From Hyphomicrobiales bacterium (lineage in GTDB: Bacteria; Pseudomonadota; Alphaproteobacteria; Rhizobiales; Rhizobiaceae): 64,000 nucleotides of DNA. Under the pieces are notes generated by a model, which was not told the origin of the DNA, ran no database searches, and saw nothing but the letters and a program-made list of their open reading frames with translations. The stretch covers positions 62,001 to 126,000 of the forward strand of contig UCMW01000008.1 of NCBI GenBank assembly GCA_900473745.1, written 5' to 3'. Positions 1-64,000 of the stretch are shown here, piece by piece. The first letter of the stretch is position 1; each line of letters starts with the position of its first letter. Both the position numbers and the translations under genes were made by a program.

Positions 1-459
1 ACCCAAACGGGCAACCTCCTACTGGACAAGGGCGAGCGCGACCTGTCCTGGCTGAACCGTGCCCATGGCGAGCAACTGGCCCTGTGCCGGGAATTGGAGG
101 AGATCGCCGACTCCTTGCCGGCAAGCATCAACCGTCAGAAATGCATCTATGCGGCCAAGGCACTGGGGCCCCTCATCAAGGGCATCCATCACTACGAGGA
201 AACCGTCCTCTTCCCTATGCTCCAGGCCAAGCCTGACGCGACCGAGACCCTCGGGCCTACGATCGAGCGGCTGAAATTCGAGCATTGCGAGGACGAGTGT
301 TTTGCCGAAGAGCTGACCGATGCGCTTCTGAAGCTCGGCTCCGGCGAAAGCGTCAACATGGAGGCCGTCGGCTACATGTTACGCGGCTTCTTCGAAGGCA
401 TGCGGCGACACATTGCTTTTGAAAGAGAGCATCTGCTTCAGGGGTTCATGGACCACTGA
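1..459 (+). CDS. Hemerythrin HHE-domain protein (5' truncated by window edge)
   Basis: The reading frame is open from base 1 to the TGA at 457-459, so the true start lies outside the window; a TTG at 94 is internal and is not needed. The 152 visible codons carry the spaced His/carboxylate pattern of hemerythrin-like cation-binding proteins: His22 (numbering from base 1), HHYEE at about 63-67, FEHCEDE around His95, and HIAFEREH around 137-144. Such four-helix bundles bind a non-haem diiron site and sense or buffer oxygen, NO or iron. Lying near hemN and fnrN it may belong to oxygen physiology, but that is inference. It converges on the PAS gene at 530. Confidence 0.75.
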   Translation, partial: TQTGNLLLDKGERDLSWLNRAHGEQLALCRELEEIADSLPASINRQKCIYAAKALGPLIKGIHHYEETVLFPMLQAKPDATETLGPTIERLKFEHCEDECFAEELTDALLKLGSGESVNMEAVGYMLRGFFEGMRRHIAFEREHLLQGFMDH

Positions 460-529
460 GAATCTGCAGGCGGGCCGGACAGCCTTCACAGCCCGCGCAG
501 CGCCGCCGTCACGCGACAGGTCTTCCGCC

Positions 530-1261
530 TCAGGCGGCGACATCCCCGAAGACGGTTTCCGGTTCACCGAGCGTCAGGATGGCACCGCTGATGCTGCCGT
601 CAGCGGCACGCAAGGGACTGAACCGTCCAGGCACGGTGCAAATCTCCATCTGAACCGACATTTTCGTTACGAAGGAGCCAGACCGACCGGCAAACGCCGA
701 ATCCAGAGCGTGGCGCAGGCTCTCGTCGCTGCCATCGCCAAGCCCGAGATCAAAGACGCTCCGCCCGATCAGTTCGATTTGCCGCTTGCCGAGCATGCCG
801 GCCATTGCCGTATTGGCAAAGAGGTAGCGGAAATCACTGGTGACGACTGCAACGCGCTCCGGCAGATTGTTGAGGATCGCCTCGTTCAACTGCTCGTCGT
901 CACCACCGAGATGCTGGTGATGCTCGCCGCGCGCCGGCACTTGCGTTTCCTGGATACGCTTCGGTCCGAAATAACGCTCGACCAGCAGCGACAGCATGGC
1001 TGCATGCCGCAATACGCAGGAGCGGTCGTCGGCATCTTCGCGCAGGAACTTGGTGAGAAGCCGCATCTGCAGATAGATATCGTCGAGATCGGAAGCGCGA
1101 TAGCTGATCAGCGCCGAGATGAGGGGATCGATTTCGCGGTCGAGAACCCGGACGAGTTGATCGTTTCCACTGCGAATGGCTTGATGCAACTGAACATTCT
1201 TCAACGAAACCGCTTCGAACATCGCGCGCAGATTCGAATCACGGAATTCGCCAAAAGACAT
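530..1261 (-). CDS. PAS-domain protein, putative sensor without output domain
   Basis: A 243-residue soluble protein. The first ~115 residues are predicted helical with no recognised family. Residues ~120-220 look like a PAS fold (NNLPERVAVV, then a segment with FANTAMAGMLG and LIGRSVFDL, then the terminal strands). No kinase, cyclase or DNA-binding domain follows, so it probably signals by protein contact. The start is ATG at 1261 because GAGG sits six bases upstream; an in-frame TTG at 1273 is less likely. A perfect 8-base inverted repeat lies just upstream (1281-1311). The ligand is unknown. PAS assignment is moderately secure; the role is not. Confidence 0.6.
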   Translation of the reverse strand: MSFGEFRDSNLRAMFEAVSLKNVQLHQAIRSGNDQLVRVLDREIDPLISALISYRASDLDDIYLQMRLLTKFLREDADDRSCVLRHAAMLSLLVERYFGPKRIQETQVPARGEHHQHLGGDDEQLNEAILNNLPERVAVVTSDFRYLFANTAMAGMLGKRQIELIGRSVFDLGLGDGSDESLRHALDSAFAGRSGSFVTKMSVQMEICTVPGRFSPLRAADGSISGAILTLGEPETVFGDVAA

Positions 1262-1280
1262 CAGCAACCTCAACCCTTAT

Positions 1281-1311
1281 AGTGTGACACAACAACCGAT
1301 AACGTCACACT
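1281..1311. promoter_or_regulatory. Inverted repeat upstream of the PAS gene
   Basis: AGTGTGAC at 1281-1288 and GTCACACT at 1304-1311 form a perfect 8-base inverted repeat with a 15-base spacer. On the minus strand the downstream arm abuts a TATAAG -10-like hexamer (1276-1281), so the repeat would lie over the -10/-35 region of the PAS gene and could be an operator. The GTGTGAC half-site does not match a regulator I can name. No other feature is visible in the rest of the 231-base gap 1262-1492. Confidence 0.4.
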
Positions 1312-1492
1312 CATTCGGGCGTCCGTAACATGAGGTTGCGTCACCTTCAATTGCTACGGGTGTCGGGCTGCGACTTAGCCCAAAAAATATCCGGCCTTCT
1401 GGATGAAGTGAAGGATGAAAAATAGGGATGAAAGCAGACAGGACGGCAGCGTCGCCGAGAACACCGAGATTTGGGAACGAAGCTTATGCGAA

Positions 1493-2422
1493 TCAGATCG
1501 TCCGCTTGATGTCCCAGCGGTCGTGATACCAGAGCCACTGTTCGGGATATTCCCGCACCCAGGCCTCGACCTTGTCATTCAGCATCTGCGCCGTCGCATT
1601 GACGTCGATCTGCCCCTTGTCGTTGCGCGGCAGCGTGACCTGCGGCTCGATTTCCAGCCGGAAGCGATTTCCGGGCAACCGGATGCAGCGGGCGGGATAG
1701 ACCTCGCAGTCGAACTGGCGTGCGAGCTTGGCGAGCAGCGGATTGGTCCTGACGGGATTGTTGAAGAATTGCGTCTCCAAGCCCTTCTTGAATTTCTGGT
1801 CGACCAGCACACCGACGCCGCCGCCCTGCTCCAACTGGCGCGCCAGCGCAAACGACGATCCCGCATGCGATGGCACGAGGTTGCCCATGCGCTTGCGGCG
1901 GAATTCGAAGACCTTCTCGGCGATATAGGGATTATTCGGCGGCCGGAAGAGGACTGTGACGAACAGCCCGAAGGCGGCACCCGCGACCGGCAAAAGCTCG
2001 AAATTGGCGGTGTGCCCGGTAAAGACGATGAAGGGACGCGGGTTATCCCGCAGGTCGAGAAACTGCTCGACGCCCGACACCTCTACCCTGCCCTCGCCGG
2101 GCTTTTCCGGATTGTAGTCGAACAGCTTGTCGAGGAAGACATATTCGGCCGCGAGTCGGCCCATATGGCCCCAACTCGCCAGCGCAATGGTCTCGCGCTC
2201 TTCTTCCGATTTTTCCGGGAAGGCATTGCGCAGATTGACCTGCATAAGCCTGTGCCGGCTCGTCTTCGGACCGAGCCAGCGCATTAGCCGGTCGGCAAAG
2301 TTGATCGCGGCATCCGCTGGAAAGATCTTGAGCGCCGTCAGGAAGCCAAACGCGATCTGGGCCACGGACCAGTGATAGAATTTGCGCAGCGCCAGAACGA
2401 TGCGGGTGACGAGCATCCGCAC
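1493..2422 (-). CDS. lpxXL: Very-long-chain lipid A acyltransferase LpxXL
   Basis: A 309-residue member of the LpxL/HtrB lysophospholipid-acyltransferase family. It has an N-terminal hydrophobic anchor (about residues 9-35), the catalytic H-X4-E motif as HTANFE at 137-142, and the downstream blocks FRPPNNPYI and VGVLVDQKF seen in LpxL-type enzymes. In rhizobia LpxXL transfers 27-hydroxyoctacosanoate from AcpXL to the 2' acyl chain of lipid A at the inner face of the inner membrane. It is the last gene of the acpXL operon, four bases after adh2XL, and this context separates it from ordinary LpxL. Confidence 0.9.
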   Translation of the reverse strand: MRMLVTRIVLALRKFYHWSVAQIAFGFLTALKIFPADAAINFADRLMRWLGPKTSRHRLMQVNLRNAFPEKSEEERETIALASWGHMGRLAAEYVFLDKLFDYNPEKPGEGRVEVSGVEQFLDLRDNPRPFIVFTGHTANFELLPVAGAAFGLFVTVLFRPPNNPYIAEKVFEFRRKRMGNLVPSHAGSSFALARQLEQGGGVGVLVDQKFKKGLETQFFNNPVRTNPLLAKLARQFDCEVYPARCIRLPGNRFRLEIEPQVTLPRNDKGQIDVNATAQMLNDKVEAWVREYPEQWLWYHDRWDIKRTI

Positions 2423-2426
2423 GCGA

Positions 2427-3455
2427 TCAATCCATCTTCAGGATGATCTTGCCGAAGACCTGGCGGCCTTCCATGCGGGCAAGCGCCTTGTCGATATCGT
2501 CGAAGGAGACCTGCGTGTCGATGACCGGATGCACGAGGCCGCGCGCCATTTTCTGCATGGCGTCCGCCATGTTCTCCATCCGGCAGCCGAAAGACCCGAA
2601 AAGCTTCAGCTGCTGCTGGAAGAGCATCATCAGGTTCACGTCGGTCGACACGCCGGAAGTCGACCCGCAGGTAACCAGACGACCTCCGCGCTTCAGGCAG
2701 AACATCGAGGCCGCGAACGTGTCCTTGCCGACATGTTCGAAGACGACGTCGACGCCCTTCTTTTTCGTGAGCTTCCGCACCACGCCTTCGAAGCGATTGG
2801 TGCGGTAGTTGATGACGTGATCGGCGCCGAGCGCCTTGGCCGGCTCGATCTTGTCGTCGGAACCGACGGTGGTGATGACCGTGCAGCCGATCTTCTTGGC
2901 AAGCTGGATCGCCGCCGTGCCAATGCCTGAACCGCCGGCATGGATGAGGATGGTTTCACCCGGCTGGAGCTTCGCATTGTCGAAGAGCATATGCTCGACG
3001 GTGCCGAAGGTGACAGGCGCAAGGGCCGCACCGATGGCATCCACACCCGGAGGAGCAGGCACAAGCAGGCGGGCCGGAAGATTGATCTTCTCCTGGGCGA
3101 AACCATCAAGATGGAAGCCATGAACGCCGGAGACGTTTTCGCAAAGATTGTCGCGTCCTTCACGGCAGGGCTTGCAGAGCCCGCAGGTGCGCGCGCCGTA
3201 AACGGCAGCCAGCTGACCCGGCAGGATATTGCCGACGCCGGGACCGATCGCCTCGACGACACCGGAGGCTTCCGCACCGATGACGAGCGGCATCTTGCGC
3301 TTGGCAAACGCCATGCCGCGCCAGCCCCAGACGTCGATATGGTTGAGCGCGACGGCCTTGACGCGCAGCGTGACTTCGCCGGGGCCTGGAGCATCCGGCT
3401 CCGGCAGATCGACGATCTCGAGCTTGCGGTCTTCGACGAGTTGCAATGCGCGCAT
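2427..3455 (-). CDS. adh2XL: Zinc-binding MDR alcohol dehydrogenase of the VLCFA operon
   Basis: A 342-residue medium-chain dehydrogenase/reductase. The structural zinc lobe is complete with Cys91, Cys94, Cys97 and Cys105. The nucleotide-binding fold carries AGGSGIG at 173-179. In the position of the catalytic zinc ligands there is LNHIDVW (36-42), with Asn rather than Cys, so catalytic zinc chemistry may differ from classical ADH and resemble quinone-oxidoreductase-like members. Homologues are constant in rhizobial acpXL-lpxXL operons, where they are thought to act as an enoyl-type reductase or to install the omega-1 oxygen; the reaction is not established. It lies four bases upstream of lpxXL. 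Confidence 0.85.
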   Translation of the reverse strand: MRALQLVEDRKLEIVDLPEPDAPGPGEVTLRVKAVALNHIDVWGWRGMAFAKRKMPLVIGAEASGVVEAIGPGVGNILPGQLAAVYGARTCGLCKPCREGRDNLCENVSGVHGFHLDGFAQEKINLPARLLVPAPPGVDAIGAALAPVTFGTVEHMLFDNAKLQPGETILIHAGGSGIGTAAIQLAKKIGCTVITTVGSDDKIEPAKALGADHVINYRTNRFEGVVRKLTKKKGVDVVFEHVGKDTFAASMFCLKRGGRLVTCGSTSGVSTDVNLMMLFQQQLKLFGSFGCRMENMADAMQKMARGLVHPVIDTQVSFDDIDKALARMEGRQVFGKIILKMD

Positions 3456-3569
3456 GACATGTTTCCTTCAGGGCGTATGGGGCGGATGAGGCGTCGTCAC
3501 GCTCCCATCATCTGCTCGGGCATGTCCCGGGCATCTGCCGACCTTCGTTGTTCTTGCGAGGTTCGTGGC

Positions 3570-3590
3570 TCCTCGGCTGGGAGCCGAGGA
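3570..3590. repeat. REP-like short palindrome between fabF1XL and adh2XL
   Basis: TCCTCGGCT at 3570-3578 and AGCCGAGGA at 3582-3590 form a perfect 9-base stem with a GGG loop, followed by TGACG. It lies in the 162-base gap between two genes of one operon. The shape, a CCTCGG palindrome followed by ATGACG, resembles abundant intergenic palindromes of Rhizobiales. In the transcript it could stabilise upstream mRNA or tune expression of adh2XL-lpxXL. Only one copy is seen in this window, so repeat status is inferred from its shape. Confidence 0.45.
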
Positions 3591-3617
3591 TGACGTCCCG
3601 AATTGTTGGCGCAGGCC

Positions 3618-4907
3618 TTAGACCGGTTCCCGCGTCATGACAAGGCTGGCGTTCTGGCCGCCGAAGCCGAAAGAGTTGGAGAGGACCGCTGAAACCGAGG
3701 CCTCCCGCTTCACGTTCGGCACCACATCGAGCACGATCGACGGATCGGGGTTGGTGTGGTTGATGGTCGGTGGGAGCGTGCCGGTCAGCATGGTCTGGAC
3801 CGAGAAGACGGCCTCGACAGCACCAGCGGCCGTCAGGGTGTGGCCGATCATCGACTTGTTCGATGAGGCCGGAATGGCGTCCTTCAACCGGTCACCGAAG
3901 ACGGACAGCATTGCGCCATATTCCATCTTGTCGTTCTCGGGCGTCGATGTGCCGTGGGCATTGATGTAGCCGATCGCATCCTCGGACAGGCCTGCATCCG
4001 CAAGTGCTGCCTTGATCGTCGCAATCGCAGGACCGCCATCCGGCGAGGAGCGCGTGCGGTGGAAATGATCAGCCTTTTCGCCACAGCCCTTGATGATGCC
4101 GAGTACCTTGGCGCCACGGGCAATCGCCGATTCCAGCGATTCCAAGACGAGCGTTGCCGCACCCTCGGCGATGACGAAGCCGTCGCGTTCCTTGCTGAAG
4201 GGCTTGGATGCCTTTTCCGGCGGATCGTTCTGCGTGGATAGCGCAGACAAGAGTGAGAAGCGGATCACGGCTTCCGGACTGATCGAGCCGTCGGTTGCAA
4301 CCGTCAGCGCCCGCTCGGTGCGGCCCTGGCGGATCGCCTCGACTCCGAGCTGGATGGCCGTGGCGCCGGACGCACAGGCCGTCGACAGCGTCACCGGCAG
4401 GCCGCGCGTGCCGAACTTGTCGGAAAGTCGCTCGGAGATCGAGCCGAATTGGACGGCTTCGAGGAAGACCGGATCCGGCTTTTCGCGCATGGCGGCGAGA
4501 AAGCGGTCATAGGCGTCGCCCGGCTGGGTCGAGGCCGGCGCGCGCTCGGCCAGTGCGAAACGGTCATGCCACTCCGGCTCGACCGGCGGCGCGGCCAGAA
4601 ACAGCGGGCCGTTGAAATCGCCGTTGATGCCGGCCTGGGCGAGCGCCTCGATGGTCGTCTCGCGGGCCAGCGCATAGGAGCGCTCGACGGCATTGTTGGC
4701 GGGCACGGCAATGAAATCCACCGTGCCACCAATGCGGGTCGACATGCCCTCGGTGTCGAAGCGCTTGATGTAGTGGATACCGGACTGGCCTGATGTCAGC
4801 TTCGACCAGTTGTCGGAAAGGCCCTGGCCGAGCGAGGTGATGACGCCCATGCCGGTGACGGCAATGATCGGGCGGCCGAGATGATCCTTGAAGCGGCTGT
4901 CGGTCAT
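3618..4907 (-). CDS. fabF1XL: Beta-ketoacyl-ACP synthase FabF1XL (catalytic KAS)
   Basis: A 429-residue KAS II-type condensing enzyme with an intact triad: Cys178 in STACASGATA, His318 in AHGTST and His356 in MIGHTLTAAG, plus the C-terminal NSFGFGGQNA block. It elongates acyl chains on AcpXL towards C28 for lipid A. The start is ATG at 4907, chosen because AAGGAT lies at SD distance; the frame stays open upstream but only inside fabF2XL. It follows fabF2XL by 13 bases and is probably cotranscribed and partnered with that degenerate KAS. Confidence 0.9.
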   Translation of the reverse strand: MTDSRFKDHLGRPIIAVTGMGVITSLGQGLSDNWSKLTSGQSGIHYIKRFDTEGMSTRIGGTVDFIAVPANNAVERSYALARETTIEALAQAGINGDFNGPLFLAAPPVEPEWHDRFALAERAPASTQPGDAYDRFLAAMREKPDPVFLEAVQFGSISERLSDKFGTRGLPVTLSTACASGATAIQLGVEAIRQGRTERALTVATDGSISPEAVIRFSLLSALSTQNDPPEKASKPFSKERDGFVIAEGAATLVLESLESAIARGAKVLGIIKGCGEKADHFHRTRSSPDGGPAIATIKAALADAGLSEDAIGYINAHGTSTPENDKMEYGAMLSVFGDRLKDAIPASSNKSMIGHTLTAAGAVEAVFSVQTMLTGTLPPTINHTNPDPSIVLDVVPNVKREASVSAVLSNSFGFGGQNASLVMTREPV

Positions 4908-4920
4908 GGACCTATCCTTC

Positions 4921-6126
4921 TCACGCATTCGCCGAGAGCACGGCGAGGCCTTCGCCCCGCACATAGCCGACGGTGGAGATAATGGCATGTTTGGCCGGTC
5001 CGGCCTGAGCGGCTTCGGTCGCCGGATCGAAGGCGGGCACCATGGCGCCGGCGTCGATGGCAAGCGCTGCGAGCGCCAGACCCGCCGGGAACTGCGCTTC
5101 GACCGAATGACCGATCGAACCGGCATAGCCACGCACCGGCATGCCGGCAAAACGTTCCGTAAGGTGAGCCTTCTCACGTTGCGTCAGCTCGGCAAGACCG
5201 GAGGCGCCCGAGAAGACGACGGTATCGGCAGCGGACAGAGAAGCGGCTTCCGGCACCATTTGGCCGAGACGCGTTTCGAGTTTGCCCTCGTCGCGATTGC
5301 CGCGATCACCTTCGACGGCATCGAGCACGGCATAGATATGCGCGCCACGGGCTTCGGCATGCTCGCGCGATTCGAGCACCAGGAAAGCGCCGACCGTGCC
5401 GAGGATCATGCCGCCGCCGGACGAGCCGTCACGCGACCAGAGTGGCTGCCATGGGCCGGTCTGATGGGCGCGGATGCCCTCGACCAGAAGCAGGATGTCA
5501 GGGCGCTCGGAAACAAAGGCGCCGCCGACGAGCGTGTGCGTCGACTGGCCAGCCTTGATCCGGGCGAAAGCCGTGGCAATCGCCGAGATACCGGCAGCCT
5601 CTTCGCCCATGAAGGTACGCGAGGAACCGGTGACCTTGTGCACGATCGAGATGTTGCCGGCGAGCAGGTTGGAGAGCTGGGCCAGGAACAGCGTCGGGCG
5701 AAGCTCGGTCTTCAGCTTCTCGATCAGGAACTTTTCGCGGTCGTTGCGCTTCAGCGCCTCGTCGACAATCAGGCTGTCGACGGCAATGTCACGCTCGCCA
5801 CCACCGGCCGCCACGATCAGGTCCATGGTCCCGCAGGCGTCCGCATCGTCCTTCATGCCGGCATCGTCGAGCGCGAGGCCTGCTGCAAAGACGCCGAGAC
5901 GCTGCCAGTTTTCCATCTGGCGCTGATCACCGCGCTTGGCGATCTGCTGCGACCAGTCGATCTCCGGCAGCTTGTGCACGACGTAAGGCTTGAACTTTTC
6001 GGTCTCGAGAACCGGCTCCGGTGCTGTCTTGGCAGACAGCAGCGCGACATGCGCTTCCTTGCCGGTACCGTGGCAGGTGACGATCCCGACGCCGGTGATC
6101 ACCACATCATTCGGTTGTTTGACCAT
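4921..6126 (-). CDS. fabF2XL: KAS homologue FabF2XL with degenerate active site
   Basis: A 401-residue thiolase-fold KAS relative. By eye alignment to FabF1XL the nucleophile region reads MGEEAAGI (173-180), placing Glu176 where Cys should be. The first His motif (AHGT) is replaced by SGASG (306-310), while the second His (SIGHS, His340) is kept. It therefore probably cannot condense alone and may act like the KS-beta/chain-length factor of type II polyketide synthases, where Cys is Gln, in a heterodimer with FabF1XL. The start is ATG 6126 with GAGAGG upstream. The assignment within the operon is secure; the chain-length-factor role is inference. Confidence 0.85.
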   Translation of the reverse strand: MVKQPNDVVITGVGIVTCHGTGKEAHVALLSAKTAPEPVLETEKFKPYVVHKLPEIDWSQQIAKRGDQRQMENWQRLGVFAAGLALDDAGMKDDADACGTMDLIVAAGGGERDIAVDSLIVDEALKRNDREKFLIEKLKTELRPTLFLAQLSNLLAGNISIVHKVTGSSRTFMGEEAAGISAIATAFARIKAGQSTHTLVGGAFVSERPDILLLVEGIRAHQTGPWQPLWSRDGSSGGGMILGTVGAFLVLESREHAEARGAHIYAVLDAVEGDRGNRDEGKLETRLGQMVPEAASLSAADTVVFSGASGLAELTQREKAHLTERFAGMPVRGYAGSIGHSVEAQFPAGLALAALAIDAGAMVPAFDPATEAAQAGPAKHAIISTVGYVRGEGLAVLSANA

Positions 6127-6228
6127 ATGCAATCCTCTCGCCGGCAGGCTGGCCGACGTAAAATGCGGGTTTTCCCGAATAAGGCCCCAAGGTCAATAGC
6201 AGATTGAGCGCTTGCGGCCGAATGCGCC

Positions 6229-6702
6229 TTAAGCCTGGGACGCCATGGCGGCGATCAGGCCGACTTCCTCGGCACGCTTGCGCACGATCGGGGCGAGCGG
6301 CACTTCGGAGAAGGGCATGGTGCGCAGCTTCAACTGTGCGTCGCAGACCTTCTTGCCGTCACTGGTGATCTTCGCCTTGGTGACGGCAAAGCCGGATCCG
6401 TCGTGTTCGAGCACAGCCTCGATGTCGAGCACGGCGCCCGGTTCGACGAAGGTACGCATCTTCGCGCCATCGACCGACATCAGGAAGGGCATGGCTTCGA
6501 AGTCCTTGACCGCGAGCAGCAGCATGCCGGAGGCTTGCGCCATGGTCTCGATCAAGAGTACGCCGGGCACGAGCGGCATGCCGGGGAAATGCCCTTCGAA
6601 AACGGGGCTCTCCATCGGCACGGTCGAGGTGGCCTTCAAACGACCAAGGCCGAGATCCACGCTCTCGACCTTGTCAATCATCTGGAAATATTCAAGCAGC
6701 AT
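6229..6702 (-). CDS. fabZXL: 3-hydroxyacyl-ACP dehydratase FabZXL
   Basis: A 157-residue hot-dog-fold dehydratase. The FabZ signature is complete: GHFPGMPLVPGVL with catalytic His38, and Glu52 in IETMAQASG. It would dehydrate 3-hydroxyacyl-AcpXL during elongation of the C28 chain. It is slightly longer than housekeeping FabZ, with an extra C-terminal helix (VRKRAEEVGLIAAMASQA). It is second in the operon, 27 bases after acpXL. The 102-base gap to fabF2XL shows no clear terminator. Confidence 0.88.
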   Translation of the reverse strand: MLLEYFQMIDKVESVDLGLGRLKATSTVPMESPVFEGHFPGMPLVPGVLLIETMAQASGMLLLAVKDFEAMPFLMSVDGAKMRTFVEPGAVLDIEAVLEHDGSGFAVTKAKITSDGKKVCDAQLKLRTMPFSEVPLAPIVRKRAEEVGLIAAMASQA

Positions 6703-6729
6703 GACGATGTCCGCTCCTTTGGAGACGGA

Positions 6730-7008
6730 TCAGGCCTTGGCGGCGCGAAGTTCGTCGATCTTGGCGCAGAGGTTCTTCAGGACGAAGTATTCCTCGGTCG
6801 AGACCTTGCCTTCGTTGACTTCCTGCGTCCACTGCTCGAGCGGGATCTTGATGCCGAATTCCTTGTCGATCGCAAAGACGATGTCGAGGAAGTCCAGGCT
6901 GTCGATGCCGAGGTCATCGATCGTGTGGCTTTCCGGCGTAATCGTCTCGCGATCGATTTCGCTGGTCTCTGCGATGATGTCGGCAACTTTGTCGAATGTA
7001 GCGGTCAC
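6730..7008 (-). CDS. acpXL: Specialised acyl carrier protein AcpXL
   Basis: A 92-residue acidic acyl carrier protein with the phosphopantetheine attachment motif GIDSLDFLD (Ser37). It carries the growing very-long-chain acyl group that LpxXL moves to lipid A; AcpXL is diagnostic of Rhizobiales. The start is GTG at 7008, set by GAGG seven bases upstream, and the protein then begins [19 protein letters not shown] as in known AcpXL. It is the first gene of the operon; the 105-base gap 7009-7113 should hold the operon promoter, though I cannot fix its -10/-35 with confidence. Confidence 0.93.
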
Positions 7009-7113
7009 GCCAGTACCTCATATGTCTCAAATTCTGGGTTCCACATAAGGAAACCAGCGTGAAATGCCAATGGTGCTTTTGTATTGCCGCGAAATTTGCA
7101 GTCGTAGTGTTGC

Positions 7114-8463
7114 CTAAACAGCAATCGAATGGCGTCCCTTGCCGGTCGATAGATAGCTGTCGAAAACGGCGGCGATGGTGCGTGCGAAGGGCCGACCGGC
7201 ATCCGTGATGACAAAGCGGTCGTCTTCGATCAGAGAGATCCGATCCTGGTTGGACTGGGCGAACGCTCGCGCTTCCGCAACGATGGCATCGACTGCATTG
7301 CCGAATTCGGACCTGAGGTCCGGGAAGGAGACGGCGAAGCGGCACATGATCTCCTCTATCACCCGGCGGCGCAGCTTGTCGTCCTGGCTCACCTCGACAC
7401 CGCGGACCGCCGCGAGCCCGCCGGCCTCCGCCATGCGCTGGTATTCGCCGGTCGCGGGCATGTTCTGCACATAGCCCTGCGGCAATTGTCCGATCGAGGA
7501 TGCGCCGAGGCCGATCAGGACTTCTGCCGCGTCGTCAGTATACCCTTGGAAATTCCGACGCAGACGCCCTTCTCTGGCCGCAATCGCCATGCTGTCGGTC
7601 GGGAGCGCGAAGTGATCGATGCCGACAGGCTCGTAACCCGCCTCGACCAACATGGAAGCGGCAAGGTTCATCTGGGCGAAGCGTTCCTCGAGGCCGGGCA
7701 ACACGTCTTCCCTGATCATCGTCTGGTGCTTCTTCATCCACGGCACATGGGCGTAACCGAAGAGCGCGATGCGATCCGGCGCCAGTGACAGGATATCCTT
7801 CACGGTTTCCGCCACGGTCGCCTCCGTCTGGTGCGGCAGACCATAGAGAATGTCGCAATTGACCGAATGCACGCCGCGGGCCCGGACAGCCTCGACCACC
7901 GATTTCGTTTGCTCGAAGGTTTGGATCCGGTTGATCGCCTTCTGCACCTCTGGGTGGAAGTCCTGAACGCCGAGGCTGGCGCGGGTCATGCCGATGGCGG
8001 CGAGCGCATCATAGCGTGGCTCGTCGAGATCATTGGGATCCATCTCGACGCTGATTTCGACGTCGTCGGCGAAACGGAAGGCCGCACGCAGCGCCGCCAT
8101 CAAGGTGATCATGTCGTCGGGACACAGCATTGTGGGAGATCCGCCGCCTAAATGCACGGCCGTGACGGCTGCATCGCGGCTGACCAACGCGCCAACGGCA
8201 GAGATCTCCTTCTTCAATGATTCCAGATAGATCGAGATGGGTTCGTATTTCAGTGTATGCTTGGTGTGGCAGGCACAGAACCAGCAGAGCCGGTCGCAAT
8301 AGGGGATGTGGAGATAGAGCGAGATCCGCTCCTTGGCCGTGATTGCTCGGAGCCAATGCGCATATTTGCCGCGGTCGACGCCCTCGTGAAAATGTGGAGC
8401 AGTCGGATAGCTCGTATAGCGTGGGACAGCTCCAGAGTATTTGGCCAGGAGGGAGTTTTGCAT
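7114..8463 (-). CDS. hemN: Oxygen-independent coproporphyrinogen III dehydrogenase
   Basis: A 449-residue radical SAM enzyme that decarboxylates coproporphyrinogen III to protoporphyrinogen IX without O2. The HemN-specific cluster motif is present as YCDRLCWFCAC: Cys56-X3-Cys60-X2-Cys63 for the 4Fe-4S cluster, plus Cys65. The N-terminal SGAVPRYTSYPTAPHFH block is typical of HemN and separates it from HemW. The start is ATG 8463; the frame extends 13 codons upstream, with only a weak SD for either choice. It is divergent from fnrN across an anaerobox at 8530-8543, as in other rhizobia where FnrN activates hemN when oxygen is low. Confidence 0.92.
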   Translation of the reverse strand: MQNSLLAKYSGAVPRYTSYPTAPHFHEGVDRGKYAHWLRAITAKERISLYLHIPYCDRLCWFCACHTKHTLKYEPISIYLESLKKEISAVGALVSRDAAVTAVHLGGGSPTMLCPDDMITLMAALRAAFRFADDVEISVEMDPNDLDEPRYDALAAIGMTRASLGVQDFHPEVQKAINRIQTFEQTKSVVEAVRARGVHSVNCDILYGLPHQTEATVAETVKDILSLAPDRIALFGYAHVPWMKKHQTMIREDVLPGLEERFAQMNLAASMLVEAGYEPVGIDHFALPTDSMAIAAREGRLRRNFQGYTDDAAEVLIGLGASSIGQLPQGYVQNMPATGEYQRMAEAGGLAAVRGVEVSQDDKLRRRVIEEIMCRFAVSFPDLRSEFGNAVDAIVAEARAFAQSNQDRISLIEDDRFVITDAGRPFARTIAAVFDSYLSTGKGRHSIAV

Positions 8464-8529
8464 GATCTTGCGCTGCCTTGAAATGTATCGAGCTACGACC
8501 AAAGATAGCGCGAGCCAAAGATGCGGCCT

Positions 8530-8543
8530 TTGACTTCGATCAA
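8530..8543. promoter_or_regulatory. FNR/FixK-type anaerobox between hemN and fnrN
   Basis: TTGAC-TTCG-ATCAA matches the FNR/FixK consensus TTGAT-N4-ATCAA in nine of ten defined positions and is a near-perfect dyad. Its centre (8536/8537) lies about 73 bases from the hemN start and about 118 bases from the fnrN start. It could activate hemN and autoregulate fnrN, as described for rhizobial fnrN loci. This is the only such box I noticed in the window. Confidence 0.8.
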
Positions 8544-8654
8544 TTTGCTGATAGATTAATCACGTAGAGTTTATCGAAACTCAGAGGCCCGAAATGGGCC
8601 GCCGACCGGACGCTGCGGGCTGCAGCCGAACCGCGTCAACGGGATGGCAAGACC

Positions 8655-9380
8655 ATGGACACCTACAGAAAACACGTCCCGGAATGTGACGCTCCGGTCG
8701 TCTGCCGCTCCTGTGAAGCCCGCCATGGTGGCCTGTGCTCGGTGCTCACGGCATCCCAGCTCATCGAGCTCAACCGTCACTCGATCCGCCGGCGCATCGA
8801 TGCTGGCAACGAGGTCATCGGCCAGGGCGAAGAGGTCGGCAGCTACAGCAATATCCTGAAGGGCGTCATCAAGCTGTCGAAGATGATGGCGGATGGCCGC
8901 CAGCAGATCGTCGGCCTGCAATTCGCTCCTGACTTCCTCGGCCGTCCCTTTCTCGGCGAGAGCACGATCACGGCTGAAGCGGCGACCGACACCGATATCT
9001 GCACTTTCCCGCGCAATGTCGTCGACCGGATGGTGGGCGAAGTGCCCGACATGGAGCGCAAGCTGCATTCCCAGTCTCTGAAGGAGCTGGACGAAGCCCG
9101 CGACTGGATGCTGACGCTGGGCCGCAAGACCGCCCAGGAAAAGGTGGCAAGCTTCCTTTACCTGATCGCCACCCACATCGATCCGGAAAGCGAAGGTATC
9201 CAGACCTTCGACCTGCCGCTATCGCGTGCCGACATTGCCGACTTCCTCGGTCTCACCATCGAGACCGTCAGCCGCCAGATGACCAAGCTCCGCAAGGACA
9301 GCGTCATCGTCATCGAGAACAATCGCCACGTCATCGTGCCGAAGCTCGATCGCCTGCGGGACGCAGCCGGTATCGATTGA
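8655..9380 (+). CDS. fnrN: Oxygen-sensing transcription regulator FnrN
   Basis: A 241-residue CRP/FNR regulator. Cysteines at 17, 20 and 28 plus central Cys116 match the 4Fe-4S ligand pattern of FNR/FnrN, which separates it from FixK. A cNMP-binding-like beta-roll spans about 40-150. The helix-turn-helix includes LSRADIADFLGLTIETVSRQ (about 190-209), with the E-SR residues that read TTGAT half-sites. With low oxygen the holo-dimer should bind the 8530-8543 box and activate hemN. It faces cobD convergently. Confidence 0.9.
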   Translation: MDTYRKHVPECDAPVVCRSCEARHGGLCSVLTASQLIELNRHSIRRRIDAGNEVIGQGEEVGSYSNILKGVIKLSKMMADGRQQIVGLQFAPDFLGRPFLGESTITAEAATDTDICTFPRNVVDRMVGEVPDMERKLHSQSLKELDEARDWMLTLGRKTAQEKVASFLYLIATHIDPESEGIQTFDLPLSRADIADFLGLTIETVSRQMTKLRKDSVIVIENNRHVIVPKLDRLRDAAGID

Positions 9381-9441
9381 TTGACCGGCTCCACGACGGA
9401 CAAGTTTGCTGTTTCCGGATTGGGTGATCGGGCTGATCGGT

Positions 9442-10419
9442 TCAGATTAACCGAATCATCAGCCATATGATCGCGACAAGACCTGCCATCAGCGCGCATG
9501 CCGTATAGAAAACGCCGATACCACTGAGAATATCGGCAGGACCGGCATTGTCGCGACCGCCTGCATGCATCATCGGCTCGCTGACCCTGACGCCGCCATA
9601 GACGCGCGGGCCTGCGAGTTGCAGGTCGAGTGCGCCCGCCATGGCAGCTTCCGGCCACCCGGAATTCGGCGAGCGATGCAGCCCGCTGTCGCGAAGTGCA
9701 GCCGAGAGCGAGCGACGGCCGGCCCCTGCCCCGAGTCTGACAGCGGCAGCAAGCGCGATGAAAAGGGCAGAAAGCCGTGCTGCCGGCCAATTGGCGAGAT
9801 CGTCGAGCCGGGCGGAGGCCCAACCGAAATAGAGGAAGCGCTCGTTCTTGTGCCCGATCATCGAATCGGCCGTGTTCAGCATCTTGTAGGCGAGGATGCC
9901 GGGCAGCCCGGCAATCGCATACCAGAGGGCCGGCGCCACGACGCCATCGGCAAAATTCTCCGACAGGCTTTCGATCGCCGCCCGCGAGACACCCGCCTCG
10001 TCCAGCGTCTTCGGATCTCGACCGACGATCATCGCGACTGACCGGCGCCCGCCTTCAAGCCCTTCCCGCTGCAGGCCGTCAGCGACGGCCTGGACGTGAT
10101 CGCCAAGACTTTTCTGCGCCAAGAAGACCGCAACGACGATCACTTCCAGCACCAGACCAATCAAGCCGAGATGAGCAAAGAGCCGCGACAGGACGAGGCC
10201 GATGACGATCGAGGCTGCAAGCAGTGCAAGAATGGTCAGGACACCATTCAGCCGCCGCCCCTCGGCGGTGAAAGTCGAGCGATTGAGTGGCTTCTCGAAC
10301 AGATCGATCGCCTTGCCGAAGAGGACGACCGGATGCGGCAAGCGGCGCCACAGCCAGGGCGGGTCACCGACGATCCGATCAAGCCCGATGGCAGCCAGCA
10401 GCAGGAGTAGATGGCTCAT
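9442..10419 (-). CDS. cobD: Adenosylcobinamide-phosphate synthase (CobD/CbiB)
   Basis: A 325-residue polytopic inner-membrane protein with the CbiB/CobD opening LDRIVGDPPWLWRRLPHPVVLFGKAI and the internal LSENFADGVVAPALWYAIAG block. It joins the aminopropanol (phosphate) arm made via CobC to adenosylcobyric acid. The start is ATG 10419, supported by GAGGTGA, which overlaps the stop of cobC four bases upstream; an upstream in-frame extension lies within cobC and is rejected. Last gene of the cobA-cobB-cobC-cobD run. Confidence 0.92.
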   Translation of the reverse strand: MSHLLLLLAAIGLDRIVGDPPWLWRRLPHPVVLFGKAIDLFEKPLNRSTFTAEGRRLNGVLTILALLAASIVIGLVLSRLFAHLGLIGLVLEVIVVAVFLAQKSLGDHVQAVADGLQREGLEGGRRSVAMIVGRDPKTLDEAGVSRAAIESLSENFADGVVAPALWYAIAGLPGILAYKMLNTADSMIGHKNERFLYFGWASARLDDLANWPAARLSALFIALAAAVRLGAGAGRRSLSAALRDSGLHRSPNSGWPEAAMAGALDLQLAGPRVYGGVRVSEPMMHAGGRDNAGPADILSGIGVFYTACALMAGLVAIIWLMIRLI

Positions 10420-10423
10420 GCGA

Positions 10424-11419
10424 TCACCTCGGGAAAGACCTGAGCGCGGCGAGCAGGCGCCCATCGCCGGCTTCGTCCGACGCAAGGCCCAAACGCAGCC
10501 AGTCGGGCCGATAGTCGAATTTGCGCGTCAGGATGTGTTGGCTGCAGAGATGTGCATGCAGGGCATCTGCAAACGGTTCCTCCACCAGTCGGAACAGTTC
10601 CGTTCCGCCCCGCACGTTGAGCCCTCCCTCGGACAGAACCCGGCCTAGAGCCCGCGAACGCTCATGGATCCGGTCCCGGATGACAGACGTGTCCGATGCC
10701 AGGAGCTGTTCGGCAAGCACCAGGGCGGGCCCCGATACGGCCCAGGGTCCAAGCCAATCGGCAAATCGACCGGCGATGCTGTCATCGGCTATGACGAAAC
10801 CAAGGCGAAGGCCGGCAAGCCCGAAGAATTTGCCGAAGGAGCGGAAGATTATGAGGTTTGAGTTTGGCTCGGCTGCGAGGCTATGGTTCGGATCCATGTC
10901 GCCGAAGGCCTCGTCGACAACGAGAAGACTGCCACGCCGGTCGAGCTCGTCAGCGAGGGCCACAAGCTCCGCGCGTCCGAACAGGCGACCATCCGGGTTG
11001 TTGGGGTTCACGACGACGACGAGTCGGTGCTCGGGACCGATCTCGCTAAGATCGCCGATCGGATCGACGGCAAGGCCTGCGGCCATGAAGGCTCGGGCAT
11101 ATTCGCCATAAGTCGGGGTGAGCACGGCGACGCGGCCACCTGAATGCACAAGACGTGGCAAGAGCTGGATGACGGATTGCGTGCCCGGCACGGGCAGAGG
11201 CAGCCGATCGCCCGAACCGTAGTAGATACGGGCCGCCTCTCGTGCCGCCATCTCGCGTTCCTGGTCAGGCAGACGATGCCAGGCGCGCATCGGAATCTCG
11301 GGAAGGTGTGGAGGACAGGGATTGATGCCGGTGGAGAGGTCGAGCCAGTCCTCGATCCGGCCGCCATATTGCGCAGCGGCCGCGGCAAGTCCGCCGCCAT
11401 GCTGGATTGGACCACTCAC
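10424..11419 (-). CDS. cobC: L-threonine-O-3-phosphate decarboxylase (CobC)
   Basis: A 331-residue class I/II fold PLP enzyme resembling histidinol-phosphate aminotransferase. The PLP lysine is Lys197 in RSFGKFFGLAGLRLGF; NPNNPDG (139-144) and VVDEAF (167-172) are the usual cofactor loops. CobC-type proteins make the (R)-1-aminopropan-2-ol phosphate moiety used by CobD. ATGA overlap with cobB (11416-11419) implies coupled translation. The name follows aerobic-pathway nomenclature; the Salmonella equivalent is called CobD. Confidence 0.88.
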   Translation of the reverse strand: MSGPIQHGGGLAAAAAQYGGRIEDWLDLSTGINPCPPHLPEIPMRAWHRLPDQEREMAAREAARIYYGSGDRLPLPVPGTQSVIQLLPRLVHSGGRVAVLTPTYGEYARAFMAAGLAVDPIGDLSEIGPEHRLVVVVNPNNPDGRLFGRAELVALADELDRRGSLLVVDEAFGDMDPNHSLAAEPNSNLIIFRSFGKFFGLAGLRLGFVIADDSIAGRFADWLGPWAVSGPALVLAEQLLASDTSVIRDRIHERSRALGRVLSEGGLNVRGGTELFRLVEEPFADALHAHLCSQHILTRKFDYRPDWLRLGLASDEAGDGRLLAALRSFPR

Positions 11420-12717
11420 GGACGATCTCCAGCGATATCGATCAGGTGCATGTAGGATCCGGCGATGGTGCCCCGACGCAGGCCAACTGCGCCAAGCGGC
11501 TGGCCAAGCGCATCTTCGGCGTCGAAGAGGCGGTCTGCGGCACCCTCGGACACGACCGTGGAATAATGGAATTCATGGGCGGTGAAGCCGCCCTCGAACA
11601 GACCGGGTGCGAGCGAGTGAAGGCGCCGATAACCGAGATGCCGTTTCCGCGTCGCATAACTCGTCACCAGAGGCAACAGTCCAAGCATTTCGTGCCGGTG
11701 TCCGTCGGCATCGATGAGCCCCTCACCCAGTACCATGTAGCCGCCGCACTCTCCGTACATGCGGGCACCGCGTGCGGCAGCGGCCGCCATGCCTTTGCGA
11801 AAGCCCGAGGCCTTAGCAAGCACTCCTGCCTGCAGCTCCGGATAGCCGCCTGGCAAATAGATCGCATCTGCATCGGCCGCCGGTGTCTCGTCGGCCAATG
11901 GCGAGAAGAACGACAGCTCCGCCCCCTGCCCGCGCCAGCCTTCCAGCAGATGCGGATAGGAAAAGGCAAAGGCGAGATCGCGTGCCACGGCGATGCGCTG
12001 GCCGAGCGGTGGAAAAACCGCTGGCGACGGCTCGGAGGAAAGGAGTGCCCCCTCTGACAGAGCCAGCAGCGCATCGAGGTCGACGCCCGCTTCAACGGCA
12101 TCGGCCGCGCGTTCGATGAAAATCTCCAGTGTGGCATGTTCGCCGGCCTGCACGAGGCCCAAATGCCGCTCGGGAAGAGACAGATTCGGGTCGGTCCTCA
12201 GGCTGCCGAGAACCGGCACCTCGGTCTTGGCCATCGCTGACCGCAGCATCGCCTCGTGCCTGTCGCTGCCGACGCGGTTGAGAATGACGCCGGCCATCCG
12301 GACATCTGGTCTGAAGCGCGCGAAACCGGTGACGAGGGCAGCCACCGATTGCGACGTGCGGGCGCAATCGACCACGAGCACGACAGGCAAAGTCAGAAGT
12401 GCCGCCAGATCACCCGCGCTGCCGCTGCCATCAGCGGCCCCGTCGAACAGTCCCATCATTGCTTCAACGATCAAGCTACCATCAGCGGCCGAACGAGATG
12501 CCTGCCATCGGAGAAAAGACGGCCGCATGGCCCAGGGATCGAAATTGAAGCAGGGCGCGCCGCTTGCCGCCGCATGAAAGGCCGGATCGATGTAATCAGG
12601 GCCGGCCTTGCCGGGCGCGACGCTCACTCCGCGTCTGCAGAAGGCCCGCATCAGGCCGAGCGTCACCACCGTCTTGCCGGAGCCGGAAGCCGGCGCGGCG
12701 ATCAGCAGTCCGCTCAT
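11416..12717 (-). CDS. cobB: Hydrogenobyrinate/cobyrinate a,c-diamide synthase (CobB/CbiA)
   Basis: A 433-residue two-domain amidotransferase. The N-terminal dethiobiotin-synthase-like ATPase has the P-loop SGSGKT (11-16) and GKAGPDYIDP (36-45). The C-terminal class I glutamine amidotransferase has YGECGGYMVLGE with nucleophile Cys324. It amidates side chains a and c of the corrin using glutamine and ATP. It overlaps cobA by four bases at its start and cobC by four at its end, an operon reading cobA-cobB-cobC-cobD. Confidence 0.92.
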   Translation of the reverse strand: MSGLLIAAPASGSGKTVVTLGLMRAFCRRGVSVAPGKAGPDYIDPAFHAAASGAPCFNFDPWAMRPSFLRWQASRSAADGSLIVEAMMGLFDGAADGSGSAGDLAALLTLPVVLVVDCARTSQSVAALVTGFARFRPDVRMAGVILNRVGSDRHEAMLRSAMAKTEVPVLGSLRTDPNLSLPERHLGLVQAGEHATLEIFIERAADAVEAGVDLDALLALSEGALLSSEPSPAVFPPLGQRIAVARDLAFAFSYPHLLEGWRGQGAELSFFSPLADETPAADADAIYLPGGYPELQAGVLAKASGFRKGMAAAAARGARMYGECGGYMVLGEGLIDADGHRHEMLGLLPLVTSYATRKRHLGYRRLHSLAPGLFEGGFTAHEFHYSTVVSEGAADRLFDAEDALGQPLGAVGLRRGTIAGSYMHLIDIAGDRP

Positions 12718-13571
12718 GCGGTGTCTTTCCGATCTACGGCAAAGGGATCGGGCAGAAGCTTGCGTCCCGAAGCGGCTCCGAGCCAGTCCAGCGAGGGACG
12801 AAGCCGGACAACTTCACCGATGACCACGATCGCAGGAGGCTCGATGCCGGCCGCGAGCATGTCGATCTCGGCGCGGGCGAGCGTTGTTTCGAGCACGGTC
12901 TGCTCCGGGGTCGCCGCATTGCAGACGAAGGCGACCGGCTCGTCGGGCCGACGGCCAGAGGCCAGGAGATTACTCGCGATCTGCCCCATGTGTTTCATCG
13001 CCATGTACATGACGATGACAGGCGAGCCGCGACCGATGGCGTCCCAGTCGATCCGATCGGGAACAACACCCGAGGAATCATGGCCGGTTAGAAATGTGAC
13101 CGCGTGATTGACTTCGCGATGCGTGACCGGAATGCCGGCATAGGCGAGCCCACCGATACCGGCGGTTATGCCGGGAACGATGCGGAAGGGCACGCCGTGT
13201 TCGATGAGTGTCAGCGCCTCCTCGCCCCCGCGTCCGAAGACGAAGGGATCGCCGCCCTTCAGGCGCAGGACCCGGTGCCCGGCCTTGGCGAGTTCGACGA
13301 GACGGAGCGAAATGTCGCGCTGCTTTGCCGACGGTTTGCCGCCGCGCTTGCCCGCATATTCCAGCATGGCACCTGTGCGCGCCAGCTTGAGGCAGTCCTC
13401 GTTGACCAGGGCATCGTGAACGATCACATCGGCTTCCGACAGGCCCTTGGCTGCAAGCAGCGTCAAAAGACCTGGATCACCGGGCCCGGCGCCGGCCAGC
13501 CACACATGGCCAGGCTCGATGGCCGGCAGGCTTGTGGGCAGGGCAAGACGCGTCGTGTCACTCATGCTCAT
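12714..13571 (-). CDS. cobA: Uroporphyrinogen-III C-methyltransferase
   Basis: A 285-residue SAM-dependent tetrapyrrole methylase making precorrin-2, the branch point from haem to cobalamin. Family motifs are VWLAGAGPGDPGLLT (23-37), the LRLKGGDPFVFGRGGEE block and the VPGITAGIGGLAYAGIP block. There is no CysG-type dehydrogenase domain, so it is the monofunctional form. It starts the minus-strand cobalamin operon and diverges from cbiD; the 107-base gap between them shows no B12-riboswitch box. Start could be Met1 or Met3. Confidence 0.93.
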   Translation of the reverse strand: MSMSDTTRLALPTSLPAIEPGHVWLAGAGPGDPGLLTLLAAKGLSEADVIVHDALVNEDCLKLARTGAMLEYAGKRGGKPSAKQRDISLRLVELAKAGHRVLRLKGGDPFVFGRGGEEALTLIEHGVPFRIVPGITAGIGGLAYAGIPVTHREVNHAVTFLTGHDSSGVVPDRIDWDAIGRGSPVIVMYMAMKHMGQIASNLLASGRRPDEPVAFVCNAATPEQTVLETTLARAEIDMLAAGIEPPAIVVIGEVVRLRPSLDWLGAASGRKLLPDPFAVDRKDTA

Positions 13572-13678
13572 GGTCTAGGCCCCGTCAGGAAAAATTGCAA
13601 TTCCGCCATGGCGCTTTCCGCATGCAACCTGCCGCCCCATGCCTTCCGCCCGGCAGCCGGCTCGCCTATAAGCGAACC

Positions 13679-14815
13679 ATGAGCGATGCCGATCGGAAAG
13701 ATGCAAAGGACGCCGCCGATGGCGAGCGGCTGGAAAAGCCGGAGGGCGCGCCGCTGCGCAAGGGCTGGACCACCGGTTGCTGCGCGACAGCGGCGACCAA
13801 GGCCGCCTACACAGCGCTCCTGACCGGCTCCTTCCCGGACCCGGTATCGATCACCCTGCCGAAAGGCGAAACTCCCGCCTTCGCGCTCGCCCGGGAAGGC
13901 ATGGACGGAGAGAGCGTCTTTGCGGGCATCGTCAAGGATGCGGGCGATGATCCGGATGTGACCCATGGCGCCACCGTAGTCTCCACGGTCAGACGGCTGT
14001 CGCCCGGAAGCGGCATCCGCTTTGTGGCCGGCGACGGCGTCGGGACCGTGACCAAGGCCGGCCTGCCGATCGGGGTTGGAGAACCTGCCATCAATCCGGT
14101 GCCCCGTGCGATGATGATCACAGTGGTCGAGGCACTGGCCAGGGAATACGAGGTATCGCCCGACGTTGAGATCCAGATCTCGGTGCCGGGTGGCGCGACC
14201 ATTGCAGAGAAGACCTGGAACCCGAGGCTCGGTATTCTCGGCGGCATTTCAATTCTCGGCACGACAGGCGTAGTGCATCCCTTTTCCTGCGCGGCCTGGA
14301 TCCACTCCATCCATCGCGGAATCGATGTGGCACGGGCCGAGGGCCTGACGCATCTGCTCGGCGCGACGGGTTCGACCTCGGAAAAGGCCGCACAGGACTT
14401 TCATCGACTGCCGGATGGCGCGCTGATCGACATGGGCGATTTTGCGGGCGGGCTGCTCAAATATCTCCGGGCGCATCCGGTGCAACGCCTGACGATTGCC
14501 GGCGGTTTCGCCAAGATGACCAAGCTTGCCCAGGGCGCGCTCGATCTGCACTCGTCCCGCAGTCAGGTCGACAATGAGTTTTATCTGTCCATGCCGGGCA
14601 GCGAGACTCTTGCCGGCGCCCAGCGTCAGGCAGTCGAGCATGCGAACACGGCGATGGAGGTTCTGGAGATCATGTCGAGAGAAAGCGTCGACATCGCAGG
14701 CTCCATTGCTGAAGCGGCGAAGCGAACTGCAGAAGGCGTGCTGCGCGACAGCGGGGTGAGTGTGGACGTCATCGTCACCGACCGCAAGGGAACGATCATC
14801 GCCCATGCCGTCTGA
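13679..14815 (+). CDS. cbiD: Cobalt-precorrin-5B C1-methyltransferase type (CbiD)
   Basis: A 378-residue CbiD family protein with the diagnostic GWTTGCCATAATKAA near the N-terminus (about 29-43) and the SVPGGATIAEKTWNPRLGILGG-like core. CbiD catalyses C1 methylation in the anaerobic pathway; here it sits with cobK and other genes named from the aerobic pathway, so it may stand in for CobF, which is not in this window. The start is ATG 13679, the first ATG that gives the family N-terminus. cobK begins before this gene ends (11-base overlap). Confidence 0.88.
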   Translation: MSDADRKDAKDAADGERLEKPEGAPLRKGWTTGCCATAATKAAYTALLTGSFPDPVSITLPKGETPAFALAREGMDGESVFAGIVKDAGDDPDVTHGATVVSTVRRLSPGSGIRFVAGDGVGTVTKAGLPIGVGEPAINPVPRAMMITVVEALAREYEVSPDVEIQISVPGGATIAEKTWNPRLGILGGISILGTTGVVHPFSCAAWIHSIHRGIDVARAEGLTHLLGATGSTSEKAAQDFHRLPDGALIDMGDFAGGLLKYLRAHPVQRLTIAGGFAKMTKLAQGALDLHSSRSQVDNEFYLSMPGSETLAGAQRQAVEHANTAMEVLEIMSRESVDIAGSIAEAAKRTAEGVLRDSGVSVDVIVTDRKGTIIAHAV

Positions 14816-15497
14816 GAAACGCGACGCACCGCAAAAGATCCTTATCCTTGGCGGAACGGCGGAAGCCCTGGCGCTTGCCGAACAGCTTGTCGCCGACGGT
14901 CATCAGGTGACGACCTCGCTTGCGGGACGAACCGTCGATCCGGTGATGCCGGTCGGCGCCGTCAGGATCGGTGGTTTCGGCGGTGCCGAAGGGCTAGCGA
15001 GCTATCTCCGGGAGGAAGGCTTCGATCGGATGATCGATGCCACCCATCCCTTCGCCCGACGGATCAGCGAGAATGCGATCAAGGCCTCAGCGATGTCTGG
15101 GATCCCACTCGAACAGCGCCTGCGCCCACGCTGGCAGAAACAGCCTAGCGACCGGTGGAAGGCCGTGCGCACGCTGACCGCGGCAGCGGATGCCTTGCCA
15201 GTCGGCGCCACCGTCTTTCTCGCACTAGGCCGGCAATATCTAGACGCCTTCGCAGGTCGGAACGATTGCCGATTCGTCATTCGCATGGTCGATCCTCCGG
15301 AGACGCCGCTCGTCTTCGCCAACCACATGCTCGTGCTCGGCAAACCGGCCAGCGATCCCGAACGCGAGGCGGATCTTTTGACCGCCCATGGGATCACGCA
15401 TCTCGTCTGCCGCAATTCCGGTGGCCCTGCAGGTTATGCGAAGATCATTGCCGCACGCCGCCTGGCACTTCCGGTGATCATCATCGAGCGCGACTGA
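14805..15497 (+). CDS. cobK: Precorrin-6A reductase (CobK/CbiJ)
   Basis: A 230-residue NADPH-dependent reductase of the corrin macrocycle. Visible motifs are ILILGGTAEALALAEQL (nucleotide-binding start), DATHPFARRISENA, LALGRQYLDAF and the C-terminal CRNSGGPAGYAKIIAAR block, all typical of CobK. The start is ATG 14805 inside the end of cbiD, giving an 11-base overlap and implying translational coupling. It converges on the large AsmA-like gene, 12 bases away. Confidence 0.9.
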   Translation: MPSEKRDAPQKILILGGTAEALALAEQLVADGHQVTTSLAGRTVDPVMPVGAVRIGGFGGAEGLASYLREEGFDRMIDATHPFARRISENAIKASAMSGIPLEQRLRPRWQKQPSDRWKAVRTLTAAADALPVGATVFLALGRQYLDAFAGRNDCRFVIRMVDPPETPLVFANHMLVLGKPASDPEREADLLTAHGITHLVCRNSGGPAGYAKIIAARRLALPVIIIERD

Positions 15498-15509
15498 ACG
15501 CGAACGGCA

Positions 15510-18500
15510 TCAACGAAATTCGAAGATCTGGCGGAAGACGCCGGGCGCAATGATCGACAGCGGGTTGATCACGAGATTGGGTTTGCTGGTCTGACCGGTC
15601 AGCTTGAAGGTGATGCCAAGCAGCCCCCGGTCGCGGCCATTGCCGAGGATCGCGCCGATGACCGGAAGTTCGCCGAACAGCCGGTTCAGCCCATAGGCCG
15701 GCATGAAGGTGCCGGTCAGATCGATCCGCCCGGCCTGGTCGCGGACGATCCCCTGGAAGGTGGCACCGATCTGCTCCCCGCGCACGATGCCGTTTTCCAG
15801 GCTGAGCGTGCCGTCGACCACGGCAAGGCGTGCAAAGGCGCGCTGGAAACGGGCCGAACTGACATCGATATCGCTGCGGACAGCACTGTTGAGGCTCCGA
15901 CCATCGGCACCGGTCGGCGTGGTGACGATGCTTTGCAGTCGCTCTTCGTTCTGCACCTCGAAATTGCGCAGGTCGAGATTGCCGCTCCAGGCGCCTTCAC
16001 GCGTTTCGGTCAGCCGGAGATTGGCAAGGCCGCCGCCCAATCGCTTGTAGGTATCGAGGAAGCGCAACACCGCGCCGGCGTCGCTCGTCGTCACCGAGAG
16101 TTCACGCCGTTCCTCTGGTTGCCGCAGCTTCGCGACAAGCGCCTGGCCACTGCCCGTCACGCCGGAAAAATCGACGCCGCGAAGGCGCCCTTTGCCCGAG
16201 GAGTAAACCACGGAGACGCCGGAAAGCTGTTCACCGCCGAAACCGAGGACCCGCTCGAAACGCCCCTCGATGCGAAGCGATGTGCTCGAAGACTTGCCCT
16301 TGCCGCCATCTCCCGACGGCTGTTGTATCGTCGAAATCAACGAACGCGCGTCGAAGGCGCTCCCATTGGCGACAACGGAATAGACACCCTTGGTCAGCCG
16401 CACCGTCAGCGCCACGTTGTCCTCGGGGGACAGGCGGACGCGCGACAGATTGGCGGCGACCAGCCCCTTTTCGTCGGCCGACATCTCTCCTGTGGCGCCG
16501 AAGCCTTCACCGTCGAGCTCGAATTTCTCGATCAGCGACTGGGTGCCGTTTTTCGATAGTTCGAATTTCGCCGTGGCGCCGATGCCCTGCCCCTTGGCCC
16601 AGCCGACCCAGGGAATGGTCAGCGTCGCCGAGCGCAGGTCGACCGACACAGCCTGGCGGGTTTCATCGAGGCGGCGCAATTCGATCTTCATGGGACCGCT
16701 GACGAGCTCGCCGAGTCCCGGCACGAGCTTGTCGCGGGTCGCATTGTCGAGCGTGGCGGTCACTACCCGCTCGCGAGCGACCTCCCCTGCGCCGCGACGG
16801 ACGGGTTCGGTGAGCTCCACGTCCATGGGCACGTCGTCGATCCGGGCCTCGGCATCGAGCTTTGCCTTGGCCGCATCGACGATCAACTTGCCGTTCACAT
16901 CGCTGATCTTACGGCCATCGAATGGCTTGCCCACGTCGACGTCTTCCAGGTCGATCTCCGCCGTCCAGTTCGGGGCCGGCGGCTGCTGGTCCGGGACGAG
17001 CCCGAGACGGATCTTCGCCTTGCCGCGCACCTTGCCGGAAAAATCATCCGCCTTGAAATCGACCGTACGCAGCGCCTCGATCGGCTTGAACGACACGAGC
17101 TCGGCCACAGCGGCGGCCGCACCGCTGACATCGAGCTCGAGATCCGCCATCAGCGGCTTTTCATAAGCGTCCTGAAGCGTGAGTTTGCCACGATCGAGCG
17201 TCACCATGCGGCCTGATGGAAAGAATGATCCCGCCGAACGAATGTCGACATCGACCCGCTCGCCGACCATGTCGAAGCGACCAAAGACATCTCGAAGAGG
17301 CGGCAGGTCACCGGTGAGGTTCAGACGCGCGTCTTCCAGATCGAAGCCGATCTTCAGCTCGTTGGCGTCCAGGCGCACGGGTTTCGGATCGATCGATAGG
17401 CGGTTCTGTGGAATAAAGACTTCGATCGTGCCGCGCGGAATGACGCCACCGTATAGATTTTCGAGCACCCATTTCCGCGGTTTCGAGGCGATCCAGTAAG
17501 GCCAGAGCTGCTTCACGACGCTGGTGCGCATGTCCTGCACCTCGCCGTTGAAGCGGATCTCCGGCCCTGTGCCGCCGAATCGCATCTGCAATTTACCCCG
17601 CATGTTGCCACCCGGCGTCGAAGCATCGAGTGTATCGAGCTGCAGCATGTTTTCATCGACGAGGTAGCGGCCATACCCCTTCAAGAAAAACGGAAACGGG
17701 GTCTCCCCGGCCGTCGGCACATTCGCCTGCCCGTCGGTCACCACCAGATCGATGCCGAAGCCCTTTCCGAATTCAGGGCCTTCCGGAAGGCGGTCGAGAT
17801 CGATGATGCCTCCGGAGAGTGGAAATAACGTTTCGTCGAAGCGCGCGATGGAATCCGCGAGTTCGATCGTGTCCTTGGCAAAATCATAGGAGAGTTTGAG
17901 CTGGGCATCGGTCAGCTCCTGGCGCTGCCCGTCGGAATAGAAGCCTGCCTTGCGCATGTTGATCGCGAGCGACATTGCCGGCGCCTGCGCGCCGTCCTCG
18001 CGCCGTGCGTTGAGCAGAAGTTCTGCCGAACCATCTATGCCTTGCCGGGCCTCGCCGGCGCTCGAACGACGGAGCAGGAAGGGTGTCACCCGCACATCGG
18101 CGATGCGCATCGTCAGGGCTTCCGCCCGGCCGCCCACATTGGTGGTGAGTGCGGTGAGTTCGGTCTGCTGCCCGTTCACAGAGACTGCGCCAAAGATCGA
18201 CAGCGAATCGTCCTCGCCCCGCTCGAGCACGATGTCATCGATGGAAATGCTCAAAGGGCGCCCATTGGCGCTGGTCGAGGCAATCTCCAGCCCGCCGAGC
18301 CGCATACGGTCGAGGCCGCCCCGCGAGATAAACCCTTGCAGCCTGTCGAGTTCCGTAAAGGCGTCGGCCAACCGCTCCGGCACCTGATCCACCCGCCAGT
18401 TCGAGAGATCGATGGGCTTGCCCTTGGGCAGGACCGTGGCATCGAGATTGATGCCCTCGCTGACCACTTCCCGAACCGAGAATCGGCCACCCAGAAGGGC

Positions 18501-18923
18501 GAGCGGTTCGATAATGAAGCGAACCGATTGCGTCAGCGCGACCTGCTGACCACCGACCTGTTCCTGCAGGGTGACGTCGCGTGCCTCGACCGACAATTCC
18601 ATGTCGTTGGAGAATCGCACTTCCGTCGCGCCGATCTCGGCAACGAACTGCGGGCCGAGCGCATTGTTGAGAACCGTCCGTGCTCTCTGGGCAAGGGCCG
18701 CATCGAGCGCACCGCTTTCGACGACGGCATAGACACCGCCGAATACGACAAGCCAGAGGGCGGCAAACCCGCCCAGCACCCTCAGAAAACGCCGAAAAAG
18801 CGAGCGCTTCGGCGGTGGACAATGCACGATGAGGGGATCCTCGGCCTGGGCCGAAGGGAGGGCATGCAGCGGCACGATGTCCCGCTTGCGAAACCGTAGC
18901 TTTTCGCCCCGGATCTCCGACAT
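15510..18923 (-). CDS. Large AsmA/YhdP-like envelope protein (DUF3971 type)
   Basis: A 1137-residue protein: cytoplasmic N-tail, one membrane segment at about 46-68, then a very long periplasmic region rich in beta-strand repeats, ending in a block (GLLGITFKLTGQTSKPNLVINPLSIIAPG split across the last ~45 residues) typical of AsmA-like C-termini. AsmA/YhdP/TamB-family proteins are thought to bridge the periplasm and carry phospholipids to the outer membrane. The start is ATG 18923; the frame continues to 19019 but without better initiation signals. Gene context (peptidoglycan peptidase, lipid A genes) fits envelope biogenesis. Exact substrate unknown. Confidence 0.75.
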   Translation of the reverse strand: MSEIRGEKLRFRKRDIVPLHALPSAQAEDPLIVHCPPPKRSLFRRFLRVLGGFAALWLVVFGGVYAVVESGALDAALAQRARTVLNNALGPQFVAEIGATEVRFSNDMELSVEARDVTLQEQVGGQQVALTQSVRFIIEPLALLGGRFSVREVVSEGINLDATVLPKGKPIDLSNWRVDQVPERLADAFTELDRLQGFISRGGLDRMRLGGLEIASTSANGRPLSISIDDIVLERGEDDSLSIFGAVSVNGQQTELTALTTNVGGRAEALTMRIADVRVTPFLLRRSSAGEARQGIDGSAELLLNARREDGAQAPAMSLAINMRKAGFYSDGQRQELTDAQLKLSYDFAKDTIELADSIARFDETLFPLSGGIIDLDRLPEGPEFGKGFGIDLVVTDGQANVPTAGETPFPFFLKGYGRYLVDENMLQLDTLDASTPGGNMRGKLQMRFGGTGPEIRFNGEVQDMRTSVVKQLWPYWIASKPRKWVLENLYGGVIPRGTIEVFIPQNRLSIDPKPVRLDANELKIGFDLEDARLNLTGDLPPLRDVFGRFDMVGERVDVDIRSAGSFFPSGRMVTLDRGKLTLQDAYEKPLMADLELDVSGAAAAVAELVSFKPIEALRTVDFKADDFSGKVRGKAKIRLGLVPDQQPPAPNWTAEIDLEDVDVGKPFDGRKISDVNGKLIVDAAKAKLDAEARIDDVPMDVELTEPVRRGAGEVARERVVTATLDNATRDKLVPGLGELVSGPMKIELRRLDETRQAVSVDLRSATLTIPWVGWAKGQGIGATAKFELSKNGTQSLIEKFELDGEGFGATGEMSADEKGLVAANLSRVRLSPEDNVALTVRLTKGVYSVVANGSAFDARSLISTIQQPSGDGGKGKSSSTSLRIEGRFERVLGFGGEQLSGVSVVYSSGKGRLRGVDFSGVTGSGQALVAKLRQPEERRELSVTTSDAGAVLRFLDTYKRLGGGLANLRLTETREGAWSGNLDLRNFEVQNEERLQSIVTTPTGADGRSLNSAVRSDIDVSSARFQRAFARLAVVDGTLSLENGIVRGEQIGATFQGIVRDQAGRIDLTGTFMPAYGLNRLFGELPVIGAILGNGRDRGLLGITFKLTGQTSKPNLVINPLSIIAPGVFRQIFEFR

Positions 18924-19045
18924 GTGCTGGTGATTGTCTCCGTCGACCGATGCCGCTACCAAGTCGCTCTGGACGACTACGGAGCGGACTATATATCGAT
19001 GATGCCCAGATTCACGCATAAAACGGGCAAAAGAAAGGTTATCCC

Positions 19046-19513
19046 ATGACGGAATTGACTGCCGGGGACATGGCTCCCGAATTCTCCCTGCCCCGCAATG
19101 GAGGCGGTACCGTTTCGCTTTCCGATTTTACCGGAAAGCCTGTGATTCTCTACTTTTATCCCAAGGACGACACGAGCGGCTGCACGACGGAAGCGATCGA
19201 TTTCTCGGCCCTCGCAGCCGAATTCGACAAGATCGGGGCGACCGTGATCGGCGTCTCACCCGATTCGGTGAAGAGCCATGACAAGTTCGCGGCCAAACAT
19301 AGCCTCTCGGTGGTGCTCGCCGCCGACGAAGAACACAACGCGCTCCAAGCCTATGGCGTCTGGAAGGAAAAGAGCATGTACGGCAAGACCTATATGGGTG
19401 TCGAACGCTCGACCTTCCTGATCGACAAGTCTGGCAAGATCGCCGAGGCCTGGCGGAAGGTAAAGGTTCCCGGCCATGCCGAAACCGTGTTGAAGGCAGC
19501 GCAGGCCCTTTGA
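19046..19513 (+). CDS. bcp: Bcp/PrxQ-type peroxiredoxin, 1-Cys form
   Basis: A 155-residue thioredoxin-fold peroxidase that reduces H2O2 and organic hydroperoxides. The peroxidatic Cys46 lies in YPKDDTSGCTTEA, the PrxQ signature. The resolving Cys usually found five residues later (CxxxxC) is Ile51 here and no other Cys exists in the chain, so this is a 1-Cys enzyme needing an external thiol. SD AAGAAAGG precedes the ATG. The next gene (DUF455) starts two bases after the stop, suggesting an operon. Confidence 0.9.
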   Translation: MTELTAGDMAPEFSLPRNGGGTVSLSDFTGKPVILYFYPKDDTSGCTTEAIDFSALAAEFDKIGATVIGVSPDSVKSHDKFAAKHSLSVVLAADEEHNALQAYGVWKEKSMYGKTYMGVERSTFLIDKSGKIAEAWRKVKVPGHAETVLKAAQAL

Positions 19514-19514
19514 C

Positions 19515-20360
19515 ATGCCCGAGATGACGCAGCCCGAGACGGCTTTCCATTCCCTTCGCGGCGCTGCCACCCTCGCCATCCTGAGCGCCGACCTCGACGA
19601 GAAGACGGCGCTCGCTCAAGCCGCGGCGATCCGCTGGCAGGGTCGACGCCTGTCCTTGCGTTCGCCCCTCGATCCGGCGCTTCCCGATCGCCCCGGACGC
19701 CCGGAAAAGCCGGAACTGGTTCCGCCCAAGGCCGTCGGCAAACGGTCTCTGCACACGCTGCCGGGGCGAGTGGCGCTCCTGCATGCCCTCGCCCATATCG
19801 AACTGAACGCAGTCGACCTCGCGCTCGACATCGTCGCGCGCTTTGCTTCCGAGCCCGTTCCGCATTCTTTTTTCGACGGCTGGATGAAAGTCGCCTTCGA
19901 GGAAGCCAAGCATTTCAACCTGGTCCGCGACAGGCTGCGAACACTCGGCGCCGATTATGGCGACATGCCGGCCCATGACGGCCTGTGGCAGGCGGCACAT
20001 TCCACCAGAAACGACCTGACGGCCCGACTGGCGGTCGTACCCCTGATCCTGGAGGCCCGAGGTCTGGACGTCACCCCCGCATTGCAGGACAAGATGCGCG
20101 AGACGGGTGACATGGAAAGCGCCGATGTCCTGAAGGTCATCTATGAGGACGAGAAGGGCCACGTCGCCGTCGGCGCCAAGTGGTTCCGCTTTCTTTGCGC
20201 CCGGGAGAAGCGCGATCCGGCCAAGACCTTCCAGGATCTGGTGCGCGCCAATTTTCGCGGCCAGCTCAACGCACCGTTCAACGACGTGGCGCGGGCAGAA
20301 GCGGGCCTGACGCCATCCTTCTACCGGTCGCTGTCCTCGAAGAACAATTCGTCCGTTTGA
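19515..20360 (+). CDS. Ferritin-like DUF455 protein, putative diiron
   Basis: A 281-residue all-helical protein of the DUF455 ferritin-like family. The likely metal ligands are visible: Glu96 (HIELNAVD), Glu130-X2-His133 (EEAKHF), Glu180 (LILEARG) and Glu213-X2-His216 (EDEKGHV), the pattern of a ferritin-like diiron four-helix bundle. The reaction is not known; relatives include diiron oxygenases. Its position directly behind a peroxiredoxin suggests a shared oxidative-stress transcript, which is inference. Confidence 0.75.
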   Translation: MPEMTQPETAFHSLRGAATLAILSADLDEKTALAQAAAIRWQGRRLSLRSPLDPALPDRPGRPEKPELVPPKAVGKRSLHTLPGRVALLHALAHIELNAVDLALDIVARFASEPVPHSFFDGWMKVAFEEAKHFNLVRDRLRTLGADYGDMPAHDGLWQAAHSTRNDLTARLAVVPLILEARGLDVTPALQDKMRETGDMESADVLKVIYEDEKGHVAVGAKWFRFLCAREKRDPAKTFQDLVRANFRGQLNAPFNDVARAEAGLTPSFYRSLSSKNNSSV

Positions 20361-20451
20361 TACGCAATTCCAAACGCCTAACGCTTCATTAACCTTAATT
20401 ATGCGTAATTGCTAAAGACGGATCGGACAGGCGACTCGTCGATATCGGGCA

Positions 20452-21816
20452 ATGACGCCGCAACAGGCGCGCCCGACTTTATTGGGGGTCAGCGTGGCGG
20501 CGGGTTCGAACAACCAGATCTTCGGAAAACGCAAGGTACAGCACGTCGTCATCCTGGCGAGCGGCGACCGCATACGCCACATGACCATCCGCCCCTGGAT
20601 GATCGCCCTCACCGTCTGCTTCCTCGGCACCATGGCCATCGGCTATCTCGGCGCCACGACCTATCTCGTCCTGCGCGACAACCTGATCGGCGCTACCATG
20701 GCCCGCCAGGCGCGCATGCAGCATGAATACGAAGATCGCATCGCAGCACTCAGGGCACAGGTCGACCGAGTCACGTCCCGCCAGCTTCTCGACCAGCAGG
20801 TGGTCGAGGAGAAGGTCGAGAAACTGCTCGAACAGCAAATGGCGCTCACCTCGCGTCATGGCCGGATCGACGCGCTACTCGAGGGTGGCGCGCCGAGCGA
20901 AGCCCTGCCGGCAGATGGCCCGGTACCGGCCGACAAACCGATTGTCGACGGCGACGACCACGCAGCCCTGTCGAACGGCACACAGGCCTTCGCGACACTT
21001 CTGGGGAAAACCGGGAGTGATCCCACCTTCCCGGCTGCAGATGCTGCCACACAGAAGCCGGCTCTCGCGCTCGGCTATGTCCCGATGACCGGTGAGAATG
21101 TCGCCGACCGTGCAGACCGACTCTTTTCCAACATGACCCTGTCCCTGAAGGAGATCGAGGCGGAGCAGTTGCAGCGCATCGATCAGCTTGCGAGCGGCGC
21201 ATCCCAGACCGCGGATGAAATTTCCGCGATCCTGAAGCGTCAGGGCGTCTCGGTCGACGACGTGGCTCAGCTTCCGGTATCGGATGGGATCGGCGGGCCC
21301 TATCTCGCACCGCAGTCGGATCGCGATTTCAACGCCTCTTTGAACGCCCTCGACGCGGCCCTCAATCGGCTGGAGACGGTGCGTGGTACGGCAAGACGCC
21401 TGCCCTTTGCCAATCCGGCCCCTGGCCAGGACATAACCAGCCGATTCGGCAACCGTCCGGACCCTTTCTTCGGTGGCCTTGCCATGCATGCCGGCATCGA
21501 CTTCCGCGCGCCGACAGGCACCGAGATCCGCTCGACGGGCAGCGGCAAGGTGATAACGGCAGGCTTCTCGGGCGGCTACGGCAACATGGTCGAGGTCGAT
21601 CACGGCCTGGGTCTCACGACCCGCTACGGGCACATGTCGCGCATTCTGGTGGGGGAAGGAGACACGGTCGAACCCGGTCAACTGATCGGCCTCTCCGGCT
21701 CGACCGGTCGCTCGACGGGTCCGCATCTGCATTATGAGGTCCGCCGCAACGGCGATCCCGTCGATCCGATGCGCTTCCTCAATGCCGGTATGAAACTGAC
21801 GCCACTGATCAATTGA
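20452..21816 (+). CDS. Membrane-anchored LytM/M23 peptidoglycan endopeptidase
   Basis: About 454 residues: short cytoplasmic tail, one membrane helix (about 48-74), a coiled coil (about 85-145), a linker, and a C-terminal M23 domain (about 335-440). Zinc ligands His346, Asp350 and His427 and catalytic His394 and His425 are all present (MHAGIDF, RYGHMS, GPHLHYE), so it should be active on peptide cross-links rather than an EnvC-type activator. A GTG at 20494, preceded by a G-rich SD-like stretch, is an alternative start 14 codons in. Rhizobial homologues act in cell-wall growth. Confidence 0.85.
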   Translation: MTPQQARPTLLGVSVAAGSNNQIFGKRKVQHVVILASGDRIRHMTIRPWMIALTVCFLGTMAIGYLGATTYLVLRDNLIGATMARQARMQHEYEDRIAALRAQVDRVTSRQLLDQQVVEEKVEKLLEQQMALTSRHGRIDALLEGGAPSEALPADGPVPADKPIVDGDDHAALSNGTQAFATLLGKTGSDPTFPAADAATQKPALALGYVPMTGENVADRADRLFSNMTLSLKEIEAEQLQRIDQLASGASQTADEISAILKRQGVSVDDVAQLPVSDGIGGPYLAPQSDRDFNASLNALDAALNRLETVRGTARRLPFANPAPGQDITSRFGNRPDPFFGGLAMHAGIDFRAPTGTEIRSTGSGKVITAGFSGGYGNMVEVDHGLGLTTRYGHMSRILVGEGDTVEPGQLIGLSGSTGRSTGPHLHYEVRRNGDPVDPMRFLNAGMKLTPLIN

Positions 21817-21914
21817 AGCAGGTGATCAAGAACGCATAGTCTGCTATCCGCATGTCGCGGAAATAGAATGCTTTTCCGATCCTTTTCGAGACCACTGCCA
21901 ATTAATCGTGAACA

Positions 21915-21934
21915 TTAAGCCTTTATAGGCTTAA
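21915..21934. terminator. Inverted repeat after the M23 gene
   Basis: TTAAGCCT (21915-21922) and AGGCTTAA (21927-21934) form a perfect 8-base stem with a TTAT loop about 100 bases after the M23 peptidase stop. No U-tract follows, so it may end transcription poorly or act as a protein site ahead of the helicase promoter. Confidence 0.35.
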
Positions 21935-21948
21935 ATCCGCCGGTTTCC

Positions 21949-21977
21949 TTGACTTTCCGGCAGTTTCCCACTATTCG
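21949..21977 (+). promoter_or_regulatory. Predicted sigma-70 promoter of the DEAD-box helicase gene
   Basis: TTGACT (21949-21954), a 17-base spacer and TATTCG (21972-21977) give a good -35 and a fair -10. The resulting leader of about 70 bases before the helicase start would be typical of RNA-helicase genes with post-transcriptional or cold control. Confidence 0.45.
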
Positions 21978-22051
21978 CCGCAACCATTAGCGCCCGATCT
22001 CACGGGCTATTGAGCGATGTTCGCGAGAACAGGAACGGAAACTACTTCCCT

Positions 22052-23575
22052 TTGACCACTTTTGCTGACCTTGGCCTGAGCCAAAAAGTCCTTTCTGCCG
22101 TCACCGATAGCGGCTACACGATCCCAACACCGATCCAGGCAGGCGCAATCCCGCCGGCCCTGCAGCGGCGGGACATTCTCGGAATCGCCCAGACCGGCAC
22201 CGGCAAGACGGCCGGCTTCGTTCTCCCGATGTTGACGCTGCTCGAAAAGGGCCGCGCCCGGGCTCGCATGCCGCGCACGCTCATTCTTGAGCCGACGCGC
22301 GAACTGGCGGCGCAGGTCGCCGAGAACTTCGAAAAATACGGTAAGAATCACAAGCTCAACGTGGCGCTGCTGATCGGCGGCGTGTCCTTCGACGAGCAGG
22401 ACCGCAAGCTCGAGCGTGGCGCAGACGTCCTGATCTGCACGCCCGGCCGCCTGCTCGACCATTGCGAGCGCGGCAAGCTCCTGATGACCGGCGTCGAAAT
22501 TCTGGTCATCGACGAAGCCGACCGCATGCTCGACATGGGCTTCATCCCGGATATCGAGCGTATCGCCAAGATGATCCCATTCACGCGCCAGACGCTGTTC
22601 TTCTCGGCAACCATGCCGCCGGAGATCCAGAAGTTGGCCGACCAGTTCCTGCAGAACCCCGAGCGCATCGAAGTCGCCCCGCCGTCCTCGACGGCAAAGA
22701 CCGTGACCCAGCGCCTGGTTGCCTGCCACAACAAGGATTACGAAAAGCGTTCGACGCTGCGTGACCTGATCCGCGCTCAGGACGACCTGAAGAACGCGAT
22801 CATCTTCTGCAACCGCAAGAAGGATGTCGCCGACCTCTTCCGTTCGCTCGAGCGCCACGGATTCTCCGTCGGCGCCCTGCATGGTGACATGGACCAGCGC
22901 TCGCGCACGACCATGCTGGCGGGTTTCAAGGCCAACGCGATCACGCTGCTCGTTGCCTCCGACGTTGCGGCCCGCGGCCTCGACATCCCCGATGTCAGCC
23001 ACGTCTTCAATTTCGACGTTCCGATCCACGCCGAAGACTACGTCCACCGCATTGGCCGTACCGGTCGTGCCGGACGCTCCGGTGCTGCCTTTACCCTGGT
23101 GACGCGCAGCGACACCAAGTTCCTCGACGCCATCGAAAAGCTGATCGACCAGAAGATCGAATGGCTCGATGGTGACCTGTCGGCGCTTCCCGCGCCTGCG
23201 GAAAGCCATGACGAAAGCCGTGGAAAACGTGGCCGCGACAAGGGTCGCGAGCGGCGCGGCGGTCATAAATCCGATACGCGCAGCGAGTATGTCAAACCGG
23301 TAGAGGAACAACAGGTGATGGAAGCGGTGAAGGTGGAAGCGGTCAAGGTTGAACCGGTTGCGAGCAAGGTAGAGCCGGTGGCCGCGGAACGCCGCACGGA
23401 CAAGCGACGCGACCAGAACCCGCGCAACAACCGCAATAATCCCCCGCCGGCAAACGACGACAATCGTGATCGCCGCCGCAACCGTCATCACGACCATGAC
23501 GACGGCCCGACGCCGGTCGGTTTCGGCGACGACATTCCGGCCTTCATGCTGATCGTTGCTGCCGCAAAGGCCTGA
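22052..23575 (+). CDS. DEAD-box ATP-dependent RNA helicase (RhlE-like)
   Basis: A 507-residue helicase counting from TTG 22052, which puts the Q-motif phenylalanine at residue 4 as usual; an upstream TTG at 22010 has no SD. Motifs: Q-motif TPIQ (26-29), AQTGTGKT (46-53), PTRELA (81-86), DEAD (154-157), SAT and HRIGRTGR. The C-terminal ~130 residues are low-complexity: basic RGKRGRDKGRERR, then a short imperfect VKVEAVKVEP repeat, then an Asn/Arg/His/Asp-rich tail, an RNA-binding extension. Likely roles are ribosome assembly or mRNA turnover. RhlE-like is the best subgroup guess. Confidence 0.9.
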   Translation: MTTFADLGLSQKVLSAVTDSGYTIPTPIQAGAIPPALQRRDILGIAQTGTGKTAGFVLPMLTLLEKGRARARMPRTLILEPTRELAAQVAENFEKYGKNHKLNVALLIGGVSFDEQDRKLERGADVLICTPGRLLDHCERGKLLMTGVEILVIDEADRMLDMGFIPDIERIAKMIPFTRQTLFFSATMPPEIQKLADQFLQNPERIEVAPPSSTAKTVTQRLVACHNKDYEKRSTLRDLIRAQDDLKNAIIFCNRKKDVADLFRSLERHGFSVGALHGDMDQRSRTTMLAGFKANAITLLVASDVAARGLDIPDVSHVFNFDVPIHAEDYVHRIGRTGRAGRSGAAFTLVTRSDTKFLDAIEKLIDQKIEWLDGDLSALPAPAESHDESRGKRGRDKGRERRGGHKSDTRSEYVKPVEEQQVMEAVKVEAVKVEPVASKVEPVAAERRTDKRRDQNPRNNRNNPPPANDDNRDRRRNRHHDHDDGPTPVGFGDDIPAFMLIVAAAKA

Positions 23576-23580
23576 TCCCC

Positions 23581-23988
23581 GTGGGTCAGCCCGGTCTTGA
23601 TTTCCCCGGTCTCGGGGTCGGTCTTGCCATCCTTCGGGATGGCAAACTGCTTTTGTGCAAGCGCATGAAGGCCCCGGAAGCCGGCCACTGGAACATCGTC
23701 GGCGGCAAGGTCGACCACATGGAGCCGGCAGAGATTGCCGTGCGGCGCGAAGCCGAGGAAGAGACGGGGCTGACGATCGGTGCCATCCGATATCTCGGCT
23801 TGACCGAACAGGTTATTGAAGCGGACCGCCAGCACTGGGTTTCGCTGCTCTATGTGAGCGAAGACACGACGGGCGAGCCCCTGCTCACAGAACCTGACAA
23901 GCTCTCGGCTATCGGCTGGTTCGACCTCGACGACCTGCCGCAACCACTCTCGGTTTTCACCAAAACCATTCTGACCTATTTGCGCTGA
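23581..23988 (+). CDS. Nudix hydrolase
   Basis: A 135-residue Nudix protein with a full box: Gly42-X5-Glu48, then Arg56-Glu57 and EEETGL (59-64). It starts with GTG at 23581, five bases after the helicase stop, and so is probably cotranscribed. The substrate cannot be read from sequence; MutT-type nucleotide cleaning or nucleotide-sugar hydrolysis are both possible. Its last 13 bases overlap the convergent TfoX-domain gene. Confidence 0.85.
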   Translation: MGQPGLDFPGLGVGLAILRDGKLLLCKRMKAPEAGHWNIVGGKVDHMEPAEIAVRREAEEETGLTIGAIRYLGLTEQVIEADRQHWVSLLYVSEDTTGEPLLTEPDKLSAIGWFDLDDLPQPLSVFTKTILTYLR

Positions 23989-24317
23989 TCGATTTCCCGC
24001 TCCGTCACCCGGATAGCCGCATCCAGCGCGATCCGCGCCCATTTTGCCATCATCTCTGGATCGTCGAGCGCCTCGTCGGGTAGCGTCCAGTAGGGCATGG
24101 CGACGGGCTTGCCGCTTCGGCCCTCGTAGCGCCAGCGCACGGCGCCCGCTTCTTCCAGCATCGGCCCGCTTTCGGCGTCACCCTTGAGCATCAGTTCGCC
24201 TCGCAATTCAAGCGCGAAGATGACGCCTCGCGCATAGATGCCCTTGCCGCCGAACATCCGGCGGATCGTGACAGGCCCGACCGCCTCGAACATTTCCTCG
24301 ATCGCCGCATTGTCCAT
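23976..24317 (-). CDS. TfoX N-terminal-domain protein
   Basis: A 113-residue protein with the TfoX_N features VTIRRMFGGKGIYARGVIFAL and a PYWTLPDEALDDPE segment near the C-terminus. Stand-alone TfoX_N proteins are common in alphaproteobacteria; a role in competence, as for gamma-proteobacterial TfoX/Sxy, is not shown. It begins two bases after the stop of nothing on its own strand and overlaps the Nudix gene tail to tail by 13 bases. It ends upstream genes' minus-strand run at 24320, so it could be the last gene of that transcript. Confidence 0.75.
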   Translation of the reverse strand: MDNAAIEEMFEAVGPVTIRRMFGGKGIYARGVIFALELRGELMLKGDAESGPMLEEAGAVRWRYEGRSGKPVAMPYWTLPDEALDDPEMMAKWARIALDAAIRVTEREIDQRK

Positions 24318-24319
24318 GT

Positions 24320-25963
24320 TCAGCCTTTCAGGATGCCACCAGCCGCCAGGATAGCTTCCGGCGTATCGACATCAAGCCTTGCGGCGGGCCCGATCTCGAC
24401 ATCAATGACGGCGAGCCCCGCAGTCTCGATCACCGGACGTGCACCGATATCGCCCTCCAGCGCCTTCAAGGCTTCAAAGGTGGCGGCCGGCAGGATAACG
24501 GGATTGCCGCGTTGCCCCTCCGAGACGGCCCGGACGATCGCCTTGCCACCGGCCTTGCGATAGGCCTCGGCCAGCGTCGCGATATCGGCCGAAGAGACAT
24601 TCGGCATGTCGGCGAGCAGAACCATCATGCCTGACAGACCCTTGGCTTCGACCGCAGCGAGCCCCGCTTTCAGCGAACTCGCCATGCCGCTGGCGAAATC
24701 TGGATTTTCCTCAATGTGCGCGCGGAGCCCGGCGAGCGCCTCGGCGACTTCCACACTGCGATGACCGGTGACGACGGTGACGGGGCCGACCCTTGCTTCG
24801 ACCGCCTGCCGGACCGTGCGCCGGACGAGAGGTTCACCGTCGAACTCCGCGAGCAGCTTGTGCCGGCCTCCCTCACCCATCCGGCTCGCACGGCCGGCAG
24901 CCAGGACCACAAGCCCGAAGGCTGCCGGATCGGCATCAGCGGTTGCGGCAAGGCGCGGCAGCGGACGGCTCGGGATCTCCATCAAGAGACCGCCGACGCC
25001 CCAGCCGGTCATCTCGGCGCGATCAGGCGGATGGCCGGCAAGGATCCGGTTCAGGACCCAGTCGAAGCCGTTCTCCTTGGGCGAACGTGCACAGCCGGGC
25101 GCACCGATCACCGGCACTTCGCCGACATGACCGAGCACGAGCAGATTGCCCGGATCGACTGCCAGGCCGACCTGCTCGACCACGCCACCTGCAAGCCGAA
25201 TGGCTGATGGAATGACGTCCTCGGCATCTGCCACGGCCGAGGCGCCGAAGACGATAATCACCGGCGGATAGTCGGACACGGCCCGGGCATCGTCCAACGC
25301 CGCACGGATAGCCTCTCCTACATCCTCGGCACGGTGGTCGACCCGGCGCTCAGAAACGAGACTGCTGCCGGACGCGCCGAGCCGGGCCTCCAGCACGCGA
25401 GCCGTCTTCTCCATGACGGAGGTTTTCAGCGTGACAAGCTGCGTGGCGACGAGATGCACCTGATGGGCGAGGTAGGGCTTCACCGCGAACGCGGTTCCTT
25501 GCTTCAGTATTTCCGTGGCAGCAGCAACGCTTGCACCGGCAACGGCAAGCGGAATGATCTTGATCGTTGCGACCAGATCGCCGGCACGAACGTCGCGGCG
25601 ATCGGACAGGCAGGCGAGCGTGATCGCGGGGTCGACACCGTTGAAGGCATCCACCAGCGCCTTGTCCGCGAGGAAAAGTCCGTTGCATGCGGCATAAAAA
25701 TTCACCCGCCCCGTGGCGGCAGGGCTGCAACCGAGCCCCGCAGGTTTGACGGCCGTTGCCAGCCTCTCCGCTGCCTCGTTCTCCGTCAGGTCATCAGGGT
25801 CGAGCCGGCAGGCGATAACGGAGGAGATGCCCTCCGCTTTCAAGCTTACAAGATCGGCCGCCGTCAGGCGATGGCCCTTGGGCAACTTGCCCGAGGCGAG
25901 CGGCTGGGAATGGGCAAGGATCGCGCCTTCGGCGATCTCGGTCGGAACAGGACCGAACTTCAC
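24320..25963 (-). CDS. Molybdopterin-binding/NTP-transferase fusion (MobA/MocA-like)
   Basis: A 547-residue fusion. Residues 1-~335 contain a MoaB/MogA-like molybdopterin-binding region (VIIVFGASAVADAEDVIP at about 235-252 and VIGAPGCARSP at 285-295). Residues ~350-547 are a MocA/MobA-type nucleotidyltransferase starting LVVLAAGRASRMG (351-363) with HKLLAEFDGEPL and LADMPN. Such enzymes convert Mo-molybdopterin to the cytosine dinucleotide used by xanthine-oxidase-family hydroxylases. ATGA overlap with the XdhC gene and the CoxD/CoxE genes upstream support that role. CTP rather than GTP use is inferred from context. Confidence 0.82.
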   Translation of the reverse strand: MKFGPVPTEIAEGAILAHSQPLASGKLPKGHRLTAADLVSLKAEGISSVIACRLDPDDLTENEAAERLATAVKPAGLGCSPAATGRVNFYAACNGLFLADKALVDAFNGVDPAITLACLSDRRDVRAGDLVATIKIIPLAVAGASVAAATEILKQGTAFAVKPYLAHQVHLVATQLVTLKTSVMEKTARVLEARLGASGSSLVSERRVDHRAEDVGEAIRAALDDARAVSDYPPVIIVFGASAVADAEDVIPSAIRLAGGVVEQVGLAVDPGNLLVLGHVGEVPVIGAPGCARSPKENGFDWVLNRILAGHPPDRAEMTGWGVGGLLMEIPSRPLPRLAATADADPAAFGLVVLAAGRASRMGEGGRHKLLAEFDGEPLVRRTVRQAVEARVGPVTVVTGHRSVEVAEALAGLRAHIEENPDFASGMASSLKAGLAAVEAKGLSGMMVLLADMPNVSSADIATLAEAYRKAGGKAIVRAVSEGQRGNPVILPAATFEALKALEGDIGARPVIETAGLAVIDVEIGPAARLDVDTPEAILAAGGILKG

Positions 25964-26676
25964 ACTGACGCCCTGTCTCGTGGAACTGCGGACGCCAGGC
26001 TCCGATGCCTGAGCGACTGGATGATCTCGGCCAGGATCGCCACGGCGATCTCGGCGGGGGTGGCTGCCCCGATGTCGAGACCAATGGGCGCCCGGATGCT
26101 GTCGATGATCGCCTGATCGAAGCCGAGCGCTGTCAGTCGATCGACACGCTTCGCATGCGTCTTGCGCGACCCGAGCGCGCCCACATAGAAGCAGCCCGCT
26201 TCCAGAGCAGCGATCAGGCCGGGGTCGTCGATCTTCGGATCATGGGTCACGGCGACCATGGCGCTGTAACGGTCGAGCGGCATGCTTGAAAACACGTCGT
26301 CAGGCCAGTCGGCGCGCAGGTCGATGCCGGCAAAACGCTCCGGCGTGGCAAAGGCCGTGCGCGGATCGATGATCGTCACCGAAAACCCGGCAAGGGCTGC
26401 CATGGGCGCGAGCGTCTGGCTGATATGCACGGCGCCGATGACAACGATCCTGGATGGCGGCAGATGCACATTGAGGAAAAGGCTTCGCCCGTCGATCTCG
26501 GCGGTGCCCGACTTGCCGGAAAGAAGCCGCGCCCGGATTTCCTGCCCCAGAGCGTCGCTGGGCACCTGTTCCTCGGTCACCAGCTGCGACGCGCCTGAAG
26601 CGAGATCGCTCACCAGCACGGCGCCACGACGGTCGCGCTTCGCAGCATTCAGCGCCTTGAGCGTTGAAACATCCAT
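25960..26676 (-). CDS. XdhC Rossmann-domain protein (C-terminal half of XdhC/CoxI)
   Basis: A 238-residue XdhC-family protein with a Rossmann-type core (RIVVIGAVHISQTLAPMA at about 76-93; VTIIDPR; VGALGSRKTH; IGLDIGAATPAEIAVAI). XdhC proteins bind Moco, guide its sulfuration and insert it into xanthine-dehydrogenase-type enzymes. The XdhC_CoxI N-terminal domain is not here but is encoded by the gene just upstream, which shares a single A in TGATG. It overlaps the MobA-like gene by four bases. Confidence 0.85.
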   Translation of the reverse strand: MDVSTLKALNAAKRDRRGAVLVSDLASGASQLVTEEQVPSDALGQEIRARLLSGKSGTAEIDGRSLFLNVHLPPSRIVVIGAVHISQTLAPMAALAGFSVTIIDPRTAFATPERFAGIDLRADWPDDVFSSMPLDRYSAMVAVTHDPKIDDPGLIAALEAGCFYVGALGSRKTHAKRVDRLTALGFDQAIIDSIRAPIGLDIGAATPAEIAVAILAEIIQSLRHRSLASAVPRDRASV

Positions 26677-27005
26677 CAGCAGAGCCTCTCGACATGCACC
26701 TGGATCCGCCCGCCACAGGACAGACCCACGCGCCAGGCGGTTTCATCAGCGACCCCAAATTCCAGCATTCTTGCCGTGCCGCTCTCGATGACATCAAGCG
26801 CCTCGGTAATGACGGCCCCCTCGACACATCCGCCGGAGACCGAGCCTTCGAAATTGCCCTCGCCGTCGATCACCAGATGGCTGCCGACCGGCCGCGGCGC
26901 CGAGCCCCAGGTTTCGATGACGGTGGCGATGGCGACGGAACGGCCCTCGGCGTGCCAGCTCTCGGCAATCACCAGAGGATCACGCAGAAAAGTGTCGGTG
27001 GTCAT
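26676..27005 (-). CDS. XdhC/CoxI N-terminal-domain protein
   Basis: A 109-residue protein corresponding to the XdhC_CoxI domain: VIETWGSAPRPVGSHLVI, GSVSGGCVEGAV and the end VGLSCGGRIQVHVE are its hallmarks, with the two Cys of GGCVEG and SCGG conserved. It is a separate polypeptide from the Rossmann half. Start ATG 27005 has AAGGAG at ideal distance and overlaps CoxE by four bases. The two halves are translated back to back and probably form one chaperone complex. Confidence 0.87.
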   Translation of the reverse strand: MTTDTFLRDPLVIAESWHAEGRSVAIATVIETWGSAPRPVGSHLVIDGEGNFEGSVSGGCVEGAVITEALDVIESGTARMLEFGVADETAWRVGLSCGGRIQVHVERLC

Positions 27006-28276
27006 GACGGGCTCCTTCCAGAACCGAGGTAACGCTTCGGATCGCAATCCCGATCCGGCGCACCGGACAAAGATTGCACCAGATCCGACAGAGCTTCCAG
27101 ATTGTGCACGGACCTGAGCTCGTCGACATGCGGCAGCATGGCGCGAACACCACGGGCTCGGGCCTCGAAGCCGGCGAAACGCAGGAGCGGGTTGAGCCAG
27201 ACGAGCCGGCGGCAGGAGCGGTGCAGACGATCGGTTTCGCGCGACAACAGTTCGACCTCGTCCCGCTCCAAACCGTCGGTGATCAGGAGCACCACGGCAC
27301 CCTGCCCCAGCACTCGCCGTCCCCAGTGCCGGTTGAAGAGCTTCAATGTCTCGCCGATGCGTGTGCCGCCCGACCAGTCGGCGACAGCGTCGGTGCATTG
27401 CGCGATCGCCTCGTCGGGATCGCGGTGACGGAGCTGGCGGGTGACATTGGTGAGCCGCGTGCCGAACAGGAAGGTATGCACCCGGCGCCGGCGTTCGGTC
27501 AGCACATGCAGGAAATGCAGGAAGATACGGGTGTACTGGCTCATCGAGCCGGAAATGTCGGCGAGGATGACGAGCGGAGGCGGCTGTTGTCGGCGCTCTC
27601 GGAATTTCGGCAACATCAGATCGCCGCCCGTGCGCAGCGACTGGCGCATGGTGGCGCGGGGATCAACGGTTCGGCCTCTCGGCGCCAATCGATAACGTCG
27701 CGTCTGGACGAGATCGAGCGGCATGGCGAGGCGCTCGATGGCCCGGCGGGCCTCCTTCAATTCGGTTGCCGTCATCTGCCCGAAGTCGAGCCGACGAAAA
27801 ACCTCCTGGCCCGATACCGTGAGCCGGGCATCGACTTCGACGTCAGGTTCATCGCGAGGCTTCGCTTCGCGGCTTCTGTCGGCAAACAACGCATCACTGA
27901 CGCGCGCGCCGCCCGCCTTGGGTTTCTGCCGCTCGCCGATCGCAGCCACTGGCGACATCAGCGCGATCATCTTGCCTACGAGATCGCGCGAACGCCAGAA
28001 GATCGAGAAAGCCTCGTCGAAGACGGGCTGGTTCTCATGGCGATTGACGAAGATGGCGGACAGCGCCGCGTGAAACTCGACCCGTGAGCCGATCCCGATC
28101 GCATCGACCGCTTCGATCGCATCGATGACGGCGCCCGGCCCGGGCTTCAGACCAGCCTTTCTCAAGACGCGCGCGAAATGCACGATATTGTCGGCGAGCC
28201 GCCCATCACCCTGTGCCGTTGGCGGCACGCCGATGCCGTCGCGTCCACTGCCCTGATGCGGCCCGAAGGTTTCCAT
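27002..28276 (-). CDS. coxE: VWA-domain protein CoxE-like
   Basis: A 424-residue protein with a VWA domain in its C-terminal half: the MIDAS motif DISGSMSQY (about 240-248), a threonine in WSGGTRIGET and the later LLITDGLERD. CoxE works with the AAA ATPase CoxD to remodel CO dehydrogenase or related Mo-enzymes in Oligotropha. Here it follows the MoxR/CoxD gene by three bases and overlaps the XdhC N-domain gene by four. The symbol denotes family; no CO dehydrogenase genes are in the window. Confidence 0.82.
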   Translation of the reverse strand: METFGPHQGSGRDGIGVPPTAQGDGRLADNIVHFARVLRKAGLKPGPGAVIDAIEAVDAIGIGSRVEFHAALSAIFVNRHENQPVFDEAFSIFWRSRDLVGKMIALMSPVAAIGERQKPKAGGARVSDALFADRSREAKPRDEPDVEVDARLTVSGQEVFRRLDFGQMTATELKEARRAIERLAMPLDLVQTRRYRLAPRGRTVDPRATMRQSLRTGGDLMLPKFRERRQQPPPLVILADISGSMSQYTRIFLHFLHVLTERRRRVHTFLFGTRLTNVTRQLRHRDPDEAIAQCTDAVADWSGGTRIGETLKLFNRHWGRRVLGQGAVVLLITDGLERDEVELLSRETDRLHRSCRRLVWLNPLLRFAGFEARARGVRAMLPHVDELRSVHNLEALSDLVQSLSGAPDRDCDPKRYLGSGRSPS

Positions 28277-28279
28277 CTC

Positions 28280-29212
28280 TCAACCAGCCTTCGCCAGCAG
28301 CTCAGCCTTGACTTCGGAGAGCAGCTTTTTGCCTTCACTCCCCTGAATACGGGCGATGTCCTCCTGATATTTCAGGAGCGTGCCCAGCGTATCCGCGATC
28401 GTCTCCGGATCGAGCGCAAGGCAATCGAGTTCGGTAAGTGCCGTCGCCCAATCGATGGTTTCGGCGATGCCGGGATTCTTGAAGAGATCGACTGTCCGCA
28501 GCTTCTGCACGTAAGTGACGACCTGGCGGGAGAGCTGCTCGTTGCAACCCTTCACCTTGCGCCTGATGATGGCGAGTTCGTCGGCAGCCGTGGGATAATC
28601 GACCCAGTGGTAGAGACAGCGGCGCTTCAAGGCGTCATGCACTTCGCGCGTCCGATTGGACGTGACGATCACGATCGGCGGCTCGGCGGCCTTGACCGTT
28701 CCGAATTCGGGGATAGTCACCTGAAAATCCGAGAGTACTTCGAGCAGGAATGCCTCGAAGGCCTCGTCCGTGCGATCGAGTTCGTCAATCAGGAACACCG
28801 GCGCCCGGCCGGGCTGCCCCTCAAGCGCCTGCAGGACAGGCCGTCGGATGAGATAACGTTCGGAAAAGATATCGCTTTCGAGCCGCAAGCGGTCCGAGAC
28901 GCCCGAGGCTTCGGCCATGCGGATTTCGAGCATCTGGGCCGGATAGTTCCATTCGTAGACGGCTGAGGCGACGTCGAGCCCTTCATAGCACTGCAACCGG
29001 ATGAGCGGCCTGTCGAGCGCCGTTGCCAGCACCTTGGCGACTTCGGTCTTGCCGACGCCGGCCTCCCCTTCGAGGAAGAGCGGGCGCTTCATCCTGAGCG
29101 CCAGGAACAGCACGGTCGCGAGCGGCTTGCCGGCCAGATAGTCCTCCGCCGATAGAAGATCGATGATGCCATCGATCGTCTCCGGCAGGACCTTTCCCGA
29201 GGTTTCTGCCAT
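28280..29212 (-). CDS. coxD: MoxR-family AAA+ ATPase, CoxD-like
   Basis: A 310-residue MoxR AAA+ ATPase: Walker A GEAGVGKTE (about 48-56), Walker B VFLIDELDR, sensor IVTSNRTREVHDALKRRC. MoxR ATPases pair with VWA proteins (CoxE downstream) to activate metalloenzymes. The start is ATG 29212 because the preceding in-frame ATGGGAGGAGAC supplies the ribosome site for it; the ATG at 29224 would put the SD inside the gene. It lies 26 bases after the flavin reductase gene. Confidence 0.85.
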   Translation of the reverse strand: MAETSGKVLPETIDGIIDLLSAEDYLAGKPLATVLFLALRMKRPLFLEGEAGVGKTEVAKVLATALDRPLIRLQCYEGLDVASAVYEWNYPAQMLEIRMAEASGVSDRLRLESDIFSERYLIRRPVLQALEGQPGRAPVFLIDELDRTDEAFEAFLLEVLSDFQVTIPEFGTVKAAEPPIVIVTSNRTREVHDALKRRCLYHWVDYPTAADELAIIRRKVKGCNEQLSRQVVTYVQKLRTVDLFKNPGIAETIDWATALTELDCLALDPETIADTLGTLLKYQEDIARIQGSEGKKLLSEVKAELLAKAG

Positions 29213-29238
29213 GTCTCCTCCCATGTTTGAGCGGAAGC

Positions 29239-29724
29239 TTATAGCGTGCGGTAGCCCCGGTCCAGATAGATGAGTGACGGCTCACGCGCGCCGAAATGCA
29301 CGGCCTTCACTTCGCCGAAGAGCACCGTATGCGTGTTGGTCACCTTACGGTCGGTCACCACGCAGTCGAAAGCGACGATCGCATCGGCGAGCACCGGAGA
29401 GCCGGTCGCAAGCACCTGCCATTCGGCAAGTGCGAACCGTTCTTCGGAGGAAAGCTTGCCGAATCCGGCAAAGGCATTGGCGAGATCCTGATGGTGCGCG
29501 CCGAGCGAATTCAGCGCGAAATGACCGCTCTCGAACAGGACCTCGTTGCTTAGATTGCTATTGTTGAGGCAGGCCAGCACGGTCGGTGGATTGTCGGAGA
29601 CCGAACAGGCGGCGGTAATCGTCACGCCGCGCCTGACACCCTGATGCTCCGTCGTCACGATCTGCACATGTCCTGCATATCGGCTCATGGCGTCGCGATA
29701 GACGATCGGATCCAGACCTTGCAT
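29239..29724 (-). CDS. Flavin reductase-like FMN-binding protein
   Basis: About 161 residues with the flavin-reductase domain (HpaC/NTA-reductase type): RYAGHVQIVTTEHQGVRRGVTITAACSVSDNPPTVLACLN, FALNSLGAHHQDLANAFAG, and the C-terminal HTVLFGEVKAVHFG. These enzymes use NAD(P)H to supply FMNH2 to two-component monooxygenases; no monooxygenase partner is nearby. ATG 29724 or a TTG two codons upstream (GGGGAG eight bases before it) may be the start. Probably first gene of the Mo-maturation transcript. Nothing else is seen in the 165-base gap to 29890. Confidence 0.8.
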   Translation of the reverse strand: MQGLDPIVYRDAMSRYAGHVQIVTTEHQGVRRGVTITAACSVSDNPPTVLACLNNSNLSNEVLFESGHFALNSLGAHHQDLANAFAGFGKLSSEERFALAEWQVLATGSPVLADAIVAFDCVVTDRKVTNTHTVLFGEVKAVHFGAREPSLIYLDRGYRTL

Positions 29725-29889
29725 GCTCAAATTCACGTCTCCCCTTGGCGGCGTATCCCCGTCAAAAATGCAATATGGGCCGCAGGCCTTACCTTTTCCA
29801 CAACACCGGAACAATTTCCTTCCGACCACCCCGACCTGTCCGGAAAGCTAGCATTTCCAATCGGCTGCGCTTTCGACTAGGATCATGTC

Positions 29890-30984
29890 ATGATGAAGAA
29901 CCCCATGCTGAAATGTATTCTGGCGACCTCGCTGTTCGTGGCCCTCGGCCTCGGGACGACCTCGGCCGCCGAGTTGAAGCTTGCAGTCGTCGCACCGAAG
30001 AGCGGTCCGTTTGCAGTGCTTGGCGCGCAGGTCATGCAGGGCGCCTCTCTGGCAGCCGCAAAGCTCTCGATTGCCCTCGTCGAAATCGACGAGACCTGTG
30101 ATGAAGGCAGCGGCAAAGCAATCGCCGAGGCGATTGCGGCAGCGGATGCGAAAGCGGCAATCGGATTTCTCTGCAGTGAAAGCCTGAAGGACGCACTGCC
30201 CGCCCTGAAGCAAGCCGACGTGCCGGCTTTCACTCTCTCCGTGCGCTGGAAAGGCATCATGGAGGATGCGAACAAGGAAGGCTGGCCGCTGTTTCGCCTG
30301 GCGCCGAATGCCGACCAGGAAGCTGGCAAGCTTTCAGACCTAATTCTGCGCGACTGGGCAGGGTTCGCCGTCGCTCTCCTCGAAGACGGCACCATCCGCG
30401 GCCGGGAATTGACCGAAGCAATCCGGATAAGCCTGAAGGAACGTGGTCTGAAACCCGCCTTCATCGACACCTTCCGCCCCGGCCAGGAACAGCAGTTGAC
30501 GCTGGTCAGACGTGTCAGGAACGCGGGCGTCACCCACGCCTTCATCGGCGGCGACAGGAATGACGTAGCCATTATCGCCCGCGATGCCAAGGCGGAAGGC
30601 CTCAGCCTGACGCTGCTCGGCGGTGAGGCGATGCGCGCGCCGGACGAACCTGTCCCGCTGGAAGATGGCGTACTGGCCGTCGGCCTGATCGAGACACCGC
30701 AGGGAGCCGAGGCAGCTTCACTGACTGGCGAACTCGAGCGGAGCAAGATCGAACCGGAAGGTTATGTCGTTCCCGCCCATGCCGCCGTGACCATCCTTGC
30801 GGATGCCTGGGGCATTTCGTCGGCCATGGGTACACCGGTCGCGGATGCGCTCATCGGCACGACCTTCGAGACGGCGCTGGGTCCGGTCACCTTCGGCGAG
30901 GAGCACGAACTGACCGAGAACCCTTATCGCCTGCTGCAATGGCAGGGCGAAAGCTTCGTGCCGGTGCCGGAGAAGACGCAGTAA
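29890..30984 (+). CDS. Periplasmic solute-binding protein, type 1 fold (orphan)
   Basis: A 364-residue exported protein: signal peptide at 1-27 (hydrophobic CILATSLFVALGLG, cut after SAA), then a Leu/Ile/Val-type periplasmic-binding fold (LKLAVVAPKSGPFAVLGAQVMQGASLAA; IGFLCSESLKDALPAL; HAFIGGDRND). No ABC permease or ATPase accompanies it, so it could be a sensor domain partner or use transport genes elsewhere. Related orphan proteins occur near PQQ-dependent or methylotrophy genes; I see no such genes here. Ligand unknown. Convergent with the SDR gene. Confidence 0.72.
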   Translation: MMKNPMLKCILATSLFVALGLGTTSAAELKLAVVAPKSGPFAVLGAQVMQGASLAAAKLSIALVEIDETCDEGSGKAIAEAIAAADAKAAIGFLCSESLKDALPALKQADVPAFTLSVRWKGIMEDANKEGWPLFRLAPNADQEAGKLSDLILRDWAGFAVALLEDGTIRGRELTEAIRISLKERGLKPAFIDTFRPGQEQQLTLVRRVRNAGVTHAFIGGDRNDVAIIARDAKAEGLSLTLLGGEAMRAPDEPVPLEDGVLAVGLIETPQGAEAASLTGELERSKIEPEGYVVPAHAAVTILADAWGISSAMGTPVADALIGTTFETALGPVTFGEEHELTENPYRLLQWQGESFVPVPEKTQ

Positions 30985-30990
30985 CGATCT

Positions 30991-31755
30991 TCAGTCGCGA
31001 TAGGGCCAAAAGGCCTGGCTGAACACCCCGCCATCGACCCAGATGGTCTGGCCGGTGACGAAGGCGGATTGCGGTCCAGCGAGAAAGAGGATCGGCCCCG
31101 CGATATCCTCCGGCGTACCGACACGACGAAGCGGTGTGACGTCTCCCCAGGTCTTGGCATAATCGGGCGCCTCGGCCTGTGTACGCGCCGTCTCGATCGC
31201 CCCCGGCGCCACGCAATTGACGCGGATCTGATGCGGCCCAAGCTCGACGGCAGACACCTTGGTCAACTGCTCGATGCCCCCCTTGGAGGCGGTGTAATCC
31301 ACGAGCTTCGGGAAGGCATGTTTGTTGCAGCCGGAGCCGAGATTGATGATCGACCCACCTTTACCGGCAGTGACCATGCGTCGGGCGACACGCTGGGTGT
31401 TGAGGAACGTGCCCTTGAGATTGGTGCTGATCACGGCATCCCACCGCTCTTCGGAAAGCTCAAGCATCGAGGCCCAGGTCTGGATGCCGGCATTGTTGAC
31501 CAGCACATCGGGTGTCTGGCCCGCCCAGGCAATCACCTCATCGAGAAAGGCCTCGATCGCTGAACTATTGGCCACCTCGCATTCTCGGCCCACGGCTCGT
31601 CCGCCAAGTGCCGCAGCCTCCGCCTCGACTTCGGCAGCAGCATCACTCTGGCCAAGATGGGTAAAGGCGACGTCATAACCCTCGCGCACGAAAGCCGAGA
31701 CCAGATGCCGACCGATGCCGGAGCTGCCGCCGGTGATGATTGCGAACTTGGCCAT
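30991..31755 (-). CDS. Short-chain dehydrogenase/reductase
   Basis: A 254-residue classical SDR: TGGSSGIG (8-15) for the nucleotide, NNAG (87-90), catalytic Ser141, Tyr154 and Lys158 (YTASK), and PGAIET after the active site. It resembles glucose/sugar dehydrogenases and 3-oxoacyl reductases; substrate cannot be told. SD GGAGGACGAC precedes the ATG. It is divergent from rpe across 212 bases, in which I see no further gene. Confidence 0.85.
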   Translation of the reverse strand: MAKFAIITGGSSGIGRHLVSAFVREGYDVAFTHLGQSDAAAEVEAEAAALGGRAVGRECEVANSSAIEAFLDEVIAWAGQTPDVLVNNAGIQTWASMLELSEERWDAVISTNLKGTFLNTQRVARRMVTAGKGGSIINLGSGCNKHAFPKLVDYTASKGGIEQLTKVSAVELGPHQIRVNCVAPGAIETARTQAEAPDYAKTWGDVTPLRRVGTPEDIAGPILFLAGPQSAFVTGQTIWVDGGVFSQAFWPYRD

Positions 31756-31967
31756 GTCGTCCTCCCAGACTGCTTTGATGTGTCCGAGGGATGAAGGGCC
31801 CGGCGGCGCTCGTCAAGGTCAGGCATCGCGATGAGCCGTTCTCATCCCAAGGCATGGTTGCCGCCCGGGAGCGCCGGTGCTATGCGGACGCCGAGCCATC
31901 GCCCCGTCTGCCAAGGCAAGCAACACCTGGACGGCGCGCAATCGTCCTGCCTGTCGAGGATAACAAG

Positions 31968-32645
31968 ATGACCCGCCCTCTCCTGATCTCGCCCTCCATT
32001 CTCGCAGCCGACTTCTCCCGCCTCGGCGAAGAAGTCCGCGATGTCGTCGAAGCCGGCGCCGAATGGGTGCATCTCGACGTCATGGACGGCCATTTCGTGC
32101 CGAACATCTCCTTCGGGCCTGCGATCATCAAGTCCCTGCGCCCTTACACGAAGGCGGTCTTCGACTGCCATCTGATGATTGCGCCTGCCGATCCTTATCT
32201 GGCGGCCTTTGCGGATTCCGGCTGTGACATCATCACCGTCCATGCAGAGGCCGGCCCGCATCTGCACCGTTCGCTGCAGACCATCCGGGCACTCGGCAAG
32301 AAGGCTGGCGTCTCGCTCAATCCGGCGACCCCGCTGTCCGCCATCGAACACATCATGGATGATCTCGACCTGATCCTGATCATGAGCGTCAACCCGGGCT
32401 TCGGCGGCCAGAAGTACATTCCCGCCATGACCGACAAGATCACCAAGGCCCATGCCCTGATCGGCAACCGCCCGATCGATCTTGAAGTCGACGGCGGTGT
32501 GACGGCTGATAATGCCGCAGAGATCGCCAGGGCCGGTGCCAATGCCCTCGTTGCGGGTTCCGCGATCTTCAAGGGCAAGGGCGTTGACGACTACCGCAAG
32601 ACGGTCGACACTCTGCGCGAGGCAGCCGAGGGAGGTCGCGGTTGA
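31968..32645 (+). CDS. rpe: Ribulose-phosphate 3-epimerase
   Basis: A 225-residue TIM-barrel epimerase interconverting ribulose-5-phosphate and xylulose-5-phosphate in the pentose phosphate pathway. Metal and catalytic residues His35, Asp37 (HLDVMDGHF), His68 (DCHLM) and Asp175 (EVDGGV) are present, with the phosphate loop VNPGFGGQ. ATG 31968 has GAGGAT at SD distance; the longer frame upstream lacks conservation. Its stop overlaps the TTG start of the next gene in TTGA. Confidence 0.95.
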   Translation: MTRPLLISPSILAADFSRLGEEVRDVVEAGAEWVHLDVMDGHFVPNISFGPAIIKSLRPYTKAVFDCHLMIAPADPYLAAFADSGCDIITVHAEAGPHLHRSLQTIRALGKKAGVSLNPATPLSAIEHIMDDLDLILIMSVNPGFGGQKYIPAMTDKITKAHALIGNRPIDLEVDGGVTADNAAEIARAGANALVAGSAIFKGKGVDDYRKTVDTLREAAEGGRG

Positions 32646-33364
32646 GGATCACGCTTTCCGCCATTGCACTTGTGCTCCTTTCGGCCTCTGCCGCGAACGC
32701 AGGTGACGTGGCGGAGATGCGACCGATCGGCTTCTCCCCGGACGGCAGGTATTTCGCTTTCGAGCAATTCGGAGAACAGGACGGCTCTGGTTTTCCTTAC
32801 GCGGAAATCCAGCTGATCGACACCGAGACCGACGAATATGTTCCGGGCACGCCGATCTCGGTCCTGATCCGCCGGGAGGAGGCCTCGATCGGCGAGGCGC
32901 GGCGAGAAAGCCTCGCCCAGGCCAAGGATCTGCTGAATGCACGGAAGATCGGTGACGATCCTGGTCATCTCGTCGCATTGACGCCGGTCGGCGAGCTCTC
33001 CGAGGAGCCGACCCAAGAATTGCGCTACCAGGCGACGCCGAGCCTGTACGTCTCGGAGGGCATCCACCGGCTGTCTCTGGAAGAGTTCGACGCTAAGGGC
33101 GAGGAACTCTGCCGGAGCATGGACGTAGAGGTCCAAGGATTTGCCCTTTCCATCGCCGCGGACGCAAAACCCGATGAGCGCCGTGAGATCTATCGCGACG
33201 CCAAGGTTCCGAAGAGCCGCAACTGCCCGAGCGCTTACGCAATCGGCGGCGTCGTCACGCCAGGCTACGGCTCGTCTGCGCCGCATATGGTCATGATCCA
33301 GGTCCTCTCGCTCGGCTTCGAGGGCAACAATCTGCGCTGGCTGGCCGTCCCGGTGAAACCTTGA
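32642..33364 (+). CDS. Exported DUF2259-type protein of unknown function
   Basis: A 240-residue protein starting with TTG inside the rpe stop (TTGA). A clear signal peptide covers residues 1-20 (cut after ANA). The mature part has IGFSPDGRYFAFEQFGEQDGSG, a WD/TolB-like first strand, and two Cys (in EELCRSMD and RNCPSA) that could form a disulfide. This matches predicted secreted proteins (DUF2259) found next to rpe and purB in Rhizobiaceae. Function unknown. Its own stop again overlaps the next TTG start. Confidence 0.7.
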   Translation: MRITLSAIALVLLSASAANAGDVAEMRPIGFSPDGRYFAFEQFGEQDGSGFPYAEIQLIDTETDEYVPGTPISVLIRREEASIGEARRESLAQAKDLLNARKIGDDPGHLVALTPVGELSEEPTQELRYQATPSLYVSEGIHRLSLEEFDAKGEELCRSMDVEVQGFALSIAADAKPDERREIYRDAKVPKSRNCPSAYAIGGVVTPGYGSSAPHMVMIQVLSLGFEGNNLRWLAVPVKP

Positions 33365-33843
33365 CGGAGCGAACCTGGTTTCCGGCGGCACCACTCTGGA
33401 TTTTCGGCGCCCTCGGCTGGAGCCTCGCCATCTCAGTCAGTTTTCTCCTCTCCACCCATGTCTTCGGTCGGGCGACCGGCAGCCATGATCTGATGTTGAC
33501 GGCCATCTATGCCGGCGGTGGCCTGGTCGGCTGGCTGGTCGCGCTGCCGTTGATCCACGTCTTCACCCAGGGTCGAGAGCCACAGACGATCCTTGCCGGA
33601 TGGGTCTTGTTCCTCGGCATCGTCACGATCGGCGCGACGGCCGGCCTCTATGCGCTGCAGTACCGCTATTTCTACGCCCACTGGCATGCGCCCTTCCCGT
33701 CCCGGATCTGGGTCTACCAGCTGATCTACACGACGGCCGTCGCCCTCTACCAGTTCGCCGTCCTCGGTGTACGGCACCTTCTGCCCGCCGGATTGGCCAT
33801 GCTTCTTGCTGTCGGCATGGTGATGGCCCGCCGCAGCCGTTGA
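33361..33843 (+). CDS. Four-helix inner-membrane protein of unknown function
   Basis: A 160-residue hydrophobic protein with about four membrane segments (roughly 12-32, 45-66, 78-99 and 118-155). It starts at a TTG that overlaps the preceding stop in TTGA, so its translation should depend on that gene. No family recognised. It ends 61 bases before purB and is probably cotranscribed from the rpe promoter. Confidence 0.6.
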   Translation: MTERTWFPAAPLWIFGALGWSLAISVSFLLSTHVFGRATGSHDLMLTAIYAGGGLVGWLVALPLIHVFTQGREPQTILAGWVLFLGIVTIGATAGLYALQYRYFYAHWHAPFPSRIWVYQLIYTTAVALYQFAVLGVRHLLPAGLAMLLAVGMVMARRSR

Positions 33844-33904
33844 GCTTGGCGCCCCACTTTGCTAAGGGGGGCCAGCATTTCAAGTCCAACGAAAGACGAG
33901 CCCG

Positions 33905-35206
33905 ATGATCCCGCGTTACTCCCGGCCGGAAATGGTCGCCATCTGGTCCCCCGAAACCAAGTTCCGCATCTGGTTCGAGATCGAGGCCCATGCCTGCGAC
34001 GCGCTCGCCGATCTCGGTGTGATCCCGAAGGAATCCGCCCGCACCATCTGGGAAAAGGGTGGCCCGGCCGAATTCGACGTTGCCCGCATCGACGAGATCG
34101 AAGCGGTCACCAAGCATGACGTCATCGCCTTCCTGACGCATCTCGCTGAATTCATCGGCCCGGATAGCCGCTTCGTCCACCAGGGCATGACCTCCTCGGA
34201 CGTGCTCGACACGACGCTCAACATCCAGCTGGTGCGCGCCGCCGACATCCTGATCGCCGACATGGACCGCGTACTGGCAGCGCTCAAGGCCCGCGCCTTC
34301 GAGCATAAGGACACGGTCCGTATCGGTCGCAGCCACGGCATCCATGCCGAGCCGACGACTATGGGCCTGACCTTCGCGCGCTTCTATGCCGAAATGGCCC
34401 GCAACCGCGACCGCCTGGTCAACGCCCGTGCGGAAGTCGCAACCGGCGCGATCTCGGGCGCCGTCGGCACCTTTGCCAATATCGACCCGCGCGTCGAAGA
34501 ACATGTCTGCGAAAAGCTCGGCCTCGTGCCGGAGCCGATCTCGACCCAGGTCATCCCGCGTGACCGCCATGCGATGTTCTTCGCCACGCTCGGCGTCATC
34601 GCCTCTTCGATCGAAAACGTCGCGATCGAGATCCGACACATGCAGCGCACCGAAGTGCTGGAAGCCGAAGAATTTTTCTCGCCGGGCCAGAAGGGCTCGT
34701 CGGCCATGCCGCACAAGCGCAACCCTGTTCTGACCGAGAACCTGACCGGGCTTGCCCGTCTCGTGCGCATGTCGGTCGTTCCGGCCATGGAAAACGTGGC
34801 CCTCTGGCACGAGCGTGACATCAGCCATTCGAGCGTCGAGCGGGCAATTGGCCCGGACACCACGATCACCCTCGATTTTGCCCTTAACCGTCTGGCCGGC
34901 GTCATCGAAAAGCTAGTGATCTACCCCGAGAACATGTTGAAAAACATGAACAAATTCAAGGGCCTGGTGATGAGCCAGCGCGTGCTTCTGGCCCTGACCC
35001 AGGCCGGCGTGTCGCGTGAGGACAGCTACCGCCTCGTCCAGCGCAATGCGATGAAGGTCTGGGAAAAGGGTGCGGACTTTCTGGAAGAACTGCTCGGCGA
35101 CAACGAAGTACGCCAAGCCCTGTCGGAGGAAGATATCCGCGAGAAATTCGACCTCGGCTATCACACCAAGCACGTCGATACGATCTTCGCTCGCGTCTTC
35201 GGGTAA
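33905..35206 (+). CDS. purB: Adenylosuccinate lyase
   Basis: A 433-residue member of the fumarase/aspartase superfamily. The signature GSSAMPHKRN is at 264-273; catalytic-region histidines are in TKHDVIAFL (His71) and SHGIHAEP (His144/147); TSSDVLDT is at 97-103. It cleaves SAICAR to AICAR and adenylosuccinate to AMP. The other pur genes of this window lie 5-12 kb away. A GC-rich hairpin at 35237-35259 follows the stop. Confidence 0.95.
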   Translation: MIPRYSRPEMVAIWSPETKFRIWFEIEAHACDALADLGVIPKESARTIWEKGGPAEFDVARIDEIEAVTKHDVIAFLTHLAEFIGPDSRFVHQGMTSSDVLDTTLNIQLVRAADILIADMDRVLAALKARAFEHKDTVRIGRSHGIHAEPTTMGLTFARFYAEMARNRDRLVNARAEVATGAISGAVGTFANIDPRVEEHVCEKLGLVPEPISTQVIPRDRHAMFFATLGVIASSIENVAIEIRHMQRTEVLEAEEFFSPGQKGSSAMPHKRNPVLTENLTGLARLVRMSVVPAMENVALWHERDISHSSVERAIGPDTTITLDFALNRLAGVIEKLVIYPENMLKNMNKFKGLVMSQRVLLALTQAGVSREDSYRLVQRNAMKVWEKGADFLEELLGDNEVRQALSEEDIREKFDLGYHTKHVDTIFARVFG

Positions 35207-35236
35207 AGACGGACAGAAATCGATGGAACAAGAGAA

Positions 35237-35259
35237 GGGGCGCGGACACACCGCGCCCC
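35237..35259 (+). terminator. Hairpin terminator after purB
   Basis: GGGGCGCGG (35237-35245) and CCGCGCCCC (35251-35259) form a perfect 9-base GC stem with a five-base loop, followed by the T-containing TTCCGTTTG. It lies 30 bases after the purB stop and just before the next gene's SD, so it is likely a partial intrinsic terminator. Confidence 0.6.
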
Positions 35260-35283
35260 TTCCGTTTGCGAAGGAGTAATCCG

Positions 35284-35574
35284 ATGAAACGCCTGCCGTT
35301 CCTCGCAACGCTCGCCGTATATCTGCTGGCCCTCCTGGGTATCACGCTCCTCGGCGGCAGCAAGTATGACTGGATGCCGGACGTCGACCCCACCGTCTCG
35401 GTCAAAGCCGTCGAGACCAGCGGCAATCGAGATCTCGTCGCAAGCTTGCTGCTCGCGACCGCACTCTGCGCAGCGGCCATTCTGGCAAGATTGCTTGAAT
35501 CGAGGCGCGCGCGCGTCGCGGCTCTCATTCTCGTTTCTCTGGCAGTCGTGCTTTACCTCATCAGCCGGACGTAA
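35284..35574 (+). CDS. Small membrane protein of unknown function
   Basis: A 96-residue protein with three hydrophobic segments (about 4-24, 53-71 and 77-94) separated by an acidic loop (DWMPDVDP). ATG 35284 is fixed by AAGGAG eight bases upstream; an ATG-like start six codons earlier has no SD. It converges on the DUF2189 gene. No family recognised. Confidence 0.6.
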   Translation: MKRLPFLATLAVYLLALLGITLLGGSKYDWMPDVDPTVSVKAVETSGNRDLVASLLLATALCAAAILARLLESRRARVAALILVSLAVVLYLISRT

Positions 35575-35588
35575 ACCGTCGGCGCCAC

Positions 35589-36380
35589 TCAGACCACCAG
35601 TCTGCGATAGAAGTGCCAAGTGGCGTGGCCGAGGATCGGCACGATCACGATCAGCCCGACCAGCAGTGTCGCCATGCCGATGGCGAGCAGACCGGCGACC
35701 ATCAGGCCCCAGACGGCGACCGGCACCGGATTGGCGAGGCTTGCGCGCACCGACGTGCCGACGGCGGAGGCCGCACCACAATCACGGTCCAGCAACATCG
35801 GGAAAGCAACGAGACTGATCACCAGCGCGATCAGCGCCAGTACGAAACCGATGCCATTGCTCCAGAACAGGAAGGCCCAGGCGTTCGGATGATCGAAGAC
35901 CCCGCTGGCGAAGGCAAAGACACCCGGCGCCGGGTAATCACCGATCATGGAAAGGTAAAGTCCGCGCGACACGACCAGCCACACCATGAAGAGTGTCACG
36001 AGATAGGCACTCATCATCAGGAGAGACGGCAGAGACGGGGACTTGCGGAGGCTGAGGACATCAGACCAGTTAGCCGGCTGCCCGAGTTCACGCCGGCGGC
36101 TGATCTCCATCAGGCCGAGCGCCAGAAGCGGCCCCAGCAGGGCAAAGCCCGTTAGCAACGGATAGACCATAGGCAGGAGTTCGACACCGGCGCTCCAGCC
36201 GATCATCATCGCACCGGCGATCGGATAGATGAGCGCCACAAAGGCGTAGTGCGAAGGCTTTTCGCGAAAATCCTCATAGCCCTCGCGTAGCGCCGCAAAG
36301 ACGTCCGACACCGCGATATGGCGCACTGCGGGCCGTTCGATAGTGCCGGCGGCACTGGTCATGACATGAAACGTCGACAT
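35589..36380 (-). CDS. DUF2189 polytopic membrane protein
   Basis: A 263-residue protein with a short soluble N-terminus (RHIAVSDVFAALREGYEDFREKPSHYAF, typical of DUF2189) and about six membrane helices with LLGPLLALGLMEISRRRELG between them. Function unknown; relatives are annotated as predicted integral membrane proteins, sometimes near cytochrome oxidase genes. The start ATG 36380 is set by AGGAGG nine bases upstream; an in-frame TTG at 36401 lacks this. Confidence 0.75.
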   Translation of the reverse strand: MSTFHVMTSAAGTIERPAVRHIAVSDVFAALREGYEDFREKPSHYAFVALIYPIAGAMMIGWSAGVELLPMVYPLLTGFALLGPLLALGLMEISRRRELGQPANWSDVLSLRKSPSLPSLLMMSAYLVTLFMVWLVVSRGLYLSMIGDYPAPGVFAFASGVFDHPNAWAFLFWSNGIGFVLALIALVISLVAFPMLLDRDCGAASAVGTSVRASLANPVPVAVWGLMVAGLLAIGMATLLVGLIVIVPILGHATWHFYRRLVV

Positions 36381-36765
36381 TCTCACTTCCTCCTCAAGCA
36401 TACGGGGTCTGTAGGCTGCAAAGTGAAATGCGGAACGGCATCGGGGCCACAGCGGGTCGCGACATCGCGCCGTCTGTATTGTCCAGGCAACGAGACAAGA
36501 TCGATGCGCCGGACATCTGCATAAGCAGTTAGTTTATCAGCTAATATCCTGATTGTCGCGCAAAACGAGCGCACGAAGCCGTGAAACGCGTTCCGGCAGG
36601 ATTTGCCAGAAGGCTGACAGGCCGACCCAAGCCATATGGATTTGCCCGCTTGAACTCGGGACGGACTACACCGACCCGAATGCGTCCAGCTTTCCGCGTC
36701 GAAAATTCCGTGTCAGGGGGCCAGCAAATCTTGACGTCGCCCCGGCGGAACAGCAGATAGGGGCC
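36381..36765. other. 385-base intergenic region, no gene seen
   Basis: The region separates divergent genes. It should hold both promoters. An AT-rich patch around 36528-36556 includes ATCAG and CTGAT arms (36536-36540 and 36549-36553), a possible small dyad. Open frames running through here into the hydrolase gene lack an SD and do not look coding. Confidence 0.4.
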
Positions 36766-37314
36766 ATGAAAGTCTCTGAAGCAGAAATCCTGATCGTCCC
36801 GGGTTACACCAACTCCGGACCAGACCACTGGCAGACCCGTTGGGAGCAGAAGCTCTCGACGGCAAGGCGTGTCGAGCAGGCCGAATGGTCAAAGCCGGTT
36901 CGCGAGGACTGGATCGCGCGTGTCGCGGAAGAGGTGAACGCGTCTACGAAGCCGGTTGTCCTGGTGGGTCACTCGCTCGGTGTTCCCGCAATCGTGCATG
37001 CGATCCCCGAAATGAAGCAGCGAGTGGCCGGGGCATTTCTGGTTGCACCGCCGGATGTGGCCAATCCAGAGATCCGCCCGAAGCACCTGATGACCTTCGG
37101 GCCTTATCCCCGCCTGCCCCTCCCATTCCCCTCTATCATGATTGCCAGCCGCAACGACCCTTTCGGCGAATACGCGCACGCCGAAGACATCGCCAATGCC
37201 TGGGGCGCATTCCTGATCGATGCGGGTGAATCCGGCCATATCAACGCCGAATCCGGGCACGGCCCCTGGCCCGAAGGCACGATGGTCTTCGCCCAGTTCC
37301 TCAGCCGTCTCTGA
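36766..37314 (+). CDS. RBBP9/YdeN-family serine hydrolase
   Basis: A 182-residue alpha/beta hydrolase of the RBBP9/YdeN family: opening ILIVPGYTNSGPDHWQTRWE, nucleophile elbow VLVGHSLGVPAIVH (Ser about 70), acid region ASRNDPFG and a late His in GHINAESGHG. Substrates of this small family are mostly unknown. The ATG at 36766 matches the family N-terminus; the SD (AGGGG) is rather close. No neighbour indicates a pathway. Confidence 0.85.
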   Translation: MKVSEAEILIVPGYTNSGPDHWQTRWEQKLSTARRVEQAEWSKPVREDWIARVAEEVNASTKPVVLVGHSLGVPAIVHAIPEMKQRVAGAFLVAPPDVANPEIRPKHLMTFGPYPRLPLPFPSIMIASRNDPFGEYAHAEDIANAWGAFLIDAGESGHINAESGHGPWPEGTMVFAQFLSRL

Positions 37315-37453
37315 CCCGACACCCCAGAATGCCTTGACCTGATTGGACTGGTGCCTGCTGCGCCGTTCCGACGCCTTCCGGTTGCGCCCCTTAAAGCCTT
37401 CTTAAGGCGCCTCTCATAGACTGACTCTGCCAAACTCAGTCCGGAGCCCGACA

Positions 37454-39967
37454 TTGCGTCCAGACGTTGCCGTACATGCTGCACCGCCATGGGGTGGCGG
37501 CATCGACATTGCCACCCTTCCCTCGCCCGCAGCCTGGGTCAACCCGGATGGATTCGTCGTGACGCTGAACCCTGCGATGCGCGAGTTTTTCGACGTTGAA
37601 CCGGGACGGCCATTCTCGGACGGGTTGCGCCCTGACGATGTCGGCCCCTTCGCTCTCGCATTGAAGCTACTGACACTGGGGAAACCCTCGGCATCCGTGG
37701 AAATACAGTCTGGCGGAGACCGCAAAGCCTCCTTCATCGCCTCGCTGGCGCGACCGGAGCCGAATGACGCGGGCAGCGCAATCCTTCTGCAACTGATCGA
37801 AATCACACAATTGCGGCAGAGCTTCGATGCGCTTGCCGAGCGCGAGAGCCGCTGGAACCATGCCCTGGTCGGCTCGGCTTCGGGCGTCTGGGACCAGCGC
37901 AACAACGGTGAAATGTATTATTCGGAAGTCTGGCGGTCGATCCGCGGACTGGGGCCGGACGACCCGATCGCGCAGAACTTGGAGGAGTGGCTCGAACTCG
38001 TCCATCCTCAGGACCGCGACCGCGTGCTGCATTCGATCGAACGCCAGAACGCAGGTGATCCAAATTACACCACTTTCCAGTACCGCGAACGGCACAAGGA
38101 CGGCCACTACGTCTGGATCGAATGCCGCGGCGCCTGCGTCGAACGTGACGATAACGGCCAGCCTACGCGCATCGTTGGGACGGACACAGACGTAACGGCC
38201 CGAAAGGCGCAGGAAGAGTGGCTCGAAGGCCTGTCACGACGCCTGAAGCTTGCTGTCGACATCTCGCGCATCGGCATTTTCGAAACCGATTTCGACGCAG
38301 GCGTCAGCGAATGGGACGACCGCATGCGGGAGATCTTCGAGGTCCCCTTCGACGAGGACGTGCGCGTCGGCGATTTCTGGGAACGGAAGCTGCATCCCGA
38401 CGACCGTGAGCGGACCCTCGCCTATGTCGAGGCGAAGATCGCGGAACTCAAACCCTTCACCGACAACTACCGCATCATCGCCAGCGATGGCAGCACCCGA
38501 TACATTCGCGCAAACAGCCTACCCTATGTCGACCATGACAGGCATCTGAAGATGATCGGCGTCAACTGGGACGTGACCGAGGACCAGCGCCTGCGGCAGG
38601 AACTGGAATGCCAGAAGGCACTGGCCGAAGCGCGCAATGCCGAGCTCGACCAGATCCGCATAGACGCCGAATATTCCGCCCTTCACGACTACCTGACAGC
38701 GCTGCCTAACCGCCGCTACCTCGAGGCGCGCCTCGATGAACTCAGGAAGACGTCGAATGAGCGCAGCCGCGGCATCGCCGTGCTGCATATCGATCTGGAC
38801 CGGTTCAAGCAGATCAACGACACGCTCGGCCATGGCGCCGGTGACGCGATGCTCAAGCATGCGGCGCGGATTCTGCGCGACAACATCCGCCCGACGGATT
38901 TCGCGGCCCGCATTGGCGGCGACGAATTTGTGGTCATCCTCGACTATGACGGAAAGGACGAAGTTCTGTCCTCGGTCGCTGACCGCATCATCGGCGAAAT
39001 GCGGCAACCCGTCTGGCACAACGGCCAGGAATGCCGCTTCGGCGCAAGTATCGGCATCGCCTATTCCGACAATCGCAGTGCCGATCCCCGGGCATTGCTG
39101 CAAAATGCCGATATCGCTCTCTACAACGCCAAGAACCAGGGGCGAAACCGTCACGAATTCTACACCCAATCGAGCCGCAGACTGCTTGCCGACGCGCGAC
39201 GGCTGTCGAGCGAGCTTCTGCGTGCGCTGGACAATGACGAGATCATTCCCTTCTACCAGCTGCAATTCGATGCGAAGACACGACAGATCACGGGCGCGGA
39301 ATGCCTGGCCCGCTGGCGCCATCCGACCCAGGGCATTCTCGGACCGGATCGCTTTCTGGCCGCTGCCGAGGAATGCGGCGTGCTCGCCCAGATCGACGGG
39401 ATCATTCTCGAAAAGGCCCTGGCAGACGTCGCCATCTGGCGGCAAGAAGGGCTCGACCTCCCGAAGATCTCGGTCAATGTCTCGGCGCGACGCCTGAAGG
39501 ATCCGAATCTCGCAAGCGGGCTTGCCGCACTCGACATCAAGCCCGGCACGGTCTCCTTCGAACTGCTGGAAAGCGTCTTCCTCGACCGGCAGGATGCGGC
39601 CGTGATGTCAAACCTAGAGACGCTGCGCCGGTTGTCCATCGATATCGAGATCGATGATTTCGGCACGGGCCACGCCTCGATCGTCGGCCTGCTGAACCTG
39701 AAGCCGAGCACGCTGAAGATCGATCGCCAGTTGATCGAGAACGTCCCGAAGAGCCAGGAACAACGCATTTTGGTCATGTCGATCATTCAGATCGCGCGAT
39801 CGCTCAAGATCAAGGTGACCGCCGAGGGCGTCGAAACGGAAGAACACGCGCGCATCTTGAAGCGCCTTGGCTGCGACGTTCTGCAGGGCTATGGCCTTGC
39901 CCGCCCGCTCGATGCGTCTGCGACCGCCGATCTGCTGCGCGCGCGCAAAAAAGCCGCCCTGACCTGA
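37454..39967 (+). CDS. PAS-GGDEF-EAL cyclic-di-GMP signalling protein
   Basis: An 837-residue soluble protein starting with TTG (GGAG nine bases upstream). Domains: a degenerate PAS at about 20-118, PAS/PAC at about 130-252, a second PAS/PAC at about 262-380, GGDEF at about 405-565 and EAL at about 585-830. The cyclase motif is intact (GGDEF 488-492) with an inhibitory RxxD site (Arg479-Asp482). The EAL signature is ECL (616-618), but Asn675, the FELLES glutamates, DDFGTG (734-739), Lys755, EGVE and Gln811 are all present, so both activities are possible. It probably senses a small ligand or redox state through PAS. Confidence 0.92.
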   Translation: MRPDVAVHAAPPWGGGIDIATLPSPAAWVNPDGFVVTLNPAMREFFDVEPGRPFSDGLRPDDVGPFALALKLLTLGKPSASVEIQSGGDRKASFIASLARPEPNDAGSAILLQLIEITQLRQSFDALAERESRWNHALVGSASGVWDQRNNGEMYYSEVWRSIRGLGPDDPIAQNLEEWLELVHPQDRDRVLHSIERQNAGDPNYTTFQYRERHKDGHYVWIECRGACVERDDNGQPTRIVGTDTDVTARKAQEEWLEGLSRRLKLAVDISRIGIFETDFDAGVSEWDDRMREIFEVPFDEDVRVGDFWERKLHPDDRERTLAYVEAKIAELKPFTDNYRIIASDGSTRYIRANSLPYVDHDRHLKMIGVNWDVTEDQRLRQELECQKALAEARNAELDQIRIDAEYSALHDYLTALPNRRYLEARLDELRKTSNERSRGIAVLHIDLDRFKQINDTLGHGAGDAMLKHAARILRDNIRPTDFAARIGGDEFVVILDYDGKDEVLSSVADRIIGEMRQPVWHNGQECRFGASIGIAYSDNRSADPRALLQNADIALYNAKNQGRNRHEFYTQSSRRLLADARRLSSELLRALDNDEIIPFYQLQFDAKTRQITGAECLARWRHPTQGILGPDRFLAAAEECGVLAQIDGIILEKALADVAIWRQEGLDLPKISVNVSARRLKDPNLASGLAALDIKPGTVSFELLESVFLDRQDAAVMSNLETLRRLSIDIEIDDFGTGHASIVGLLNLKPSTLKIDRQLIENVPKSQEQRILVMSIIQIARSLKIKVTAEGVETEEHARILKRLGCDVLQGYGLARPLDASATADLLRARKKAALT

Positions 39968-39980
39968 AGTCGGGCGGCTT
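39947..39980 (-). terminator. Intrinsic terminator of the zeta-subunit gene, inside the EAL gene's 3' end
   Basis: On the minus strand AAGCCGCCC (39980-39972) and GGGCGGCTT (39959-39951) form a 9-base stem followed by TTTTTT (through 39947). This is a textbook rho-independent terminator for the minus-strand gene ending at 39999. Half of it lies within the last codons of the convergent GGDEF-EAL gene, so the Lys-Lys-Ala-Ala end of that protein is partly dictated by it. Confidence 0.8.
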
Positions 39981-39998
39981 CAAACATCAGATCGAGGC

Positions 39999-40313
39999 TC
40001 AGCTGTTCTGGATCTGCTCGATGGCCTGACCGAGGAATTCGATCATCTTCGCACGCAGTTCTTCGTCGGCAATCGACACACCTCCAGCGGTCAGGTCACC
40101 CATGACCTTGCGGACCACGTCCTCGTCGCCGGCTTCCTCGAAATCGGAAGCGACCACTTCCTTGGCATAGGCGTCCGGATCGGCCTTGCCGAGCAGGCCG
40201 GCTGCCCAGAGACCGAGAAGCTTGTTCCGGCGCGCTTCGGCCTTGAAGCGCAGCTCCTGATCATGGGCGAACTTGTTTTCAAAGGCCTTTTCGCGATCAC
40301 TGATGCCGCTCAT
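39999..40313 (-). CDS. DUF1476 protein, F1-ATPase zeta-subunit homologue
   Basis: A 104-residue helical protein with the DUF1476 opening SDREKAFENKFAHDQELRFKAEARRNKLLGLWAA. In Paracoccus this family is the zeta subunit that inhibits the F1Fo-ATP synthase; in other alphaproteobacteria inhibition is weaker. The N-terminal inhibitory helix is conserved here. ATG 40313 has GGGAG at SD distance. It is divergent from purC across 243 bases, where a GAAAAC/GTTTTC dyad (40461-40476) is the only structure I see. Confidence 0.85.
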   Translation of the reverse strand: MSGISDREKAFENKFAHDQELRFKAEARRNKLLGLWAAGLLGKADPDAYAKEVVASDFEEAGDEDVVRKVMGDLTAGGVSIADEELRAKMIEFLGQAIEQIQNS

Positions 40314-40556
40314 ATCGATCTCCCGTTTTGTGCCGTCATTGTGCGGTTTGGTTTCCCCATTAATCAAAAGGGAGTACAAAGTGCAATGCAAACTTCCGCG
40401 ATTCTGGGTCACCCGCCCGCAACGCGACGTTTTGGCAGGAAGGGGTGATCTCCGCATTGTGAAAACGCAGGTTTTCCGTTAAGGGACCGCTTCAAAGACC
40501 GATCCACTGCGTCCGCGCTTCAAGCGCCGGGATGCCAACAACAGAGAAAACCACCC

Positions 40557-41321
40557 ATGAACCGTCGCCGCCGCGTTTACGAGGGCAAGGCAAAGATCCT
40601 CTATGAGGGTCCCGAGCCCGGCACGCTGATCCAGTTCTTCAAGGACGATGCAACGGCATTCAACAAGAAGAAGCATGAAGTCATCGACGGGAAAGGCGTT
40701 CTGAACAACCGCATCTCCGAATACGTCTTCACGCATCTGAACAAGATCGGCATTCCGACCCATTTCATCCGCCGCATGAACATGCGCGAGCAGCTGATCA
40801 AGGAAGTCGAGATCATCCCGCTCGAGATCGTCGTGCGCAATGTCGCCGCAGGCTCGCTCTCGACCCGCCTCGGCATCGAGGAAGGCGTCGTCCTGCCGCG
40901 CTCGATCATCGAATTCTATTACAAGTCCGACGCCCTGAACGATCCGATGGTTTCGGAAGAGCACATCACCGCCTTCGGCTGGGCGAACCCGGCAGAGCTC
41001 GACGACATCATGGCGCTCGCCATCCGCGTCAATGACTTCCTCTCGGGCCTCTTCCTCGGCATCGGCATCCAGCTCGTCGACTTCAAGATCGAATGCGGCC
41101 GCCTCTACGAAGGCGACATGATGCGCATCATCCTCGCCGACGAGATTTCGCCGGACAGCTGCCGCCTCTGGGACATCGAGACCCGCGAGAAGCTCGACAA
41201 GGACCGCTTCCGTCAGGATCTGGGCGGGCTTCTCGAAGCCTATCAGGAAGTGGCCCGTCGTCTCGGCATCATGAATGAAAACGAACCGGTGCGCGGCACT
41301 GGCCCGGTTCTCGTCAAGTAA
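40557..41321 (+). CDS. purC: SAICAR synthetase
   Basis: A 254-residue phosphoribosylaminoimidazole-succinocarboxamide synthase. Visible hallmarks: [13 protein letters not shown] at the N-terminus, [10 protein letters not shown], the conserved [16 protein letters not shown] block and [10 protein letters not shown] followed by [15 protein letters not shown]. It joins CAIR and aspartate with ATP. It leads the purC-purS-orf-purQ run; purS follows 18 bases later. The SD is weak. Confidence 0.95.
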
Positions 41322-41339
41322 GCTTTGGAGAAGAGATCA

Positions 41340-41582
41340 GTGATCAAGGCACGTGTCACCGTCACCCTGAAGAACGGCGTTCTGGACCCTCAGGGCAAGG
41401 CCATCGAAGGTGCGCTCGGCGCACTCGGCTTCGACGGCGTCGGCCAGGTCCGCCAGGGCAAGGTGTTCGACCTCGAAGTCGAAGGTTCCGACAAGGCAAA
41501 GGCCGAATCGGACATCAAGGCCATGTGCGAAAAGCTCCTCGCCAACACGGTTATCGAGAATTATACTATCTCCATCGCCTGA
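41340..41582 (+). CDS. purS: FGAM synthase subunit PurS
   Basis: An 80-residue PurS protein starting with GTG 41340 (GGAG upstream), so that it reads (M)IKARVTVTLKNGVLDPQGKAIEGAL, split here, the conserved PurS opening. PurS dimers bridge PurQ and PurL and help channel ammonia in the three-protein FGAM synthase. The frame extends five codons upstream without a better start. purQ lies one gene downstream. Confidence 0.93.
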   Translation: MIKARVTVTLKNGVLDPQGKAIEGALGALGFDGVGQVRQGKVFDLEVEGSDKAKAESDIKAMCEKLLANTVIENYTISIA

Positions 41583-41601
41583 GGGTTGAAGGAGACACGC
41601 G

Positions 41602-41859
41602 ATGGCTGAAGTGACCAGCGAATTGATGTTCGAACTCTTGAAGCGAGTTCACGCCGACATAGCGGACATCAAACTGGGCCAACGAGAGCTGAAAGCGGAC
41701 ATGAATGCGATGCGCGGCACCTTGGTGTCGGTGCATCAGGACATTCATAACATCCATACGACGCTTGCTCGTCATGAGACGCGTTTGGATCGGATCGAAA
41801 ATCGCCTGGAGCTACGGGAGTTCCAGGAAGCCCAAGCAAGGTTTGAGCCACAGCCATGA
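41602..41859 (+). CDS. Small coiled-coil protein inserted between purS and purQ
   Basis: An 85-residue soluble protein made almost wholly of heptad-like helix ([19 protein letters not shown], then [22 protein letters not shown] and [12 protein letters not shown], each read separately). No enzyme motif. It sits 19 bases after purS and overlaps purQ by four bases in ATGA, so it is translated within the purine transcript. It resembles small coiled-coil proteins often found beside other rhizobial genes. It may help complex assembly or be an unrelated passenger; function unknown. Confidence 0.7.
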
Positions 41860-42527
41860 AATCAGCCGTCGTCCAGCTCCCAGGCCTCAACCGTGACCGC
41901 GACATGATCGCGGCCCTCACCAAGATCTCCGGCCATGCGCCCGTCACGATCTGGCAGACCGAGACTGACATTCCCGATGTCGACCTGATCGTCATCCCCG
42001 GAGGCTTCTCCTATGGCGACTATCTGCGTTGCGGCGCGATCGCCGCACGCATGCCCGTCATGCAGGCGATCAAGGAAAAGGCCGAAAAGGGCGTGAAGGT
42101 CATCGGCGTCTGCAACGGCTTCCAGATCCTCGTCGAGGCCGGCATGCTGCCGGGCGCCCTGATGCGCAACCAGTCGCTCAAGTTCGTCTGCAAGGAAATC
42201 AAGCTGCAAGTTGTCAACGCCGAAACCGACTTCACCCGCGCCTATGCCAAGGGCCAGATCATCCGCTGCCCGGTCGCTCACCACGACGGCAACTACTTCG
42301 CCGACGCCGAAACGCTGAAGACGATCGAGGGCAATGGCCAGGTGGTGTTCCGCTATGCCGACGGCACCAATCCAAACGGCTCGATGAACGACATCGCCGG
42401 CGTCATCAACGCACGCGGCAACGTTCTCGGCATGATGCCGCATCCGGAAAACCTGATCGAGGCAGCCCACGGTGGCAATGACGGTCGCGGCATCTTCGCT
42501 TCGGCACTCGACGTCATCGCGGCCTGA
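41856..42527 (+). CDS. purQ: FGAM synthase glutaminase subunit PurQ
   Basis: A 223-residue class I glutamine amidotransferase. Nucleophile Cys86 lies in [11 protein letters not shown]; the His/Glu pair is in MMPHPENL near the C-terminus; [15 protein letters not shown] is at 47-61. It releases ammonia for PurL, so separate PurS, PurQ and PurL form the complete enzyme. Start overlaps the coiled-coil gene by four bases. Confidence 0.96.
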
Positions 42528-42588
42528 AGTAAGCTTCGCTTAACCACAGACCTTTAAGGGAAGGCGGCAGTCAGCCGAAAGATCGCCC

Positions 42589-42975
42589 ATGCGCCGTTTC
42601 GCCTTCTCCGTCATTCTCCTTGCAGCAACGGGCCTCACCGCCTGCAAGCCCGAGGCTCCAAGGCCCGCAGCACGTGGACAATCCGCGCTCGACATCATGG
42701 AAAAGGTGGCGGTCGCTGCGAACCGCTGCTGGTTCAAGTCCGGAGACGCCGCTTTCCGGACCTACCAGCTTTCCCCTGAACTGAGCTCCTTCTCCGGTCG
42801 TCCACGCATCCTCCTGGTTCGCAAGGGATCCCGCGACGACCGCCCGGTACTCGTGGTTCAGGCCGAGGGGACGCCCCCTCGTCTCGACGCGTTCGGCCCC
42901 CTGCTGAACGAAGCTGTCGCGTCACGGATCCGCCAGGACGTCGTCCGCTGGGCGAATGGCAGGAACGACTGCTGA
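42589..42975 (+). CDS. Small lipoprotein of unknown function
   Basis: A 128-residue protein with a lipoprotein signal peptide: MRRFAFSVILLAATGLTAC with lipobox LTAC, Cys19 being the acylation site, and Lys at +2. The mature domain has RCWFKSGDAAF and a C-terminal Cys. No family recognised. Its stop codon abuts, tail to tail, the stop of the DUF1127 gene with no spacer. Confidence 0.7.
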   Translation: MRRFAFSVILLAATGLTACKPEAPRPAARGQSALDIMEKVAVAANRCWFKSGDAAFRTYQLSPELSSFSGRPRILLVRKGSRDDRPVLVVQAEGTPPRLDAFGPLLNEAVASRIRQDVVRWANGRNDC

Positions 42976-43236
42976 TCAGAACGGCGGCTGGTAGGACCGC
43001 TCGACCAGCAGCAGACGCGACTTCCTGATTTCACGCTCGGCTACATCAGGCGACAGGCCAACATCCCGCAACTGATCTTCGGTCAATTGTGAGAGATGGA
43101 CGCGTGTCGTCCGCCGCCGCCGCCATAGCGCCAACGCCCTTCCCGCAGCCTGAATAGTCGCAGCCAGCCACGCCAATCTTGGCGGTTGAACCGGGGCAAC
43201 CACGGCCTTCGAACCGATTGTCTCTATTGTCACCAT
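42976..43236 (-). CDS. DUF1127 (YjiS-like) small protein
   Basis: An 86-residue protein whose second half is a DUF1127 domain: LWRRRRTTRVHLSQLTEDQLRDVGLSP, read in two parts, an Arg-rich helix then the QLxDxGL motif. DUF1127 proteins in Agrobacterium bind RNA and affect phosphate and carbon metabolism. ATG 43236 is preferred (GGGAA nine bases upstream) because an upstream ATG at 43275 falls in a predicted -10 element. It diverges from a MocR-type regulator and shares its operator. Confidence 0.8.
   Translation of the reverse strand: MVTIETIGSKAVVAPVQPPRLAWLAATIQAAGRALALWRRRRTTRVHLSQLTEDQLRDVGLSPDVAEREIRKSRLLLVERSYQPPF
43226..43236. promoter_or_regulatory. Extra TTGTCA operator half-site at the DUF1127 start
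   Basis: ATTGTCACCAT at 43226-43236 is the exact reverse complement of the ATGGTGACAAT arm at 43292-43302. It lies across the DUF1127 start codon, where a bound regulator could block transcription of that gene. Confidence 0.4.
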
Positions 43237-43280
43237 AACGAAAATTCCCAATGTCAATCCCAGTGATGACAGCATATGAA

Positions 43281-43309
43281 TTGACTCCCAGATGGTGACA
43301 ATCTATAGA
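43281..43309 (+). promoter_or_regulatory. Strong sigma-70 promoter for the MocR-type regulator
   Basis: TTGACT (43281-43286), an exact 17-base spacer and TATAGA (43304-43309). Transcription would begin near 43316, only about three bases before the ATG at 43319, predicting a leaderless or nearly leaderless mRNA; no SD precedes that ATG. On the other strand TTGTCA with a 17-base spacer and CATATG could serve the DUF1127 gene. Confidence 0.65.
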
Positions 43310-43320
43310 ATTGTCATCAT
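43292..43320. promoter_or_regulatory. Palindromic operator shared by DUF1127 and MocR genes
   Basis: ATGGTGACAAT (43292-43302) and ATTGTCATCAT (43310-43320) are inverted with one mismatch and a seven-base spacer centred on the -10 element. TGACAA at 43320-43325 adds a third half-site in inverted order. A GntR-family protein bound here would cover both divergent promoters, giving autoregulation. Confidence 0.6.
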
Positions 43321-44737
43321 GACAAATTGGCTCCCTTCCCTCGCCACGGGCACTGGCCCGCTTTATGTCCGCATCGCAGACGAAGCGGAAAACGCTATCA
43401 AATCAGGCGCACTGCCCAATGGCGCCAAATTGCCGCCGCAGCGCGATCTCGCCTATGACGTCGGGGTGACAATTGGGACAATCTCCCGTGCCTATGCCTT
43501 GCTGCGTGAGAGGGGGCTGGTCACCGGCGAGGTCGGTCGCGGCACGTATGTTCAGGGCAATGACGACAGCGGCGCGGCGCAGCCCCGCGATCCTGTGTCT
43601 ATCAACTATGGCGGCACGCGCGCCATCATCCCACCGCCCGGCAAACTGCGCTTCGACACGACGGCCGCGATCGATGTCGGCCAGGCAGAACTGGTCGGGC
43701 GCATCATGGCGGAGATCGCCTCTGCCCATCCGGGCGAGATTTCGAGCTACACCCGAACTCTTTCCCCCGACTGGCTGGAAGCGGGCCGGCAATGGCTGTC
43801 TTCAGGCAGCTGGACACCCGATGCCGAACAGGTCCTGCCGCAGCTCGGCGTCCATGCCGGCATCAACGCCGTTGTCGCTGCCGTCAGCGGCGCCGGTGAC
43901 CGGATCGTCTGCGAGCATCTGACCTATTCGCAGGTCTCGCGCAGCGCCAACCTGATGGGCCGGCAGATCGCGCTAGTCGATTCGGACCAGGACGGGATCC
44001 TGCCGGAGGATTTCGAGCGGGTCTGTGCCCGGGAGCATCCGAAGGCTGCCTTCATCATGTCATCGGGCCAGAACCCGACGCTCGCGACGCTCCCGCTTTC
44101 CAGGCGCAGGGACATCGTCGCCATCGCGCGCAAATACAATGTCTGGCTGATCGAGGACTATCTCTATGGCGGCATGATCGCAGACGAGATTCCGCTCCTG
44201 GCGGAACTCGCGCCAGACCGGACCTTCCTGCTCAACGGACTTTCGAAATGTGTCGCAGCCGGCGTGCGCGGCGGCTGGGTCGCCTGCCCGCCCCATATGA
44301 GCCAACGCGTCCGCGTGACCCAGAAGATGGTGAGCGGCGGCCTGCCTTTTCTTCTCGCTGAACTCTCCGCCCGGCTGGTGCTGTCTGGAGCAGCAGATGA
44401 AATCCGAGGCAAGGTCTTGGCGGAAATCGGCGCGCGCGAAGCGGTCGTCCGTGAGCTTTTCGCCGGCAAGGACTTCCGCTCCCATCCGCGCCTGCCCTTC
44501 TTCTGGCTGAAGCTTCCCGAGCCTTGGATGTCCGGCACATTCAAGCAGGCCGTGCTCGATGCCGATGTCCTGATCGACGACGAGGACGAGTTCAAGCCCG
44601 CCCGTTCGTCACGCGTCTATCACCATGTCCGCGTCGGCTTCAGCGAAGGCCGCGAACGCTCGATTTCGATCGAAGGACTGAAGACGGTTCGGCGCATCCT
44701 CGACCAGTCGCCGCTCGGCACGAGCGCCATCGTCTGA
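43319..44737 (+). CDS. MocR-type regulator: GntR wHTH fused to PLP aminotransferase domain
   Basis: A 472-residue MocR/PdxR-type protein. Residues 10-80 are a GntR winged helix (LPPQRDLAYDVGVTIGTISRAY, with the usual RG-GTYV end). Residues ~110-470 are an aminotransferase class I fold with FIMSSGQNPTLATL, IEDYLYGG and PLP lysine Lys310 in NGLSKCVAAGVRGGW. These regulators use PLP or its aldimine with an effector as ligand. Start ATG 43319 fits the family N-terminus and a leaderless transcript. Targets probably include itself and DUF1127; a transporter or PLP gene target is not visible here. Confidence 0.88.
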   Translation: MTNWLPSLATGTGPLYVRIADEAENAIKSGALPNGAKLPPQRDLAYDVGVTIGTISRAYALLRERGLVTGEVGRGTYVQGNDDSGAAQPRDPVSINYGGTRAIIPPPGKLRFDTTAAIDVGQAELVGRIMAEIASAHPGEISSYTRTLSPDWLEAGRQWLSSGSWTPDAEQVLPQLGVHAGINAVVAAVSGAGDRIVCEHLTYSQVSRSANLMGRQIALVDSDQDGILPEDFERVCAREHPKAAFIMSSGQNPTLATLPLSRRRDIVAIARKYNVWLIEDYLYGGMIADEIPLLAELAPDRTFLLNGLSKCVAAGVRGGWVACPPHMSQRVRVTQKMVSGGLPFLLAELSARLVLSGAADEIRGKVLAEIGAREAVVRELFAGKDFRSHPRLPFFWLKLPEPWMSGTFKQAVLDADVLIDDEDEFKPARSSRVYHHVRVGFSEGRERSISIEGLKTVRRILDQSPLGTSAIV

Positions 44738-44885
44738 CCATCGGGAATAACCAACACTTCTTGTGCTGGAAAGCCGCAGGAAAGGCCTGATTGCGCGCAT
44801 TTTTCAAGTGCGCCGGGCGCAGGCTTGGGTTATAGCCTGCCTCGAAACCGATCTCCCACCGATCTCCCATTGCCCTGAGAGCCAG

Positions 44886-47108
44886 ATGACCGTTTCCAAC
44901 TCCCGTCCCATCACCGCAGAATTGATCGCAAGCCACGGCCTGAAGCCGGACGAATACGATCGCATCCTGAACCTGATCGGACGCGAGCCGACCTTCACCG
45001 AGCTCGGCATCTTCTCGGCAATGTGGAACGAGCATTGCTCCTACAAGTCTTCGAAGAAGTGGCTGAAGACGCTGCCGACCAAGGGCCCGCGCGTCATCCA
45101 GGGACCAGGCGAAAACGCCGGCGTGGTCGACATCGATGACGGCGACGTCGTCGTCTTCAAGATGGAGAGCCACAACCATCCATCCTATATCGAGCCCTAT
45201 CAGGGCGCTGCGACCGGCGTTGGCGGCATCCTGCGCGACGTCTTCACCATGGGCGCCCGGCCGGTGGCCGCCATGAACGCCCTGCGCTTCGGCGCGCCCG
45301 ACCACCCGAAGACCAAGCATCTGGTGGCAGGTGTCGTTGCTGGTGTCGGCGGCTACGGCAATTCCTTCGGTGTTCCCACGGTCGGCGGTGAAGTCGAATT
45401 CGACGCCCGCTACAACGGCAACATTCTGGTCAACGCTTTCGCCGCCGGCCTTGCCAAGGCAGACGGCATCTTCCTGTCGGAAGCCAAGGGCGTCGGCCTG
45501 CCGGTCGTCTATCTCGGCGCCAAGACCGGCCGTGACGGCGTCGGTGGCGCCACCATGGCATCTGCCGAATTCGATGAATCGATCGAGGAAAAGCGCCCAA
45601 CCGTGCAGGTCGGCGACCCCTTCACCGAAAAGTGCCTGCTCGAAGCCTGCCTCGAACTGATGCAGACCGGCGCCGTCATCGCCATCCAGGACATGGGTGC
45701 CGCCGGCCTCACCTGCTCGGCCGTAGAAATGGGCGCCAAGGGTGGCCTCGGCATCGAACTGCAGCTCGACAAGGTGCCCGTGCGCGAAGAGCGCATGACG
45801 GCCTATGAAATGATGCTGTCGGAAAGCCAGGAGCGCATGCTCATGGTGCTCGAACCCTCCAAGGAAGAAGTCGCCAAGGCGATCTTCGTCAAATGGGGCC
45901 TCGACTTTGCCATCGTCGGTTACACCACAGACGACCTGCGCTTCCGTGTGATCCATCAGGGCGAGGAAGTTGCGAACCTGCCAATCAAGGAACTGGGCGA
46001 CGAAGCGCCGGAATACGACCGTCCGTGGATCGAGCCGAAGGCGCCTGCCCCCCTTGCAGAAAACGACATCCCGGCTGGTGATGTCGCCGACGCTCTCCTG
46101 AAGCTCGTCGGCTCGGCCAACAACTCCTCGCGTCGCTGGGTCTACGAGCAGTATGACACGCTGATCCAGGGCAACTCCCTGCAGCTTCCGGGCGGCGATG
46201 CCGGCGTGATCCGCGTCGAAGGCCATGCCACCAAAGCGCTCGCCTTCTCTTCCGACGTAACCCCGCGCTATGTCGAAGCCGACCCATTTGAAGGCGGCAA
46301 GCAGGCGGTAGCCGAATGCTGGCGCAACATCACGGCGACGGGCGCGCTCCCGCTCGCCGCCACCGACAACCTGAACTTCGGCAATCCCGAGCGTCCGGAA
46401 ATCATGGGCCAACTCGTCTTTGCGATCAAAGGCATCGGCGAGGCATGCCTTGCGCTCGACTTCCCGATCGTCTCGGGCAATGTCTCGCTCTACAACGAGA
46501 CCAACGGCCAGGGCATCCTGCCCACTCCGACCATTGCCGGCGTCGGCCTGATGGCCGACTGGAAGAAGATGGCGCGCATCCGGTTTGCCGCCCAAGGCGA
46601 AGCCATCCTGCTCGCCGGCGCACCGTCCGGCTGGGGCACGCATCTCGGCCAGTCCTGCTACCTGCGCGACATCCATGGCCGCACCGATGGCCCGGCACCG
46701 CATGTGGATCTCGCGCATGAAAAGAAGGTCGGCGATTTCGTCCGCGGCCTGATCCAGGACGGTCTCGCGACCGCCGTGCACGACTGCTCGTCGGGCGGCC
46801 TCGGCCTCGCCGTCGCCGAAATGGCGATGGCCTCCGGCATCGGCGCGCATGTCAACGCCTTGAACGATGCGAACCCGATCGCCGTCTTCTATGGCGAAGA
46901 CCAGGGCCGCTACGTTCTGACCGTCACCGAAGACAATGTCGACCAAGTCCAGGTCCGCGCCGAAGCCGCTGGCGTCTTCTGCCCATGGATCGGCCGCACC
47001 GGTGGTTCGAACGTGGTTCTGGGCGATGCCAAGCCGGTTGCGGTCGAAGACCTCAAGACGGCCCACGAAGCCTGGTTCCCGGCGCTCATGGACGGCGAAC
47101 TCGCCTGA
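44886..47108 (+). CDS. purL: FGAM synthase large subunit PurL
   Basis: A 740-residue small-type PurL that needs PurS and PurQ. It starts [26 protein letters not shown]-binding blocks [34 protein letters not shown] and GNVSLYNE are present. It converts FGAR to FGAM with ammonia from PurQ. The ATG at 44886 is chosen because the upstream open frame is not conserved-looking. An 808-codon antisense frame under it is a codon-bias shadow. A hairpin follows at 47135-47159. Confidence 0.96.
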
Positions 47109-47134
47109 GGCATTCGATCACATGCCTGTGGAGC

Positions 47135-47159
47135 ATGGGGTAGGCGCGGCCTACCCCAT
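47135..47159 (+). terminator. Strong hairpin after purL
   Basis: ATGGGGTAGG (47135-47144) and CCTACCCCAT (47150-47159) make a perfect 10-base stem with a five-base loop 26 bases after the purL stop. There is no U-run after it, so it may be a pause or mRNA 3' end protector rather than a complete terminator before bolA. Confidence 0.6.
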
Positions 47160-47222
47160 TGAAAGAGTTCGGCGAATGCAGGATAGTTCTCGCATTGCTG
47201 ATTTGCATGAGGGATCCGTTAC

Positions 47223-47456
47223 ATGCCGATGAAACCAGGCGACATCGAAGACATGATCAAGGCCGGCATTCCGGGCGCTAAGGTCGTTATCCGCGACCTC
47301 GCCGGGGACGGCGATCACTATGCCGCCGAGGTCGTCGCCGAAGCCTTCCGGGGCAAGAGCCGCGTCCAGCAGCACCAGATGGTCTACGAAGCCCTGAAGG
47401 GCAATATGGGCGGCGTGCTGCATGCACTCGCGCTGCAGACCAGCATTCCCGACTAA
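47223..47456 (+). CDS. bolA: BolA-family protein
   Basis: A 77-residue BolA-like protein (IbaG/BolA2-type length) with VVIRDLAGDGDHYAAEVVAEAF and the RVQQHQMVYEAL helix carrying the conserved His. It would bind a 2Fe-2S cluster jointly with the CGFS monothiol glutaredoxin encoded 1.7 kb downstream, a pair conserved after purL in Rhizobiales and used in iron-sulfur sensing. SD GAGGGAT precedes the ATG. Confidence 0.9.
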   Translation: MPMKPGDIEDMIKAGIPGAKVVIRDLAGDGDHYAAEVVAEAFRGKSRVQQHQMVYEALKGNMGGVLHALALQTSIPD

Positions 47457-47486
47457 GCGGGCTGTCCTTGCCGTAACAAAAACTGA

Positions 47487-47509
47487 GGCCTGCCGTTTAC
47501 CGGCGGGCC
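47487..47509 (+). terminator. Intrinsic terminator after bolA
   Basis: GGCCTGCCG (47487-47495) and CGGCGGGCC (47501-47509) pair over nine bases with one G-U wobble and a TTTAC loop, followed by TTTAT. It ends four bases before the stop of the convergent hydrolase-like gene. Confidence 0.7.
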
Positions 47510-47513
47510 TTTA

Positions 47514-48680
47514 TCATGACAACGGATGGATGACCGGAGCACGGGTCGAATCCAGCGCTTCGAAGCTTTTGGCCGGGAGCGGCCCGGCCGTCATCAAGGT
47601 GAAGTCGTAGCCGCTCGGCTGGTCGGGTCCGAGCACATATTGCCGGTGCATCCGAAGAAAATCGCGGCGGTTCTTCTCGTAGCGCTCAGGCGACATCGCG
47701 TGTTTGAAACGGACGAAAACCAGCTTCGGCTGCGGCGCATCCGGATAGCCGGACAGTGCCACTGTGTGGCACTTGTAGAGGTGGATCGGGTCGGTCAGGC
47801 ACTGGATGTCGAACCAGTCGATGGCCTGGCTGCGCGCGACGCTTCCGATACGACGGCGCAGGTCGATTGCGCTCGACAACAGACTGCACTGGAGAGCCGC
47901 CCCGCCCAGCGTGACGAAAACGATCCGCCGTCCCCCTAGAACGTCAGGTGCTTTTTCGAGCAGGCGACCGACGACGGACAGGGCAAAATTGGCCCCCATG
48001 CTGTGCGATGTGACCAGGATTTCGTCCGAAGGCTGCTTGAGCGCAGCAATCGCCTGATCTGCCACAGTCTCGATGAAGGATGCGACCTCCGACCGGTTCT
48101 CGGCAACGGCAACGGCGAGCCGCCAGTCCGCCAGCAGATGCAGCACATGATAGCGATCCGAGAGCCGAAGGACACCATAGCGAAAGACGAGGGCGCCGGC
48201 AGGCACGGTGAGCAGGAACCACCAGGACGACAAGTCGAACGTTGACGGAATGGCCGCGATGTTGACCCCGAGTGCCAGACCGGCGGCGAGAAACAGGAAG
48301 GGGAAGAGAAAGAACAGGCCGAAACGCCAGGCATGGCGAAAATAGCCGAAGGCTCCGCCCTGCCGCACCACGTCGAAGCCTGCCTTGAAGCCCTTCGCAA
48401 TCTGCAGCCAGACCGGCTCGGAGCGCATCGCGGTGATCAGGTCGTTGTGGTCGAACACATGGATATCGGAACGCGTCGCCCAGCCGGCCACCTCGGCATC
48501 CACCGGAAAGTGCGCGCCCGTTTCATCGACGGAGAGCGCGCCCACATCGAAGCGGGCCTGCCAGATCCGGGCAGCCTGGGCAGCAGAGCGCTCATAGCGC
48601 TGGCGGTGGGCCTCTGCATTGAGGGGTTCGAAACCCGGGAAATGCAGGACGATGCGGCTGTGGATCATGAAAGCGGTCAC
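47514..48680 (-). CDS. Membrane-anchored alpha/beta-hydrolase-like protein (paralogue A)
   Basis: About 388 residues (GTG start 48680, or ATG 48668). N-terminal soluble part (~1-115), then two hydrophobic hairpin-like segments (about 118-140 and 150-172) beginning WRFGLFFLFPF, then a C-terminal hydrolase-like domain with nucleophile elbow VTSHSMGAN (Ser227) and later LTDPIHLYKC (295-304). The same order, WRF-x-FLYPF, GHSTGG and LTDIINFYKC, occurs in the gene at 53067, showing they are paralogues. It probably acts at the inner membrane on a lipid or thioester. No named family recognised; catalytic His and Asp are not certain. Confidence 0.65.
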   Translation of the reverse strand: MTAFMIHSRIVLHFPGFEPLNAEAHRQRYERSAAQAARIWQARFDVGALSVDETGAHFPVDAEVAGWATRSDIHVFDHNDLITAMRSEPVWLQIAKGFKAGFDVVRQGGAFGYFRHAWRFGLFFLFPFLFLAAGLALGVNIAAIPSTFDLSSWWFLLTVPAGALVFRYGVLRLSDRYHVLHLLADWRLAVAVAENRSEVASFIETVADQAIAALKQPSDEILVTSHSMGANFALSVVGRLLEKAPDVLGGRRIVFVTLGGAALQCSLLSSAIDLRRRIGSVARSQAIDWFDIQCLTDPIHLYKCHTVALSGYPDAPQPKLVFVRFKHAMSPERYEKNRRDFLRMHRQYVLGPDQPSGYDFTLMTAGPLPAKSFEALDSTRAPVIHPLS

Positions 48681-48790
48681 TCAATCGACGGCAGGCGGCC
48701 GCAGGTGGCGCTTGCTAGACGAGATTTGCGCTGATTTAAAGAGCGTATGGAACAAAACCATCCAGAACCATGGGTGCAAGAAGGATAAAC

Positions 48791-49021
48791 ATGGCGGATC
48801 TGCTCGGAAACATCGTCAAGGACGTCGTCGAAGGCGTCCTCAAGGAAATCCTGAAGAAGTCGACCCGCAGTGGCACGACGCGTCGGCGCAAGCGTCAGAC
48901 CCGTTCGACAACCACCGGCCGTTTAGTGCGCAAGACGAGGAAACGGGTGAAGGCGCCGGCACGCAAGCAGGTCAGCCGCCGTCGGACCGCCGCCAAACGA
49001 AGCCGCCAGCGGAGCCGTTAA
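48791..49021 (+). CDS. Small very basic protein of unknown function
   Basis: A 76-residue protein. Residues 1-24 form an amphipathic helix (MADLLGNIVKDVVEGVLKE) and residues 25-76 are extremely rich in Arg, Lys, Thr and Ser, so the C-terminal part would be strongly positive and possibly nucleic-acid binding. ATG 48791 is set by AAGGAT at SD distance; a start seven codons earlier lacks one. It lies alone between a divergent hydrolase-like gene and grxD. Confidence 0.65.
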   Translation: MADLLGNIVKDVVEGVLKEILKKSTRSGTTRRRKRQTRSTTTGRLVRKTRKRVKAPARKQVSRRRTAAKRSRQRSR

Positions 49022-49127
49022 ATCAGGCATTGCCGCAAACTCGCCACTGGCAAAAGGCGAGCTGTGTTGCTATTTCTACGGCACATCGAAGCTGCCGCCT
49101 TGAACGGCATGTGAAAGGAAGAATGAC

Positions 49128-49460
49128 ATGAGCGCCCACGAATTCATCGCAAACGAAGTGAAGACCAATGACGTGGTCCTGTTCATGAAGGGCAGCCCGC
49201 AGTTCCCGCAGTGTGGCTTCTCCGGCCAGGTGGTCCAGATTCTCGATTACCTCGGGGTGAACTACAAGGGCGTGAATGTCCTCGCAGACATGGAAATCCG
49301 TGAAGGCATCAAGGAATATTCCAACTGGCCGACCATTCCGCAGCTCTACATCAAGGGCGAATTCGTCGGCGGCTGTGACATCGTGCGCGAGATGTTCCAG
49401 GCGGGCGAGCTGCAGAAGCATTTCGAAGACCAGGGCATCGCCGTCCGCGGCGCAGCCTGA
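49128..49460 (+). CDS. grxD: Monothiol CGFS glutaredoxin Grx4/GrxD
   Basis: A 110-residue monothiol glutaredoxin with the CGFS active site (Cys29 in FPQCGFSGQ), the Lys of FMKGSP, the cis-Pro in [19 protein letters not shown]. It binds a glutathione-ligated 2Fe-2S cluster as a homodimer or with BolA (bolA at 47223) and passes clusters or iron signals. SD AAGGAAGA precedes the ATG. An inverted repeat at 49500-49525 follows. Confidence 0.95.
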
Positions 49461-49499
49461 CCCAATCTGCCGCAAGGCGCTTAAATTTCCCAGGTGATG

Positions 49500-49525
49500 A
49501 AGGCGTTGTTCCCAAGCAACGCCTT
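49500..49525 (+). terminator. Hairpin between grxD and the MFS gene
   Basis: AAGGCGTTG (49500-49508) and CAACGCCTT (49517-49525) form a perfect 9-base stem with an eight-base loop. No T-run follows. It likely ends or weakens grxD transcription before the transporter gene. Confidence 0.55.
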
Positions 49526-49549
49526 CATGCCGTTCCAAGGTATCACTTC

Positions 49550-50797
49550 ATGTCAGATTCATTACAGTCCGTCCCCAAGACCCTGGGGAGCATGGGACGC
49601 GCCGAATTCATCGCGATGATGGCCTTCCTCATGGCGCTCAACGCGCTTGCCATCGACATCATGCTGCCAGGCCTCCAGGAGATCGGGGCCGCACTCAATG
49701 TCGAGAACGAAAACCACCGCCAATATGTCATCTCCGCCTATCTCATCGGCTTCGGCGTCGCGCAGCTCTTCTACGGACCGATCGCCGACCGTTTCGGCCG
49801 GCGCATGCCGATGATCGTCGGCCTGGCGATCTATGTCGTCTCCTCGCTCGCCGTCGTCTTCGTACCGTCCTTCGAATCGTTGCTTCTGCTGCGCTTCATC
49901 CAGGGCATCGGCTCGGCCGCGACCCGCGTCATCACTGTCTCGATCGTGCGTGACGTCTTCGGCGGCCGCCAAATGGCGGAAGTCATGTCGCTGATCATGA
50001 TGGTCTTCATGGTCATCCCCGTCGTGGCCCCCGGAACCGGCCAGGTGATCATGCTCTTCGGCGACTGGCACTGGATCTTCGTCTTCATGGCGGTGATCGC
50101 CGTGATCGTCGGTGCCTGGATGTATGTCCGCCTGCCAGAGACACTCGCCCCCGAAGACGTACGCCCCTTCACCCCGAAGGTCATCATCGACGGCTTCCGC
50201 ATCGTTCTGACCGACCGCGTGGCGCTCTGCTACACCATCGCCAGCACCTTCATCTTCGGTGCGCTCTTCGGGTTCATCAACTCCGCGCAGCAGGTCTATG
50301 TGGGGATCTACGGCCTCGGCGTCTGGTTCCCGGTCGCCTTCGCGGCGGTTGCTTTGTTCATGGCCCTATCCTCCTTCGTCAACGCCAGGCTCGTCGGACG
50401 CTTCGGCATGCGGAAGCTCTCGCATGGCTCGCTGCTGGGCTTCATCGCGATCAACCTGATCTGGCTTGTGGTGCAGATTCTTGGCCCACAGCCGATGCCG
50501 TTCTTCCTGTTTATCGGCTTCTTTGCGCTGGCAATGTTCCAGTTCGGCTGGATCGGCTCGAACTTCAACTCGCTTGCGATGGAGCCGCTCGGCCACGTGG
50601 CCGGCACGGCATCGTCGGTGCTCGGCTTCATGGGAACGATCGGCGGATCGATCATCGGAGCCGCCATCGGCCAGGCTTTCGACGGAACCGCGCTCCCGAT
50701 GGTCGCCGGCTTCTTCGTGGTCGGCGTCATCGGCCTGATCTTCGTCCTGATCGGCGAGAAGGGGCGCCTCTTCCAGGCGCAGAACAAGCCGGTCTGA
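49550..50797 (+). CDS. Bcr/CflA-family MFS drug transporter
   Basis: A 415-residue, 12-helix MFS transporter of the Bcr/CflA type. After AIDIMLPGLQEIGAALN (TM1 end), the motif A region reads GPIADRFGRRMPMI; RFIQGIGSAATRVI is in TM4; the C-terminal half has GTASSVLGFMGTIGG. Such proton antiporters export drugs, dipeptides or sulfonamides; the substrate is not predictable. Followed by an intrinsic terminator at 50826-50852. Confidence 0.88.
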   Translation: MSDSLQSVPKTLGSMGRAEFIAMMAFLMALNALAIDIMLPGLQEIGAALNVENENHRQYVISAYLIGFGVAQLFYGPIADRFGRRMPMIVGLAIYVVSSLAVVFVPSFESLLLLRFIQGIGSAATRVITVSIVRDVFGGRQMAEVMSLIMMVFMVIPVVAPGTGQVIMLFGDWHWIFVFMAVIAVIVGAWMYVRLPETLAPEDVRPFTPKVIIDGFRIVLTDRVALCYTIASTFIFGALFGFINSAQQVYVGIYGLGVWFPVAFAAVALFMALSSFVNARLVGRFGMRKLSHGSLLGFIAINLIWLVVQILGPQPMPFFLFIGFFALAMFQFGWIGSNFNSLAMEPLGHVAGTASSVLGFMGTIGGSIIGAAIGQAFDGTALPMVAGFFVVGVIGLIFVLIGEKGRLFQAQNKPV

Positions 50798-50825
50798 CGA
50801 AACGCCCTGACTGCCGCAGGTAGCG

Positions 50826-50852
50826 AAAGGCCCGGTCGATGCCGGTCCTTTT
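50826..50852 (+). terminator. Intrinsic terminator after the MFS gene
   Basis: AAAGGCCCGG (50826-50835) pairs with CCGGTCCTTT (50842-50851) with one mismatch, loop TCGATG, followed by TTTTG. It lies between convergent genes and, read on the other strand (AAAGGACCGG then CCGGGCCTTT), could also serve the monophosphatase gene. Confidence 0.65.
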
Positions 50853-50858
50853 GTCCGT

Positions 50859-51686
50859 TCAGTCTACGGTAAAGATCCGCTCCCGCAATTCCTGCCAGGC
50901 GTCAGGATCGGCTGCGACCAGCAGGCCACCCGCCGTGTGGTGCGGCAGGTATGGAGAACCATCGAACCGCGCCACATGCGCGCCTGCCTCCTGCATCATC
51001 AGGGCACCGCCGAGATGATCCCAAGGCATCAGCTTGTTGTACATGGCGAAATCCATATGACCCTGGCCGAGCAGGCGGTACTCATGGGCCGCACAGCGAT
51101 AGCTGGTAAAAAGCCGGACTTCGGCAAGGTTCGAAAGGATCTTGCGGCGCATCTCAAGATCGAAGAAGCCGGTATTGGCAATGCCGATCATCTGTTCGAG
51201 CGGACCACTCGGCCGCATGAACATCTGCTCCTGGGCGCCATCCGTCCGATAGAGCCAGGCGCCCGATCCCTTTTCGCAAAGCGCCCAGTCATTGCCGATC
51301 GGATCATAGATCAAACCAGCCACGGTTTCGCCCTTGGACACGACGGCGAGCATGACGCCGAAGAGGCTGAGCCCGGAGGCGAAGTTGAAGGTTCCGTCGA
51401 TCGGATCGACGATGACCGCCAGATCGGCGTCCTTGAGGCGATCGAGGAGTGCAGGATCAGCAGCAACCGATTCCTCGCCGATGAACAGGGCGTCAGGCAT
51501 CAGACCCTCGATGCCCTTGCGGATCAGACGCTCGGCTGCCTCGTCGGCCTCCGTGACGAGGTCGATTGCCTCGGTCTTCATCCTGATGTCGCCGTCGCCG
51601 AGATTGCGAAAGCGCGGCAGGATCTCCTCGACGGCAGCCTCCTGCAGGAGATTGGCAAGGGCGGCGATATCGATGGCGGCAGTCAT
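50859..51686 (-). CDS. Inositol monophosphatase-family protein
   Basis: A 275-residue Mg-dependent phosphatase of the IMPase superfamily. Metal ligands are in GEES (about 69-72) and DPIDGTFNF (about 93-101), and WDHLGGALMMQEAGA completes the site. The substrate may be inositol phosphate, fructose-bisphosphate or PAP; subgroup not resolved. ATG 51686 has GGAGAG at SD distance; upstream in-frame start at 51734 is rejected. Convergent with the transporter. Confidence 0.88.
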   Translation of the reverse strand: MTAAIDIAALANLLQEAAVEEILPRFRNLGDGDIRMKTEAIDLVTEADEAAERLIRKGIEGLMPDALFIGEESVAADPALLDRLKDADLAVIVDPIDGTFNFASGLSLFGVMLAVVSKGETVAGLIYDPIGNDWALCEKGSGAWLYRTDGAQEQMFMRPSGPLEQMIGIANTGFFDLEMRRKILSNLAEVRLFTSYRCAAHEYRLLGQGHMDFAMYNKLMPWDHLGGALMMQEAGAHVARFDGSPYLPHHTAGGLLVAADPDAWQELRERIFTVD

Positions 51687-51864
51687 GAAATCTCTCCGGT
51701 GTGAACTAACTCTTTGGCAATCGAATACGGTCAAAGATGTCCAACCCTTCTAGCCCGCACCGAACGGGGAAGTATAGACCGGATGGCACGGCAAGCCCTG
51801 TTGTCAGCCAGCGTGAAACATGCATGAATTCGAAACAACTGCTTTTTCAGGATCTCCTCCCGAC

Positions 51865-52482
51865 ATGATCTCCAGGCGCGCCCTTCTTTCTCATGCATCG
51901 CTGATCCTTGCCGCTTCCGTCCTGCCAGCCGAAGCGGCAAGACCGAGGAAGCCGAAGCTTGCGACCGGCCAGGTCTATCTCTTCCGAGGCTTCGCCAATA
52001 TCTTCTCAACGGGGCTCGACACGTTGGGCAAACAGCTCGCCGCGGATGGCATCAAGGCAGAAGTTCTGTCGCTGCCGAACGCCCAGGCCTTCGCCCGCAG
52101 GATCGCGGAGCGTTATCGAGCATCGAAGGATGCCCGCCCGATCGTGCTGATCGGACACTCGCTCGGCGCGGACATGACCTTTTCCGTGGCAAGCGCACTC
52201 CAGCCGCTGAAGATCCCGGTGGGACTGATTCTGAGTTTTGACCCGACGGGCAAGGGGCCGGTCCCCGGCAACGTCAAGAAGACGCTGAACTTCTACACCG
52301 GCGGCGAGAATCTGTGGTCACCCGTCCTGCCGGCACCCGGCTTCAAGGGCGAACTCGCCAACATTAACCTGCGCCAGGGCGAGACCGCCATCAAGGGCAT
52401 CGGCCACTTCAACATCGACAAGAATCCGGCGCTCCATGACCGGGCGATCAAGGAAATCACGCAGGCGCTGCGCAAGCGCTAA
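51865..52482 (+). CDS. Exported alpha/beta-hydrolase-fold protein
   Basis: A 205-residue protein with a signal peptide at about 1-23 (MISRRALLSHASLILAASV, cleavage after AEA). The nucleophile elbow VLIGHSLGADMT is present, and a late His lies in IKGIGHFNIDK; an acidic partner is probably in LSFDPTG. It would be a periplasmic esterase, lipase or thioesterase. The ATG at 51865 is chosen because it gives a proper signal peptide; ATG 51820 adds 15 non-signal residues. Convergent with the methyltransferase-like gene, six bases apart. Confidence 0.7.
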   Translation: MISRRALLSHASLILAASVLPAEAARPRKPKLATGQVYLFRGFANIFSTGLDTLGKQLAADGIKAEVLSLPNAQAFARRIAERYRASKDARPIVLIGHSLGADMTFSVASALQPLKIPVGLILSFDPTGKGPVPGNVKKTLNFYTGGENLWSPVLPAPGFKGELANINLRQGETAIKGIGHFNIDKNPALHDRAIKEITQALRKR

Positions 52483-52488
52483 CGCCTC

Positions 52489-53070
52489 TCAAAAGATCCC
52501 GGGAACGAGCCGCTTCGTGCGGGCGCAATACGCGTCGTATTCGCCGCCGAAGGTGTCCCGCATCATGGCCTCTTCGCGAGACTGGCGCACGGCATAGAGC
52601 GCGAGCACGGCGACCAGCCCTGCAAGGCCTGCGATCCAATTGGGAATGAGCAGCGCTTGGGTCACGCCCCAGAGCAGGAACGACGCATACATCGGATGCC
52701 GGACATGGGCATAGACGCCCTGCGTGACCAACTGATGGCCTTCACGGACTTCGAGCGTCACCGACCAGTTCTTGCCGAGATCCTTGTGGCTGCGCCGGAA
52801 GAGCCAGAGAAAGGCGATGCCGGTGAGAGTACCCAGTATCACCGGGACAATCCCCTGCCCGCGATCTGCAAAACCATCGAAGACGTCCAGCCGCCAAGCG
52901 ACCGGCATCGCCACGAGCGCGAAGGTGCAGAAGGCAAGAAGCGAAATGTCCAGCGTAGAGCGGCGATCGACGCGGGTCTTTTGACGGCGGGCCCGACGCA
53001 TGGCCGGATAACGCATCGCGCACCAGGTGACCAGCATCAGAGCCCAGAGGATGAAGGAAACGCGTGTCAT
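52489..53070 (-). CDS. Isoprenylcysteine carboxyl methyltransferase-like membrane protein
   Basis: A 193-residue polytopic protein of the ICMT/PEMT-like family: about five membrane helices and the SAM-binding C-terminal signature VTQGVYAHVRHPMYASFLLWG, with RHP-Y at about 124-128, then EEAMMRDTFGGEYDAYCARTKRLVPG. Bacterial members methylate lipids or other hydrophobic groups; none of the eukaryotic CaaX substrates exist here. Its start overlaps the stop of the hydrolase-like paralogue B by four bases, so the two are translationally coupled and may modify the same molecule. Confidence 0.83.
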   Translation of the reverse strand: MTRVSFILWALMLVTWCAMRYPAMRRARRQKTRVDRRSTLDISLLAFCTFALVAMPVAWRLDVFDGFADRGQGIVPVILGTLTGIAFLWLFRRSHKDLGKNWSVTLEVREGHQLVTQGVYAHVRHPMYASFLLWGVTQALLIPNWIAGLAGLVAVLALYAVRQSREEAMMRDTFGGEYDAYCARTKRLVPGIF

Positions 53071-54272
53071 GATACTGCCTCTGCCGTTTTACCCGCCTCC
53101 GACGAAAGCGGAAGCGTGTCGCCTCTTACGGCCTCGATCGGTCGGGTGCCACAGCAGATCATGAAGAAATCATAGAAATAGCGTCGGCTGTTGGCCGAAA
53201 TGAACTGATAGTGAACCCGGAAGAAGTTCTTCTTCACCCGTTTGTAGGTGTCCCGTTCGAGCATTTCGCGGATGCGCACCTGCAACTGCCGCGGAAACAG
53301 GTCGCCGCGCTGGTGACTGAGGCCTGCGCGGGCATAGGGATCGCATTTGTAGAAGTTGATGATGTCGGTGAGCGCCTGGAACTCCGTCCACTTTATCCCC
53401 GGAGGACGCGCCAGTGCTTCAAGCCGCATCCGCGCCCGTTTTGCGGCCGGATGCAGGGCCACCTTGAGCGACGTGGATCCGACAGTGACCATCTTGAAGT
53501 CGACGGGCCTGCCCTCCTCCACCAGTCGCTCCGCAAGCTGGTGTGCGACGTCGAGGATGAGCGCGCCGCCCGTCGAATGCCCAACGAGCAGAACCTCGTC
53601 ATAGGATGCAGCCGACAGCCTCGTGGCGATCAGTCCCGCCCAGGCATCGATCCGGGCATCCATGACGGGACGGCGGCGATGCAGATGCTCGCGGCTAAAC
53701 GACCAGAGGTCCATGAGGTGGAAGACGAAATAGCGGCGGCCGACGAAGCGGCCAACGGCATAGGCGACCCCGACGCCGATCAACGCCGGCAGGATCGGGC
53801 CGCCGGGAAGCGGCAGAAATTCTGCCAGCCGGTAGGCAGCCGCTCCAAGCCAGGCGAAGAAGGCCAGCATGACGAAGGGATACAGGAAATAGAGCGCAAA
53901 GCGCCAGTTGGTGGCGAAGAAGCGGAACATCGTGCCGCTGAAGACATAGTCGAAGAAGGCGACGAGATAGGCAAAAAGCCGGACGACGAACGGCCGTGCG
54001 CCATCGTGTTTGACGATATCGTCGAAGCTCAGGAAGGTAATGTCGGACAGGCAGGTGCCGTCTGGGCCGCGATAGTCCGCAGTGGCCGTGGTGACCGCGG
54101 CCTCGGCCGTCTCCACCGGTGTGGCAAGTTTGGCCTCGACCGACCAGCACTTGCAAAAGCGCTCCATCTCGCGCCCGATGCGCCGGAAGAAGCCGGCGGC
54201 ATCGTTGCGTTCATACCCTCCGACGAGAAACACGGCACGCCTCGACACCGAAGGCTGAGTGACCTCAGACAT
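53067..54272 (-). CDS. Membrane-anchored alpha/beta-hydrolase-like protein (paralogue B)
   Basis: A 401-residue protein: opening RRAVFLVGGYERNDAAGFFRRI, membrane segments at about 97-117, 123-145 and 155-178 (including NWRFALYFLYPF), then a hydrolase-like domain with LLVGHSTGGALIL (nucleophile Ser233), LTDIINFYKCDPYA (301-314) and KKNFFRVHYQFI. It parallels paralogue A (47514) in order and motifs. The GGY block at the N-terminus plus a distant GHSTGG is odd for a plain hydrolase. Start ATG 54272 has GGAGTAGGA directly upstream. It overlaps the ICMT-like gene. Substrate unknown. Confidence 0.7.
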   Translation of the reverse strand: MSEVTQPSVSRRAVFLVGGYERNDAAGFFRRIGREMERFCKCWSVEAKLATPVETAEAAVTTATADYRGPDGTCLSDITFLSFDDIVKHDGARPFVVRLFAYLVAFFDYVFSGTMFRFFATNWRFALYFLYPFVMLAFFAWLGAAAYRLAEFLPLPGGPILPALIGVGVAYAVGRFVGRRYFVFHLMDLWSFSREHLHRRRPVMDARIDAWAGLIATRLSAASYDEVLLVGHSTGGALILDVAHQLAERLVEEGRPVDFKMVTVGSTSLKVALHPAAKRARMRLEALARPPGIKWTEFQALTDIINFYKCDPYARAGLSHQRGDLFPRQLQVRIREMLERDTYKRVKKNFFRVHYQFISANSRRYFYDFFMICCGTRPIEAVRGDTLPLSSEAGKTAEAVS

Positions 54273-54445
54273 TCCTACTCCCACACATTCCCGGATCCGC
54301 GAAGCAGTGCTTGCAGTCCCTGTCCGGGCGCAATGTGCAAGAAGCCTCATGCGCAGTCCAGCCTTGGCGCCCGATCAAAGGGCAATGGAGGGACTTTTCT
54401 TGTGTCTTTACAAGCTCGACAGCGTGAAAGGGTGCAGTGCAGCGC

Positions 54446-55333
54446 TCATTCCGGCTTCGTGGCCATAAGTCCGGCAAAATCGAAGAGCTTCGGATCGAGC
54501 AGATGCGAGGGGTCTACATGGGCGAGCGCCCTGAGCATTGCGTCCTTGCGGCCCGGCATCTTCGCCTCGATCCCCGCCAGCATGTCCTTCATCGCATTGC
54601 GCTGCAGTCCATCCTGGGAGCCGCAGAGGTCGCACGGAATGATGGGGAACTGCATGGCCTGGGCAAAGCGGGACATGTCTTCCTCTGCGGCATAGGCGAG
54701 CGGGCGCAGAACGAAGAGATCCTTCTCGTCATTGAGCAGTTTCGCCGGCATGGCCGAGAGGCGGCCGCCATGGAAGAAGTTCATGAAGAAGGTTTCGAGA
54801 ATATCCTCGCGGTGATGGCCGAGCACCAGGGCATCGCAACCTTCCTCGCGGGCAATGCGATAGAGATTGCCACGACGCAGCCGCGAACAGAGCGAGCAAT
54901 AGGTGCCACCGCTCGGGACCTTCTCCTTCACGATCGAATAGGTATCCCGATATTCGACCCGGTGCTTGACCCCGATCGAGGCCAGATACTCCGGCAGAAC
55001 GTTTTTGGGAAAGTTGGGCTGTCCCTGATCCAGATTGCAGGCCACGAGCTCGACCGGGAGCAGACCGCGCCATTGGAGGTCGAGCAGGATGGCGAGCAGG
55101 CCATAGCTGTCCTTGCCGCCGGAGAGACCCACCAGCCAGCGCTTCTGGCCCTTTAACATGTCGAAATCCGTCAACGCCTGGCGGACCTGACGGATGAGCC
55201 GTTTGCGCAGCTTGTTGAAGGAGACGGAGCGCGGAGCCTGCGCGAAAACCGGATGCACGGTCGACAGGTCGAGCTCGTCCTCGCCGTCGAGCACGGCGCT
55301 GTCCTTAGTGTCGATCGTGGTGACGAGGTTCAT
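54446..55333 (-). CDS. ttcA: tRNA cytidine(32) 2-sulfurtransferase TtcA
   Basis: A 295-residue PP-loop ATPase with SGGKDS (71-76) and the two Cys pairs of TtcA, CSLC and CDLC, which hold a 4Fe-4S cluster. It thiolates C32 of some tRNAs. ATG 55333 has GGAG six bases upstream. A GC-rich palindrome (55347-55368) lies in its leader between it and glsA. Downstream, 54273-54445 shows no gene. Confidence 0.93.
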
Positions 55334-55391
55334 ATCAAGCTCCGCCGCAGGGGCATGTCATGCCCTGCAATGCCCTTTGCGGGCTCGAAGA

Positions 55392-56318
55392 TCAAGTGCC
55401 GAAGACGGACCAGCCGGTTCGAGAGGCGAGCATCTCGAGTGCCACTGAACCCAGCGCCGAATTGCCGACCTTGTTGAGACCCGGCGACCAGACGGCAATG
55501 GAGGCTTTGCCCGGCGCGACCGCGAGGATGCCGCCACCGACGCCGGACTTGCCCGGCAGACCGACATGATAGGCGAAATCACCCGAACCATCGTAATGGC
55601 CACACATCAGCATCAACGCATTGATGCGCCGCGCCCGCTTCGGCGAAACGACAGAGAAGCCGGTCAGCGGATTGGTGCCGCGATTGGCAAGAAACAGGCC
55701 GGCATGCGAGAGCTGCACGCAGGAGAGCGCCAGGGCGCACTGATGGAAATAGACGCCGAGCGTGTGTTCCACCGGGTGTTCGAGATTGCCGAAGCCACGC
55801 ATGAAATTGGCGAGCGCGAAGTTGCGATACCCGGTCCGCTGCTCCGATCGCGCCACCTTCTCGTCGATGGACATGGTCTCGTCGTCGGCGAGGTAGCGCA
55901 TGAAACGCAGATATTCACCGATCGCCTCGCGCGGCGCATGACCAGCCACCACCATGTCGGTGACGACGATCGCGCCGGCATTGATGAAGGGATTGCGCGG
56001 GATCCCGTGCTCGTGTTCGAGCTGGACGATGGAATTGAAGGAGGAGCCCGACGGTTCGCGGCCGACCCGCTTCCAAACGGATTCACCCGCCTTGCCGAGC
56101 GCGAGCGTCAACATGAAGACCTTGGAAATGCTCTGGATCGAAAACGCCGTGTCGGCGTGGCCCGCCTTGTAGGTTTCGCCGTCGACCGTGGTGATGGCGA
56201 TGCCGAACTGCTTCGGATCGACGCGAGCGAGCTCCGGAATGTAGTCGGCCACCTTGCCCTCGCCGAGGCGCGGCTCGAGCGCGCTGACAATTTCGTCGGC
56301 GATCAGCTGCAGATCCAT
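55392..56318 (-). CDS. glsA: Glutaminase (beta-lactamase-like fold)
   Basis: A 308-residue glutaminase, hydrolysing glutamine to glutamate and ammonia. Catalytic Ser63-X2-Lys66 ([10 protein letters not shown]) and the conserved [25 protein letters not shown] and [11 protein letters not shown] blocks are all present. Length matches the family. It may support nitrogen turnover or acid resistance. It shares strand with rpsD upstream, separated by rpsD's terminator. Confidence 0.95.
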
Positions 56319-56382
56319 CTCTTACCCCTTACCCGAGTTCGTGCCGTGTCATCTTCCCCGGCCTGCGCTGCACTGCAAACAG

Positions 56383-56408
56383 AAAAAGCCGCCCCGAAGG
56401 GCGGCTTT
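56383..56408 (-). terminator. Intrinsic terminator of rpsD
   Basis: On the minus strand AAAGCCGCCC, loop TTCG, GGGCGGCTTT (56408-56385) followed by a run of T to 56383: a 10-base stem with a stable UUCG-type tetraloop and U-tract, 24 bases after the rpsD stop. Confidence 0.9.
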
Positions 56409-56431
56409 CCACAAATCCGTCGCGCGAGCAA

Positions 56432-57049
56432 TTAGCGCGAGTAGAATTCGACGACCAGCTGCGGTTCCATGATGACCGGATACGGAACATCCGCCAGGTT
56501 AGGAACGCGAGCGAAGGTGGCAACCATCTTGTTGTGGTCGACTTCGAGATAGTCCGGAACGTCGCGCTCAGCGAGCGAAACCGATTCGAGGACGGTCACG
56601 AGCTGCTTCGACTTCTGACGAACTTCGATGACGTCGCCGGCCTTGCAGCGATACGAACCGATGTTGACGCGAACGCCGTTGACCGTGACGTGGCCATGGT
56701 TGACGAACTGGCGGGCAGCGAAGACCGTCGGAACGAACTTGGCGCGGTAGACGATGGCGTCCAGACGCGACTCGAGCAGGCCGATCAAGTTTTCACCGGT
56801 GTCGCCCTTGCGGCGGTTGGCTTCTTCGTAAGTTGCGCGGAACTGCTTCTCGCGGATATCGCCGTAGTAGCCCTTCAGCTTCTGCTTGGCGCGCAGCTGC
56901 ACGCCGAAGTCGGAAAGCTTGCCCTTGCGGCGCTGGCCGTGCTGGCCAGGACCGTATTCGCGACGGTTCACCGGGGACTTCGGACGGCCCCAGATGTTTT
57001 CGCCCATACGGCGATCGATCTTGTACTTGGATGATGCGCGCTTGCTCAT
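56432..57049 (-). CDS. rpsD: 30S ribosomal protein S4
   Basis: A 205-residue S4: conserved [22 protein letters not shown] at the N-terminus, [28 protein letters not shown] and the S4 RNA-binding domain ([22 protein letters not shown]). It nucleates 30S assembly on 16S rRNA. GAGAAGGA precedes the ATG. It is monocistronic here, with its own terminator and a structured leader; S4 is a known translational autoregulator in other bacteria. Confidence 0.98.
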
Positions 57050-57073
57050 CGTATTTCCTTCTCAACAGGTTAC

Positions 57074-57095
57074 AGCGGTTTGTTGCCAAGCCGCT
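57074..57095 (-). promoter_or_regulatory. GNRA-capped hairpin just upstream of the rpsD SD
   Basis: In the mRNA, AGCGGCTTG (57095-57087), GCAA loop, CAAACCGCT (57082-57074): nine pairs with one G-U, closed by a GNRA tetraloop, about 20 bases before the ribosome-binding site. A fold of this quality next to a ribosomal-protein start suggests regulation by S4 or a thermosensitive element. Confidence 0.55.
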
Positions 57096-57116
57096 TAAGG
57101 AAACACGCCCTCCTCT

Positions 57117-57137
57117 GAACCTCCGTTTCCGAGGTTC
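57117..57137 (-). promoter_or_regulatory. Second hairpin in the rpsD leader
   Basis: GAACCTC (57117-57123) and GAGGTTC (57131-57137) form a perfect 7-base inverted repeat with a seven-base loop in the rpsD leader. The adjacent AGAGGAGGG is an alternative SD-like stretch that could pair elsewhere. Confidence 0.45.
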
Positions 57138-57194
57138 CGACAGGCTTCTCACGTTAGCGAACGGAGAAAACCACGGGACATGTCAAAACAAACA

Positions 57195-57212
57195 CCGGGC
57201 ATTTCGGCCCGG
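57195..57212 (-). terminator. Terminator-like hairpin at the 5' end of the rpsD leader
   Basis: On the minus strand CCGGGC (57212-57207), loop CGAAAT, GCCCGG (57200-57195), then TGTTTGTTTTGA. It looks like an intrinsic terminator lying a few bases after the predicted start of transcription, hence a candidate early attenuator or a 5' stabiliser. Confidence 0.45.
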
Positions 57213-57223
57213 CGTTGGTGGGG

Positions 57224-57252
57224 TCATTAGTGGCGTTGTACAAATTTGTCAA
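57224..57252 (-). promoter_or_regulatory. Predicted rpsD promoter
   Basis: TTGACA (57252-57247) is a perfect -35 on the minus strand; TAATGA (57229-57224) follows after 17 bases. Transcription would start near 57216, giving a leader of about 167 bases before the rpsD ATG, which holds the three hairpins listed. Confidence 0.55.
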
Positions 57253-57396
57253 CACAGCATCGACGCTGCCAGGCTCCGAACCTGCACATAGAGACTGTCC
57301 TGGACGTTCTCCAGCGGAAAAAGCCGCGAAACTGCCTGCAAAGGCTGACAGAACGCAAGAACTCCGCTATCCCCGGGGCATCCTCAATGAAAGAAG

Positions 57397-58230
57397 ATGC
57401 GTCCCTTGATGATGAGAGATCTGTTCCGCCTGCCCTTGCTCGCCCTCCTCGGCCTCATCATGGTCATCAGCCCTGCGACAGCGGAGATCCAGAAGCCAGG
57501 CCATGCGCATATCCTGGTCGATGCCGCAACCGGCAAGATCCTCGAAGCGGACAATGCGGATAAAGTGCTCTATCCGGCATCACTCACCAAGATGATGACG
57601 CTTTACCTCACCTTCGAAGCTCTTCATTCCGGCCGGTTCGACTGGGAGCAGCGGCTGGTCATCTCCAAGAATGCCAATGACAAGGAACCCTACAAGTTCG
57701 CCGTCGGCGCCGGCAACACGATCAGTGTACGGGAAGCCGTCATGGGCATGGTCGTGCTCTCGACCAATGACGCGGCAACCGCAGTGGCCGAGGAACTGGC
57801 AGGCTCCGAGGAAGCCTTCGGTCAGATGATGACGTCGAAGGCGCGCGAGCTCGGCATGGCCAGCACCGTCTTCACCAATCCCTCGGGCCTGCCCGACCCG
57901 CGCCAGGTAACGACCGCGACCGACATGGCACGGCTCGGTCTGGCGCTGATGCGCGACTTCCCAGAGGAATACAAACTCTTCGCGTTACGCGGCATGACAT
58001 TCCGCGGCATGAAGTTTCGCGGCCACAATGCATTCCTGGTGCAATATCCGGGCGCCGAAGGCATCAAGACCGGCTTCACAAATGCCTCGGGCTACAACAT
58101 CGTGACCTCCGCCAGCAACGGTAACCGCCGCCTCGTCGGCGTGGTCCTCGGCGCCGACAGCGCCAATGCTAGAACGCAGGAAATGATCACACTCTTCGAC
58201 CGCCATTTCGGGACCAAAGTCAGCCAGTGA
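57397..58230 (+). CDS. dac: D-alanyl-D-alanine carboxypeptidase (PBP5/6 type, S11)
   Basis: A 277-residue exported S11 enzyme. Signal peptide to about residue 29 (SPATA). Active-site motifs: SLTK (Ser62-X2-Lys65), STN and KTGFT. It trims the terminal D-Ala of peptidoglycan peptides. It lacks the C-terminal amphipathic anchor domain of E. coli DacA, ending soon after the catalytic domain, so it is a short, soluble form. ATG 57397 has GAAAGAAG nearby; Met5 is an alternative. pepT follows 28 bases later. Confidence 0.88.
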   Translation: MRPLMMRDLFRLPLLALLGLIMVISPATAEIQKPGHAHILVDAATGKILEADNADKVLYPASLTKMMTLYLTFEALHSGRFDWEQRLVISKNANDKEPYKFAVGAGNTISVREAVMGMVVLSTNDAATAVAEELAGSEEAFGQMMTSKARELGMASTVFTNPSGLPDPRQVTTATDMARLGLALMRDFPEEYKLFALRGMTFRGMKFRGHNAFLVQYPGAEGIKTGFTNASGYNIVTSASNGNRRLVGVVLGADSANARTQEMITLFDRHFGTKVSQ

Positions 58231-58258
58231 TCACAGGCATACCAGGAAGGCAGAGCCC

Positions 58259-59494
58259 ATGACCGAGACCGTTCTCGACCGCTTTCTCCGCTATGTCGTG
58301 ATCGATACGCAGTCCGATCCGACATCGGACGCACAACCGTCGACCGAAAAGCAGAAGGATCTCGGCCGTGTGCTGGTCGCCGAACTCCTGGCGCTTGGCC
58401 TCTCCGACGCGCATATGGATGAGCACGGCAATGTCTATGCGACCGTCCCGGCCACTACCGCGAAGAACGTTCCGGTCATCTGCTTCTGTTCGCATATGGA
58501 CACGGCACCCGACTTCACCGGCACGAACGTCAAGCCGCAACTGGTGCGTAACTATGAGGGCGGCGACATCGCACTGCCTGGCGACACGAACCAGGTGATC
58601 CGAGTCGCCTCCCATCCGCAGCTCAACAAGCAGGTCGGCAATGACATCGTAACGACCGACGGCACCACCTTGCTCGGTGCCGACGACAAGGCAGGCGTGG
58701 CGGAGATCATGACGGCGGCGGCCCATATGTTGGCAAATCCGCAAATTCCGCATGGAACCGTCAAGATCCTTTTCACCACCGACGAAGAAATCGGCCGCGG
58801 CGCCGACAAAGTGGATGTTCAAAAGCTCGGTGCTCGCTTCGCCTATACGCTTGACGGCTCGACCATCGGCGAGATCGAGAACGAGACCTTTTCGGCCGAC
58901 GGCGTGACGATCGAGATCACGGGCGTCGCAATGCATCCGGGCTATGCCAAGGGGAAGATGGAGAACGCGATCAAGGCCGCAAGCGACATCGTCGCCCGCC
59001 TGCCCCGCGACATCGCGCCTGAATCCACCGAGGGCCGTCAGGGCTTCATCCACCCGGTTGATATCTCGGGCAGCATGGATAGCGCCAAACTCCAGTTCAT
59101 CATCCGCGATTTTACGGAAGAGGGCCTGAAGGACAAGGAAGGCCTGCTGGAACGCATCGCAAACGACGTGATGGCCACCTATCCCGGGTCGCGGCATACG
59201 TTCACGGTCAAGCATCAGTACCGCAACATGAAGGACGTGCTCGATCGCCATCCGGAAATCATGGACAATCTCGAAGAAGCCGTCCGCCGCGTCGGTCTCG
59301 AGCCGGTACGCCACAGCATTCGCGGCGGCACAGACGGCTCGCGCCTGTCGTTCATGGGCCTGCCCTGCCCCAACATCTATACCGGCGGCCATGCCTATCA
59401 CTCGCCGCTCGAATGGGTGAGCGTTCAGGATATGGAAAAGGCCGTCGAGACGATCGTCGCCTTGGTCAAGGTCTGGGAAGAGCGGGCAGCCTGA
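58259..59494 (+). CDS. pepT: Peptidase T (tripeptide aminopeptidase)
   Basis: A 411-residue M20 metallopeptidase. Zinc-site residues are in SHMDTA (His79, Asp81), GADDKAG, TDEEIG and the late GGHAYHSP. It removes N-terminal residues from tripeptides in the cytoplasm. ATG 58259 follows an AAGGCAGAG stretch. It converges on the HerA-like gene. Confidence 0.93.
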   Translation: MTETVLDRFLRYVVIDTQSDPTSDAQPSTEKQKDLGRVLVAELLALGLSDAHMDEHGNVYATVPATTAKNVPVICFCSHMDTAPDFTGTNVKPQLVRNYEGGDIALPGDTNQVIRVASHPQLNKQVGNDIVTTDGTTLLGADDKAGVAEIMTAAAHMLANPQIPHGTVKILFTTDEEIGRGADKVDVQKLGARFAYTLDGSTIGEIENETFSADGVTIEITGVAMHPGYAKGKMENAIKAASDIVARLPRDIAPESTEGRQGFIHPVDISGSMDSAKLQFIIRDFTEEGLKDKEGLLERIANDVMATYPGSRHTFTVKHQYRNMKDVLDRHPEIMDNLEEAVRRVGLEPVRHSIRGGTDGSRLSFMGLPCPNIYTGGHAYHSPLEWVSVQDMEKAVETIVALVKVWEERAA

Positions 59495-59524
59495 ACCGTC
59501 CCGCGGGCCTGCTAGCGATCGAGG

Positions 59525-61045
59525 TTATTCGGCGGCCGACGCTGTTTGATCGTCTGCATCCACGAGGTTCGGATCACCCGGCTTCGTCTCGGCTTCCAGA
59601 TCCGGGAAGGCGACGATGCGATTGCCGGAAAAGTCGGTATGCACGACGACGAGCCCCTGTTCCTCGAAATAGCCGAGCAGACGTCGGGCGCGGCGGGCCG
59701 AATGCGTGCCATAGGCTCTGGCGATGCGATGGTCGGACGGGCATTCCTCGCTGCGGAGCGCTGCCTTGGCCAATAGCAGGAAGACGCCCTGAAGGTCGTC
59801 GGAGACGCGCACTGAGAGCGACAGCGCCGTCTGCCAGCCCTCGCTGGCCGCCGTTTCGTCGTCCACCCCGGCCCTCGTGATCGCCACACGGCGACGGAAT
59901 TCGCCCATGGGCATGGGCGGGCCAGCGACACGGCGCATGCGGGCGCGCACGAGAAACTCCTGATACAGCACACTGTCAGTCCGGTAAGCGGCCTGCGGAT
60001 CCCCGAGGATTTCGGAAAGCACGGCAGACAACCGATCCTCACGCTCTTCGGCCGACATTTCAGCGCCACGCATCGGCGATTCGCTTGGCACAGGCGCCAT
60101 GGACGCCGGTGTTGAACGCGAGAGCTCGGCGAGGATATCCGTCGTCGGGCGCGGTGCGGGCGGCGCTCGGCGCACGATCGGCCGGGCGAACTCCTCCGGG
60201 TCTGGCGTAAAGATCAGGTCCTCGACATCCGGCAGTGCATCCGGCAGCGGCATGAGCATGGGGGACGACGAACGCGCCGAGGTCTCGACGGCACCAATGA
60301 CGATCGGCAGCGGCCGGCGCGACATGGCAGGGCCGAGCGCGACGAAATTGCCGCGCTGCAGGTCGCGGAACATCTCTGCCTGGCGGCGGTCCATGCCGAG
60401 CAGGTCGGCCGCACGCGCCATGTCGATATCGAGGAAGGTGCGTCCCATCAGGAAGTTGGAGGCTTCCGCCGCGACGTTCTTGGCAAGCTTTGCGAGTCGC
60501 TGCGTGGCGATGACGCCGGCCAGCCCGCGCTTTCGGCCGCGGCACATCAGATTGGTCATTGCACCCAGCGACATCTTGCGCGCGTCTTCCGAGACATCGC
60601 CGCCGACGGCCGGCGCAAACATCTGCGCTTCATCGACCACGACCAGCACCGGATACCAGAATTCGCGATCCGCATCGAAGAGACCATTGAGGAAGGCGCC
60701 GGCGGCCCGCATCTGCTGCTCGACATCGAGACCTTCGAGCGTGAGCACGCAGGAGACGCGGTGACGGCGGATACGATCGGCGATGCCAGCCAGCTCCGCC
60801 TCGGTCCGTTCGCCGTCCACCACGACGTGGCCATACTTGTCGGAGAGCGTGACGAAGTCACCTTCGGGGTCGATGATGACCTGCTGGACCCACTGGGCAG
60901 ATTGTTCGAGCAATCGGCGCAGCAAATGCGACTTGCCTGAGCCGGAATTGCCCTGCACGAGCAGACGGGTCGCGAGAAGCTCCTCGATATCGAGCTTGGC
61001 AGGCTGACCGCCCTGCACCGTTCCCATATCGATTCCGACCTTCAA
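59525..61045 (-). CDS. HerA/DUF87-type AAA ATPase
   Basis: About 506 residues with a HerA/FtsK-like ATPase core: GNSGSGKSHLLRRLLE (Walker A at 32-39), IIDPEGDF, Walker B VLVVVDEAQMFAP and the arginine-finger-like IATQRLAKLAKNVAAEASNFLMG region. After a Pro-rich linker, the C-terminal ~200 residues form a helical domain with RRARRLLGYFEEQGLVVVHTD, a winged-helix-like end. HerA proteins are DNA-translocating hexamers in repair or phage defence, usually beside NurA; none is here. Start is probably TTG 61045 (GAGG nine bases upstream); ATG 61027 or TTG 61060 are alternatives. Confidence 0.78.
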   Translation of the reverse strand: MKVGIDMGTVQGGQPAKLDIEELLATRLLVQGNSGSGKSHLLRRLLEQSAQWVQQVIIDPEGDFVTLSDKYGHVVVDGERTEAELAGIADRIRRHRVSCVLTLEGLDVEQQMRAAGAFLNGLFDADREFWYPVLVVVDEAQMFAPAVGGDVSEDARKMSLGAMTNLMCRGRKRGLAGVIATQRLAKLAKNVAAEASNFLMGRTFLDIDMARAADLLGMDRRQAEMFRDLQRGNFVALGPAMSRRPLPIVIGAVETSARSSSPMLMPLPDALPDVEDLIFTPDPEEFARPIVRRAPPAPRPTTDILAELSRSTPASMAPVPSESPMRGAEMSAEEREDRLSAVLSEILGDPQAAYRTDSVLYQEFLVRARMRRVAGPPMPMGEFRRRVAITRAGVDDETAASEGWQTALSLSVRVSDDLQGVFLLLAKAALRSEECPSDHRIARAYGTHSARRARRLLGYFEEQGLVVVHTDFSGNRIVAFPDLEAETKPGDPNLVDADDQTASAAE

Positions 61046-61144
61046 TGGCGGTATCCTCAATTCCTGTGTTGAACTCTAGTCCCTAACAGACTTGGAAGCC
61101 CCCGTGTGGCCTGCATCCGCGAAACCCACAGGGAAGTGCTGACG

Positions 61145-62281
61145 TCAGGCGACCTTTCGGCGACGCAGGAGACCAGCCAGCGCCATGCTGAGTATCAGCG
61201 GAGGCAGAAGCGTGGCAAGCCCGCTGCGAAGGCCCGAGAGTTCCGCCACGAAACCAATCATCGGCGGCCCGACCAGGAAACCGAACAGCGCGATGAAGCT
61301 CAGGATCGCGACGTTCTCAGCCGCGGGCCGATCGCCGAGATCGGCAGAAGCCGTGACGGCAAGCGGAAAGCCAACCGATACGCCGAGACCGACGCAGGCA
61401 AGCCCCAGATACACGATGGTCGTCACGGGGGCGACGACGACAAGCAGCATTCCCGCCAGCGAGAGCGACAGGCAGATTCGCGCCAGGATGACGGGCCCGA
61501 AGCGCTCCTTGGCCGCATCGCCGAGGAAGCGCCCAAGCGAGACCATCATGGCAAAGACGACATAGCCCATGCCGGTCGCCATGCCTGATGTCGCAAAGAT
61601 ATCCTTGAGATAGACGGCCGACCAATCGGCAACGGCCCCTTCCGTCATCGTGATGCCGAAGACGAAGAGGCTGATGCCGAGGATGGCCGGACCCGGCAAC
61701 CGCCAGGATGGCCGCTTCTCCGCTTCAGCGACCGGAGCCGCGTGCGCCGGCAAGGCCCGGCAGACGACCAGGGCGACCGGCGCCAGAAGAAGCGACAGCA
61801 GACCGATCGCCAGGAATGGAGAGGCTTCGATTGCGAGAAAGACTGCACCGATGAGACTGCCGGTCATGATCCCGAGACTCCAGAAGCCGTGGCAGCGGTT
61901 CATGATCGAAGCCGTACCGCGTTTCTCGATCACATCGGCCTCGACATTGAGACCGAGCTCGATCGTCGAAAGCCCGATCCCGAGCAGCGCCAGCAGCAGG
62001 AACAGCGAAACGATATCGGGTGCCGCGACCGGCAGCGGCACCAAAGCGAGAAAGACCGGAAAACCATAGATCAGCGTATTGCGACTGCCGATCCGGCCGA
62101 CAAGCTGCCCGGCGAAGGACAGCATCAGCAGGATGCCAGTCGGCAGACCGAGAAGCGCGACGGCGAGTTCGGCTGGCCCGAGCGCAAGGCGCTCCTGCAC
62201 ACCGGGGATCTGCGGCAACCAGCTGCCAAAGGCGATCGGCTGCAGGAAAAAGGCGGACATGATGGCGGGCTTGGGGGGCAT
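61145..62281 (-). CDS. MFS transporter (fucose-permease/YbjJ-like)
   Basis: A 378-residue polytopic MFS protein with about 12 helices: FFLQPIAFGSWLPQIPGVQERLALGPAELAVALLGLPTG at the N-terminus, FAGQLVGRIGSRNTLIYG (motif A-like), STIELGLNVEADVIEKR and MNRCHGFWSLGIMTG. This matches the YbjJ-like branch of the family. Substrate unknown. ATG 62281 gives the natural N-terminus; the open frame upstream to 62542 crosses a hairpin and the DUF1127 gene and is rejected. Confidence 0.83.
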   Translation of the reverse strand: MPPKPAIMSAFFLQPIAFGSWLPQIPGVQERLALGPAELAVALLGLPTGILLMLSFAGQLVGRIGSRNTLIYGFPVFLALVPLPVAAPDIVSLFLLLALLGIGLSTIELGLNVEADVIEKRGTASIMNRCHGFWSLGIMTGSLIGAVFLAIEASPFLAIGLLSLLLAPVALVVCRALPAHAAPVAEAEKRPSWRLPGPAILGISLFVFGITMTEGAVADWSAVYLKDIFATSGMATGMGYVVFAMMVSLGRFLGDAAKERFGPVILARICLSLSLAGMLLVVVAPVTTIVYLGLACVGLGVSVGFPLAVTASADLGDRPAAENVAILSFIALFGFLVGPPMIGFVAELSGLRSGLATLLPPLILSMALAGLLRRRKVA

Positions 62282-62348
62282 GATTGGTCCGGGGACAAAC
62301 GATGAAGGAATCACAAGGCCGACTGTCGGCGAGCCCGAGTGATTTGCA

Positions 62349-62378
62349 AAGCAGACCACCCGTCGGAGTGGTCTGCTT
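62349..62378 (-). terminator. Hairpin between the DUF1127 gene and the MFS gene
   Basis: AAGCAGACCAC (62349-62359) and GTGGTCTGCTT (62368-62378) form a perfect 11-base stem with an eight-base loop. It lies 60 bases after the DUF1127 stop; the minus-strand 3' flank TTTGC is only weakly U-rich. It should end most DUF1127 transcripts. Confidence 0.65.
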
Positions 62379-62438
62379 GCGTGGAAAATAGAAGAACGGT
62401 TCGATTGCTCGAGGCCACCCGAACCGTTTTCTCGTTGC

Positions 62439-62675
62439 TCAAACCCGGAAATCCCAGAGGGCGAGACTTCTTGGCCTCTTACACTCCTCGTCCTCCGGCA
62501 AGCCGATGTCTCGGCGCATCTGCGGTGACAAATGGGCCGCAAGATTGCGGACCTGTCGCCGCCTCCAGCTCGCCCCGATTAACGCGGCAAACATTCGCCA
62601 GGAACCAAAGTGTTCGAGCAGTTCGTCCATCCGCTTCGAAAGCGGAATTTCAACTATAGATTGATTTTCGTGCAT
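62439..62675 (-). CDS. DUF1127-like small protein
   Basis: A 78-residue protein: an N-terminal IPLSKRMDELLEHFGSWRMF stretch, an Arg-rich helix (ASWRRRQVRNLAAHLSPQM) and the DIGL motif near the C-terminus, as in DUF1127. ATG 62675 is preferred, with GGACGGACAAG upstream, over the longer frame to 62774. RNA-binding regulator role is inferred from studied Agrobacterium homologues. It is the second DUF1127 gene of the window. Confidence 0.72.
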   Translation of the reverse strand: MHENQSIVEIPLSKRMDELLEHFGSWRMFAALIGASWRRRQVRNLAAHLSPQMRRDIGLPEDEECKRPRSLALWDFRV

Positions 62676-62812
62676 GACTTGTCCGTCCCGGAACGCCGAT
62701 GCGTCCAGGTCCTTTCGGTGATGAAAAGCGACGTGACACGAGCGGACGAACGCGTTCAGGCGCGCAGACAGCAAGTCACATCAGGATGATTGAATACGCC
62801 GGAAAAGGCAGG

Positions 62813-62836
62813 AAAAATGACTGTTCAGACAGTCAT
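62813..62836 (-). terminator. Intrinsic terminator of the micro-ORF
   Basis: On the minus strand ATGACTGT (62836-62829), loop CTGA, ACAGTCAT (62824-62817), then TTTTT ending at 62813. Perfect 8-base stem plus U-tract. The micro-ORF stop codon (62835-62833) lies inside the stem. Confidence 0.8.
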
Positions 62837-62925
62837 CGGGTGTATCGAGCGGTGGTGGGGGATCCCACGCACATCGAAGACACCGATCCGCCAGAGAGGC
62901 GCATGCGCAGAGAAAAATGAGTCAT
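62833..62925 (-). CDS. 30-residue micro-ORF with perfect SD and its own terminator
   Basis: An ATG at 62925 is preceded by AGGAGGCGACAT, a perfect Shine-Dalgarno at ideal distance. It opens a 30-codon frame, MTHFSLRMRLSGGSVSSMC then VGSPTTARYTR. Its stop is embedded in an intrinsic terminator (62813-62836). It is a small basic peptide without a membrane segment. Its position, 154 bases after the murI stop and before a DUF1127 gene, gives no function. It may be a true micro-protein, a leader peptide controlling read-through into DUF1127, or part of a small RNA. Confidence 0.5.
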   Translation of the reverse strand: MTHFSLRMRLSGGSVSSMCVGSPTTARYTR

Positions 62926-63079
62926 ATGTCGCCTCCTGTAGTTTGTGTTGCGGATGGCCGGAACATGCCACGCAAAATCCGCTCCCGCAAGACCGCAATT
63001 CGAGATTGCAAATCTTGACAAGGGGCCGTTGCGGATATGCAACAAATTGTCGCAGGCCAGTTCGGAGCCGAGCGAGATC
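62926..63079. other. Intergenic region after murI with small dyads
   Basis: It contains GATTGCAAATC (63004-63014), a near palindrome, and GTTGC/GCAAC arms at 63028-63043. These may be regulator sites or part of the micro-ORF promoter. A plus-strand TTGACA (63015-63020) has no convincing -10 or downstream gene. No larger gene is seen. Confidence 0.35.
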
Positions 63080-63934
63080 TTACCGGAACAGGGGTCCGGA
63101 CACAGGCCGGAGCGAGAGGCCCATGCCCTGCATCAGGCGCCGTGTGGAGAAATCCTGGCTGCCGGAGGTAAAGACGGCGAAGTCGAAATCCTCGGGGTGC
63201 TCTACCCCCTCCACCAGCGGAACGAGGCGCCGCGCCTGCCTGGCAATCGCTTCCGCCGGATCGAGCCAGTCGACCGGCCAGGGAGCGAGCCGGCGAAAGA
63301 CATTGGCGAGAAAGGGATAATGCGTGCAGGCCAGCACGACGATGTCCGTCCTCATTCCATTCTTGTCGACGAAACAGGGCGCGATCTCGGCCAAAACGGC
63401 CTCGTCATCCAGCGCCTCGCCCCGAATATAGGCCTCCGCCATGCGGGCGAGGTTCTCAGAGCCTACGAGGCGGACATGACATTGCGAGGCGAAGGACTGG
63501 ATGAGGTCGCGCGTGTAGGCGCGTTTCACGGTCCCCGGCGTGGCGAGCACCGAGACGAGACCGGAGCGCGTGCGCTCGGCCGCGGGCTTGATCGCAGGCA
63601 CCGTGCCGATGAAGCGCATCTCGGGAAAACGCTGCCGGAGATCGGCGCCCGCAAGCGTGAAGGCGGTATTGCAGGCGACGATGACAGCGTCAGGCTCATA
63701 GCGCTCCAAGAGGTCCTCGAAGAGGCGCACGATCCGGGCCTTCAGGGGCTGCTCATCCCAGCCGCCATAGGGAAAACCGGCATCGTCGGCGACATAGATG
63801 AAGCCGCGCTCCGGCATGAGCAGACGCGCCTCACGCAGGACGGTGAGGCCACCAATGCCGGAATCGAAGACCAGGATCGGCTTTGATCCGACCGCATCTG
63901 TGTTACTTGCCGACACCTTCGTCATCTGATCCAT
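63080..63934 (-). CDS. murI: Glutamate racemase
   Basis: A 284-residue cofactor-independent racemase making D-glutamate for peptidoglycan. The two catalytic Cys are in VIVACNTAF (Cys88) and [10 protein letters not shown]; the opening [16 protein letters not shown] contains the conserved Asp-Ser. ATG 63934 or Met4 (63925) may start. Its first 32 bases overlap the end of the next upstream gene. Confidence 0.94.
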
Positions 63935-64000
63935 CTTCCGCCACCACAGCCTTCACCGACGCATTGATCTGGCCTGGCCGCGAGAAACGGTCGAGCGAGG
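63903..64000 (-). CDS. C-terminal end of an upstream gene (truncated by window edge)
   Basis: On the minus strand an open frame enters from the window edge and stops at TAA 63905-63903. The visible last residues include [17 protein letters not shown] and an acidic tail ([11 protein letters not shown]). It overlaps the murI start by 32 bases in another frame, suggesting an operon. The fragment is too short to name; in Rhizobiales an RNA methyltransferase gene often precedes murI, which is only a suggestion. Confidence 0.45.

What the first reader, a model, noticed from the sequence alone, without database searches (positions are those of the whole stretch)
47514..54272. Two diverged membrane hydrolase-like paralogues, one coupled to an ICMT-like methyltransferase
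Genes at 47514 and 53067 share an ordered set of motifs: a WRF-aromatic membrane entry, an HS(M/T)G elbow, LTD-I--YKC and a late Arg/Lys-rich K-N/F-x-R-x-H block. Neither matches a family I can name. The second overlaps by four bases an isoprenylcysteine-methyltransferase-like gene, so a hydrolase/acyl-transfer step plus methylation of a lipid carboxyl or thioester is conceivable. An exported hydrolase gene lies next door. This is the best candidate here for an undescribed pathway.
Basis: partly seen in the sequence, partly recalled or inferred. Interest (0 to 1): 0.55.

Follow-up and report, generated by a model that had tools for sequence, protein, structure and literature searches.

The report
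Membrane lipase-like enzyme paired with methyltransferase
Two related bacterial genes encode an unnamed family of membrane-bound lipase-like enzymes, and one of them sits in a widely conserved gene pair with a methyltransferase of a kind that acts on lipid-like molecules, which points to an unstudied way of making or trimming membrane lipids.

Summary
The genes at 47514-48680 and 53067-54272 (minus strand) are diverged paralogues (27% identity, E 5e-33), and the second overlaps an ICMT-type methyltransferase gene by 4 bp. Neither reaches a Pfam or NCBIfam cut-off. AlphaFold2 models (pLDDT 87-88) show an alpha/beta-hydrolase fold with an inserted helical hairpin. Ser, Asp and His triad candidates are kept in 141, 142 and 141 of 142 aligned members.

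The pair is conserved: ICMT directly follows the hydrolase in 54 of 138 fetched loci (36 genera, 6 families). Of 32 order-level genomes with this ICMT, 23 carry the hydrolase beside it. A thioesterase-like gene accompanies 36 of the 54. Other branches pair the hydrolase with a cytochrome P450 (32 rows) or GT1-type glycosyltransferases, never at a locus with ICMT among the 138.

Best reading: a membrane lipid esterase or thioesterase whose carboxylate product is capped as a methyl ester. The closest studied parallel is rhamnolipid methylation by RhlM. Substrate, reaction order and membrane side are unproven; nothing here is tested at the bench.

The parts
47514..48680 (-). AHm1 (P0001): alpha/beta hydrolase paralogue, between bolA and grxD on the other strand; triad candidates Ser227, Asp297, His345
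   Evidence: AF2 pLDDT 87.7; VIA best Z 10.8 to Nir2 DDHD domain. Only the first helix of its hairpin (window 121-139) reached 1.5 in the hydropathy scan
48000..48002 (-). codon of candidate nucleophile Ser227 of AHm1 (HSMG)
   Evidence: aligned with S233 of P0002, sequence
53067..54272 (-). AHm2 (P0002): alpha/beta hydrolase paralogue, first gene of the pair with ICMT; triad candidates Ser233, Asp303, His354
   Evidence: AF2 pLDDT 87.0, pTM 0.88; VIA best Z 10.3
53733..53906 (-). predicted membrane hairpin of AHm2 (residues 123-180: helices 123-151 and 160-180)
   Evidence: DSSP of the model; hydropathy windows 125-143 and 160-178
53574..53576 (-). codon of candidate nucleophile Ser233 of AHm2 (GHSTG)
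   Evidence: S in 141 of 142 members, C in one
53364..53366 (-). codon of candidate triad Asp303 of AHm2 (LTD)
   Evidence: D in 142 of 142 members
53211..53213 (-). codon of candidate triad His354 of AHm2 (RVH)
   Evidence: H in 141 of 142 members, one gap
52489..53070 (-). ICMT-type integral-membrane methyltransferase (P0003), 4-bp overlap with AHm2
   Evidence: NF040696 253 bits vs cut-off 160; PF04140 57 vs 24 bits; 4a2n E 4e-34 over residues 8-192
52687..52701 (-). RHPMY motif (residues 124-128) of the ICMT-type enzyme
   Evidence: R, H, P, M, Y and the later E166 E167 identical in 55 of 55 aligned
51865..52482 (+). thioesterase-like alpha/beta hydrolase (P0004), convergent with the ICMT gene; export plausible, not shown
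   Evidence: PF00975 34.0 vs 26.4 bits; relatives beside ICMT in 36 of 54 loci; no hydropathy window at 1.5 or more

Best explanation
AHm2 (53067-54272) and ICMT (52489-53070) are two consecutive steps of a membrane-lipid tailoring pathway. AHm2 is a serine esterase or thioesterase held in the membrane by a helical hairpin, most likely with its active site on the cytoplasmic side. It cleaves an acyl ester or thioester of an amphiphilic lipid and leaves a carboxylate. The ICMT-type enzyme next to it, which uses cytoplasmic SAM, caps that carboxylate as a methyl ester. The thioesterase-like P0004, perhaps exported, acts on the product or its acyl chains. AHm1 is a diverged relative that does the hydrolytic step without ICMT. 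Shown here: paralogy, predicted fold, conserved triad residues, conserved gene order and coupling, membership of the ICMT family. Inferred: hydrolysis as the reaction, the lipid substrate, the order of steps, the membrane side and the role of P0004.
For: Triad candidates S, D and H kept in 141, 142 and 141 of 142 members, from 15 family codes. Alpha/beta-hydrolase fold predicted for both paralogues; the listed solved folds are thioesterases, lipases and esterases, with LCAT among the 50 rows for AHm2 and a DDHD domain first for AHm1. ICMT lies directly downstream on the same strand in 54 of 138 loci, and the two frames can overlap by 1-4 bp in 36 of those 54 (the counting rule favours overlaps). 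23 of the 32 order-level genomes with NF040696 over its cut-off have AHm beside it (compared by hand). Alternative partners fit lipid-like substrates: a P450 directly downstream of 32 rows, whose best solved relatives are a P450 of unstated substrate, plant LUTEIN DEFICIENT 5, CYP4B1 and, lower, BM3, and whose best NCBIfam models, all far under cut-off, are terpene oxygenases; GT1-type glycosyltransferases in 4 of 7 f34 loci and next to AHm in Methylorubrum extorquens CM4 and Polaromonas sp. JS666. Precedent: deletion of rhlM, an ICMT-family gene in a rhamnolipid operon, abolishes methylation of the lipid carboxyl and complementation restores it (PMC11069360, passages read).
Against: No substrate, activity or expression data. 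Fold matches are middling (Z 8-11), and Foldseek gives no E of 0.001 or less. The membrane side is weakly supported: residues 181-401 hold 33 K+R against 24 D+E, but residues 1-122 hold 14 against 15; in P0001 the second hairpin helix does not reach 1.5 in the hydropathy scan. 9 of the 32 order-level genomes with this ICMT lack AHm beside it, though some of those contigs end close by. 87 of 142 AHm rows have no ICMT directly downstream, so methylation is not the general purpose of AHm. P0004 is on the opposite strand from ICMT in the window and in 5 of 36 loci with both, and is missing from 18 of 54 ICMT loci within the fetched flanks.
Confidence: 0.42

Rival explanations
1. AHm is an acyltransferase of the RhlA type: it uses the same Ser-Asp-His site to join acyl groups and so builds the amphiphilic acid that ICMT methylates, as RhlA does before RhlM.
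For: The partner classes of the RhlM pathway (alpha/beta hydrolase, GT1-type glycosyltransferase, ICMT) recur around AHm, though in different genomes. [quoted passage not shown] MaoC hydratase genes converge with AHm in 6 loci of one clade.
Against: No RhlA sequence was available for a direct comparison; no RhlA-named model was hit in NCBIfam, but whether it holds one is not known to me. The hairpin is not a feature I know from RhlA (recalled). ICMT and GT1 were not seen at the same AHm locus among the 138 (GT1 sought with two seed proteins at E 1e-6).
Confidence: 0.2
2. AHm and ICMT are eraser and writer of one reversible carboxyl methylation, like plant ICME and ICMT.
For: Arabidopsis ICME and its homologues are described as intramembrane esterase/lipase-superfamily proteins with a Ser-Asp-His triad that demethylate prenylated protein (PMC3017835, passages, and start of abstract). 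Tight coupling of the two genes would suit a balanced pair.
Against: AHm keeps its triad in branches without ICMT (P450, bolA/grxD and other neighbours), so a methyl ester made by ICMT cannot be its general substrate. The best Abhydrolase_3 match is E 0.074, under its cut-off. Bacteria of this group are not known to me to prenylate proteins (recalled).
Confidence: 0.12
3. The genes are co-transcribed for general envelope maintenance and share no substrate; AHm is a house-keeping lipid esterase and ICMT methylates something unrelated.
For: AHm has several unrelated neighbours (dxs/tlyA block, bolA/grxD, ABC-exporter genes), and ICMT has other partners (acyltransferase-like gene plus SDR).
Against: The same order, AHm then ICMT, in 54 loci of 36 genera and 6 families, often with overlapping frames.
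Confidence: 0.13

Closest known systems
RhlM rhamnolipid methyltransferase and its rhl operon (PMC11069360, passages read)
   Same: ICMT-family membrane enzyme encoded next to lipid-building genes; needed to methylate a lipid carboxyl
   Different: AHm has a predicted membrane hairpin and no tested relation to RhlA; whether P0003 falls in RhlM's sequence cluster was not tested; no locus among the 138 has ICMT together with a GT1-type gene
MaMTase of Methanosarcina acetivorans (PDB 4a2n), NCBIfam NF040696
   Same: P0003 aligns with it over residues 8-192 (E 4e-34) and is over the NF040696 cut-off
   Different: methyl-accepting substrate of MaMTase undetermined (stated in PMC11069360); its gene neighbours were not looked at here
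Plant ICME isoprenylcysteine methylesterases (PMC3017835, passages)
   Same: intramembrane Ser-Asp-His esterases acting opposite to an ICMT
   Different: carboxylesterase-type sequence; AHm2 is under the cut-off of Abhydrolase_3; no ICME sequence was compared
DDHD-domain phospholipase A1 family (DDHD1, DDHD2, Nir2)
   Same: best listed solved fold for the AHm1 model: Nir2 DDHD domain, Z 10.8, 242 residues, rmsd 4.8; late Asp, His, Asp (D303, H354 and D368, the last in 126 of 142)
   Different: no PF02862 match in the window's genome at E <= 10; 8% identity; not among the 50 listed rows for the AHm2 model
Type II thioesterases and lipases (YbtT, ClbQ, A. fulgidus lipase)
   Same: alpha/beta-hydrolase core, Z 9-10
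   Different: no membrane hairpin and no ICMT partner known to me (recalled)

Membership tests
alpha/beta-hydrolase superfamily | alpha/beta-hydrolase core fold | tested here: met
   AF2 models of both paralogues; the 50 rows listed in each VIA table are nearly all alpha/beta hydrolases by title, best Z 10.3 and 10.8; Foldseek E not significant
alpha/beta-hydrolase superfamily | nucleophile elbow and Ser, Asp, His in that order | tested here: met
   S 141/142 (C in one), D 142/142, H 141/142; geometry not measured
Pfam Abhydrolase_6 / Lipase_3 / Thioesterase (for AHm1 and AHm2) | score over the curated cut-off | tested here: not met
   P0002 19.7 vs 26.3, 15 vs 22, 12.9 vs 26.4 bits; P0001 Thioesterase 14.2 vs 26.4
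NCBIfam NF040696 protein-S-isoprenylcysteine O-methyltransferase (for P0003) | score over the curated cut-off of 160 bits | tested here: met
   253.3 bits
NCBIfam NF040696 protein-S-isoprenylcysteine O-methyltransferase (for P0003) | conserved RHPxY and late Glu residues | tested here: met
   identical in 55 of 55 aligned
NCBIfam NF040696 protein-S-isoprenylcysteine O-methyltransferase (for P0003) | prenylcysteine as methyl acceptor | not testable with these tools
   substrate needs an assay
DDHD phospholipase A1 family | PF02862 profile match | tested here: not met
   no match in the window's genome at E <= 10; not among the 25 of 59 families shown for 64 members (a cut list)
DDHD phospholipase A1 family | DDHD-domain fold | tested here: inconclusive
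   AHm1 model: best row 9jyx Z 10.8 over 242 residues, next 9.4; not among the 50 listed rows for AHm2
RhlA/RhlB/RhlM rhamnolipid pathway | GT1 glycosyltransferase and ICMT in the same locus as the hydrolase-fold gene | tested here: not met
   0 of 138 loci have both (GT1 sought with two seeds at E 1e-6, within the fetched flanks)
RhlA/RhlB/RhlM rhamnolipid pathway | RhlA-type sequence of the hydrolase-fold gene | not tested
   no RhlA sequence at hand
Plant-type ICME | carboxylesterase (Abhydrolase_3-like) sequence | tested here: inconclusive
   Abhydrolase_3 E 0.074, 13.2 vs 25 bits; no ICME sequence compared
Pfam Thioesterase PF00975 (for P0004) | score over the curated cut-off | tested here: met
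   34.0 vs 26.4 bits

The most novel reading that the evidence does not exclude
AHm is a new bacterial family of membrane-embedded phospholipase A-like enzymes, a distant fold relative of the DDHD phospholipases. It serves as a shared first step that different lineages couple to different finishing enzymes: a carboxyl methyltransferase, a cytochrome P450, a glycosyltransferase or a capsule-export machine. With ICMT it makes a methyl-ester-capped lipid not yet recognised in Hyphomicrobiales, and so gives the MaMTase-type ICMTs their missing substrate.
Probability: 0.15. Interest if true: 0.75.

Novelty: new variant of a known kind. Interest (0 to 1): 0.5.

Why it matters
The RhlM paper describes ICMT-family enzymes as widespread in bacteria and RhlM as the first characterised bacterial one (PMC11069360, passages). 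A conserved hydrolase partner, with overlapping frames in many genera, turns 'what does this ICMT methylate?' into a two-gene deletion and lipid mass-spectrometry experiment. The hydrolase family itself reaches no Pfam or NCBIfam cut-off in the two window proteins, yet matches turned up in 50 of 297 genomes of the order sample and 45 of 398 of the phylum sample (lower bounds, since few candidates per genome were scored, and including the window's own genome).

Tried and rejected
Sequence-only routes to a named family failed: Pfam and NCBIfam on P0001 and P0002; Pfam on 27 and 64 relatives (best E 2.5e-05 and 1.5e-06 to Abhydrolase_6, cut-off scores not shown for these); PDB sequences with single proteins and with profiles (best a 64-residue stretch around the elbow to a triacylglycerol lipase, E 0.0022); viral structures (nothing at E <= 0.001).

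Rejected: that the pair is a local accident (22 of 22 nearest loci and 54 of 138 wider loci keep it); that the two genes are recent tandem copies (27% identity, separate branches); that they are foreign (GC 0.60-0.65 in every 4-kb step); that the P0004-type gene is required (18 of 54 ICMT loci lack it within the fetched flanks, which are short at contig ends); that AHm is specific to ICMT (32 P450 rows). A first gene-caller by longest ORF was discarded because of antisense ORFs and replaced by a codon-position GC score.

Limits of the counts: the genome searches scored only a few first-look candidates per genome (at most 4 to 15), so presence counts are lower bounds, and the order, class, phylum and family samples overlap. 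Short partial matches (about a dozen, e.g. G148:C11, G129:C18, G360, G620, G001, G1028, G1036, G1094:C61) were not fetched. AHm matches under about 300 residues were not put in the tree (one in L139). The junction count took the partner start nearest a 4-bp overlap, which favours overlaps. Partner labels follow a fixed precedence (ICMT, P450, MaoC, BolA/Grx, DXS) and distance limits. The tree is a quick LG+G4 tree with long-branch warnings and no inferred root. The AHm1 copy of L005 did not give a full frame in my start-picking and was left out of alignments.

Absences told only here: RhlA is not among the 50 listed rows of either fold table. Literature searches that did not show me this hydrolase family (listings, capped) are word searches of an open-access set and do not prove absence from print.
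Full report
WHAT IS THERE. The window lies in a 5.2 Mb genome in 38 contigs; the best matches to P0002 among named genome records are Rhizobiales, Rhizobium, Allorhizobium, Agrobacterium and Peteryoungia entries. Two minus-strand genes, 47514-48680 (here AHm1, P0001, 388 aa) and 53067-54272 (AHm2, P0002, 401 aa), are paralogues: BLASTP 27% identity over 389 columns, E 5e-33. They are the only two copies in the genome at E <= 1. AHm2 overlaps by four bases the start of an ICMT-type methyltransferase gene (52489-53070, P0003). A thioesterase-like gene (51865-52482, P0004) converges with it. AHm1 lies 4.4 kb away between bolA and grxD, on the other strand from these.

NO NAMED FAMILY. P0001 and P0002 reach no Pfam or NCBIfam cut-off. 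The best weak matches are general alpha/beta-hydrolase models (Abhydrolase_6, 19.7 vs 26.3 bits, for P0002). Relatives, 27 and 64 of them, show the same general models. P0003 is over the cut-off of NF040696 (253 vs 160 bits), and its closest solved relative by sequence is MaMTase, 4a2n, E 4e-34. P0004 is over the Pfam Thioesterase cut-off.

FOLD AND ACTIVE SITE. AlphaFold2 on alignments of 34 and 27 sequences gives mean pLDDT 87.0 and 87.7, pTM 0.88 for both. In AHm2 two long helices (123-151, 160-180) coincide with hydropathy windows above 1.5 and form a hairpin ahead of the elbow; in AHm1 only the first of the two reaches 1.5. The part of AHm2 after the hairpin holds 33 K+R against 24 D+E, the part before it 14 against 15, so a cytoplasmic hydrolase domain is a weak inference. 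VIA-align gives Z 10.3 to type II thioesterase YbtT for AHm2 (178 residues, rmsd 4.0) and Z 10.8 to the Nir2 DDHD domain for AHm1 (242 residues, rmsd 4.8; next row 9.4). Foldseek finds nothing at E <= 0.001. Across 142 aligned members the candidate nucleophile (S233 of P0002) is S in 141 and C in one (L113), D303 is D in 142, and H354 is H in 141 with one gap.

DISTRIBUTION. Profile searches matched in 50 of 297 genomes of the order sample, 51 of 121 of the family sample, 11 of 385 of the class sample and 45 of 398 of the phylum sample. The samples overlap, include the window's own genome and some partial matches, and scored only a few candidates per genome, so the figures are lower bounds. 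I fetched 138 loci from 125 genomes (82 genera, 15 family codes). They hold 140 AHm rows of about 300 residues or more, and with the two of the window 142.

THE PAIR IS CONSERVED. In the 22 nearest loci AHm2 is followed by ICMT in 22 of 22 and a P0004 relative is present in 22 of 22 (one cut by a contig end); a separate AHm1 is in 14 of 22. In the wider set, ICMT lies directly downstream on the same strand in 54 of 138 loci (54 genomes, 36 genera, 6 family codes). The frames can overlap by 1-4 bp in 36 of 54, with a counting rule that favours overlaps. Read from the other side, 32 of 297 order-level genomes carry NF040696 over its cut-off, and 23 of these have AHm beside it (compared by hand). 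The other nine were read: one has ICMT with two P0004-type genes (L152); two have it in a run with a 2-oxoacid-dehydrogenase-type acyltransferase and an SDR (L153, L154), one of these also with a P0004-type gene; six have neither; three of the nine contigs end within a few kb. A P0004-type gene is in 37 of 138 loci, 36 of them with ICMT, on the ICMT strand in 31 of 36. A named example with all three genes in tandem is Pararhizobium qamdonense plasmid p2, annotated lipase, protein-S-isoprenylcysteine O-methyltransferase, lipase.

OTHER PARTNERS. A cytochrome P450 gene directly follows AHm in 32 rows (26 of them f74), with a possible overlap of 1-4 bp in 23 of 32; a named case is Paracoccus ferrooxidans. 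No locus of the 138 has both ICMT and P450. The closest solved P450s to the L135 one are a P450 with no stated substrate (7wzl), then LUTEIN DEFICIENT 5, CYP4B1 and, lower, BM3; its best NCBIfam models, terpene oxygenases, are far under their cut-offs (180 vs 700 bits). GT1-type glycosyltransferases adjoin AHm in 4 of 7 f34 loci, in Methylorubrum extorquens CM4 (4-bp overlap) and in Polaromonas sp. JS666, where glycosyltransferases, AHm, a P450, a small gene and a second AHm follow each other. In the quick tree the six partner groups need 17 changes against a mean of 75 for shuffled labels, which shows only that they cluster. P0001 falls in a 13-row group of bolA/grxD and unpartnered rows that a starred branch (96) joins with ICMT-linked rows; the root is not known.

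HOW IT MOST LIKELY WORKS. A membrane serine esterase or thioesterase frees a carboxylate on an amphiphile, and the ICMT-type enzyme beside it methylates that carboxylate. This joins three results: the conserved triad letters, the conserved order AHm-ICMT, and the alternative partners, which are of kinds that often act on lipids or terpenoids. The nearest studied parallel is RhlM: deletion of this ICMT-family gene abolishes rhamnolipid methyl esters, complementation restores them, and deuterated methionine labels them (PMC11069360, passages read). The paper calls RhlM the first characterised bacterial representative of its class and says the MaMTase substrate has not been determined. An RhlA-like acyl-transfer reading and an ICME-like eraser reading remain open. 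The eraser is less likely because AHm keeps its triad where there is no ICMT.

WHAT IS NOT SHOWN. No activity, substrate, expression or localisation. The DDHD link rests on one fold row; PF02862 has no match in the window's genome at E <= 10. That P0004 is exported rests on the look of its first residues; no predictor was run, no hydropathy window reached 1.5, and the 14 relatives' starts printed, all of family f20, are uncertain.

VERDICT. This is an unnamed alpha/beta-hydrolase family with a predicted membrane hairpin and a conserved ICMT partner: a new variant of known kinds of enzymes, of moderate interest, and directly testable.

Noticed in passing
L131 7362-8612 and L190 4007-5179 (f36); L139 7301-8446 (f236); L259 9986-11206 and 12944-14146 (Polaromonas sp. 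JS666 plasmid 1): AHm genes beside ABC-exporter or capsule-synthesis genes (ABC2_membrane, ABC_tran, Capsule_synth PF05159). KpsS/KpsC build on (lyso-)PG (PMC7694667, passages), so a phospholipase there could supply the primer; speculative.
   Followed up: partly
L153 4681-7561 and L154 927-3203: The same ICMT without AHm, in a run with a 2-oxoacid-dehydrogenase-type acyltransferase and a short-chain dehydrogenase.
   Followed up: partly
L121 6685-7350, L151 776-1618, L153 6983-7561; profile hits in 8 of 138 loci: Small protein with no Pfam match at E <= 0.1 that recurs beside ICMT or AHm.
   Followed up: partly
L113 7546-8682: The one AHm relative with Cys in place of the nucleophile Ser (GHCLGA), still paired with ICMT and a P0004-type gene.
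   Followed up: no
window 48770-49021 (+): Small Lys/Arg-rich frame between AHm1 and grxD with a weak coding score. Its conservation was not tested: my query for it was in the wrong frame.
   Followed up: no
L104, L107, L216, L232, L239, L242: A MaoC-type hydratase gene converges with AHm in one clade of six rows (Pfam for the L104 one).
   Followed up: no
L110, L112, L114, L115, L118, L124, L126, L127, L174, L175, L177: dxs (isoprenoid precursor synthase) within the fetched stretch of 11 of 138 AHm loci, often with xseB and tlyA; perhaps just an old location, link to isoprenoid supply untested.
   Followed up: no
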